From Campylobacterales bacterium (GTDB taxonomy: Bacteria > Campylobacterota > Campylobacteria > Campylobacterales > Sulfurimonadaceae), in NCBI GenBank assembly GCA_024280035.1, contig JAJRQV010000097.1, positions 1-32,971 of the forward strand: DNA of 32,971 nucleotides, in the 5' to 3' direction. This document shows, piece after piece, positions 1 to 32,971 of the stretch; positions within the stretch are counted from its first letter, which is position 1, and each line of letters starts with the position of its first letter. The notes beneath the pieces are model-generated. The model ran no database searches. It was not told the DNA's origin and was given only the letters and a program-made list of their open reading frames with translations. The translations under genes and the position numbers were made by a program.

Positions 1-549
1 GATATTTATAATGGCTCTATGTATGTTAAAGTTGACGGTATTGGAGATGAGTGGTCTGACTTCTTAGATGATACCACCTTCTTTGTATCGGGGTCTATGT
101 CAAGAACTCATCCGGATGATATAACTGATATATTTGGACAGCAAAAACAGATGTTAGGCTCAACAGATATGGAGAATGATTACTCTTACTGGGTAGGTTT
201 ACAGATGCCATCTCTTATCTCTGAAGATGGGCGTTTTGGTGTAGAGTTTAATCACGGTTCAAAATACTGGAGACCACTCACCTATGCAGAAGACACCTTA
301 GTAGGTTCTAAAATTGCAACGCGTGGTGATGCTTATGAAGTTTACTTTACTGAGCCACTACTGGATGATGTTTTAAGTTTACAAATCCGTTATACCTACT
401 TAGACTATGCGTACACTGGTTCTAATGGATTCTTTGGAGCAGCTTCAGGTACACCAATTTCAATTGATGATATCGCTCAAAGTTCTAATTCAGGTATTTT
501 TGTTGATACCGCACAAGATATCCGTGTTTACCTAAGATATCGTTACTAA
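1..549 (+). CDS. DUF3373-like outer-membrane beta-barrel protein, C-terminal part (5' truncated by window edge)
   Basis: The reading frame is open from base 1 (D-I-Y-N-G-S-M-Y...) to the TAA at 547-549, so the Met at base 19 is internal and the gene begins outside the window. The visible ~180 residues alternate short polar/aromatic beta-strand-like stretches with Gly/Asp turns, e.g. RFGVEFNHGSKYWRPLTYAED and GDAYEVYFTEPLLDD. They end in YLRYRY, an aromatic C-terminal residue typical of proteins inserted by the BAM complex. The FNHGSKYWR...GDAYEVY pattern resembles the DUF3373 family common in Campylobacterota. The function is probably porin-like, but this is family inference; no substrate can be assigned. 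It converges with the minus-strand PPTase gene across a short gap holding a G tract. Confidence 0.72.
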   Translation, partial: DIYNGSMYVKVDGIGDEWSDFLDDTTFFVSGSMSRTHPDDITDIFGQQKQMLGSTDMENDYSYWVGLQMPSLISEDGRFGVEFNHGSKYWRPLTYAEDTLVGSKIATRGDAYEVYFTEPLLDDVLSLQIRYTYLDYAYTGSNGFFGAASGTPISIDDIAQSSNSGIFVDTAQDIRVYLRYRY

Positions 550-607
550 AACTAGCGGTAGCGATTTTACTTAGTAAAAAGTTTCTTTAGAAAAGCACTC
601 CCGCTTA

Positions 608-617
608 GGGGGGGGGG
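608..617. repeat. Homopolymeric G10 tract between convergent genes
   Basis: Ten consecutive G residues lie in the 95-bp gap between the porin-like gene stop (549) and the PPTase stop (645), in otherwise AT-rich DNA. Poly-G tracts of this length are known slippage sites in Campylobacterota. Here the tract is outside both reading frames, so any effect would be on transcript 3' ends. Confidence 0.8.
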
Positions 618-644
618 ACTGTTCTTCTAGATTTATACAACTCT

Positions 645-1328
645 TTATAAGTCTTCTATACTAAAGAAACTCACTTCTAACTCTTTTTTATTTTCTAAAA
701 CAGCAAAACTCATAAGACATTCTTCTTGAGTATAAAAGAGTCCATAAAAACTATTTTCACCTTTAAGATATAACTCTTTTTCAAATGCATCTAAATCTTG
801 AAAATTCACCTCTTTAGGTGAGAGACTAAGCCCTCTTCCCAAGGCTTTTAAATGGGCTTCTTTTAATGTCCAATAAGCAAAAAATAGTTTCTTTTTATTT
901 GAAGCCTTCTTAAATATTTTCTCTTCTTCTTCAGACAAAACCATTTTAAGAAGTTCAGGGCTATACTCAAGCTCATTTAACTCTTCAACATCAATGCCAC
1001 ATAAGGGGAAACTCGAACAGATGATGTAGGCTCGTTTCGTACTATGAGAGAGATTAAAATAAAAACTTATCTTATGTTTTAAGGAGAGTTCGGGTCTGCC
1101 ATAGGCATTAAGAGTAAATACCCACTCCTCTTGTTTAACCCAAGGAAAATAGTGTGTAAGTATCTGTCGCAGATAAATATGAGAAAAGATGTAATTTTCT
1201 CTATCTTTATCTTTGAAAAAATTGTTTGCTTTTGTTTTTTCTTCTTGCGATAAACTTTCTAAAGAGCCGGCATCAAAAGATAAGTTTTCAAAAGGAATGT
1301 GCCAAATATCAAGCTTATACGACTTCAT
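645..1328 (-). CDS. Sfp-type 4'-phosphopantetheinyl transferase
   Basis: This 227-residue protein has the two signatures of Sfp/HetI/EntD-type transferases. One is G111-I-D113-V-E115, with the Mg2+-binding acidic residues. The other is W153-T-L-K156-E157-A-x-x-K161. These enzymes move the phosphopantetheine arm of CoA to the conserved serine of carrier proteins. An N-terminal half-domain contains NLSHS (92-96), the usual substrate-contact region. The ATG at 1326-1328 lies inside the 3' end of the NRPS gene (14-nt overlap), so the two are co-transcribed and probably translationally coupled. Together with the two carrier domains upstream, this makes it the dedicated activator of the FAAL-NRPS. 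Unlike its partner, the frame is intact, with no missing motif. Length is normal for the family. Confidence 0.93.
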   Translation of the reverse strand: MKSYKLDIWHIPFENLSFDAGSLESLSQEEKTKANNFFKDKDRENYIFSHIYLRQILTHYFPWVKQEEWVFTLNAYGRPELSLKHKISFYFNLSHSTKRAYIICSSFPLCGIDVEELNELEYSPELLKMVLSEEEEKIFKKASNKKKLFFAYWTLKEAHLKALGRGLSLSPKEVNFQDLDAFEKELYLKGENSFYGLFYTQEECLMSFAVLENKKELEVSFFSIEDL

Positions 1329-4300
1329 TCAAACTGCATTTATAATGTAAAAAGTCTTCTTTATCAAAAATGTCATGATTAAGACCATCATAATATGAAC
1401 ATATTTTCAAACTTAACTCTTCTACATTTTCAGCAGCTAAAATAGAGTAATGATCTCCATTTGACTCATAAAGCTTAATATTACTGTTTAAAAGTTCATT
1501 CCAATCATAATCATCAGCTACCCTTAGATCTCTTAACGAAGCACGTATAAGAGCTATATTGATTCTTTCTGGTACAGAACTTGGTGCATAATTTTGCATA
1601 CATAAAATATTATTTTTATATACTTTCACAAAAACTTCAAACTGTTCTGCGGTAAACTCTATTTCATTTTGGGCTAAAGACTGCACAATAAAAGCCAATT
1701 GCTCATCTTCCTCAACTTCAGATAAGACTTCTAAACTCAAGGTACTTTTAAACTTATACGTATCTATAATCAATTGATAAAGCTCATATATATATTTTGT
1801 CTTAGCCTGCTTATCAGTTCTGTCTATAATTGTTTTTAAAGACGAAGGGGCATGAGAATCAAGTAGAATAACTTTGGTCTCTTCATCTTTTAACTGTCTG
1901 CACATTTCATAAGCAATAACACCACCAATAGAATGACCAATTAAATGATAAGGACCTTCATTTTGAATCTTTTTCATCTCTTGTATATTTTGTGTAGCAA
2001 TCTCTTCGATGCTTTCAGGCAGTGGACTCACCCCATCTAAACCAATAGACTGAAGCCCATAAAAAGGCTGTTCCTTTCCAAATACTCGAGAAAGAGGCTC
2101 AAACATAGCCACATTTCCTCCCGCTCCGGGAATAGCAAAAAGAGGTAGTCTGTCCCCCTTGGTTTGAATAGCAACAGTAATTTCAAAGTTATGCCCATTT
2201 TCATTTGTAAGCATTATTGCTAACTCTTCAATCGTAGAAAATTTAAATAAAGCCGCAACAGTCAAAGCCGTATCAAACTTTTTATTAATCTTAGAGACTA
2301 AACTTACAGCTAATAAAGAGTGACCACCTAAGTCAAAAAAGTTATCATGTACACCTACTTTTTCAATACTAAGCAGTTCAGAAAACAGTGTTGCCAACTT
2401 CTCTTCAACTTGGTTTCTTGGAGCAAGATAAGCTTGATTTGACTCTATTACCTGTTCAAGTTTTTCTAAAACTTTTTTATCTACCTTACCGTTTGAGGTT
2501 AATGGCATTGTTTCTACTTTAATAAAAGCGACAGGAATCATATATTCAGGAAGGTCTTGAGATAAAACTTGTTTAATATTTTTTTGATTTAATTCTTGAT
2601 TATCTATCATGATAAGGTAAGCCACTAAACTTTTATCACCCTCTGCATTTTCTTTGACTAAAACAGTGCTTTCTTTAATAGTATTAATCTTAAGTAGATT
2701 CTGTTCTATCTCACCTAACTCAATTCTAAAACCTCTTATCTTAACTTGTTCATCAATACGACCTAAGTATTCTAAGTTACCCGCATCTGTGTATCGGACT
2801 AAGTCTCCCGTTTTATACATTTTTGTATCGGCTTTAAAAGGATTACCAACAAACTTCTCTTGTGTTAATTCTTTTTGATTTAAATACCCTCGAGCTAAAC
2901 CTTCTCCTGAAACATGTAACTCACCAGGAAGACCCATAGGCACAAGATTTTCATTTGCATCTAAGACATAAGCACTAAGGTCATCTAAGACACTTCCAAT
3001 AAGACTCTTCTCTTGTCTAATATCTTCTTTTTTGAATACATTATAGGTCACATGCACCGTTGTTTCAGTAATACCATACATATTAATTAACTCAGGGCTT
3101 GTATTACTGTACTTCTCATACCAAGGTTTTAAAAGTTTAAAATTAAGTTTTTCTCCTCCAAAAATAACCTTTCTTAAACTCTGTAACTTCTCAGTTTTTT
3201 GTCTGTCTATATATATCAGTTGCTGAAATGCAGATGGTGTCTGATTTAAAATAGTTACACCCTCTTTGTGAAGTAAGCTAAAAAAATCTTCTGTAGAACG
3301 TGTCACATCGGAAGGAACAATAATCAATTTTCCTCCATGCAATAAAGCACCCCAAATTTCCCATACAGCAAAATCAAAAGCAAAAGAGTGAAAAAGAGTC
3401 CGAACATCTTTTTCATTAAAAGCAAAGTTCTTTTCACTTGATTTAAACAATCTTTCTACATTTTTATGCTCAACCATCACACCCTTAGGTTTACCTGTTG
3501 AACCAGAGGTATAAATAACATAAGCTAAATTATCGACTTGAGATTGTGTACTGATATCTCTCTTCTGATACGAGTCTAGATTAACTAAATCAATAAGAAC
3601 TTCTTGCGCTTTTGTATTTGGCATTTTCTTTTGTAATGTACTATCTGTAATAAATAGACGCGCTTGTGAGTCATTAAGTATATACGCAACTCTATCACTT
3701 GGATAAGACGCATCAATGGGAACATAGGCTCCACCTGATTTAAGTACAGCCAATAAAGCGACTATCATATCTAATGAACGCTCTAAACATATCGCCACTA
3801 AAGAGTCTGACTTGACCCCTAAATCAACAAGATGATAGGCTAATTGATTGGCTTTTTCATTTAACTCTTTATAAGTTAAGGACTTATCCCCACACACAAT
3901 AGCTGTATGGTTCTGTCTACTTTTAGCCTTCTGTTCAAAAAGCTGGTGTACTGTTTTTTCTTGAGTATATTGAACCTGAGTCTGATTGAGTTTTTCTAAC
4001 TGAAGTTCTCTCTCTTGCTGATTTAAAAAGTCAATATCGACTATTTTCACTCTTGAACTTTCTAATAAACTTTGAACCACTAAACTGAATTTTTCTCGTA
4101 TATCTATCCCATTAAAAATATTTTCTGGATAGATAAATCTAATCGTATAAGGATTACCATTAACAATATTTAATTGAAACTCATTACTAGGAATAGTATC
4201 CATAGATTCACCATGCATCTTACTTAGCCTTGGCATAAAGTTTGTACTAAAGGCAATCTTAGAATTTTTTATAAGTTTTGACTGAGCTTGCATGCTTATA

Positions 4301-4509
4301 AGGTCGGTTTTATTCTCTTGAAAATCTTGAATTTTTTGTGCTAAATCAACAAGACTAAAGTTTTGTCTAAACCACTCTTTTTTAATAACAATAGGGCGTA
4401 CGTCTGCATACACACCAAAACTAAATTCTTTTAAAGACTTACGCCCAGAAAGGGTTTCATACAAAATAAAATCATCTGTAATATTAAAGAGTCTATATAA
4501 AACACTCAC
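1315..4509 (-). CDS. NRPS C-terminal fragment: end of second C domain, A domain (Thr-type pocket), PCP, thioesterase
   Basis: This is the third piece of a split megasynthase. Residues 1-~165 are the C-terminal half of a condensation domain whose N-half lies in the preceding frame. The adenylation domain spans ~190-680: A3 YTSGSTGKPKG (333-343), A5 YGITETT, A7 YKTGDL, A10 lysine K675 in NGKVDKK. By alignment to GrsA the pocket residues are D379, F380, W383, N422, I449, G451, M477, V485, H486 plus K675, the pattern classically assigned to threonine. A PCP follows (LGGHS, Ser731). The type I thioesterase has GHSIGG (Ser860), Asp885 and GDH His1020, so release by hydrolysis or cyclisation should be possible. 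The GTG start at 4507-4509 is only the first start codon after a frameshift; the coding frame continues upstream to about 4590. The gene stops inside the PPTase start. Confidence 0.9.
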   Translation of the reverse strand: MSVLYRLFNITDDFILYETLSGRKSLKEFSFGVYADVRPIVIKKEWFRQNFSLVDLAQKIQDFQENKTDLISMQAQSKLIKNSKIAFSTNFMPRLSKMHGESMDTIPSNEFQLNIVNGNPYTIRFIYPENIFNGIDIREKFSLVVQSLLESSRVKIVDIDFLNQQERELQLEKLNQTQVQYTQEKTVHQLFEQKAKSRQNHTAIVCGDKSLTYKELNEKANQLAYHLVDLGVKSDSLVAICLERSLDMIVALLAVLKSGGAYVPIDASYPSDRVAYILNDSQARLFITDSTLQKKMPNTKAQEVLIDLVNLDSYQKRDISTQSQVDNLAYVIYTSGSTGKPKGVMVEHKNVERLFKSSEKNFAFNEKDVRTLFHSFAFDFAVWEIWGALLHGGKLIIVPSDVTRSTEDFFSLLHKEGVTILNQTPSAFQQLIYIDRQKTEKLQSLRKVIFGGEKLNFKLLKPWYEKYSNTSPELINMYGITETTVHVTYNVFKKEDIRQEKSLIGSVLDDLSAYVLDANENLVPMGLPGELHVSGEGLARGYLNQKELTQEKFVGNPFKADTKMYKTGDLVRYTDAGNLEYLGRIDEQVKIRGFRIELGEIEQNLLKINTIKESTVLVKENAEGDKSLVAYLIMIDNQELNQKNIKQVLSQDLPEYMIPVAFIKVETMPLTSNGKVDKKVLEKLEQVIESNQAYLAPRNQVEEKLATLFSELLSIEKVGVHDNFFDLGGHSLLAVSLVSKINKKFDTALTVAALFKFSTIEELAIMLTNENGHNFEITVAIQTKGDRLPLFAIPGAGGNVAMFEPLSRVFGKEQPFYGLQSIGLDGVSPLPESIEEIATQNIQEMKKIQNEGPYHLIGHSIGGVIAYEMCRQLKDEETKVILLDSHAPSSLKTIIDRTDKQAKTKYIYELYQLIIDTYKFKSTLSLEVLSEVEEDEQLAFIVQSLAQNEIEFTAEQFEVFVKVYKNNILCMQNYAPSSVPERINIALIRASLRDLRVADDYDWNELLNSNIKLYESNGDHYSILAAENVEELSLKICSYYDGLNHDIFDKEDFLHYKCSLNEVV

Positions 4510-4589
4510 ATATACAGCATTAATAAGAGAAAGTAAGGAGATGTCATTATCCCTTTTAATCTTATTTAATGTAGTTATTGTTGCCTTAT

Positions 4590-7133
4590 CTAAAAAAGAT
4601 CTTCAAGTTTTTGTTGACCTAAGTTTAATGTGTTAAAAACAGGAATATCATTCACTCCACTTAGGGTCTCTCTCCACAATTCACTCTGCTGTTTGTGCTT
4701 GTACTTTTTAATAAGTGCAGATATTTCTTGAGTAGATGTTTTGACATCTATCTTAATAAACGCTTTTTCCTTCATATAGTTTTTATAAGCCTTATCTACT
4801 AAGGCTCTAAAATATACCATTGAAACACCATCTAAAATCACATGATGTGCCATATAACTTATATGTGTTAATTTAGAATTTTTATAAACAAAAATTGCCT
4901 TAATAAGAGCTTCTTTTTCAAAACTAATAGAGGCATCTGAAGCACTAAAAACTGCAGATCGAGCATCCTCATCTTCTTTACATTCTACCCTTACCATTAA
5001 ACCTTCATTATTATCATTAACATAAAGTTGGTATAACTGTCCAGCATACTCTGATACACGTAAATTCAGTGTCTCTATCTGGCTAACTACATAAAACACA
5101 GCTTTCTCAAAAACATCCAACTGAAGATCTTCTTCTACCTCATAAATAAGACCCATAAAGTACCTATTTTGAAAATGCATTTGACCTTGTAGATAAAGAT
5201 CAATTTGCATCTGTGTTAAAGGATAAACACGCTTGACTTGCTTTTGTGTATAGGGGCTATGTGTAATAACATCTTGATTAAAAATAGGTGCTAAAATTGG
5301 TAAATTATCAGCATTATTACAAAATTCTTCAATGAGTTGAGAATAATGAGATAAGAACTTCTGTATTTTCACATCAGATAAAAGAGAACTTTTATAAGTT
5401 AGTGAAAACTCAATACTATTTTCTTTAACATTAAGAGTTAGGTTTATTAATGTTTTTGCACTGTCTACACCAACATCATAAGCTTCATAACGTAAGTCAG
5501 TAAGCCCATCTTTTGAAAAACTGTTTTCTTCAAGACTGTTAAAGGCAAATTGAATATCTTCAACATCTAAGGCACTCTCTTTTAAACGAAGTCGCTCTAC
5601 AATATTTTGTAAAGGTGCATCTTGATGTTCTAATGCAGATAAAAGCTTTGACCTTGTCTGATTCGTTATATCTGCATAAGAACTTGAATCCTCAAGATCT
5701 AGTCTAATTAACATTGTATTAATAAAAAAGCCAAGAATATCTTGTGTCTCTTTAAGTGGTCTATTCGCATTAGGTACGGCTATAATGATAGAATCTTGCT
5801 GAGTATATCTATAAATCAAGGCAGCATAAAGGGCTAGTAATATCTGATTAACTGTCCAAGAATTTTTTATTCTTATATGATTTATTTTATCTAACTGTTC
5901 TTGATTAATAGAACTGAAAATTGTTTTTACATCTGTTGTAGGTTCTATTACATTTTTCTCTTTTAAAAGAGAAAGGTTTAACTGACGAGGAAAAGGGCTT
6001 AACTCATTTTCCCAATATTTTAGATGTTTTTCAAGTTTTCCCTCTTCTTCTAAACATTCTCTCTGCCAAAATGTATAATCAATATATTGAAACTTTAAGT
6101 CAGGAAGCTTAACTTCTTTTCCTGAACTAAGAGCATTCATAAATAGAGAAAACTCTTTAATAAGAACTGACATAGAGTGACCATCACTAATAATATGATG
6201 GGTATTTATTAATAAAACATGTTCATCATCTTTTAAAATAATCACAGTAACACGAATTAAGGGACCTTGGCTTAAATCAAAGGGTGTTCTTACCTCATCT
6301 TGACATAAGTCTTTGAGTTTAGACTCAATAGCGTTCTCCTGAGTACGAAGATCAAAAGTCTTGACTTTAAAATCAAGACTTTTTAGAACCTTCTGTTGTG
6401 CAGATGATTCAACACTTGGAAAAACTGTACGTAAGTTTTCATGACGTTCAATAATAAGATTAAAACTTTCTTCTACTTGACTAATATCTAAGTCACCAAA
6501 AATCCTAAGAGCTTCAAAAGCATTATAATCTGCACTTCCTGTTTCAAGCTGATCAATAAACCATAATCTCTCCTGAGCAAAAGAGAGGGGTGCTTTATCT
6601 CTTTTATTTTGAACAACACAACTTAATACGGTTTTTCTTTTCACAAGAGACAAACTGTTTAACTCCTGTTTGTCCAGACTTTTTTTAAGCGTATTCAGAA
6701 GATTTTCTACACTTTTTAGTTCAAATAATAGTTCTAAATTCATCTCTAAAAAATAGACTGTTTGAAGTTCAGCAAGAAGTTGGGTCATACGTAAAGAGTC
6801 TAAACCTAAGGCTAATAAATTTTGATTCACGTGTATGTTTTGAGCAGAAATATTACTCAATTGAGAAAGGCTTGCTTTAAGATGTAAGCTTAGATATTGT
6901 ATTTTCTTACTTTCAGGAAGTGTTTGATATTCTTGTAAAGAAAAATCTTCTATCAGTTCATCTGTACCAACACACTCTTCTTGATAACTTGCAAGTACCT
7001 TAAAACTTTGAGATTCATAAGCCTTTTTATTTGCCTGTCTTTGTATTTTTCCACTTGAAGTTTTAAGTAGTTGCCCCGGTCTTAAAAGAATAATATCTGA
7101 AACTTGCAACTCAAGTGCCGCTGAGACATTCAT
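4590..7133 (-). CDS. NRPS middle fragment: FAAL tail, acyl carrier domain, first C domain, N-half of second C domain
   Basis: Residues 1-~40 are the end of an acyl-AMP ligase (SSGKIQR, catalytic-type K29). A carrier domain follows with LGLDSLR (Ser113). A complete condensation domain spans ~178-610, with APLSFAQERLW at its start and HHIISDG (312-318). A second condensation domain begins at ~634 (VYPLTQMQ) with HHVILDG (763-769), and the frame then ends in TAG. There is no adenylation domain between the two C domains. The ATG at 7133 is an internal Met: the frame is the same as the FAAL fragment upstream and is separated from it only by one TAA and 19 sense codons. At the 3' end GAT-CTT-TTT-TAG lies in a T6 run; one more T would read on as L-D-K-A-T into the next fragment. 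The fragment is therefore a piece of one gene of about 2,457 codons. Confidence 0.9.
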   Translation of the reverse strand: MNVSAALELQVSDIILLRPGQLLKTSSGKIQRQANKKAYESQSFKVLASYQEECVGTDELIEDFSLQEYQTLPESKKIQYLSLHLKASLSQLSNISAQNIHVNQNLLALGLDSLRMTQLLAELQTVYFLEMNLELLFELKSVENLLNTLKKSLDKQELNSLSLVKRKTVLSCVVQNKRDKAPLSFAQERLWFIDQLETGSADYNAFEALRIFGDLDISQVEESFNLIIERHENLRTVFPSVESSAQQKVLKSLDFKVKTFDLRTQENAIESKLKDLCQDEVRTPFDLSQGPLIRVTVIILKDDEHVLLINTHHIISDGHSMSVLIKEFSLFMNALSSGKEVKLPDLKFQYIDYTFWQRECLEEEGKLEKHLKYWENELSPFPRQLNLSLLKEKNVIEPTTDVKTIFSSINQEQLDKINHIRIKNSWTVNQILLALYAALIYRYTQQDSIIIAVPNANRPLKETQDILGFFINTMLIRLDLEDSSSYADITNQTRSKLLSALEHQDAPLQNIVERLRLKESALDVEDIQFAFNSLEENSFSKDGLTDLRYEAYDVGVDSAKTLINLTLNVKENSIEFSLTYKSSLLSDVKIQKFLSHYSQLIEEFCNNADNLPILAPIFNQDVITHSPYTQKQVKRVYPLTQMQIDLYLQGQMHFQNRYFMGLIYEVEEDLQLDVFEKAVFYVVSQIETLNLRVSEYAGQLYQLYVNDNNEGLMVRVECKEDEDARSAVFSASDASISFEKEALIKAIFVYKNSKLTHISYMAHHVILDGVSMVYFRALVDKAYKNYMKEKAFIKIDVKTSTQEISALIKKYKHKQQSELWRETLSGVNDIPVFNTLNLGQQKLEDLF
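4592..4597 (-). other. Frameshift at T6 run inside the second C domain
   Basis: Minus strand GAT-CTT-TTT-TAG-ATA ends the middle frame. Adding one T, or a -1 slip on TTT, gives TTA-GAT-AAG and an open frame of 26-27 codons (D-K-A-T-I-T-T-L-N-K...) that joins exactly to the downstream C-domain half starting at 4509. Confidence 0.85.
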
Positions 7134-7190
7134 TCTGATCTCAGAAAATATCTTTTGCGCATCTATTTGACGAACATATGTTCTTTTTAT

Positions 7191-7193
7191 TTA
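7191..7193 (-). other. In-frame TAA interrupting FAAL-NRPS
   Basis: On the minus strand the codons read CAA-TAA-ATA-AAA-AGA. Both sides are in the same frame and both sides are good FAAL sequence, so this is a nonsense codon in the gene and not a natural C-terminus. The family normally has glutamate here, so GAA to TAA is the simplest change. Confidence 0.85.
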
Positions 7194-8690
7194 TTGTACA
7201 ATAATAAGTTGTTCTTGATTATCAACGGTAACACTAAAAACAGCACAAGCATTCGCAGACAATGCCTCATTAGAGTCTGAAACAAGTTCTTCAATATCTT
7301 GAGGATAATAATTTCTTCCACGAATAATAATAAGGTCTTTAACCCGTCCACAGATAAAAAGTTGTTCCTCATAAAAAAAGCCCAAGTCACCCGTACGAAG
7401 AAAAGGTCCCTCTCGACTCTCTTTTACGTATGCATTAAAAGTCGTATCAGTTTTTTCTTTATCTCTCCAATATCCCAAGGCAACACTCTCTCCTCTTGCC
7501 CATATCTCTCCTACTGCACCCTTTTCAACCTCTGTATGGGTTTGTGTATCTACAATAAGTGTTTCATGACCTAGCCACGAGTATCCACTAGAAATCATCT
7601 CTTGAGATAGGTCTGAATTTTTTTCTATTTTAATAGAACCTTCTTGTAAGGCTTCTTGGTTTACATTTAAAATAACAGGTGCTTCTTCTGTCTTACCCCC
7701 AGCAATGATTAAGGTTGTTTCTGCCATCCCATAACAAGGATAATGGGAGTCAGCCTTAAAACCACAGACCTCAAATTTCTTTGAAAACTTACTTAGGGTA
7801 TTGGCATGAATAGGTTCTGCACCATTAAATGCAACCTTCCATGAACTTACATCTAAGGCTTGTAGCTCTTCATCTTTAATTGTATCGGTACACAAATCAT
7901 AGGCAAAATTGGGTCCCCCACTTACTGTTGCCTTGTACTTAGAAATTATTTCTAACCAACGTAATGGTTTTTGTAAAAAATATACTGGTGACATTAATGT
8001 TGTCGAGAAACCACCATATAAAGGAGAAAGGACTCCTCCAATAAGACCCATATCATGAAAGGTTGGTAACCATGAAACAAAAACAGTCTCATCACTATAA
8101 GAAAATGATTGATAAATAAACTCCATATTACTCATAATATTGCCATGCGTTACCATCACTCCCTTAGGTTCACCTGTAGAACCTGAGGTGTATTGTAAAA
8201 AGGCAATGTCATCAGATTTAAGTTTGACATTAATCGCTAAAGGTTCTTTCAAATTTTTAGCATCAGTTTCAAACCATGGTAATTTTGCAAGTTCTGCATC
8301 TTCATTAAAAAGTGGTTTAGCAATTAAAGCAGACTTTTCAACTGTTAAAATAATAGAAGCTTGGGCATCATTAATAATTTTTTCTAAACGTTTGATTTTT
8401 TGATTTTTTCGAGGAGGATAGGCAGGAACAGCGATAACACCCGCATATAAACAACCTAAAAAAGCAGTAATAAATTCAATCCCTGCAGGATACAGAAGTA
8501 AGGCTCTCTCACCTTTTTTACAAGTTTGTAAAAGTTCACTTGCTATAGCTTTTGCTGCATAATCTACCTCAGAAAAACTCATCTCTTGTGCAGGTGAGTC
8601 CCCATCTTCAATAAAGCGATAAAGAAGTTCATTCTTTTTTGTAATTGCATGGTGATGTAATACATCAACTAAGGTCGTGTGTTTGTTCAT
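7191..8690 (-). CDS. Fatty acyl-AMP ligase (FAAL) domain, N-terminal fragment of the FAAL-NRPS
   Basis: This 499-residue adenylate-forming domain resembles fatty acyl-AMP ligases, which activate a fatty acid as acyl-AMP and pass it to a carrier domain without making acyl-CoA. Visible motifs are the P-loop-like YTSGSTGEPKGVMVTH (167-182), WLPTFHDMGLIGG, YGMAETTL, LRTGDLGF and GRVKDLIIIRGRNYYPQDIE, the last two very characteristic of FAALs. The start ATG (8688-8690) is preceded by AGGGGAATAG, a plausible ribosome site. The frame ends at TAA 7191-7193 just before the sequence I-K-R-T-Y-V-R-Q-I-D, where FAALs normally continue with E-x-x-R. The rest of the domain, including the catalytic lysine, lies beyond the stop in the same frame. 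As it stands the fragment lacks that lysine and should be poorly active. Confidence 0.9.
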   Translation of the reverse strand: MNKHTTLVDVLHHHAITKKNELLYRFIEDGDSPAQEMSFSEVDYAAKAIASELLQTCKKGERALLLYPAGIEFITAFLGCLYAGVIAVPAYPPRKNQKIKRLEKIINDAQASIILTVEKSALIAKPLFNEDAELAKLPWFETDAKNLKEPLAINVKLKSDDIAFLQYTSGSTGEPKGVMVTHGNIMSNMEFIYQSFSYSDETVFVSWLPTFHDMGLIGGVLSPLYGGFSTTLMSPVYFLQKPLRWLEIISKYKATVSGGPNFAYDLCTDTIKDEELQALDVSSWKVAFNGAEPIHANTLSKFSKKFEVCGFKADSHYPCYGMAETTLIIAGGKTEEAPVILNVNQEALQEGSIKIEKNSDLSQEMISSGYSWLGHETLIVDTQTHTEVEKGAVGEIWARGESVALGYWRDKEKTDTTFNAYVKESREGPFLRTGDLGFFYEEQLFICGRVKDLIIIRGRNYYPQDIEELVSDSNEALSANACAVFSVTVDNQEQLIIVQ

Positions 8691-9025
8691 CTATTCCCCT
8701 ATTTACCTACGTAAATAGTATGACATTCTTTAGCAAATAGAGGGACTTCAACTTAATTTTGTTCTCGTGTTTAACAAACATCTTGAAAATTTAGAAGTTT
8801 AAGGAGGAGCCAAAATATCCTTATTCTACTTCTTTTTATTGAATCTACGTGTACTTGAAAATGTAATACTTTATAACTTGATATCTTTAGCAGTAGTATA
8901 GTAAAAGATTATAAATACAAAAGTAACCAAAGTGACATTTAGTAAAGGAATAGAGCCAAGAGTTTCAAATATTCACAAATACTTTCTGTTATTAACAGTT
9001 GTTTGTGAACTTTGACTTTCTTCTC
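8691..9025. promoter_or_regulatory. 335-bp gene-free spacer: FAAL leader and bcp downstream hairpin
   Basis: No convincing gene is present. Next to the FAAL start lies the inverted repeat ATTTAC-CTAC-GTAAAT (8701-8716), directly upstream of the AGGGGA ribosome site, which could be an operator or a translation-affecting hairpin. At the other end, TTCACAAA (8972-8979) pairs with TTTGTGAA (9002-9009) around an inner CTGTTA-T-TAACAG palindrome. This lies just downstream of the bcp stop and may end or stabilise that transcript; no clear U tract follows. I could not pick a convincing -10/-35 pair for the FAAL gene. Confidence 0.5.
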
Positions 9026-9529
9026 TTAGGATTGTAACTCTTTTAAAGCTTCTTTCACCTCTTCAACATGAACAATCTCAAACTCTTTTCCATCTTTTTT
9101 CTTTTTCTGACGTACACGTACCTTATCCCAAGCTGCAGCGATTTCACCTTTTGGGTTTAAGATGTATGTTGTACGAACGATTCCCATATACTCTTTTCCA
9201 TAATTCTTTTTAAGTTGCCAAACACCATACTCTTGCATCACTGAAGTTTCCTCATCTGAAAGCAGTGTGATTTGTAAATTATGTTTTTTTATAAAGTTTT
9301 GATGTTTTTTCATTCCATCTGCACTCACCCCTAAAATCACTGCATCTAAAGAGTCAAACTCCGCTTCTTTTTCTGTAAAGTCACAGGCCTGTGTTGTACA
9401 TCCTGGGGTATTATCTTTAGGATAAAAATACAAAATTATCCATTTTCCTTTTAAGTCTCTTGAACAAATTTCTACACCATCTTGGTTAGGTAAACAGAAC
9501 TCTGGAGCTTTTTTTCCAACTTCTAACAT
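9026..9529 (-). CDS. bcp: Thiol peroxidase / peroxiredoxin, Bcp (PrxQ) family
   Basis: This 167-residue thioredoxin-fold peroxidase shows YPKDNTPGCTTQACDF. Cys44 is the peroxidatic cysteine and Cys49 the resolving cysteine, the C-x4-C spacing of the PrxQ/Bcp group. It reduces H2O2 and organic hydroperoxides with electrons from thioredoxin, in keeping with the trxA/trxB genes near 26-27.6 kb. GVSADG and a conserved-looking YGV/R-TTYIL segment complete the fold. A basic KKKKDGKEF loop near residue 145 is slightly unusual but within normal length for the family. It lies downstream of the DUF523 gene on the same strand, separated by a 75-bp gap containing a palindromic repeat, so it may be transcribed with it or separately. 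Confidence 0.93.
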   Translation of the reverse strand: MLEVGKKAPEFCLPNQDGVEICSRDLKGKWIILYFYPKDNTPGCTTQACDFTEKEAEFDSLDAVILGVSADGMKKHQNFIKKHNLQITLLSDEETSVMQEYGVWQLKKNYGKEYMGIVRTTYILNPKGEIAAAWDKVRVRQKKKKDGKEFEIVHVEEVKEALKELQS

Positions 9530-9557
9530 ATCTTTTCCTTTTATTTTATAATTAATT

Positions 9558-9606
9558 AAATCGGCTTAATCTGTGGACTCTTATTTATCCACAAATTAAA
9601 CAGATT
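9558..9606. repeat. REP-like palindrome A (19-nt arms)
   Basis: Arm AATCGGCTTAATCTGTGGA (9559-9577) faces TCCACAAATTAAACAGATT (9588-9606), with 16 of 19 positions complementary and a 10-nt loop. The distal arm runs into the stop codon of the DUF523 gene. The same 19-mer, with one change, recurs at 26750-26768. Confidence 0.75.
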
Positions 9607-10054
9607 AGGTGGATTCATTAACATTATGTTCATCCACTATATTTATCTTTGGGTATTTTTCTTTTAAGTACGACGCAGCTATTCCATCATCATACATAAG
9701 TACTCTTCTGTCTTCATTCAAAATAGGTGTTGTACCTAAACCACAAGAAGGAGACTTGGACTTTAAAACAATCATCTCTAAATCAGGATGATGTTTTACT
9801 TGTAAATCCACCTGCTCTTTGATTAAAGCGGTAACATCTTTATTTGTCTCATCTGTTACGACTTTATACTCTTTATCTTTAAAAAGTACAGAAATTCTCT
9901 CTCTTGGTGTTCCCAGCACAGGAGCCTCTGGGCAAAAAGAGATAATCTCATAATCTTTAAAGGCTTCTATAACTGTTTTATCTTCTTTAGTAGCCCCATC
10001 ATATCGACAGTATTCACCTAATAAACACCCCGAAATTAAAACTTTTTTTTTCAC
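9605..10054 (-). CDS. DUF523 family protein
   Basis: This 149-residue protein opens with VLISGCLLGEYCRYDGATK and contains FCPEAPVLGTPRERI and LKSKSPSCGLG, the cysteine-containing signatures of the DUF523 family (YbbK-like, cytosolic, function not established). The conserved cysteines suggest metal or redox chemistry, but no activity can be assigned. The start is a GTG (10052-10054) overlapping the TAG of the aldehyde dehydrogenase gene as TAGTG, so the two are translationally coupled. Codons 2-4 form an uninterrupted A9 run, so a one-base slip there would abolish the protein. Confidence 0.85.
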   Translation of the reverse strand: MKKKVLISGCLLGEYCRYDGATKEDKTVIEAFKDYEIISFCPEAPVLGTPRERISVLFKDKEYKVVTDETNKDVTALIKEQVDLQVKHHPDLEMIVLKSKSPSCGLGTTPILNEDRRVLMYDDGIAASYLKEKYPKINIVDEHNVNEST

Positions 10055-11469
10055 TAACAGATGACTACCGATTTAATTTCTGTAAATTCTTCAATAGCAA
10101 ACCTAGGACCTTCACGTCCTACTCCACTCAGTTTGACACCTCCATAAGGCTGAATATCAAAACGTAATGTTGGCATATCATTAATTACAATTCCCCCCGC
10201 ATCTAACTCTGAGATAGCGCGTTGTGTTAGTTTAAGGTCATTTGTAAAAACAGAGAACTGAAGCCCATAAGGTGAGTTATTCATCTTAGGTTTTGCCTCA
10301 TCAAAATCTTTTACTTTTACAAGTGAAACAATAGGCGCAAAAACTTCTTCACATACAATAGCCATATCATCGCGAACATCTGCCATAACACAAGGATAAA
10401 ACATTTTTCCCTCGCACTTTACTTTTGTAATCGCCTTAGCACCCTCATCAATTGCTGATTGAACCCATCCCATAGCTCTTTTTGCAGCCTCATCATCAAT
10501 TACAGGACCCATAAATGTATTTTCATCATAAGGTGAACCGACAACAAGTTTTGAAGTCTCTTCTGCCATCTTTTGAGCAAAGTCCTCATAAATATCTTCA
10601 TGTACATAAATTCTTTGTAAAGAGATACATACCTGTCCTGAATTCACAAAAGCACCTAAGGCACAACGATTAGCAGCAATATCTAAGTCTGCTGACTTAT
10701 CAATAAAGGTTGCGGCATTACCACCAAGTTCAAGAGATATTTTTTTAATTCCTGCTGATTTTGTAATAATGTTTCCGACTGGAACTGAACCCGTAAAAGA
10801 GATAACTCGAGGAATCTCATGTTCAACTAAAGTAGAGCCTACTTCAACATCTCCATATACTACACAAAGGGCATCTTTAACCGCAAACTCACTCTCAATA
10901 AAAAGTTTTGCAAACTTATAAGCGGTAAGAGGGGCTTCAGGTGTAGGTTTTAGTACTACACAGTTTCCAGAAACAAGAGCAGGCGCAAGTTTATGCGCAA
11001 CTAAATTTAGTGGAAAGTTAAAGGGGGTAATGGCTGAAATAACACCAACAGGTTCTCTAAAAAAATATGAGATTGTTTTTTTACCCGAAGCCATAGCATC
11101 GGTATTAATGGTTTCACCATGCATTGTTCGCATAGTCTCTGCACTCAGCCTTACTGTTTCAATAGCACGACTGACTTCAATACGAGAAAACATAAGTGGT
11201 TTTACCACCTCATCGGTAATAGTTAAGGCTAAGTCTTCTAAGTTTTCATGCATCTTCTCAGCCACATCTAAAAGCCATGAACAACGTTGTGAAAGCGTTG
11301 ATGCCTTCGCTCCTGCTCTTGCATTTTCCGCAATTTTCAGTGCTTTAACTGTATCATCTGCAGTACAGACAGGTGCTGATGAAACTACTCTATTATCAAA
11401 CGGGGACAAGCGTTCACTCATCTCAGATTTTGTTGCTTCATTGCTTCCAAAAAATATTTTAGCTTCCAT
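10054..11469 (-). CDS. NAD(P)-dependent aldehyde dehydrogenase
   Basis: This 471-residue protein has the full aldehyde dehydrogenase superfamily set: ITPFNFPLN, VVLKPTPEAPLTA, SFTGSVPVG, the general base Glu247 in ELGGN, and the nucleophile Cys281 in NSGQVC. The end is PYGGVKLSGVGREG. It oxidises an aldehyde to the acid (or acyl form) with NAD(P)+ in the cytosol. The C-terminal NDMPTLRFDIQPYGG pattern resembles the lactaldehyde/phosphonoacetaldehyde/glyceraldehyde-3-phosphate branch more than betaine aldehyde enzymes, but the substrate cannot be settled by eye. It is the first gene of a unit with DUF523 and possibly bcp, and has its own likely -10 box upstream. Complete, without lesions. Confidence 0.93.
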   Translation of the reverse strand: MEAKIFFGSNEATKSEMSERLSPFDNRVVSSAPVCTADDTVKALKIAENARAGAKASTLSQRCSWLLDVAEKMHENLEDLALTITDEVVKPLMFSRIEVSRAIETVRLSAETMRTMHGETINTDAMASGKKTISYFFREPVGVISAITPFNFPLNLVAHKLAPALVSGNCVVLKPTPEAPLTAYKFAKLFIESEFAVKDALCVVYGDVEVGSTLVEHEIPRVISFTGSVPVGNIITKSAGIKKISLELGGNAATFIDKSADLDIAANRCALGAFVNSGQVCISLQRIYVHEDIYEDFAQKMAEETSKLVVGSPYDENTFMGPVIDDEAAKRAMGWVQSAIDEGAKAITKVKCEGKMFYPCVMADVRDDMAIVCEEVFAPIVSLVKVKDFDEAKPKMNNSPYGLQFSVFTNDLKLTQRAISELDAGGIVINDMPTLRFDIQPYGGVKLSGVGREGPRFAIEEFTEIKSVVIC

Positions 11470-11501
11470 AGTTATAACCCTGATATAGATTTATTTATCT
11501 A

Positions 11502-11507
11502 ATTATA
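11502..11507 (-). promoter_or_regulatory. Putative -10 box for aldehyde dehydrogenase unit
   Basis: TATAAT on the minus strand, 33 nt upstream of the ATG at 11469, inside an A/T-rich stretch. There is no clear -35, as is common for sigma-70 promoters of this phylum. Confidence 0.45.
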
Positions 11508-11601
11508 CCTTTACTAATTTAAATAAAATTTCTAATCTATTTTGTTTAACAAATATTTTATATTTATCCTTATTTACTCATAAAATTTTAAAGAGCTTTA
11601 A

Positions 11602-11760
11602 GGGCACCTCTAAAAACCATATATTCACTCAGCGATACAATAAATTTACTCTTACTTTGTTAGATACAATTGAAGCTACTCATAGCTCCTTCACTTATCT
11701 GCCTCGTAATAGCAAACTTCTTGTATCGCTGAGTGAATATAGGGTTTTTTAGAGGTGCCC
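11602..11760. mobile_element. MITE-like element with ~40-bp terminal inverted repeats, flanked by TTAA
   Basis: The left end GGGCACCTCTAAAAACC... and the reverse complement of the right end GGGCACCTCTAAAAAACCC... match for about 40 nt, including TATATTCACTCAGCGATACAA, with one small indel and one or two mismatches. The element is 159 bp and is bounded by TTAA on both sides (11598-11601 and 11761-11764), compatible with a YTAR-type target duplication as in IS5-family elements. Read on the minus strand, the interior has GAAGGAGCT-ATG followed by only seven codons and TAA, which looks like a transposase start fused to its end by internal deletion. It encodes no transposase. It ends about 30 bp before the tetR operator, so it forms the distal part of that promoter region. 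Confidence 0.8.
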
Positions 11761-11790
11761 TTAAGTTAATAAATTATATCATTCATCATA

Positions 11791-11811
11791 AGTGACCGAC
11801 AGTCGGTCACT
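11791..11811. promoter_or_regulatory. Perfect palindromic operator upstream of tetR
   Basis: The arms AGTGACCGAC and GTCGGTCACT flank a single central A, giving a perfect 10+10 inverted repeat that ends 23 nt before the tetR ATG. Length, symmetry and position fit the binding site of the TetR-family repressor encoded next to it, so autoregulation of the efflux operon is inferred. Confidence 0.85.
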
Positions 11812-11834
11812 AATCAAAAGAGCTAAGGTTTTGT

Positions 11835-12431
11835 ATGGCAATTATTGTAGATAAGGTTCAAAAAAGAAGAGATATTGCACTTTCTTGTGTCAAACTCTTT
11901 GTTCAAGGAGGTATTGGACATCTCACTATCTCCGAAGTAGCAAAAAAAGCAGGCATTGGCAAGGGTACATTTTATGATTATTTTAAAAATAAAGAGGCCA
12001 TTGTATTTGAAATTTTAAATATATTACTTGAAGAACATAGCAAAGGTAAAGAGCTTAAAATATCTCAGGCATCGTCTACTCGAGAAAAGGTCAAAATGTT
12101 TTTTGATTTTTATTCTAATAATGAAGATAAAGAGCTTAGACAGATTTATAAAGAGTACATATCTATCTCTTTAAGTAACCCCAATAAAGAGATGGTTGAT
12201 TTTCAAAGTAAATGTTTTAATACTTATTCATCATGGCTGAAAAATATTATTCAAGATGGCATTGAAAATAAAGAGATTATTCCTGAAGCACTTAACCTTT
12301 CAAAAGGGCTTTACTACTTTGGAGATGGGCTTTTCTTTAATTTTTCTACCACCAATGTTATTGGCGATATTAAAAAAGAGATTCATTTTTATGTGGACTC
12401 TCTTTTTGATCTAATTGAGGTTAAAAAATGA
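11835..12431 (+). CDS. TetR family transcriptional regulator of efflux operon
   Basis: This 198-residue protein has a typical TetR N-terminus. Residues ~27-60 (GHLTISEVAKKAGIGKGTFYDYFKNKEAI) form the helix-turn-helix with the family-defining GTFYDYFKNKE recognition/positioning helices. The C-terminal ~130 residues would form the ligand pocket and dimer interface; the ligand is unknown. The ATG is preceded by AAGG at fair spacing. A perfect palindrome lies just upstream, and the stop codon overlaps the next ATG as ATGA. It is thus the first gene of a four-gene efflux operon and most likely its repressor, released by a pump substrate. Confidence 0.92.
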   Translation: MAIIVDKVQKRRDIALSCVKLFVQGGIGHLTISEVAKKAGIGKGTFYDYFKNKEAIVFEILNILLEEHSKGKELKISQASSTREKVKMFFDFYSNNEDKELRQIYKEYISISLSNPNKEMVDFQSKCFNTYSSWLKNIIQDGIENKEIIPEALNLSKGLYYFGDGLFFNFSTTNVIGDIKKEIHFYVDSLFDLIEVKK

Positions 12432-13651
12432 AATTTTTGCTTCTTCTTAGCCTTCCCCTCTTTCTTTATGCCAGCAGTTTAAAATCTTTATTAGAGTATG
12501 CCATTGATAACAATAATCTCGTGCTTTCTCGAAGCCTAAATCAGCAAGCAAAACAGGCAGAAGTAGACTCAAAACACAGTGCCTACTACCCTACCCTTGA
12601 TGTTGGAGCTAATTACCAAAGCCTAAATGGAAGAACACCTTTTTACCCAGGAGACATATATGGTGCGGGGGCAACCTTAGGTCTTGATATTTATGATGGA
12701 GGAAGAAAGTCTTCTCAATTATAACAGAAAAAAAATGAACTTAAGGCAAGTAGTTTTGACACCCAAGCAATAAAAACAAGTATCAGTCTACAAATTGTAC
12801 AAGACTTCTACAGCATAAAAAGTCTAGAAGCAACACTCTCCTCACGGTTGAATGCAAAAAAATCCCTTCAGGCACAACTTGAACGTATGAAAAAATTCTA
12901 TGATGCTAAACTTGCCACGATAGATGATGTTGATCGACTGCAATCTGCTTTTGATACTAATATTTATCAAATTGAATCAATTAAGTTTGACATTCTTGCT
13001 ACTAAACGTTCATTAGAATTAAAAATAGGAAAAAAAATACTTAATCTGGACGACTCAAAATTTAAACGGCCTTATGATGAAAGCTACGAATTGGTAGACA
13101 GTACAAAATCTTTAATGGCGCAAGAAGAGGCAATTATTAAAAGTTCAGAATCCATTGAAAATATTTATTACCCTAATATCCGCGTAGAAGAGAGCTATAC
13201 TATTTATAAATATGACCGAACAGATGCCTTCCATCCTGAAGGAGCAGAAAAACAGAATAAAATCTTAGTCAGTTTAAATATGAGACTTTTTGATGGGGGA
13301 ACAATTAAACAAGACAAACAAGCTATTTTACTCAATTCACAAGCCCTTAATCAAAAAGTTCTTTATAAAAAACAAGAACAAAAAATTCAATATGATCTGG
13401 CACTTTCACGTATTCAAACCAGTAAAATTAAAATTAAAAGTGCAAAAAGTGCTCTTGTTTCTGCTAAAAGTAGTTTTAAGACCATAGAAGAAAAATATAA
13501 TGCAGGTATTGTTGATAATATTGTTTATCTTGATGCCTTAAGTACTCAAACCTCAGCAGAAGCACTTTACAAAAGTTCACTTAATGACTTAGAAATTGCT
13601 TATGCTATGTATTATTACTACGCTGGAAAAAATATAGGAGATTATTTATGA
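12428..13651 (+). pseudogene. TolC-family outer-membrane efflux protein, interrupted by in-frame TAA
   Basis: The ATG at 12428 starts a signal peptide (MKFLLLLSLPLFLYASS) and a TolC/OEP-type protein: SLKSLLEYAIDNN, YYPTLDVGANY, GLDIYDGGRKSSQL. A TAA at 12722-12724 then interrupts it after 98 codons. The same frame continues without further stops as QKKNELKASSFDTQ... and the OEP pattern repeats in the second half (NMRLFDGGTIKQDKQA; YNAGIVDNIVYLDALSTQ). Ignoring the stop, the product would be 407 residues, normal for the family. It would form the outer-membrane trimer and periplasmic coiled-coil channel of the pump. Overlaps are ATGA with tetR upstream and ATGA with the adaptor gene downstream. 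The stop could be a nonsense mutation (GAA to TAA is simplest), a sequence error or, less likely, a readthrough site. Confidence 0.85.
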
Positions 13652-14397
13652 AAATATTACTAAGTATTATGACACTGTTATTAAGTCTATATGCCCAAGA
13701 GATTTACGCAACCTTTAAGGTTAAAGCCCTAGAACATGCTGACTTAGCCTTTGATGCTGGGGGTATTATTGATAAGGTTTATGTTGATATTTCTCAAAAA
13801 GTGAAGAAGGGAGAGCTTCTTGCAAAATTGCGAAATGATGACATAAAAGCTTCTTTAAACATTGCAAAATCAGAACTTCTTAATGCTGAAGTAACTCTAA
13901 AATTTGCCCAACGAGATTATGCCCGTCAAACGAAGGTGAAACATCTTATTGATGAAGCACGTTATGATGTTTATGCCCTTGCCTTAGAAAAAGCAAAGGT
14001 TGGTGTTAAACAAGCACAATCAAAACTGGCTTACCAGCAAGCACTTTTAGATAAAACTATATTACGAGCACCTTTTAATGGAGTTATCTTTGAAAAAAGT
14101 ATTGAAGTTGGAGATGTGGTCAGCGGTATGATGCTAAGGACTGTCTTTAAAATACAAAATATTAATAAACGTAAACTTATTGTCTCTTTTGATCAAAAGT
14201 ATTGGAAAGATGTAAAAATAGGACAAACTTACCAATACAGCGTTGATGGAGACAAGACTCTGTATAAGGCAAAAATAAAAAGAATTTATCCTTCTGCTAA
14301 TCTAGAAAATCGAAAGATACAAGCAGAAGTCCATGCCAATGGTTTTATTGTTGGGCTTATTGGTGATGGGTATATACTCATCAATAACAAACAGTAG
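13648..14397 (+). CDS. RND efflux periplasmic adaptor (HlyD/MFP family)
   Basis: This 249-residue secreted protein has a signal peptide (residues 1-~17, MKILLSIMTLLLSLYAQE). A split lipoyl half-motif (FDAGGIIDKVYVDISQKVKKGELLAKL) precedes a short alpha-hairpin (~65-125). The second half-lipoyl (LDKTILRAPFNGVIFEKSIEVGDVV) and a beta-barrel then follow. Adaptors link the inner-membrane RND pump to TolC. At 249 residues it is short compared with AcrA (~400), but compact adaptors of this size are frequent in Campylobacterota. The start overlaps the tolC stop (ATGA), and acrB follows after six bases, so the three components are co-expressed. No lipobox Cys is present. Confidence 0.9.
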   Translation: MKILLSIMTLLLSLYAQEIYATFKVKALEHADLAFDAGGIIDKVYVDISQKVKKGELLAKLRNDDIKASLNIAKSELLNAEVTLKFAQRDYARQTKVKHLIDEARYDVYALALEKAKVGVKQAQSKLAYQQALLDKTILRAPFNGVIFEKSIEVGDVVSGMMLRTVFKIQNINKRKLIVSFDQKYWKDVKIGQTYQYSVDGDKTLYKAKIKRIYPSANLENRKIQAEVHANGFIVGLIGDGYILINNKQ

Positions 14398-14403
14398 GTT
14401 CAG

Positions 14404-17400
14404 ATGTATAAGTTAGCTATTAAAAGACCCATCACCACTTTAATGTATGTGCTTACCCTTGTTATTTTTGGGCTTATGAGTTTTAAGTCTATGCCTTCAG
14501 CACTCTTTCCTAATATTGATTTTCCTATTGTAACGATTAAAACCATCTATCAAGGCGCTGAATCAAGTACCATTGAATCTCAAATCACTGATAAGATTGA
14601 AGAAGCTGTTTCACGTATTGGAGGTATTGATTCTATCACCTCAACCAGCAGTGAAGGGGTTAGTGTTGTGACCGTTAAATTCTTCTTAGAAAGAGATATT
14701 AATGAGGCAACTAATGATGTAAGAGACAAGGTTTCAGCTGTAAAACTTCCTAAAGATGCCGAGTCCCCTTTAGTCAGTAAGCTTGATATTGGAGGTGCGC
14801 CTATTATTAATATCTTTTTAACTGCAAACCATAATAATATCCAAGAACTTATGCTTTTTGCAGATGAAAAAGTCAAACCCATACTTGAAAAAATCAATGG
14901 GGTGGGTGCTATTAATATTTTAGGGTATAAAGACAGAGAGATAAAGATTTTTCCTGACCCTAAACTCCTTAATAAGTTTGGTATCACCATAAGTGAACTG
15001 AATGCAATTGTTGCAAGAGAAAATGTGAAAATTGATGGTGGAAAACTTATCTCAGACAAAAAAGAGTATATTTTAAAAACAGAGGCAGATGCCCTTACTG
15101 TCTTAGACTTAAAAAATATCAAAATCAAAAATAATATCAAACTTCAAGATATTGCCCTCGTCACTGACAACTTAAGTGATGCCAAAACCTATGCCTCTTA
15201 CAACGGTAAAGAAGGGGTTATGCTTGAGATTCAAAAGATTTCAGGTACTAATACTATTGATATTATAAAAAAAGTAAAGAAAACAATTCCTGTACTAAGA
15301 TCATTAGCCGGAGAAAATTTTAGCGTTGAGACACTTAATGACACTTCTACTTATATTATTATCTCTTTAGAACATGTTAAATTCGACCTTATTTACGGTG
15401 CTTTTCTTGCTGTTATTATCGTCTTTTTCTTCCTAAGAAACATGACCATTACTCTGGTTTCAGCTCTTTCTATTCCAGCTTCTATTTATGGAACCTTCGC
15501 CCTAATGGATTATATGGGCTTTGACCTTAATAAGATGACCTTAATTGGGCTTACCTTAGCCATTGGTATTATTATCGATGATGCTATTGTAGTGATTGAA
15601 AACATCTATAAAAAGATGGAATCAGGTATGGATAAATGGGAGGCTTCTATTGAAGGAACCAAAGAGATGGCATTTACTATTTTAGCCATCTCTGCAATGC
15701 TTTTGGCTGTTTTTATTCCTGTCTCTTTTATGAGTGGTATTGTGGGAAAATTCTTTGAATCTTTTGCCATGACTGTTGGGTTTGCTATTATCATCTCCTA
15801 CACTGTTGCCCTAAGTTTTATTCCCAGTTTAAGTTCACGAGTTTTAGATAAAAATGAAAGCCGATTTTATAATTTCACAGAACCTTTCTTTATCCGTCTT
15901 GAAAGCATGTATGAAAAAATCTTAAAAACTGTTCTTAGATTTAAACTCAGTACCTTGTTTCTTGTATTTCTTCTATTTTTTGCTTCTTTAAGCCTTTTTC
16001 CTCGTATTGGAATGGATTTTATACCTAAAGAAGATATGGCAGAATTTGAGATAAAAGTAAAGGCACCTGCAGATATTTCACTTCAAGAGATGATACAAAG
16101 ATCTAAAGAGGTGGAAGCTTTAATTTCTAAGAATAAAAATGTGTTATATACAACTTTAAATGTAGGTTATAACAGTGTTCATGAGAAAAACAAGTCTCTT
16201 ATTTATGTTAAACTTTCTGAAAAAGAGAAAAGAAAACTTAAGCAAGAAGAGATTATTCAAAACTTTAGAACAGGTATAAAAGGCAAGTTTAAAGATCTTT
16301 TTATCACCGCAGCAGCCGTTCCTGTTATTAAGGGTGCAGGCGTTTCTGTTCCTTATCAAATTGTTTTAAAATCAGATTCTTTTAAAGACCTACAAGAGGG
16401 AACAAAAGAACTCACCCATTACCTTTCACAGAAAAAGGGTTTTGTTGATATCGACACCAACTTAGATGATGGAAAACCTCAAATAAATATCAATATTATA
16501 CGAAGTAATGCTAACCGTCTTGGAATTTCAGCAAGCGATATTGCCCAAGCTATTGCTATCGCCTTTTCTAGTGATTTAGAAATCTCTTATTTTGAAGAAG
16601 ATGGAAAACAGTACAACATCACGCTACGTTTTGATGATAAAAATAGAGTAGAACTTGAGGATATTAAAAAGATCCAATTACGCACACAAGAGGGAGACTT
16701 AGTCTATCTTGATGGTTTAGTTGATTTTACAAAAAGCCAATCTCTTGCTTCTATCTACCATTTTGACAGACAAAGACAGGTCACAATTTATGCTGATCTT
16801 TTTGGTTTAGACTTAGGGGGTGCACTGAGTTATACACGAGAAAAAATTGATAAACTTTTACCTAAAAATGTTAGTTATAGATTTACAGGTTTTGCAGAAG
16901 AGATGGAAAAAACAGCCAAGGCATTTGGTGTGGCTATTGGGTTATCTGTTATTTTAATGTTTATCATCTTAGCTATCTTATATGAGTCTTTAGTTCAACC
17001 TATTATTATTATGATGGCACTGCCTCTTAGTATTATTGGGGTTATGCTGGCTCTGTTTATTAGTGGTGAACACTTCAGTCTGTTTGTGATGATTGGATTT
17101 ATGCTCTTAATGGGAATGGTAGGGAAAAATGCTGTCTTACTCGTTGACTTTGCTAATGATGCCATCCATAAAGGTAAAAATGCGGATGAGGCGCTTATAG
17201 AAGCAGGTGAAAAAAGACTACGACCTATCTTAATGACAACGGTTGCTATGGTCTTTGCTATGTTACCTCTTGCCTTAGGAAATGGAGCAGGGAGTGAGGT
17301 TAAAGCACCTATGGCAATTTCAATTATTGGTGGGCTTTTGAGTTCAATGATATTAACCCTATTAATTGTGCCTGTAATGTATAAATTAATTAATCCTTTG

Positions 17401-17433
17401 GACAGATGGTTACGTCAATGGTATGAACATTAA
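14404..17433 (+). CDS. RND (AcrB/HAE1-like) efflux transporter
   Basis: This 1009-residue inner-membrane protein has the duplicated RND layout. TM1 (IKRPITTLMYVLTLVIFGLM) is followed by a large periplasmic loop, then TM2-6 including the proton-relay GIIIDDAIVVIENI with two aspartates. A second loop and TM8-12, with GMVGKNAVLLVDFAN carrying the conserved lysine, complete it. It exports hydrophobic compounds from membrane or periplasm using the proton gradient, working with the adaptor and TolC protein of this operon. Substrates cannot be predicted. The frame is intact and the length is normal. Being last in a TetR-controlled operon, its function depends on whether the tolC stop is real or another TolC serves. 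Confidence 0.95.
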   Translation: MYKLAIKRPITTLMYVLTLVIFGLMSFKSMPSALFPNIDFPIVTIKTIYQGAESSTIESQITDKIEEAVSRIGGIDSITSTSSEGVSVVTVKFFLERDINEATNDVRDKVSAVKLPKDAESPLVSKLDIGGAPIINIFLTANHNNIQELMLFADEKVKPILEKINGVGAINILGYKDREIKIFPDPKLLNKFGITISELNAIVARENVKIDGGKLISDKKEYILKTEADALTVLDLKNIKIKNNIKLQDIALVTDNLSDAKTYASYNGKEGVMLEIQKISGTNTIDIIKKVKKTIPVLRSLAGENFSVETLNDTSTYIIISLEHVKFDLIYGAFLAVIIVFFFLRNMTITLVSALSIPASIYGTFALMDYMGFDLNKMTLIGLTLAIGIIIDDAIVVIENIYKKMESGMDKWEASIEGTKEMAFTILAISAMLLAVFIPVSFMSGIVGKFFESFAMTVGFAIIISYTVALSFIPSLSSRVLDKNESRFYNFTEPFFIRLESMYEKILKTVLRFKLSTLFLVFLLFFASLSLFPRIGMDFIPKEDMAEFEIKVKAPADISLQEMIQRSKEVEALISKNKNVLYTTLNVGYNSVHEKNKSLIYVKLSEKEKRKLKQEEIIQNFRTGIKGKFKDLFITAAAVPVIKGAGVSVPYQIVLKSDSFKDLQEGTKELTHYLSQKKGFVDIDTNLDDGKPQININIIRSNANRLGISASDIAQAIAIAFSSDLEISYFEEDGKQYNITLRFDDKNRVELEDIKKIQLRTQEGDLVYLDGLVDFTKSQSLASIYHFDRQRQVTIYADLFGLDLGGALSYTREKIDKLLPKNVSYRFTGFAEEMEKTAKAFGVAIGLSVILMFIILAILYESLVQPIIIMMALPLSIIGVMLALFISGEHFSLFVMIGFMLLMGMVGKNAVLLVDFANDAIHKGKNADEALIEAGEKRLRPILMTTVAMVFAMLPLALGNGAGSEVKAPMAISIIGGLLSSMILTLLIVPVMYKLINPLDRWLRQWYEH

Positions 17434-17572
17434 ACAGCTGTTAAAAGTGTATTGAGCTTAAGAGATTAATACAATTTGTTTAACTTACTTTTTACTTTCA
17501 TACCTTACCATTGCAAAAAGTTTGAAGTGCTCTCAAAATACAGACACTTCATCTCATTTTGAAGGAAACACA

Positions 17573-18028
17573 TTGAACTTATTTACAACACCCGGGAAAT
17601 TCGGGGTAAGACCTCCTGTGACAAAACCAAACCCTGAATTTTTACAAGAACTGACTGAAGAGGGTTTTAGAGAACTGGTTAGCAATCATTATGAACTTTT
17701 AAAAGAGAGTGATATTGCACATCTTTTTCCTGTTAATGATGAAAAAGAGTTTGCAGATGCCAAAAAACATGCTGCAGATTTTATGATTCAAATTTGTGGG
17801 GGACCAAGACATTTTGAAGCATCAAGAGGAGCACCTAGAATGGTCGGAAGACATGAACCTTTTGCCATTACAGAAAGTGCACGTTTACGCTGGTTAGAGT
17901 GTTATGCGATGCTTCTTCCAGGGCTATCAAATAAGGTATCTAATGAAAACATTCAATCCTTTTGGGATTACCTTAATGTTTTTTCTCAATGGATGGTGAA
18001 CACCCAAGGATTTACTGCAAAACAGTAA
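17573..18028 (+). CDS. Truncated globin, group II (TrHbO)-like
   Basis: I choose the TTG at 17573-17575 because GAAGGA lies six bases upstream. The frame is open further upstream to a TTG at 17522, but without a ribosome site there. The 151-residue product contains ICGGPRHFEASRGAPRMVGRHEPFAI, matching the group II truncated haemoglobin pattern (GGP...RG.P..R.RH..F), with the proximal-histidine region and a Trp in the following helix (LRWLECYAML). Such globins bind O2 or NO; in Campylobacterota relatives serve nitrosative-stress or oxygen handling. The specific role here is inference. It stands alone between the acrB stop and a strong terminator-like hairpin at 18138-18166, so it is probably monocistronic. 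An inverted pair GAAGTG...CACTTC (17524-17550) sits just upstream. Confidence 0.82.
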   Translation: MNLFTTPGKFGVRPPVTKPNPEFLQELTEEGFRELVSNHYELLKESDIAHLFPVNDEKEFADAKKHAADFMIQICGGPRHFEASRGAPRMVGRHEPFAITESARLRWLECYAMLLPGLSNKVSNENIQSFWDYLNVFSQWMVNTQGFTAKQ

Positions 18029-18137
18029 AATGCTACTAAAAGAGTCTCTAAACTAAGAAAGTAAGCCTTAATTAAAATGCTCTTCTTCTTTAGACTCTAC
18101 TCTTTATATAAGAGCTTGAAACAGAGCTTGTCTTCAT

Positions 18138-18166
18138 GATAAAAAAGAGCTCAACTCTTTTTTATC
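18138..18166. terminator. Strong hairpin between globin and ilvE
   Basis: GATAAAAAAGAG pairs perfectly with CTCTTTTTTATC around a 5-nt CTCAA loop. The T-rich right arm makes it a plausible rho-independent terminator for the globin transcript. It lies 53 bases before the ilvE ATG. Confidence 0.7.
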
Positions 18167-18218
18167 CCTTTTTGGATAATATATCTAACTTTTTAATAAA
18201 CTATTTTAGGAATACTAA

Positions 18219-19142
18219 ATGAACGAAGCCAAATATATTTGGAAAAATGGCGAAATGTTGCCTTGGTTTGAAGCACAAACCCATGTTTTATCACACACCT
18301 TACACTATGGAAACGGTGTAATTGAAGGAACTAAGGCTTATAAAACAGCTAAGGGTTATGCAATTTTTAGACTTCAAGAACATACTGAACGTCTTTTAGA
18401 ATCTGCGAAGATGACACTTATTGACATCCCTTACTCCGTAGAAGAATTGAATAAGGCTCAAATCAACCTACTAAAAGCAAATAAATTTGAAGGTGATAAT
18501 GTTTATATTCGTCCTTTCTCTTACTTAGGTTACGGGCAGATGGGAATTTATCATAAAGAAGCTCCTGTTGACACGGTGATTGCATCTTGGGAATGGGGTG
18601 CATACCTTGGTGAAGAAGGGCTTAAAAGTGGCATCCGTCTAAAGGTAGCTTCAATGACAAGACCTGCAAATACTTCGAGCATGGGTAAGGCAAAAGCAAC
18701 AGCAAATTACCTTAACTCTCAAATGGCAAAGTTTGAAGCCATTGACTGTGGTTATGATGAGGCACTGCTTCTTGATGACCAAGGGTATGTAGCTGAAGCA
18801 AGTGGCGCTTGTTTTTTTATGGTTTATAAGGGACAGTTGATTTCTCCTCCTAATGATAACTCTTTAGAATCAATTACACAAAAAACAGTCATTGAACTGG
18901 CTAATGATATGGGTATGGAAGTGGTACGTCGTCGTATCACTAGAGAAGAGATTTATATTGCAGACGAAGCTTTTTTAACAGGAACTGCGGCTGAGATTAC
19001 ACCTATTCGTGAGATTGACGCACGTGTAATTGGTTGTGGTTCACGTGGACCAATAACGGAAAAAATTCAAAGTACTTACTTTGACGTTGTTTTTGGACGT
19101 AACACAAAATACGAACATTATCTAACATATATAGACGCCTAA
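18219..19142 (+). CDS. ilvE: Branched-chain amino acid aminotransferase
   Basis: This 307-residue fold-type IV PLP enzyme shows LHYGNGVIEGTKAY near residue 28, the Schiff-base lysine K159 in GKAKATANYLNS, LLLDDQGYVAEASGACFF, and FLTGTAAEITPIREID near the end. It transfers the amino group between glutamate and the oxo-acids of Leu, Ile and Val, the last step of their synthesis, in the cytosol. AGGAAT lies just before the ATG. Length and motif order are normal for IlvE. It is followed by an SPFH gene on the same strand after 96 bases containing a short hairpin, so co-transcription is possible. Confidence 0.95.
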   Translation: MNEAKYIWKNGEMLPWFEAQTHVLSHTLHYGNGVIEGTKAYKTAKGYAIFRLQEHTERLLESAKMTLIDIPYSVEELNKAQINLLKANKFEGDNVYIRPFSYLGYGQMGIYHKEAPVDTVIASWEWGAYLGEEGLKSGIRLKVASMTRPANTSSMGKAKATANYLNSQMAKFEAIDCGYDEALLLDDQGYVAEASGACFFMVYKGQLISPPNDNSLESITQKTVIELANDMGMEVVRRRITREEIYIADEAFLTGTAAEITPIREIDARVIGCGSRGPITEKIQSTYFDVVFGRNTKYEHYLTYIDA

Positions 19143-19197
19143 GGAGCAAAAGCCCCTCAGGCTGCGCTAACACTCAGTTCACCTCAACGGTGTGCTC

Positions 19198-19213
19198 AAA
19201 CGCCTCGGCGTTT
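19198..19213. terminator. Short GC hairpin between ilvE and SPFH gene
   Basis: AAACGCC-TC-GGCGTTT is a perfect 7-bp stem with a short loop, followed by AACTTAATTT. It may attenuate read-through from ilvE. The AAGGAA ribosome site of the next gene lies 13 bases further on. Confidence 0.45.
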
Positions 19214-19238
19214 AACTTAATTTAATAAGGAAATTAAA

Positions 19239-20306
19239 ATGGCAACAGATATGAATGACTACTTCAACAAAAAGAAAAAAACTGGTGGTAATGGTGGCGG
19301 TGGTTTTCCACCAAAGGGTCCAAAAGCTCCAAACTTTGACTTTAACTTCAAAGGTTCAGGCTTTGTTTACTTTATTGTAGGTTTAGTTGTTCTTTTAATG
19401 TTAGCAAAACCTTTTACAATTGTTGAAGAGGGTCAACGTGGTATCCTTTCAACTAATGGTAAATATGAGGCCAATGCACTTCTACCAGGGCTTCACTTTA
19501 TTGTTCCTATTATTCAAAGAGTTTATTTGGTAGATACAAAGGTACGTATTATTAATTATGCCGACAGAATTGAACGTTCTTCAGTAACAGGCGAAGGTCT
19601 TACTGTTAAACCAGCAATTACTGTTCTTGATAAACGTGGTCTTCCTGTTGGAATTGAGATGACTGTGCAGTATAGACTAAATGCAATGAATGCAGCACAA
19701 ACAATCTCTAACTGGGGTTTTACATGGGAAGAGAAAATTGTTAATCCTGTTGTTCGTGATGTTGTTCGTAATGTTGTAGGTAAATATGATGCTGAGTCAC
19801 TACCTACTAAACGTAATGAGATTGCAGATGCTATTGAAGTTGGTATTTCAAAAAGTATTGATGGACTTGAAAATTCACCAGCACAACTTGAATCAGTTCA
19901 ACTTAGAGAAATTATTCTTCCTGTAAAAGTTAAAGAACAAATTGAGAGAGTTCAGTTAGCTAAACAACAGGTTGAGCAAGCACAACAAGAAGTTGAACGT
20001 GCTAAACAAGATGCTTTCAAACGTGAAGAGACAGAACGTGGTAAGGCAAATGCTATTAAAATTGAAGCCGAAGGTGCAGCCGCAGCAATCACAATTAAAG
20101 CAAAAGCACAAGCAGCTGCTAATAAAGTTATCTCACAATCGCTTACCACTAAACTTATTCAGTTAGAACAAATTAAGATTCAAGGTAAGTTTAATGATGC
20201 ACTTCGTGAAAACAAAGATGCAAAAATCTTCTTAACACCTGGTGGGTCAACACCAAATATCTGGGTTGATATGAAAGATAAACAACAGCGTACTACAGCT
20301 CAATAA
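19239..20306 (+). CDS. SPFH/prohibitin-family membrane protein (HflK/HflC-like)
   Basis: The 355-residue protein has a Gly/Lys-rich cytosolic start (KKKKTGGNGGGGFPP), one transmembrane helix at ~41-60 (GFVYFIVGLVVLLMLA), and an SPFH/PHB domain at ~62-230 (VEEGQRGILSTNGKYEANALLPGLHFIVP). A long Glu/Gln/Ala-rich coiled coil follows at ~230-300 (EQIERVQLAKQQVEQAQQEVERAKQ). Prohibitin-like proteins form large ring assemblies that organise membrane domains or control FtsH protease; which applies here cannot be told. No hflK partner or ftsH is adjacent, so it is a single-copy prohibitin type and not an HflKC pair. AAGGAA precedes the ATG. Confidence 0.9.
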   Translation: MATDMNDYFNKKKKTGGNGGGGFPPKGPKAPNFDFNFKGSGFVYFIVGLVVLLMLAKPFTIVEEGQRGILSTNGKYEANALLPGLHFIVPIIQRVYLVDTKVRIINYADRIERSSVTGEGLTVKPAITVLDKRGLPVGIEMTVQYRLNAMNAAQTISNWGFTWEEKIVNPVVRDVVRNVVGKYDAESLPTKRNEIADAIEVGISKSIDGLENSPAQLESVQLREIILPVKVKEQIERVQLAKQQVEQAQQEVERAKQDAFKREETERGKANAIKIEAEGAAAAITIKAKAQAAANKVISQSLTTKLIQLEQIKIQGKFNDALRENKDAKIFLTPGGSTPNIWVDMKDKQQRTTAQ

Positions 20307-20542
20307 TATACTGTAGTGTGAAGGGGTAATAGGACACTCGTTTCACTCGCTAAGGGTGAATGCACAGAGGCAGAGCCTTGTCGCTTTGCGATAAAATAGT
20401 ACGCTGTTAACATGACTGATTAAATAAGGTAATGAACTTAGTCACGGGGGCATAACTTTAATTTTCAATGCTGAGCATTAAAAATTTAAGCTGTGTTCCC
20501 CTTCATCTAAACTACCAAATTTCCAAATTAAAAGAAAACAAT

Positions 20543-21223
20543 ATGCAAAATACACTAAATAAAATAGACTGGGAAAAGTCTGAACTCCTCCCCGTAATTG
20601 TCCAAGAGATCGAAACAAATGAAGTTTTGATGATGGCTTACATGAATAAAGAAGCACTTGAACTCTCATTAACTACAAAAATAGCACACTATTTCTCACG
20701 CTCTAAACAACGTATTTGGAAAAAAGGTGAAACTTCTGGTCATACCCAAGATATCTCTGAATTCCTACTCGATTGTGATAATGACACCCTTCTGATTAAA
20801 GTTAAACAAGAGGGTGTTGCTTGTCATACCGGTCGTAAATCATGTTTTTTTACTAATATTGAAACAGGTAAAGCAATCTCTAAAATTGAAGTCAACTCGG
20901 CAGAAATGTACGGTGTTATTGATGAACTTTACCATATCATACTTGAACGTAAGAGTGCAGACCCTGAAATCTCATGGACAGCTAAGCTTTTTTCAAAGGG
21001 TGAAAATACTATCCTTAAAAAGATTGTTGAAGAGGCAGGTGAATTCTGTTTTGCTGTCAAAGATGATGATGAAAAAGAGATTATTTATGAAGCCGCTGAT
21101 ATGGTTTATCATACTATGGTTGCCTTAGCTCTTAAAAATATCTCGCCCGATAGAATCAAACAAGAGTTAGCCAGACGTTTTAATATGAGTGGTATTAGTG
21201 AAAAGAATGCTCGCAAGGATTAA
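20543..21223 (+). CDS. hisIE: Bifunctional phosphoribosyl-AMP cyclohydrolase / phosphoribosyl-ATP pyrophosphatase
   Basis: I start at the ATG 20543 (MQNTLNKIDWEKSELLPVIVQ) because this is where HisI homology begins. The frame is open to an ATG at 20468, adding 25 residues without family character. The HisI domain (~1-110) has MAYMNKEAL, GETSGH, DCDNDTLL and GVACHTGRKSCFF, supplying Zn/Mg-binding cysteines and aspartates. The HisE domain (~130-220) shows WTAKLF, IVEEAGEFCFAVKDDDEKEIIYEAADMVYH, the MazG-like acidic helices. The fused enzyme performs steps 2 and 3 of histidine synthesis. No other his genes are nearby. A hairpin terminator follows the stop. Confidence 0.93.
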   Translation: MQNTLNKIDWEKSELLPVIVQEIETNEVLMMAYMNKEALELSLTTKIAHYFSRSKQRIWKKGETSGHTQDISEFLLDCDNDTLLIKVKQEGVACHTGRKSCFFTNIETGKAISKIEVNSAEMYGVIDELYHIILERKSADPEISWTAKLFSKGENTILKKIVEEAGEFCFAVKDDDEKEIIYEAADMVYHTMVALALKNISPDRIKQELARRFNMSGISEKNARKD

Positions 21224-21228
21224 AAGCT

Positions 21229-21253
21229 AAGGCTTCCTTCGTGAAGCTTTTTT
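21229..21253 (+). terminator. Rho-independent terminator after hisIE
   Basis: AAGGCTTC and GAAGCTTT pair (8 bp with one G-U) around CTTCGT and are followed by a run of T, starting six bases after the hisIE stop. Confidence 0.75.
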
Positions 21254-21313
21254 CTATCAATTTCCCTATTTTTGGAACTATTTTTGCTTAAAGAAAAGCA
21301 ATAAAGGTAGTAT

Positions 21314-21838
21314 ATGAACGGTATTAAAGCATCATTTCAATCATTTATTGCCACACTCCATACCTATGATTACATTATTTTTGCTATCTCTGGTGGACTT
21401 TTTTTACTTTTACTTCTTTTGGCAATTTTATTACGTGGAAAAGTTTTTCTCTCTTTAATTTTCGTTTTTTTAGGTTTTAGCATTCTTGTAGCCGGTCCAA
21501 TTTTTGGATATAACTATATACATACACTTCTTTATAAAACTGAAATTAGTGATTTACAAATCAAAAGACTTGAATTTTCTGAAGCCTTAGTCATTAAAGG
21601 AAAACTAACCAACTTAGGAAAACAGACCTTCCATCAATGTAAGATTACATCAATAGCCTACAAAGGAGCGACAAATTTTTTAGAAGAGATTGTTTTACCA
21701 TTAAAACCCTTTAAAAAAATGTCGATTTTTAAAACAGAAGAGTTAGATGTTAATCAAAGCCTAAAATTTAAAATGATTTTAGAACCGTTTACCTACTCAA
21801 AAGAGTACAATATTTCAGTAAAGGCTAACTGTTTATGA
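21314..21838 (+). CDS. DUF2393 family membrane protein (first of tandem pair)
   Basis: This 174-residue protein has two N-terminal transmembrane helices (~20-40 IIFAISGGLFLLLLLLAILL and ~45-68 VFLSLIFVFLGFSILVAGPI). A beta-rich extracytoplasmic or cytoplasmic domain follows (ISDLQIKRLEFSEALVIKGKLTNLGKQTFHQCKITS). This is the layout of DUF2393 proteins, found in tandem in Campylobacterota; function unknown. The second copy starts within its stop codon (ATGA at 21835-21838), so the pair is translationally coupled. The ATG has an AAGG-containing leader (AATAAAGGTAGTATATG). Confidence 0.8.
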   Translation: MNGIKASFQSFIATLHTYDYIIFAISGGLFLLLLLLAILLRGKVFLSLIFVFLGFSILVAGPIFGYNYIHTLLYKTEISDLQIKRLEFSEALVIKGKLTNLGKQTFHQCKITSIAYKGATNFLEEIVLPLKPFKKMSIFKTEELDVNQSLKFKMILEPFTYSKEYNISVKANCL

Positions 21839-22390
21839 GCACTTATTTTACTTCTTGGCACTGGATAGCCGTTGCTATTTTAACCATACTTTTTTTTTGT
21901 TTTAACCCTCATGTCTTTAAAAGAGAAAAATACAAAAAATATATTATCAATGATTTTTGCCTCCTTTTTAGTTCTTGTAACAGCAGGAGCATTTACTATT
22001 ATGGCACTTGATAAGTACACAAAAAAAGCAACATTGTATGGGGTAAAAAACACGCGTATTTTAAGAAACGAGACCATTGTATTTACTGGTTTTGTTAAAA
22101 ATAAGGGAGATTTTACTATTGGTAAAATCACACTAAAGGTTAAACTCGTTAATAAGGGTCATGTTACGGGAAATGTAAAAGGGGGGAGTTTTTATAAACC
22201 CAGTGGTATATTTGACTTTTTTAGCTCTTTAGGAAAGCAAAAAACACGTATTAAACCTCAAAAAGTTGAACGAGATTATATTGTTGCTAAGATGCTTAAA
22301 CCTGGAAAAGCCACTTTCTTTAGAGTTGAAATGCCTTATCCTCCCTATTTCAAACACGTCTCTGAGTTTACCTCAATTACTGCTCATTAG
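21835..22390 (+). pseudogene. DUF2393 family membrane protein (second copy), frameshifted at a T9 run
   Basis: The coupled ATG at 21835 reads MSTYFTSWHWIAVAILTILFF, the start of a first transmembrane helix, then shifts at the T9 run 21890-21898 and ends in a TGA soon after. With eight T the frame continues V-L-T-L-M-S-L-K-E-K-N and the second helix (ILSMIFASFLVLVTAGAFTIMAL) into a full 184-residue protein resembling its upstream neighbour. The open frame from the ATG at 21911 (159 residues) has no ribosome site and would lack the first helix. The T9 run could be a phase-variable switch, a mutation or a sequencing error; runs this long can also allow transcriptional slippage. Confidence 0.8.
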
Positions 22391-22400
22391 AATCAGCTTT

Positions 22401-22498
22401 GCTTAGGGTGAAGGGTGAAGGGTGAAGGGTGAAGGGAAACTTGTCAGTTTTAAACTTATATTACTCTTAACTCTTGCTCTTCCTCATCACCCCTAAGC
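22401..22498. repeat. Convergent-gene hairpin with 7-bp tandem repeat
   Basis: Left arm GCTTAGGGTGA (22401-22411) faces TCACCCCTAAGC (22487-22498), 11 pairs with one bulged base, between the convergent DUF2393 and radical SAM genes. Within the left side the unit AGGGTGA repeats 4.6 times (22405-22436). It may serve as a bidirectional terminator; the repeat is a simple-sequence expansion. Confidence 0.7.
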
Positions 22499-22535
22499 GA
22501 AGCCTTCCCTTTCCTCTTCACCTAAGGGCATAGCC

Positions 22536-23498
22536 TTAATACTTAAGCCCTATCTTTTTTAGTTCTGCATTAATATGACGAACTTGAGCATTTCTATCTC
22601 GACACCAATCTGGTGCGATTAACGAGTCATCATCTATACCCGCAGTAATTCTTTGAACACTTACCTGCTCAGGTTTCATCTTAATGGACTCCATTAAAAC
22701 ATCTAAATACAGCTCTTCTGAAATTGGTTCAAAATCACCCCGATTATATTCATTAGCTAAGGCTGTTCTTTTTGTGACATACAAAGGATGATATTTAACC
22801 GAATCAATTCCCCATTCATAAGCTTTTTTCGCTGTTTCTAACATCATCTCTCTGTCTTCACCTGGCAGACCAAAAATAAGATGGCCACAAACATTTAAAC
22901 CTAATGCCTTAGACTTTATAATAAGGTCTTTAACATTTTGACTGTCATGCCCACGATTAATACGCTCTAAGGTCTCATCATAAATAGATTGAATACCAAA
23001 CTCTATCCATATCTCTTTTGTTTTATTTAACTCAGCTAAGTATGCTAAGGTCTCATCTGTAACCGAGTCCGAACGCGTACCCACACTTAAACCTACAACA
23101 TCATCTAAGGATAAGGCTCTATCATACAGAGCTTTTAAGGTATCAAAGGGAGCATAAGTATTGGTAAAGGACTGAAAATATACTAAAAACTTTTTAGCCC
23201 CATATTCACGCTTAGACTTACTTTTTATAACTTCAAACTGTTTTTCAAGTTGAAGCAGCTGTTTCTGTAAATTTGGGTTCTCTTTTGACTCAAGGTTTAA
23301 ATGAAAACCTTTTAACTCTTGAACCTCTCCTAAACTTGGAGAAAAAGAGTCATTTTCACAAAAGGTACATCCCCCACGAGCAACTGTTCCATCAATGTTT
23401 GGACAGGTGAATCCAGAAATAGATATGGGTGCTTTATAAACTTTTTCTTGGAACTTTTCTTTTAGATATATTCCAAATGTATAGACTTGTTGATTCAT
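22536..23498 (-). CDS. TIGR01212 family radical SAM protein (YhcC-like)
   Basis: I start at the ATG 23496-23498 (MNQQVYTFGIYLKEKF), one base after the purF TAA; the frame is open 63 bases further upstream inside purF, without family character. The 320-residue protein carries the cysteine cluster CPNIDGTVARGGCTFCEN, of which the later cysteines bind the 4Fe-4S cluster. It also has VGLSVGTRSDSV, WIEFGIQSIYDETLERINRGHD and HLIFGLPGEDREMM, the B12-independent elongator/HemN-like radical SAM barrel. The reaction of this family is not settled by sequence (YhcC relatives are linked to nitrogen/amino acid metabolism). It is the last gene of a dapB-purF-radical SAM unit. Confidence 0.88.
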   Translation of the reverse strand: MNQQVYTFGIYLKEKFQEKVYKAPISISGFTCPNIDGTVARGGCTFCENDSFSPSLGEVQELKGFHLNLESKENPNLQKQLLQLEKQFEVIKSKSKREYGAKKFLVYFQSFTNTYAPFDTLKALYDRALSLDDVVGLSVGTRSDSVTDETLAYLAELNKTKEIWIEFGIQSIYDETLERINRGHDSQNVKDLIIKSKALGLNVCGHLIFGLPGEDREMMLETAKKAYEWGIDSVKYHPLYVTKRTALANEYNRGDFEPISEELYLDVLMESIKMKPEQVSVQRITAGIDDDSLIAPDWCRDRNAQVRHINAELKKIGLKY

Positions 23499-23499
23499 T

Positions 23500-24855
23500 T
23501 TAAAAAAGATAGTCCCCAGTAAAACAGGCTGTACAATACTCAGAGTTTTTAGAATCAACACTTCGCATTAAGGCATCTTGTGTCAAATAAGCCAAAGAGT
23601 CCGCACCCATAAACTCACACATCTCTTTATTACTCATATTTGCTGCCAGTAAATTTTCTTTATCAGGCGTATCAACACCATAATAACAAGGGTCTGTTGT
23701 TGGAGGTGAAGAGATACGCATATGTACCTCTAAGGCACCCGCCTCTTTTAACATTCTTACAATTCTTTTTGAAGTCGTTCCACGTACAATAGAGTCATCA
23801 ATTACAATCAGTTTTTTACCCTTAATTAAAGACATAATAGGAGAAAGTTTCATCTTCACTTTTAAATCACGCATCTCTTGAGTTGGTTCAATAAAGGTAC
23901 GTCCAATGTAATGATTACGCATAATTCCCATCTCAAAAGGAATTCCACTTGCCTGTGAATAACCAAGTGCAGCAGGAATTCCGCCATCAGGAACAGGGAC
24001 TACCATATCTGCTTCTACAGGCTCAATTTTAGCTAACTCTGCACCCATATTTTTACGCATAGCATACACATTCTTTTCAAATACATCCGAATCAGGACGT
24101 GCAAAATAAACATACTCAAAAACACAATGTTTAGGTGTTGGCTCAAAAATCTGAATAGATTGTGGTGCTTTGCCTTTTTCAAAAATCAGAAGTTCACCCG
24201 GTTTAACATCACGAATAAACTCTGCTCCAATAAGATCAAAGGCACAGGTTTCAGAAGAGACAATATAACCATCACCTACCCTTCCTAAACTTAAAGGACG
24301 AAGCCCATGAGGATCACGCATTGCAAACATTTTTTGTCGGCTTAAAAAGACTAAAGAGTAGGCACCTTGAATCTTTTTAACCCCATCAATAATTCTGTCC
24401 AGAAGTTTATCTTCATCTGACTTTGCAATCAGATGTATTAAGTTTTCTGTATCCATAAAGGTTTGAAAAATAGCACCTTTTTTAATAAGAGCATCACGAA
24501 TCTCTTGAGCATTAGTAAGGTTTCCATTATGAACAATTGCCATCTCACCAAGGTCATAACGTGCAAAAACAGGTTGTGCATCAAGCGTAGACTCTTCTCC
24601 TGCTGTTGAGTAACGGTTATGCCCAATAGCCGCCTTACCCGAAAGTGTTTTTAGTTTATCATCATTAAAAACTTGAGATACAAGACCTCTGTCTTTAATC
24701 ATATGCACCTTTCCGCCATCAGCCGAAGCGATACCACAGGCTTCTTGCCCACGATGTTGCATAGAATGAAGAGAAAAGTACGCCAGTTTTGATGCCTCAT
24801 CATGGTTAAAAATCCCTACTACTGCACACTCTTCATTAAGTTGTCTCTCTACCAT
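23500..24855 (-). CDS. purF: Amidophosphoribosyltransferase
   Basis: This 451-residue class II glutamine amidotransferase is the first committed enzyme of purine synthesis, making phosphoribosylamine from PRPP and glutamine. A nine-residue propeptide (MVERQLNEE) precedes the catalytic Cys10 (CAVVGIFNHDEA), and MQHRGQEACGIA follows. The PRPP-binding motif is VIDDSIVRGTTSKRIV, with a flexible loop ahead of it. C-terminal cysteines (EYCTACFTGDYLF and others) match the 4Fe-4S-containing type as in Bacillus PurF. Its ATG overlaps the dapB stop (TAATG), so translation is coupled. The radical SAM gene begins one base after its stop. Confidence 0.96.
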   Translation of the reverse strand: MVERQLNEECAVVGIFNHDEASKLAYFSLHSMQHRGQEACGIASADGGKVHMIKDRGLVSQVFNDDKLKTLSGKAAIGHNRYSTAGEESTLDAQPVFARYDLGEMAIVHNGNLTNAQEIRDALIKKGAIFQTFMDTENLIHLIAKSDEDKLLDRIIDGVKKIQGAYSLVFLSRQKMFAMRDPHGLRPLSLGRVGDGYIVSSETCAFDLIGAEFIRDVKPGELLIFEKGKAPQSIQIFEPTPKHCVFEYVYFARPDSDVFEKNVYAMRKNMGAELAKIEPVEADMVVPVPDGGIPAALGYSQASGIPFEMGIMRNHYIGRTFIEPTQEMRDLKVKMKLSPIMSLIKGKKLIVIDDSIVRGTTSKRIVRMLKEAGALEVHMRISSPPTTDPCYYGVDTPDKENLLAANMSNKEMCEFMGADSLAYLTQDALMRSVDSKNSEYCTACFTGDYLF

Positions 24856-25625
24856 TAATCTAATCCTAAACAGTCTGATATATTATATAAACCAGCATCT
24901 TGTGATACTAGCCATTTTGAAGCACGTAAAGCACCCTTTGAGAAGGTATGACGTGATGTTGCCGTGTGATTCATTTCAATAAACTCACCATCATTATAAA
25001 AGCCTACCGTATGGCGACCTACAATGTCCCCACCGCGAAGTGCCATTACTGCAATCTCATCTTTAGTTCTTTCGCCAATATTCCCATTACGCCCACTTAC
25101 GCGCACTTTTTCTAGGTCAAGTTCACGGCCTTTAGCCGCAGATTCTGCAAGGGTTAATGCTGTACCTGAAGGTGCATCTTTTTTATGTTTGTGGTGCATT
25201 TCAACTACTTCAATATCAAAACCTTCAAGTACACGTGAGGCTTGTTCAACTAATTTAGAAAGCACTGCAACACCTAAAGACATATTAGTTGCGTAAAGAA
25301 TTGGCATCTTTTCACTGGCATCTTTCATCAGGTTAAATTGATGGAGTTCTAAACCTGTTGTTGCAATAACAAGTGGTTTTGGGTTTTCTAATGCTTTTTC
25401 TAATAAGGCTTGTGTTGCATCAGGCAAAGAGAAATCAATAATAACATCACATGCCTTTAAAAAAGTTTCTAAATCATTCGTCACTAAAGCACTGGGATCA
25501 ATTGCAAAATCCAGTTTATTACGAACATACACTGCTGAAAGTGTTAATGTCTCTTCTGTTTTCAGGTCTTCTAAAAGAAGTTTACCCACACGACCTGTTC
25601 CACCATATACACCAACTTTAATCAT
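24855..25625 (-). CDS. dapB: 4-hydroxy-tetrahydrodipicolinate reductase
   Basis: This 256-residue protein has the Rossmann start [34 protein letters not shown], and the catalytic/substrate loop [16 protein letters not shown] (active-site His and Lys). It reduces the dihydrodipicolinate precursor with NAD(P)H on the way to meso-diaminopimelate and lysine, supplying peptidoglycan. It is the first gene of the dapB-purF-radical SAM unit, with AGAGAG before its ATG and an upstream A/T-rich promoter region. Length and motifs are normal. Confidence 0.96.
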
Positions 25626-25659
25626 AAAAGCTCTCTCTTTCGTTCGTTTCTATCAAATT

Positions 25660-25665
25660 ATTTTA
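25660..25665 (-). promoter_or_regulatory. Putative -10 box of dapB-purF operon
   Basis: TAAAAT on the minus strand, 35 nt upstream of the dapB ATG, in the only intergenic gap before the operon; TTGAAT lies further upstream but at a long distance. Confidence 0.35.
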
Positions 25666-25742
25666 CTCGAAAAATACATTGCATGTACATTTCTTAATTC
25701 AAGATATCGTTTACTGTTTTTGCATAAATTTTTCAAAAAAAA

Positions 25743-26687
25743 CTAGCTATTAAGTTTTTCATCTATATACGTAATTACATTAACACCCGCCACTGCACCA
25801 TCTCCTGCCGCACTAACAACTTGTTTAGGAGCATCTATTCTAAGGTCGCCTGCTGCATAAAGACCAGGAATATTTGTCTGCATTTTTAAATCTACAATCA
25901 CATTACCTGAGGCACTTAAGGCACAAATCGCATTCTCACCCTTTTCATCCATTAAAATACCATTATTAACATTCATACCCACAAAGGTAAAAATTCCCGG
26001 AACTTTTAAGTCACGCTCACCTTCTGGAGTCATCACCTTAAGCCCTGTCACACCCATTACATCACCATAAGCTTCAATAATTGTGGTATTTAAAATCAGT
26101 TCAATATTTTCTGTCTCTTTAAGACGTTTAACTGTGTTTGGAGCCGAACGAAAAGTATCACGTCGATGTACTAAATAAACCTTAGAACAGATATTTGAAA
26201 GGTAAAATGCCTCTTCAAGAGCAGTATCACCACCACCAATTACAGCAACTTCTTTGTTCTTATAAAAGAAACCATCACAGGTGGCACAAGTCGATACACC
26301 CTTTCCAAACAGTTCATCTTCACCTTTAAAACCTGCACGCTTAGGAGTAGAACCGGTACATACAATAACAGACATCGCATCTTCTGTAGTTCCATCACCC
26401 TTATAAATAGTAAAGTTTCCATCATCTTTAAGCTCAACACGTGTTACTTCAACCATCGAGTGTTTAAGTCCAAAACGTTGACACTGTTCAGGCCATGGCA
26501 TCATTAAATCCATACCTGTAATTTCTCCTGTTACACCAGGATAGTTTTCAATTTCAGAAGAACCTGTAATTTGACCACCAGGCATTCCTTTTTCAAACAT
26601 TGTTACATTGGCTAAACCACCACGTGTTGCGTACATTCCCGCTGTAAGCCCTGCTGGACCACCACCAATAATTGCTAAATCTAACAT
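25743..26687 (-). CDS. trxB: Thioredoxin-disulfide reductase
   Basis: This 314-residue flavoprotein has the FAD-binding IIGGGPAGLTAGMYATRGG at the N-terminus, the redox pair C134-A-T-C137 in CATCDGFFYK, the NADPH-binding VIGGGDTALEEAFYLS, and the final FAD contact YAAGDLRIDAPKQVVSAAGDGAVAG. It passes electrons from NADPH to thioredoxin. It lies downstream of trxA and a Trx-fold membrane protein on the same strand. The 91-bp gap before it contains a palindromic repeat that might lower its expression relative to trxA. Confidence 0.96.
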   Translation of the reverse strand: MLDLAIIGGGPAGLTAGMYATRGGLANVTMFEKGMPGGQITGSSEIENYPGVTGEITGMDLMMPWPEQCQRFGLKHSMVEVTRVELKDDGNFTIYKGDGTTEDAMSVIVCTGSTPKRAGFKGEDELFGKGVSTCATCDGFFYKNKEVAVIGGGDTALEEAFYLSNICSKVYLVHRRDTFRSAPNTVKRLKETENIELILNTTIIEAYGDVMGVTGLKVMTPEGERDLKVPGIFTFVGMNVNNGILMDEKGENAICALSASGNVIVDLKMQTNIPGLYAAGDLRIDAPKQVVSAAGDGAVAGVNVITYIDEKLNS

Positions 26688-26708
26688 GTTGTTCCTTATT
26701 ATTTATCG

Positions 26709-26768
26709 TCCATAGATTAAGCTGATTTAGCTGATTTTTTTATCCGTTTAATCGGCTTAATCTATGGA
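26709..26768. repeat. REP-like palindrome B (19-nt arms)
   Basis: TCCATAGATTAAGCTGATT (26709-26727) faces AATCGGCTTAATCTATGGA (26750-26768), 18 of 19 complementary with a 22-nt loop. The right arm differs by one base from the arm of palindrome A at 9559. The left arm also carries 9-nt tandem units (GATTAAGCT-GATTTAGCT-GATT). It sits between the trx-like gene and trxB. Confidence 0.8.
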
Positions 26769-26778
26769 GGGTATTGAG

Positions 26779-27255
26779 TTATAAATCACTAGGCATTTCA
26801 TTAATTGTATCTAATTCTGCAATGATACTATCTTGTTTATAAAGACCCTCTTTAAATTTCTTAATAATAAAGACAGAAGGGGTTTTATATATGTTAAAAC
26901 GTTGAATTATTTTCAAGATTGTATCTGTTCCAGCACGAACATAAGTCACATGTTCATTACTAGGAAAATCTTGTTGATAATAATCAATCGCAAGTATCTT
27001 ATAGGCAGGTCGAAGTTTATTGAGATTTTTTACCGTTCCTGCTTTTTTGGAACTATAAAAAACCACAAGATATTTCTCTTCATCAGGGGTGAAAATCTTG
27101 CCCTGTTCATACACAAGCCATTTGTTGAAATCAATAAATTTGTATTCTTGGAATTTGTAGTTGAAGTAAGCGAAGGCAATCGCAATCATGCCTGCGCCAA
27201 AAAAAGAGGCGAGAAGTGTACCGACCGAGAATAGGCCGCTACCTCGTCGTGCCAT
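26779..27255 (-). CDS. Cysteine-free membrane-anchored thioredoxin-fold protein
   Basis: This 158-residue protein has an N-terminal transmembrane helix (~8-32, FSVGTLLASFFGAGMIAIAFAYF). A thioredoxin-like domain follows: YLVVFYSSKKAGTVKNLNKL in place of the usual FYSxxCxxC strand-helix, then YKILAIDYYQQDF, IIQRFNIYKTPSVFIIKK with the cis-proline-like TPS. It contains no cysteine at all, so it cannot do disulfide exchange by itself. It follows the trxA stop by four bases and precedes trxB, so it is co-transcribed with the thioredoxin system; a structural or chaperone-like role at the membrane is a guess. I cannot name a family. Confidence 0.8.
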   Translation of the reverse strand: MARRGSGLFSVGTLLASFFGAGMIAIAFAYFNYKFQEYKFIDFNKWLVYEQGKIFTPDEEKYLVVFYSSKKAGTVKNLNKLRPAYKILAIDYYQQDFPSNEHVTYVRAGTDTILKIIQRFNIYKTPSVFIIKKFKEGLYKQDSIIAELDTINEMPSDL

Positions 27256-27259
27256 TAAA

Positions 27260-27580
27260 TTATGCTAAAAGAGCGTTAAGTTTTTCTTCGAATGCTTGTT
27301 TAGAAGCAGCACCCACCATTTGCTCAACAACTTCACCATCTTTGAAAAGAATGATTGTTGGGATTGAACGAATACCGTATTTAATAGCGATATCTTGTTC
27401 TTCATCTGTGTTTACCTTACAGATTTTTGCTTTTCCGTCATAATCTTCAGCTAATTCTTCAATTACTGGAGCAATCATACGACATGGTCCACACCATGGT
27501 GCCCAAAAGTCTACTAACGCAACACCTTCTTTAATTGTTTCTTCAATGCTTGCAGCCGTAAGTTCGATGTATTTTGCCAT
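27260..27580 (-). CDS. trxA: Thioredoxin
   Basis: This 106-residue classic thioredoxin has FWAPWCGPCRMIAPVIEELA with Cys30 and Cys33, DEEQDIAIKYGIRSIPTIILFKDG with the cis-proline, and a normal C-terminal helix. It is the general cytosolic dithiol donor, reduced by the TrxB encoded two genes downstream, and a likely donor for the Bcp peroxiredoxin at 9.0 kb. AAGGAAA precedes the ATG and a good TATAAT box lies 33 bases upstream, giving a strong promoter for the trxA-trx-like-trxB unit. Confidence 0.97.
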   Translation of the reverse strand: MAKYIELTAASIEETIKEGVALVDFWAPWCGPCRMIAPVIEELAEDYDGKAKICKVNTDEEQDIAIKYGIRSIPTIILFKDGEVVEQMVGAASKQAFEEKLNALLA

Positions 27581-27612
27581 CTTTATTTCCTTGTTTTAGT
27601 TTAATTAGAAGT

Positions 27613-27618
27613 ATTATA
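27613..27618 (-). promoter_or_regulatory. -10 box of trxA operon
   Basis: Consensus TATAAT on the minus strand within ATCGCTATAATACTTC, 33 nt upstream of the trxA ATG; no clear -35. Confidence 0.6.
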
Positions 27619-27704
27619 GCGATGATATTCTTTATAAAGTCTTACAAAGAATTTATTACTTTTATAATTCAGACTAATATTGTCTTATTTAAGAAAACTG
27701 CTCA

Positions 27705-28031
27705 CTAAAGCGTAATATTCTCAACTAATCTACAAACATTATCTTGAACACTCACCCCATCAATTTGAAAAGCCATATTGAGCCTCTTTTTTTGCATAAA
27801 TCTTTGTGCAGTATTAATAACAAACTGAAGTTTTTTAGGCGTTATATTATAGAGGGGGTCATACGATGAACCCGATTTAACTTCAATAAAATGTAAAACC
27901 TCATCTTTAATGGCGATAATATCTATCTCACCACCTCTAAGTGTGTAGTTACGTTCTATAATTTGAAAACCCAAGTCCCTAAGGTAAAGGCAGGCTTTCT
28001 CTTCTGCAATATCGCCAAGTGCTCGACTCAT
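27705..28031 (-). CDS. UPF0102 / YraN family endonuclease-like protein
   Basis: This 108-residue protein has the YraN pattern: GDIAEEKACLYLRDLGFQIIERNYTLRGGEIDIIAIKDEVLHFIEVKSG. GEIDII...FIEVK is the D-x(n)-E-x-K core of the restriction-endonuclease-like fold. Its cellular function is not settled, though a link to DNA processing is expected from the fold. It lies about 120 bases upstream of trxA on the same strand and downstream of the formate dehydrogenase gene. The intervening gap 28032-28184 holds no gene but a CTTAGGCGAAGCC motif related to other intergenic spots. Confidence 0.9.
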   Translation of the reverse strand: MSRALGDIAEEKACLYLRDLGFQIIERNYTLRGGEIDIIAIKDEVLHFIEVKSGSSYDPLYNITPKKLQFVINTAQRFMQKKRLNMAFQIDGVSVQDNVCRLVENITL

Positions 28032-28184
28032 ATTTGGCTTTGCAACAAGGTGATGGGGGAATGGGAAGAAGAGGGTATAAAAAGAAAAGTTAATGAGGGA
28101 AAAGAAGTATTCTTGTAATATAAAAATTTCATCTTATCTCCTCTTAGGCGAAGCCGTCCTCTTTTCCAATTTTGCAAAATAAAA

Positions 28185-30241
28185 TTATGCTGAAATAACC
28201 TCAACTTCTACTGACTTAAATGCTGCCGTTAAAATCAGGTCATCTTTTCTATCTCCAAAAATGTAGTTTATCTTTGAGTTGTTGTGATGAAAGGTAGTAA
28301 ACAGGGTCCCGGGTTTTACCCCTTGTGTAAATTTTACTTTTAAAGAGGCGGTTTTTCCATGTTCTGTTTTAAGAATTACCCTTCCTTTTGGAAACTTATC
28401 TTCATCTTCAATACTGACTAATAAGATATCTTCTTCATGTTTAGACAGAAGTTTTGGACTCTGTTTAGTTTGTGCTCATTATTATAATGCGGTAAGGCAC
28501 GTCCAGTTGTAAGGTGATAATGTGAAACTTTTTTATTTGTTTTTAACTCAAAAATCTGCCCACGTTCTGCATATTGATGGTAATGGAAGTGCCCAAGCCC
28601 ATCATCTGTTCTAAAATCAAGAAGGTGAAGAACAGGCGTGTCTTCAATATATACTGGCCACTGAAGCCCACGTTTTCTATGACGTTCAAGTCTTTGGTAC
28701 GAAGCGCCAGAAAAACGTCTGTGTGCAACTTCTCTGACCTCATCCCATACCTCCGAAGAGTCTTTGTAATTATACGTTCCTCCCAGTTTATTTTCAATCA
28801 TCTGAATAACTTCCCAATCATCAGGTAAGTCTGTTTGAACAAGCGGTTGAGAAAGGTGAAGTCTACGCATAGCATTTACATAAACTCCAGTTTTTTCATA
28901 AGCTGACTTAACACCAATAACAATATCTGCCTTAGATGCGATATCATTCATAATCACTTCTTGAACTAAAATAAACTCAAGTTCTGCAATCCCCTTATGC
29001 ACCTTATTAAGATTTGGATGGATGTGCGTAATATCTTCACCCATATTATGAAGTGATTTAACCTTTCCTTTAATCATCTCATCAATGAGTTGAGGCGTCA
29101 TTAAACCTACTTCTTTTGGTTCTTGGTAATCGGGATCATAATAAGGAAGTACTCCCATATCACAAGCCCCTTGAACATTATTTTGCCCACGTAAAGGCAT
29201 AAGCCCAGCACCTTGTTTACCAACATTTCCTGTTAAGAATGAAAGGTGAGTAATTGCCATAACCGCTTTTGAACCATCTAAATGTTCTGTAATGCCAAGA
29301 CCCCAAAAAATCATCGATTTTTTAAGTGCATATTCTCTAGCAATTTTAGGAATCATCTTCGCTAGGTCTTCATAACCGGGAAGTGTCTCCATAAACTTAG
29401 GATTAGCATAAGGGTCATTTAGAATTTTGTCTTTGTAATTTTCAAAAAACTTGGTACGGGTGTTAATAAAGTCTTCATTATAAAGTTCTTCATTCAAGAT
29501 AACATACGCCATCATATTTAAAACCAGTAAGTTCGCCTCATGAGGAATTACTGCTTGGTATTTTGCAAACTTACCCAATTTAATGCGACGTACATCAATG
29601 ACTGCAAGGTTATCATGCGTTTGGGCTACATCAATAATACGGTTGGCAACAATAGGGTGTGCCTCAGTTGTATTAGAACCCATAACAATAATAAATTCAG
29701 TATGATAAATATCATCATAAGGATTTGTTGCTGCACCCTCACCCATTGTTGTACGCATCCCCTTAAGAGAAGGAGAGTGACATACACGAGCACAATTATC
29801 TACATGTGGAGAATTTAAGGTATGACGTGTGTACTTTTGAAACAAAAATGCAGACTCACAAGAAGTACGTGCTCCACCAATTGAACAGAGACTATGACGT
29901 CCATATTTCTCTTTTATTTCTAACATCTTTTTAGCAGAAATTGATGTTGCTGTTTCTAAATTAGTTTCATACCATATCTCATCAAAATCGAAAAACTCTT
30001 TTTCATATTCTGAACAAATTTGAGGGTTTTTATCTACAAAACTTTTTCGAATACGTGGTGTTCTAATACGGTTAGGACTCTGCACAAAATCAAAGCCTAA
30101 CTTCCCTTTAATACAGAGTTTACCCTGAGAAACCACACCATCTTTATTGGCAGAAATTTTGTGAATCTTATTATCTTCAACATGCCCAACAATATCACAC
30201 CCTACTCCACAATATGTACAAACGGTATCTATAAGTTCCAC
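28185..30241 (-). pseudogene. Formate dehydrogenase alpha subunit-like molybdopterin oxidoreductase, frameshifted near its C-terminus
   Basis: The N-terminus has no Tat signal and begins with the 4Fe-4S set C8-x2-C11-x3-C15-x27-C43. The Mo/W ligand is Cys154 in NCARVCHSPS, with GSNTTEAHP, DVRRI and GLMPLRGQNNVQGACDMG as in FdhF/FdhA enzymes that oxidise formate to CO2. The uninterrupted frame stops at 28418 after 607 residues in an atypical tail. The C-terminal domain continues in another frame after HYNN (break near 28477): A-Q-T-K-Q-S-P-K-L-L-S-K-H-E-E-D then GVKPGTLFTTFHH and SVEVEVISA to TAA 28185-28187. One base inserted there restores a ~685-residue protein of normal length. No electron-transfer or accessory fdh genes are adjacent, so partner and direction are open. 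Confidence 0.87.
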
Positions 30242-30254
30242 TTTAATGCCTTAC

Positions 30255-30271
30255 GGGTATAAAATATACCC
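30255..30271. promoter_or_regulatory. Inverted repeat in formate dehydrogenase leader
   Basis: GGGTATA-AAA-TATACCC, a perfect 7-bp inverted repeat, lies 14 bases upstream of the fdh ATG on the minus strand. It could be an operator; no regulator is identified. Confidence 0.5.
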
Positions 30272-30344
30272 TTGTAATTTTAATTATGACATATTAGCTT
30301 TTTTCACTTAAAAAGTCATACTTATACAAACACGATTTAAATCA

Positions 30345-32971
30345 TTAAGACTTGAACAAGTATTCGATTCCCTCAAAAAGTTCTTCTTGAGAAATCGGTT
30401 TAGTTAAACACAGATCAAAACCTTCAGCCAAAATATTTTTTCTCTCTTTATCCACAATGTCTGCGGTTAAGGCAGAAATAGGAATATCTTTTGTTAATGG
30501 GTTTGCTTTTAAAATTTTTGTTGCTTCTATCCCATTCATCACAGGCATCTTAATATCCATTAAAACCAGATCAGGTTTATACTTAATTGTCATTTCAACT
30601 GCTTCTTTACCATTAGAAGCTTGCAGAGTCTGAACATGAGTACCTTCTAAGTAGGCTTCAATAAGCAATCGGTTTGTCATAATATCATCCACAATCAAAA
30701 TCAACATATCTTTTAAAACCTGCACTTTAGTTTTCTCATTATTTGTTTTTACTTGCTCTTCAATTAACTCAACATTTTTAAAACTAATAATGAAATTTGA
30801 ACCCTCTTTTTCATACGCATCAACACGAATATTTCCATCCATTAACAGACATAACTGTTTACTAATACTTAAACCAAGACCTGTCCCTCCATAGGTACGA
30901 TATTCTTGGTCTTTTTGTTGCTCAAAGGTATTAAAGATACGTTCTCTTTGACTCTCATCAACACCAATACCTGTATCTTTGACTTCAATAAACAGTTCTT
31001 TGTCTAGACTAAGATATACTTCAATTTTAATTCCACCACTGTCCGTAAATTTAACCGCATTACCAATAATATTAAGTAAAATCTGTTTTAAACGCGTTTC
31101 ATCACTTATAATAGTTAAATCTGGTGCACATTCAATCTTAAAATAGAGATCTTTTTCTTCCAGCTTTAAACGAAAAATATCATGAAGTTCCTTAAGTAGT
31201 TGTGCTAAATTAACTCTTTCTTTACTAAATTCAAGTTTACCAGACTCAATTTTTGAAAGGTCTAAAATATCATTAATAAGATCCAAAAGACTGCGGGCAC
31301 TACTGTAAATGGTATTAATATACTCTTTTTGCACACTTTCTAAATCACTTTTAGCCAAAAGGTCAGCAAAACCTAAAATAGCATTCATAGGGGTGCGAAT
31401 TTCATGCGACATATTAGCAAGAAAGATAGATTTTGAAGCACTCGCTTCTTCTGCTTTACGAATAGCTTTTTTTCTTTGTGTTATATCATGCATAGAAACA
31501 ACAGCCCCTAAGGATTCACCCTCCTTACTGACCATACGTTGCCCATTCGCAATAATAATTTTAGGTTCAGCATGCTTAGTAGCCACCACCATCTCAATAT
31601 TATCAGCCCTACCCTCTTTTAAGGCAATAAACAGAGGAATCTCTTCTACTTTCATTAAGGTTTTACCATCAGCATGATATAAGTCATAATATTGTGCCCA
31701 CTGTGATGCGGGTAAATCTTTTTGCCCAACACCATGTAACTCGCGTAAGGCACGATTAAAATATTTTAAGTTTCCATCAGCATCACACGAAACAATCCCA
31801 TCACTAATATTGTCTAAAATAGCATCTAAAAAAACCTTTTGTTTTACAAGGTCCTCTTTAAAAGCCTCTTCTATAGTTAAATCCCTAATGGTTGAGATGA
31901 TATAAGTATCATCTTCAAAATTAATCGCAACCGTATGCATCTGAACAGGGAAAAAAGAGCCATCTTTTCTTTTATGCTTTGCTTTTATTAAATAACTTCC
32001 CTTTTCACTTATCTTCTGCACAGTTTTATGCCATTGACTTAGATGAAAGCTTTTCTCTTTGAGTTCCCAAATATATTTGGACAGCACTTCTTTATGTGTA
32101 TAACCAAGTTGACGTGTTGTCACACTGTTACAATCAATGATTTTTGCTGTTTTTGCATCAATAATTAAGATTGAATCATTGGTATTTTCATAAGCTTTTT
32201 CTAGAAGTAAGAAACGCTCTTTATTCTTCATAATTTCATCCACATCTGAATGAAAACCAACCATACGGTAGGGCTCTCCTTCTTTATTAAAAAGAGCTTT
32301 TCCTTTATCATGAATCCATTTATAATGACCCTCTTTGTGCCGCATTCTAATAATAAGGTCTATGCCCTTGTTTTTATGCTTAAAATGTTCATCAACCAGT
32401 TTCATAACACGTTTAAAATCTTCAGGGTGAACCTGTTTTTCCCATGATGAAAAATCATTAGCTAACTCATCTTCAGCATAACCCAACATCTCTTTCCATT
32501 TCTTAGAAAGGTACAATTCCCCAGTAATAATATCCCAGTCCCATAAGCCTTCATCTGAACCTTCAATAGCTAACTCGTAACGCTCTTTAAGTCTAATCAG
32601 TTCTCTTTGTTCTTTTAATTCTTGGGTAATATCTCGCAAATAAGCAATAACAAATTCATTTTCATCTATTTTAATGTGACTTAAACGCACTTCAACATCA
32701 AAAATCTCTTTATCTTTTTTTTCATGTGTCCATTTAAAAACAACAATATCTTTCTGTTTTAATGCTTCAAAAATCTCTTTTTTACGTACAGAACTTAAAA
32801 CTCCATCTCGTTGATATTTAGGTGAAAATGCAAGGGGACTTTTATTAAGGAAATCATCTTTTGAACTCAGGTTAAAGAGTTTAACTACTGCCTCGTTAGC
32901 ATCTATAAAATAATCATCTTTTATACGAAACATCGGACTAAAATCTTGTTCAAACATTGCTTTATAATAAA
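30345..32971 (-). CDS. Multi-PAS hybrid sensor histidine kinase (probably 5' truncated by window edge)
   Basis: From the ATG at 32957 the protein has 870 residues. It contains four PAS/PAC modules (~1-110, 125-245, 252-375, 378-500), each ending in a D-I/L-T type PAC end (e.g. AYLRDITQ, STIRDLT, SMHDITQR). A HisKA domain follows with His518 in NMSHEIRTPMNAI, then an ATPase with LLNIIGNAVKFTDSG, DTGIGVDES and GGTGLGLSISK. The receiver domain has ILIVDD and phospho-acceptor Asp801 (LVLMDIKMPVMNG), Lys853 in TKP. No transmembrane helix is visible. The frame is open to the right edge as Y-Y-K-A-M-F-E-Q, which matches the usual PAS start Y-R-A-L-F-E-Q. The real start is therefore probably outside the window, and sensor or membrane segments may be missing. 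The signal is unknown. Confidence 0.9.
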   Translation of the reverse strand, partial: YYKAMFEQDFSPMFRIKDDYFIDANEAVVKLFNLSSKDDFLNKSPLAFSPKYQRDGVLSSVRKKEIFEALKQKDIVVFKWTHEKKDKEIFDVEVRLSHIKIDENEFVIAYLRDITQELKEQRELIRLKERYELAIEGSDEGLWDWDIITGELYLSKKWKEMLGYAEDELANDFSSWEKQVHPEDFKRVMKLVDEHFKHKNKGIDLIIRMRHKEGHYKWIHDKGKALFNKEGEPYRMVGFHSDVDEIMKNKERFLLLEKAYENTNDSILIIDAKTAKIIDCNSVTTRQLGYTHKEVLSKYIWELKEKSFHLSQWHKTVQKISEKGSYLIKAKHKRKDGSFFPVQMHTVAINFEDDTYIISTIRDLTIEEAFKEDLVKQKVFLDAILDNISDGIVSCDADGNLKYFNRALRELHGVGQKDLPASQWAQYYDLYHADGKTLMKVEEIPLFIALKEGRADNIEMVVATKHAEPKIIIANGQRMVSKEGESLGAVVSMHDITQRKKAIRKAEEASASKSIFLANMSHEIRTPMNAILGFADLLAKSDLESVQKEYINTIYSSARSLLDLINDILDLSKIESGKLEFSKERVNLAQLLKELHDIFRLKLEEKDLYFKIECAPDLTIISDETRLKQILLNIIGNAVKFTDSGGIKIEVYLSLDKELFIEVKDTGIGVDESQRERIFNTFEQQKDQEYRTYGGTGLGLSISKQLCLLMDGNIRVDAYEKEGSNFIISFKNVELIEEQVKTNNEKTKVQVLKDMLILIVDDIMTNRLLIEAYLEGTHVQTLQASNGKEAVEMTIKYKPDLVLMDIKMPVMNGIEATKILKANPLTKDIPISALTADIVDKERKNILAEGFDLCLTKPISQEELFEGIEYLFKS

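Follow-up and report, generated by a model that had tools for sequence, protein, structure and literature searches.

A rare, small FAAL-NRPS locus with a predicted threonine code in a Campylobacterales genome, twice interrupted in its only sequence

We analysed a DNA stretch of 32,971 nucleotides (the window), which is the entire contig C103 of a draft Campylobacterales genome of 107 contigs and 2.51 Mb. Between positions 645 and 8690, on the minus strand, lies a nonribosomal peptide synthetase (NRPS) with the domain order FAAL-ACP-C1-C2-A-PCP-TE, whose end is overlapped by a PPTase gene. As assembled, the genes and domains are as follows:

8690-7191, minus strand: ORF 1, 499 aa; Pfam AMP-binding
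7133-4590, minus strand: ORF 2, 847 aa; Pfam PP-binding and Condensation
4509-1315, minus strand: ORF 3, 1064 aa; Pfam AMP-binding with its C-terminal domain, PP-binding and Thioesterase
6966-8690, minus strand: FAAL domain; the ORF reaches to 7191 and the C-terminal domain goes on in frame to about 6966
6690-6881, minus strand: ACP, the first carrier; Pfam PP-binding 6.5e-10; Ser in LALGLDSL
5310-6602, minus strand: C1, a Condensation domain; HHIISDG intact
4015-5234, minus strand: C2, a divergent condensation domain split by a frameshift; HHVILDG intact
2485-3939, minus strand: A domain; Pfam 2.3e-92; TIGR01733 458 bits, above the cut-off
2215-2403, minus strand: PCP, the second carrier; Pfam 2.7e-15; Ser in FDLGGHSL
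1414-2145, minus strand: TE; Pfam 1.1e-24; Ser in GHSIGG, with the triad Asp and His present in the alignment
1328-645, minus strand: Sfp/HetI-type PPTase gene, 227 aa; Pfam ACPS 2.2e-17; overlaps the NRPS end by 14 bases

The best-family Pfam E-values per ORF ranged from 2e-17 to 2e-97, which excludes chance matches. The FAAL domain was recognised by Pfam AMP-binding at 3.3e-66, and its top PDB matches were the solved FAALs 7r7g (1.5e-139) and 3kxw (4.8e-124). FAAL models were also among its best NCBIfam matches and outranked the CoA-ligase models, with scores below the full-length cut-offs. By both the PDB matches and the NCBIfam ranking, the domain is thus nearer to FAALs than to CoA ligases. 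In the module C-A-PCP-TE, the HHxxxDG motif, the core motifs and code of the A domain, the PCP serine and the TE triad were all present. The PPTase carries an ACPS domain on a protein of about 230 aa and is distinct from AcpS; its nearest NCBIfam models are HetI and AusB, both below cut-off, and the only other PPTase of the genome is a 115-aa AcpS-like protein. An earlier note, made from the sequence alone, had named these domains with their order, strand and coordinates, and the Pfam and profile searches confirmed all of them, as the comparisons above did for the FAAL and for a PPTase belonging to the cluster itself.

A profile search of the whole genome returned Condensation domains here alone, one at 5310-6602 and one at 4641-5234; further modules in other parts of the genome were therefore rejected. 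The cluster is flanked by convergent DUF3373 and Bcp genes, and the same pair flanks a related cluster in the congeneric genome G005. Since these genes bound the cluster in both genomes, loss of a module at the contig end is unlikely. Neither a dedicated exporter nor a tailoring gene is adjacent to the locus, and a promoter scan found sites no more numerous than in shuffled sequences.

Two features interrupt the synthetase, which stands in the assembly as three ORFs and not as a continuous one:

7191-7193, minus strand: in-frame TAA that cuts the C-terminal domain of the FAAL and lies upstream of TSSGKIQR, an A10-like lysine motif
4592-4597, minus strand: run of six T, with a change of reading frame inside C2

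ORFs 1 and 2 share one frame and ORF 3 lies in another. Homology to G005, G023 and G205 runs on across the TAA, and TSSGKIQR is in frame but past the stop, so that no single protein holds the FAAL together with its A10 lysine motif. Joined, the protein counts 2459 residues, in line with the approximately 2,457 given earlier; its continuity did not hold, and a single synthetase protein is unsupported as assembled. The breaks had gone unmentioned, although the word "joined" implies that they had been seen. Recoding of TAA was rejected because TAA ends more ORFs than any other stop codon (277 of 434). At the six-T run, we consider a programmed frameshift or phase variation unlikely: six T make a short run, and the gene has another interruption unrelated to it.

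Comparison of other genes of this genome (G000) with congener ORFs revealed breaks in 4 of 78 comparisons, covering 38.7 kb (fdhA and genes on L087, L092 and L112). The control counts were one break in 84 kb for G004 and three in 78.5 kb for G001, and three of these four control cases carry 3 to 7 stops and resemble spurious query ORFs. Because other conserved genes of the draft carry similar single lesions, we cannot tell decay from sequence error for either lesion in the synthetase. We would put at even odds that assembly or sequencing errors made both interruptions and that the organism itself has an intact synthetase. The elevated rate of single lesions, the position of one lesion at a homopolymer and the state of the draft, which is split into 107 contigs and has no SSU (16S) match, are consistent with this, but with four flagged genes in 39 kb the sample of lesions is small, and two lesions in one 7.4-kb gene are somewhat above what that rate predicts. 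A recent pseudogene is a serious possibility that we do not favour; here the stop and the frameshift would be real, in a strain that is losing a cluster absent from some congeners. The lesions elsewhere, at a per-base rate above that of G001 or G004, fit sequence errors instead, and apart from the lesions the domains, their motifs and the PPTase show conservation; on the other hand, the lesions are two and independent, and the site is empty in G002, G003 and G004 and holds only a PPTase in G001. As the assembled gene is interrupted twice, this strain may lack the product.

Two further genes of the window are broken. The formate dehydrogenase alpha gene (fdhA, 28188-30241, minus strand) has a frameshift near 28475; it is a single ORF in G004, with 87% identity on either side of the frameshift. 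A TolC-like outer-membrane efflux gene (12428-13651, plus strand), part of a TetR-OEP-HlyD-RND cassette, has an in-frame TAA near 12.72 kb.

The ten-residue code of the A domain, read with the GrsA positions as ruler, was computed as DFWNIGMVHK, the standard threonine code. The domain is 58% identical to an A domain of G001 and 56% identical to one of G013, and the codes of both are the same or nearly so. As predicted from this code, the amino acid is probably threonine; the earlier note had given none and had left the double interruption unweighed. Its proposal of a one-amino-acid product stands, with one A domain in the locus and no C domain elsewhere in the genome. Our main reading, to which we assign a probability of about 0.7, is that the locus specifies, or specified until recently, a lipo-amino-acid synthetase that uses a single amino acid, with N-acyl-threonine as the predicted product because the A domain bears a threonine code.

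From the domain order and motifs, which are read directly, we infer which substrates are used, how C1 and C2 share the work and in what form the product is released. Our model suggests that the PPTase would arm the ACP and the PCP, and that the FAAL, by its predicted activity, would turn a free fatty acid into acyl-AMP and load it onto the ACP. The A domain would put L-threonine on the PCP, C1 or C2 would condense the two into N-acyl-threonyl-PCP, and the TE would release N-acyl-threonine or a form that it cyclises or oligomerises. This would represent a small lipo-amino-acid pathway in a group known chiefly for chemolithotrophy and pathogens.

A product with a single amino acid would require only one C domain, and the presence of two counts against our main reading. 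The start FAAL-ACP-C-C-A recurs in G023, from another genus of the same family. The G023 cluster (L045) resembles that of the window in its FAAL-ACP-C1-C2-A start, its paired C1 and C2 and a nearby PPTase and TE-ended NRPS, but it is larger, with several modules and other A-domain codes. A tree built from 23 C domains, resolved only in its shallower forks, paired C1 with the C1 of G023 (99/95) and C2 with its C2 (100/100), and it placed the C domain of G005 with the C domain that comes last in G023 (100/99). Because each domain pairs with its G023 counterpart, the tree indicates that C1-C2 is inherited as a unit and is not a frameshift artefact. Such a phylogeny, and a search for the cluster in related genomes, had been proposed beforehand; the search yielded this tandem and, in G005, an orthologous head at the same site.

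It is conceivable, though we lean against it, that C1-C2 is a relic in which only one C domain works, the A-PCP between them having been lost from a FAAL-ACP-C-A-PCP-C-A-PCP-TE ancestor. A Nostoc plasmid carries FAAL-ACP-C-A-PCP-C followed by C-A-PCP-TE, although the third C-family domain there may be an epimerase, and the C1 of G023 has HHIVSDE and not HHxxxDG. However, HHxxxDG is intact in C1 and in C2 of the window, and two genera retain the tandem at 30-34% identity, a separation long enough to lose a useless domain. We consider it unlikely that FAAL-ACP-C1-C2 forms a separate kind of loading unit, inherited within the Campylobacterales, with C2 as a new condensation subtype that has its own reaction and is no relic; if it were, that reaction could be, for example, a second acylation or an acyl hand-over. 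A sequence search of the PDB found no solved relative of C2 at E<0.01. The G023 copy, modelled with AlphaFold at modest confidence (mean pLDDT 73), shows a complete C fold and resembles LCL domains, starter domains (the Rausch 2007 subtype, PMC1894796) and other C domains to much the same degree. Neither PDB sequence nor fold singled out a subtype. Double acylation of threonine (amide and ester) to N,O-diacyl-threonine, or coupling of units by the TE as in serrawettin W1, would suit an enzyme that has a hydroxy amino acid, a single acyl-loading unit and two C domains that both look active, but it is improbable, given that the first A domain of G023 sits behind the same tandem and has no Thr code.

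Condensation domains occurred in 8 of 399 genomes sampled across the order, in keeping with the earlier impression that NRPS loci are unusual in this group. FAAL relatives (E<=1e-60) were found in 5 of the 399 genomes of the order and in 6 of 228 of the family. One of the eight, G221, encodes C-A-PCP-C-A-PCP and then KS-DH-KR-ACP-TE, the domain layout of barnesin A, the lipodipeptide of an NRPS-PKS published in the phylum from Sulfurospirillum barnesii (PMC13096860). An NRPS in Campylobacterota therefore has precedent, and the label "poorly described" fits the locus but not the phylum. The barnesin A synthetase (BrnE/BrnF/BrnI) is likewise a lipopeptide NRPS from Campylobacterota whose cluster includes a PPTase of its own; it differs in that it begins with a starter C domain and no FAAL, and in that it uses two amino acids and a PKS (PMC13096860). 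In lipopeptide synthetases that begin with a FAAL, from cyanobacteria among others (that of puwainaphycin is one, PMC4219810), a FAAL and an ACP likewise feed a C domain, whereas the window has one A domain, two adjacent C domains and no further modules. Within the plasmid collection, cyanobacteria hold the nearest FAALs, at about 50% identity.

Searching GTDB contigs at the protein level returned a single distant match, in Streptococcus, and open-access papers held no description of the locus or of a FAAL-ACP-C-C start. Two outcomes had been named beforehand as telling against the locus: an ordinary, well-described cluster with outside modules, or an absence of FAAL signatures in a profile search. 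We encountered neither. The locus is a genuine, rare, small FAAL-NRPS, interrupted in its sole sequence, to which the present analysis newly adds the interruptions, the threonine code, the inherited C1-C2 pair and the variable site described below. Among other genomes, G468 (L078, 1-8403, plus strand) encodes a FAAL-ACP-C-A-PCP protein with a class-III aminotransferase and a shikimate-dehydrogenase-like domain, and the HHxxxD motif was not found in its C domain. G028, from another family of the order, has several NRPS genes on L046, L047 and L048, including Thr-code A domains.

Bcp and DUF3373 mark one site across the genus. DUF3373 and DUF2393, both neighbours of the locus, are typical of Campylobacterota and, with the barnesin-like cluster present in the order, underlie the assignment to this phylum. 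In G002, G003 and G004 the two genes are adjacent, with neither a PPTase nor an NRPS match between them. In G001 a PPTase stands alone at the site (40% identity), and in G005 (L044) the site holds a PPTase and an intact FAAL-ACP-C-A-MT-PCP-reductase in a single 2528-aa ORF. The G005 cluster shares with the window the orthologous FAAL head, the PPTase, the site and the flanks, but it has one C domain, from a branch other than that of the window's C domains, a methyltransferase in the A-domain region and reductive instead of thioesterase release, and it would be expected to yield an N-acyl aminoaldehyde or alcohol. The two FAALs are 61-63% identical, near to somewhat below the flanks (DUF523 69%, Bcp 71%, DUF3373 76%), whereas the ACP (37%), C1 (34%) and A domain (45%) are less alike and the tails are unlike in kind. 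The simplest reading of these identities would be an orthologous head with an exchanged tail. At this one site the genus shows absence, a lone PPTase, or two NRPS alike in their FAAL head but ending in a thioesterase or a reductase, and it would illustrate how lipopeptide synthetases exchange modules in nature.

On another contig, in a surface-polysaccharide-like region, G001 carries a half-C-A(Thr)-PCP-TE gene (L042, 8334-11666, minus strand). Its TE has a Cys (GYCMGS) in place of the window's nucleophile Ser, a replacement also seen in beta-lactone-forming TEs. A TetR gene adjoins an aldehyde dehydrogenase gene in G001, as in the window, and the neighbour of the globin gene is the aldehyde dehydrogenase in G002 and G003 and DUF523 in G004.

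Follow-up and report, generated by a model that had tools for sequence, protein, structure and literature searches.

The window considered in this study is the whole of a 32,971-nucleotide stretch of DNA (contig JAJRQV010000097.1) from a Campylobacterales bacterium of the Sulfurimonadaceae. It contains, at positions 11602-11760, a MITE-like element of 159 bp, with TTAA flanking each end. The parts of the element and its neighbors are listed here, with nt numbers referring to a 266-bp form of the element found in related genomes and described below.

10054-11469, minus strand: aldehyde dehydrogenase gene, the divergent neighbor on the side opposite to tetR
11598-11601: target-site duplication TTAA, left; a single TTAA stands at the orthologous empty site
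11602-11631, plus strand: left terminal arm, element nt 1-30, starting GGGCACCTCTAAAAACC, IS5-type ends
11631-11632: deletion junction CTCA/GCG, where nt 31-138 of the 266-bp form are absent
11632-11729, plus strand: cruciform arm B, nt 139-236 of the 266-bp form
11660-11683, minus strand: mini-frame from ATG to TAA, 7 codons, behind GGAG; unconserved in the family, with no sign of being a gene
11730-11760, minus strand: right terminal arm, complementary to the left one; 31 nt here, with one additional T
11761-11764: target-site duplication TTAA, right; a single TTAA at the empty site
11788-11814: palindrome TGACCGAC.GTCGGTCA, a putative TetR operator; a neighbor, outside the element
11835-12431, plus strand: TetR_N regulator (tetR), a neighbor

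An inverted-repeat comparison finds a perfect outer repeat of 19 nt (11598-11616 with 11746-11764, the TTAA counted in) and an inner pair of 44 nt (11612-11655 with 11706-11749) that matches at 89%, in good agreement with an earlier note on this DNA, which had described a 159-bp MITE with inverted ends of about 40 bp and TTAA on both sides. There is no transposase gene in the 159 bp, the longest noted frame being that of 7 codons. The right TTAA ends 23 bp from the palindrome upstream of tetR, which is kept in genome G001 and partly in G006 and which is probably the operator of TetR. Further along the window, beside genes for an RND-type pump, the gene for an outer membrane efflux protein (OEP) is split across two frames (12428-12724 and 12848-13651), so that this copy seems to be interrupted.

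What lies between the aldehyde dehydrogenase gene and tetR is a non-autonomous MITE of the IS5 type, inserted at TTAA. It is short and gene-free, it has terminal inverted repeats and a target duplication, there are many copies in relatives, and its ends are common to insertion sequences (IS). The empty site that the earlier note had proposed to look for is found in G001, of the same genus, where the aldehyde dehydrogenase gene, the palindrome and tetR stand in identical order with one TTAA; this is a single genome, the only one among five of the same genus with an orthologue of tetR (E ≤ 1e-15). The element is not conserved at this site, and IS with matching ends are present (see below), these being the two points on which the reading as a MITE might have failed. 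The suggestion that the element influences tetR gained no support: the distance from TTAA to the operator core (TGACC) is 32 nt both in the window and at the empty site of G001, and promoter-like sites occur as often as chance would have it (2 found, 2.5 expected). A terminator-like hairpin on the minus strand (11689-11672) coincides with the tip of arm B (0.0 expected by chance), and a weak stop for leftward transcription is possible at that point.

The expectation of other copies held for related genomes and not for the element's own. No second copy was found in the 2,511,769 bases (107 contigs) of the window genome, where the second listed match is the element against its own reverse complement, nor was there any match in a plasmid collection. 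The DNA of the element was matched in 44 of 100 genomes, its own counted (E ≤ 0.01), with the nearest copies in G001 and G005, both of the same genus as the window genome. A pattern search for paired ends at long spacing found them in 35 of 200 genomes of the family, representing 10 of 18 genera, with a reversed-pattern control of zero in every row. The length is 265-266 bp in 61 of the 93 paired-end copies at the loci examined, a set in which one pairing or more is spurious (L045, of 297 bp, is one) and which takes in the unchecked L151 (305 bp); nine end pairings judged spurious were left out before alignment. Exact 4-bp direct repeats flank 46 of the 91 copies for which both flanks are present, whereas 200 rounds of shuffling the flanks gave 10.3 on average and never more than 18, and 5-bp repeats flank none. 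The most common 4-bp target repeat is TTAA (16), followed by TAAA, ATAA, TTTA, and TATA.

Intact transposase-bearing elements with the ends of the MITE, the full-length IS that the earlier note had called for, are present in its family and order. They are L060 (1270 bp, flanked by TTAA/TTAA), L061 (1350 bp, without a target repeat), L064 (1252 bp, from the same family as the window genome, with a target repeat at three of four bases), and L037 (1296 bp, on a viral contig, flanked by CTCT/CTCT), each with a long transposase frame and two of the four (L060 and L037) with an exact 4-bp target repeat. L064 was found by means of the domains DUF772 and DDE_Tnp_1, and L060 and L061 by similarity to the L037 protein. 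That protein has both domains and matches NF033581 (transpos_IS5_4) at 272.8 bits against a cut-off of 140, L037 being the one of the four whose protein was compared with that library. L037 carries this IS5 family transposase between the same ends, whereas the window element encodes no protein, and I infer that an IS5-family transposase acting in trans moved the element. No transposase with the ends of the MITE was found in the window genome, G001 or G005 (copy-rich), multi-contig assemblies being able to lose repeats; neither DUF772 nor DDE_Tnp_1 was found in G000 or G001, and the two DDE_Tnp_1 matches in G005 both lack the MITE's ends. Interrupted IS5-type transposase genes with GGGCACC-like ends were seen at L062 (G010) and L063 (G003).

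Long copies of the element contain about 108 bp that the window copy lacks. There are 78 of them (255-275 bp), from which 60 were retained at 95% identity for determination of the fold, and 40 of these entered the alignment used for covariation. One cruciform fits the 60 nonredundant copies (mean identity 0.668), with these parts:

nt 1-30 with nt 237-266: terminal helix of the 266-bp form
nt 31-131: arm A
nt 132-138: small hairpin
nt 139-236: arm B

Covariation spans nearly the entire 266-bp element. In the 40-row alignment, 94.4% of 3671 cells are paired, and double changes occur in 62 of 92 pairs. The covariation score is 0.456, as compared to a mean of 0.158 after shuffling (reached by none of 500 shuffles, which ignore relatedness) and 0.106-0.131 for slid versions, the gap to the latter being partly by construction, since the fold was derived from the same sequences. 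How the changes accumulate may be seen by sorting pairs of copies by divergence, counting over all 104 sense pairs: copies no more than 2% diverged show no double and 36 single-side changes, those 2-5% apart show 20 double and 100 single-side changes, and in those more than 25% apart about 47% of changes are double. Compensation is therefore not instant, given the lack of double changes below 2% divergence. The pattern fits mutation followed by repair from the opposite arm, or else selection; selection for structure is possible.

Relative to the long copies, the window copy is missing exactly nt 31-138, that is, arm A and the small hairpin, so that its terminal helix continues directly into arm B. 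The sequence of the junction, used as a search pattern, matches at 19 places in 16 of 228 genomes, and five of the places are the element, in three genomes from three genera (one in G000, one in G054, and three in G048). The pattern is exact, and the five copies are for that reason a lower bound; 13 of the remaining 14 places were checked and have no element ends, and the last (G012:C145) was judged by sequence alone. The homology between the retained ends at the junction amounts to one nucleotide (G31/G139). Five of the 11 short GGGCACC forms examined share the junction, the others (130, 137, 153, 155, 157, and 214 bp) being without it. Direct repeats were noted by eye in L051 (TTCACTC) and in L047, L048, and L053 (AAAAACC/AAAAGACC). 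No 266-bp parent was found in the window genome. In G048, the short copy L115 is the same as four 266-bp copies of that genome minus 108 bp, except for one mismatch at a base that agrees with the opposite arm; L205 corresponds to the C7 copy of G048 minus 108 bp, with two mismatches; and the nearest long parent of L116 is seven mismatches away. Because L115 and L205 match different long parents, and L116 no close one, there would have been at least two deletion events in G048, perhaps three, and at least four overall, unless gene conversion between copies, which could have spread one deletion within G048, is responsible.

I consider it likely that the feature as a whole is an IS5-type MITE and at the same time a deletion derivative of a 266-bp element that is able to fold, as DNA, into a cruciform. 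A more ordinary history, in which the MITE arose by internal deletion of an IS5-family element and kept its ends and remnants of its transposase gene, would account for the ends shared with intact IS, the 4-bp repeats, and the short frame with its ribosome site, which the earlier note had taken for the fused start and end of a deleted transposase gene. The frame is there, 7 codons behind GGAG on the minus strand, but its ATG and GGAG (GGAGCTATG) occur in only 5 of the 78 long copies, and the inside of the element matches the non-coding 266-bp family. When copies were compared with the four intact IS (blastn-short), 266 matches were obtained from 34 of 36 copies; since none of them lies clear of the terminal 30 bp or is longer than 20 bp, the inside is not derived from those IS. 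A deleted transposase as the origin of the inside is rejected on these grounds, and internal deletion of an IS as the source of the MITE is very improbable. The short form might alternatively be an old second type of element that spread independently, rather than the product of recurrent deletion. The constant length of 158-159 bp and the identical junction across three genera agree with this, as does the distance of L116 from any parent, but the short copies resemble long copies from their own genome or genus, and L115 and L205 fit different G048 parents almost exactly. Independent spread of an old short type seems to me improbable.

As to how an arm might be lost cleanly from the 266-bp form, I infer that template switching between the arms is the best mechanism. 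The strand would fold into a cruciform as DNA during replication, and the polymerase would switch template between the arms of the folded strand. A switch that skips arm A would give rise to the short form, in which the terminal helix runs directly into arm B. A switch could also copy the sequence of one arm onto the other, and repeated switching would help explain how the arms stay complementary despite drift in sequence. In quasipalindrome template switching, according to PMC8794818, an arm of an imperfect inverted repeat is rewritten to match the other, and the process has been proposed to keep stems paired. Such rewriting of one arm as the complement of the other is found in L149. There are 31 differences in all between it and its nearest relative, L008 (88.7%). 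Seven substitutions and a 1-nt gap fall in the left side of arm B, between nt 153 and nt 167, as against a single difference in the right side (nt 200-236); the left side has thereby become complementary to the right, and the two form a perfect repeat of 36 nt. The window copy has TATATTC in its right arm, like its left arm, where all 11 of the long copies of G001 and G005 compared have ATACTC. The converted stretch in L115 is a single base, and the C7-type copy of G048 has A at the converted site, in the left arm. The likeness to quasipalindrome template-switch mutation lies in the rewriting of one arm to match the other; the difference is that here it takes place in a mobile element and is joined by the recurrent, precise loss of a 108-nt stretch.

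The 266-bp element covaries as a cruciform, and on strand-neutral pairs it does so without the G-U bias of a control RNA. The 90 pairs predicted on both strands comprise 4865 Watson-Crick, 147 G-U, 161 A-C, and 210 other combinations, with 17 gaps, as compared to 547 Watson-Crick, 54 G-U, 8 A-C, and 11 other in the SRP RNA of that family, put through the same procedure (20 rows, 31 pairs; the loci come from 30 of 55 positive genomes among 61 searched, with 20 left after removal of redundancy). A set of elements with CTGACC ends, discussed below, gives 907, 32, and 37 for the first three classes (12 rows, 86 pairs). Counts from pairs predicted on one strand, picked by an energy model that favors G-U, are 319 G-U and 52 A-C in the 14 sense-only pairs and 23 G-U and 77 A-C in the 7 antisense-only pairs. 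The strength of the covariation, the abundance of G-U in the sense-only pairs, and a fold score better in sense (-208.8) than in antisense (-187.4) would be expected of a functional structured RNA, whose covariation would come from RNA selection and of which the window copy would be a broken example. Against this stand the near equality of G-U and A-C in the both-strand pairs and again in the CTGACC set, unlike SRP RNA, the tolerance of the loss of a whole arm, and the lack of any Rfam match inside the elements tested. There was none in the window or in four loci, and ten more loci gave only a TPP riboswitch outside the element, so that a known RNA family is rejected as the identity of the elements. 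A functional RNA is, all told, unlikely. The structure may instead be kept by selection at the level of DNA, for example for a cruciform or hairpin used in transposition, with a nuclease removing the extruded arm to leave clean deletions. The strand symmetry of the neutral pairs and the near-constant length, both in the paired-end copies and in the long CTGACC-end copies, suit this account well, but the arm rewriting in L149 is predicted by template switching and not by removal with a nuclease; I regard DNA-level selection as a serious possibility, though not the one I would choose. The TPP riboswitch is an ordinary one, near MITE copies in G087 (L223 670-762, minus strand).

Some matches to the inside of the element carry different terminal repeats. 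A 23-base core pattern is found in 14 of 298 genomes of the order, which belong to five families, and its reversed control in none. Of 33 such loci, representing about 28 distinct places, 31 are recognized at E ≤ 0.01 by a core model built on the GGGCACC copies, L209 and L215 being without a match, and reversed sequences gave one match, at E 0.37. The best loci with other ends are L005 (8e-39) and L007 (4e-34); most of the others lie between 1e-5 and 1e-18 with part of the core covered, and since the loci had been pre-selected by the core, the weak matches are partly by construction. Paired ends are present in 22 of 27 core loci, with spans mostly of 262-272 bp and a few shorter (221, 245). 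The end types found on the core are CTGACCTTACGCA, CCATCGG, CCAATCCC, AGTACCTA, AGTCCTTA, AGTAAGAGACCC, TTGCCAT, TACACATC, and CTCTGAACAA. Copies with CTGACC ends, which occur in other families, are long in 21 of 38 cases, 13 of the 21 being exactly 266 bp. An exact direct repeat of 7 bp flanks eleven of the 38 (5 long and 6 short copies), and one of 8 bp flanks three more; in 200 shuffles, 7-bp repeats numbered 0.8 on average and never exceeded 4. A different transposase is therefore likely to be used by the CTGACC-end copies; no intact IS with CTGACC ends was found in the 29 loci checked (up to 1500 bases on either side). Putative TA duplications of other end types are individually indistinguishable from the palindromic ends.

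The ends, going by these patterns, may be exchangeable on the element. I would tentatively go further, in a conjecture that could well prove wrong, and view the mobile DNA cruciform of about 266 bp as a transferable chassis, with architecture and length conserved across several families (the core motif in five), in which template switching from arm to arm, and not selection on an RNA, does most to keep the pairing, and with terminal repeats changed to ride different transposases (4-bp repeats with GGGCACC, 7-bp with CTGACC, and probably TA with several others).

By its anatomy the element is a MITE, of an unusual kind: a DNA cruciform that conserves its shape, has repeatedly lost an arm cleanly, and may be able to exchange its ends. 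Like MITEs from IS5-family elements, it is short and gene-free, has repeats common to intact members of that family and 4-bp target repeats, and presumably needs a transposase in trans; unlike them, it has only its tips in common with the IS compared, and between them lies a cruciform that covaries and hardly changes in length. Other interspersed short palindromic elements spread over related genomes are ERIC, Correia, and BOX elements and REPINs. The present elements are scattered in the same way and differ in their ends, length, and host group. In the part of the open-licence literature covered, no description was found of such elements in Sulfurimonas, Arcobacter or relatives; term searches gave no mention of Campylobacter, Helicobacter and others in PMC10969869, nor of Campylobacter, Helicobacter, Wolinella, Sulfurimonas and others in PMC2267715. 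If the interpretation is true, these elements are natural examples of how a mutation process can mimic the kind of covariation from which functional RNAs are claimed. They would also be a case of a mobile element whose shape is preserved as its sequence, and perhaps its carrier, changes. The recurrent, exact loss of an arm makes the idea of template switching directly testable in a laboratory strain.

Two observations on elements with other ends may be added. A second MITE, of 116-120 bp with CTGACCTTACGCA ends and an unrelated inside, occurs at L265-L273 and other loci, in genomes of two other families; the idea that the CTGACC-end elements of 116-120 bp are arm deletions was rejected, their inside being unrelated by eye. 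In elements with other ends, such as L222 and L212, both arms seem, again by eye, to contain conserved unpaired motifs (CAAGGC/TAACG and CGTTR/GCCTTG). These surround a stem of about 8 bp that varies in sequence and yet stays paired, as might be expected if the internal loop were recognized by a protein.
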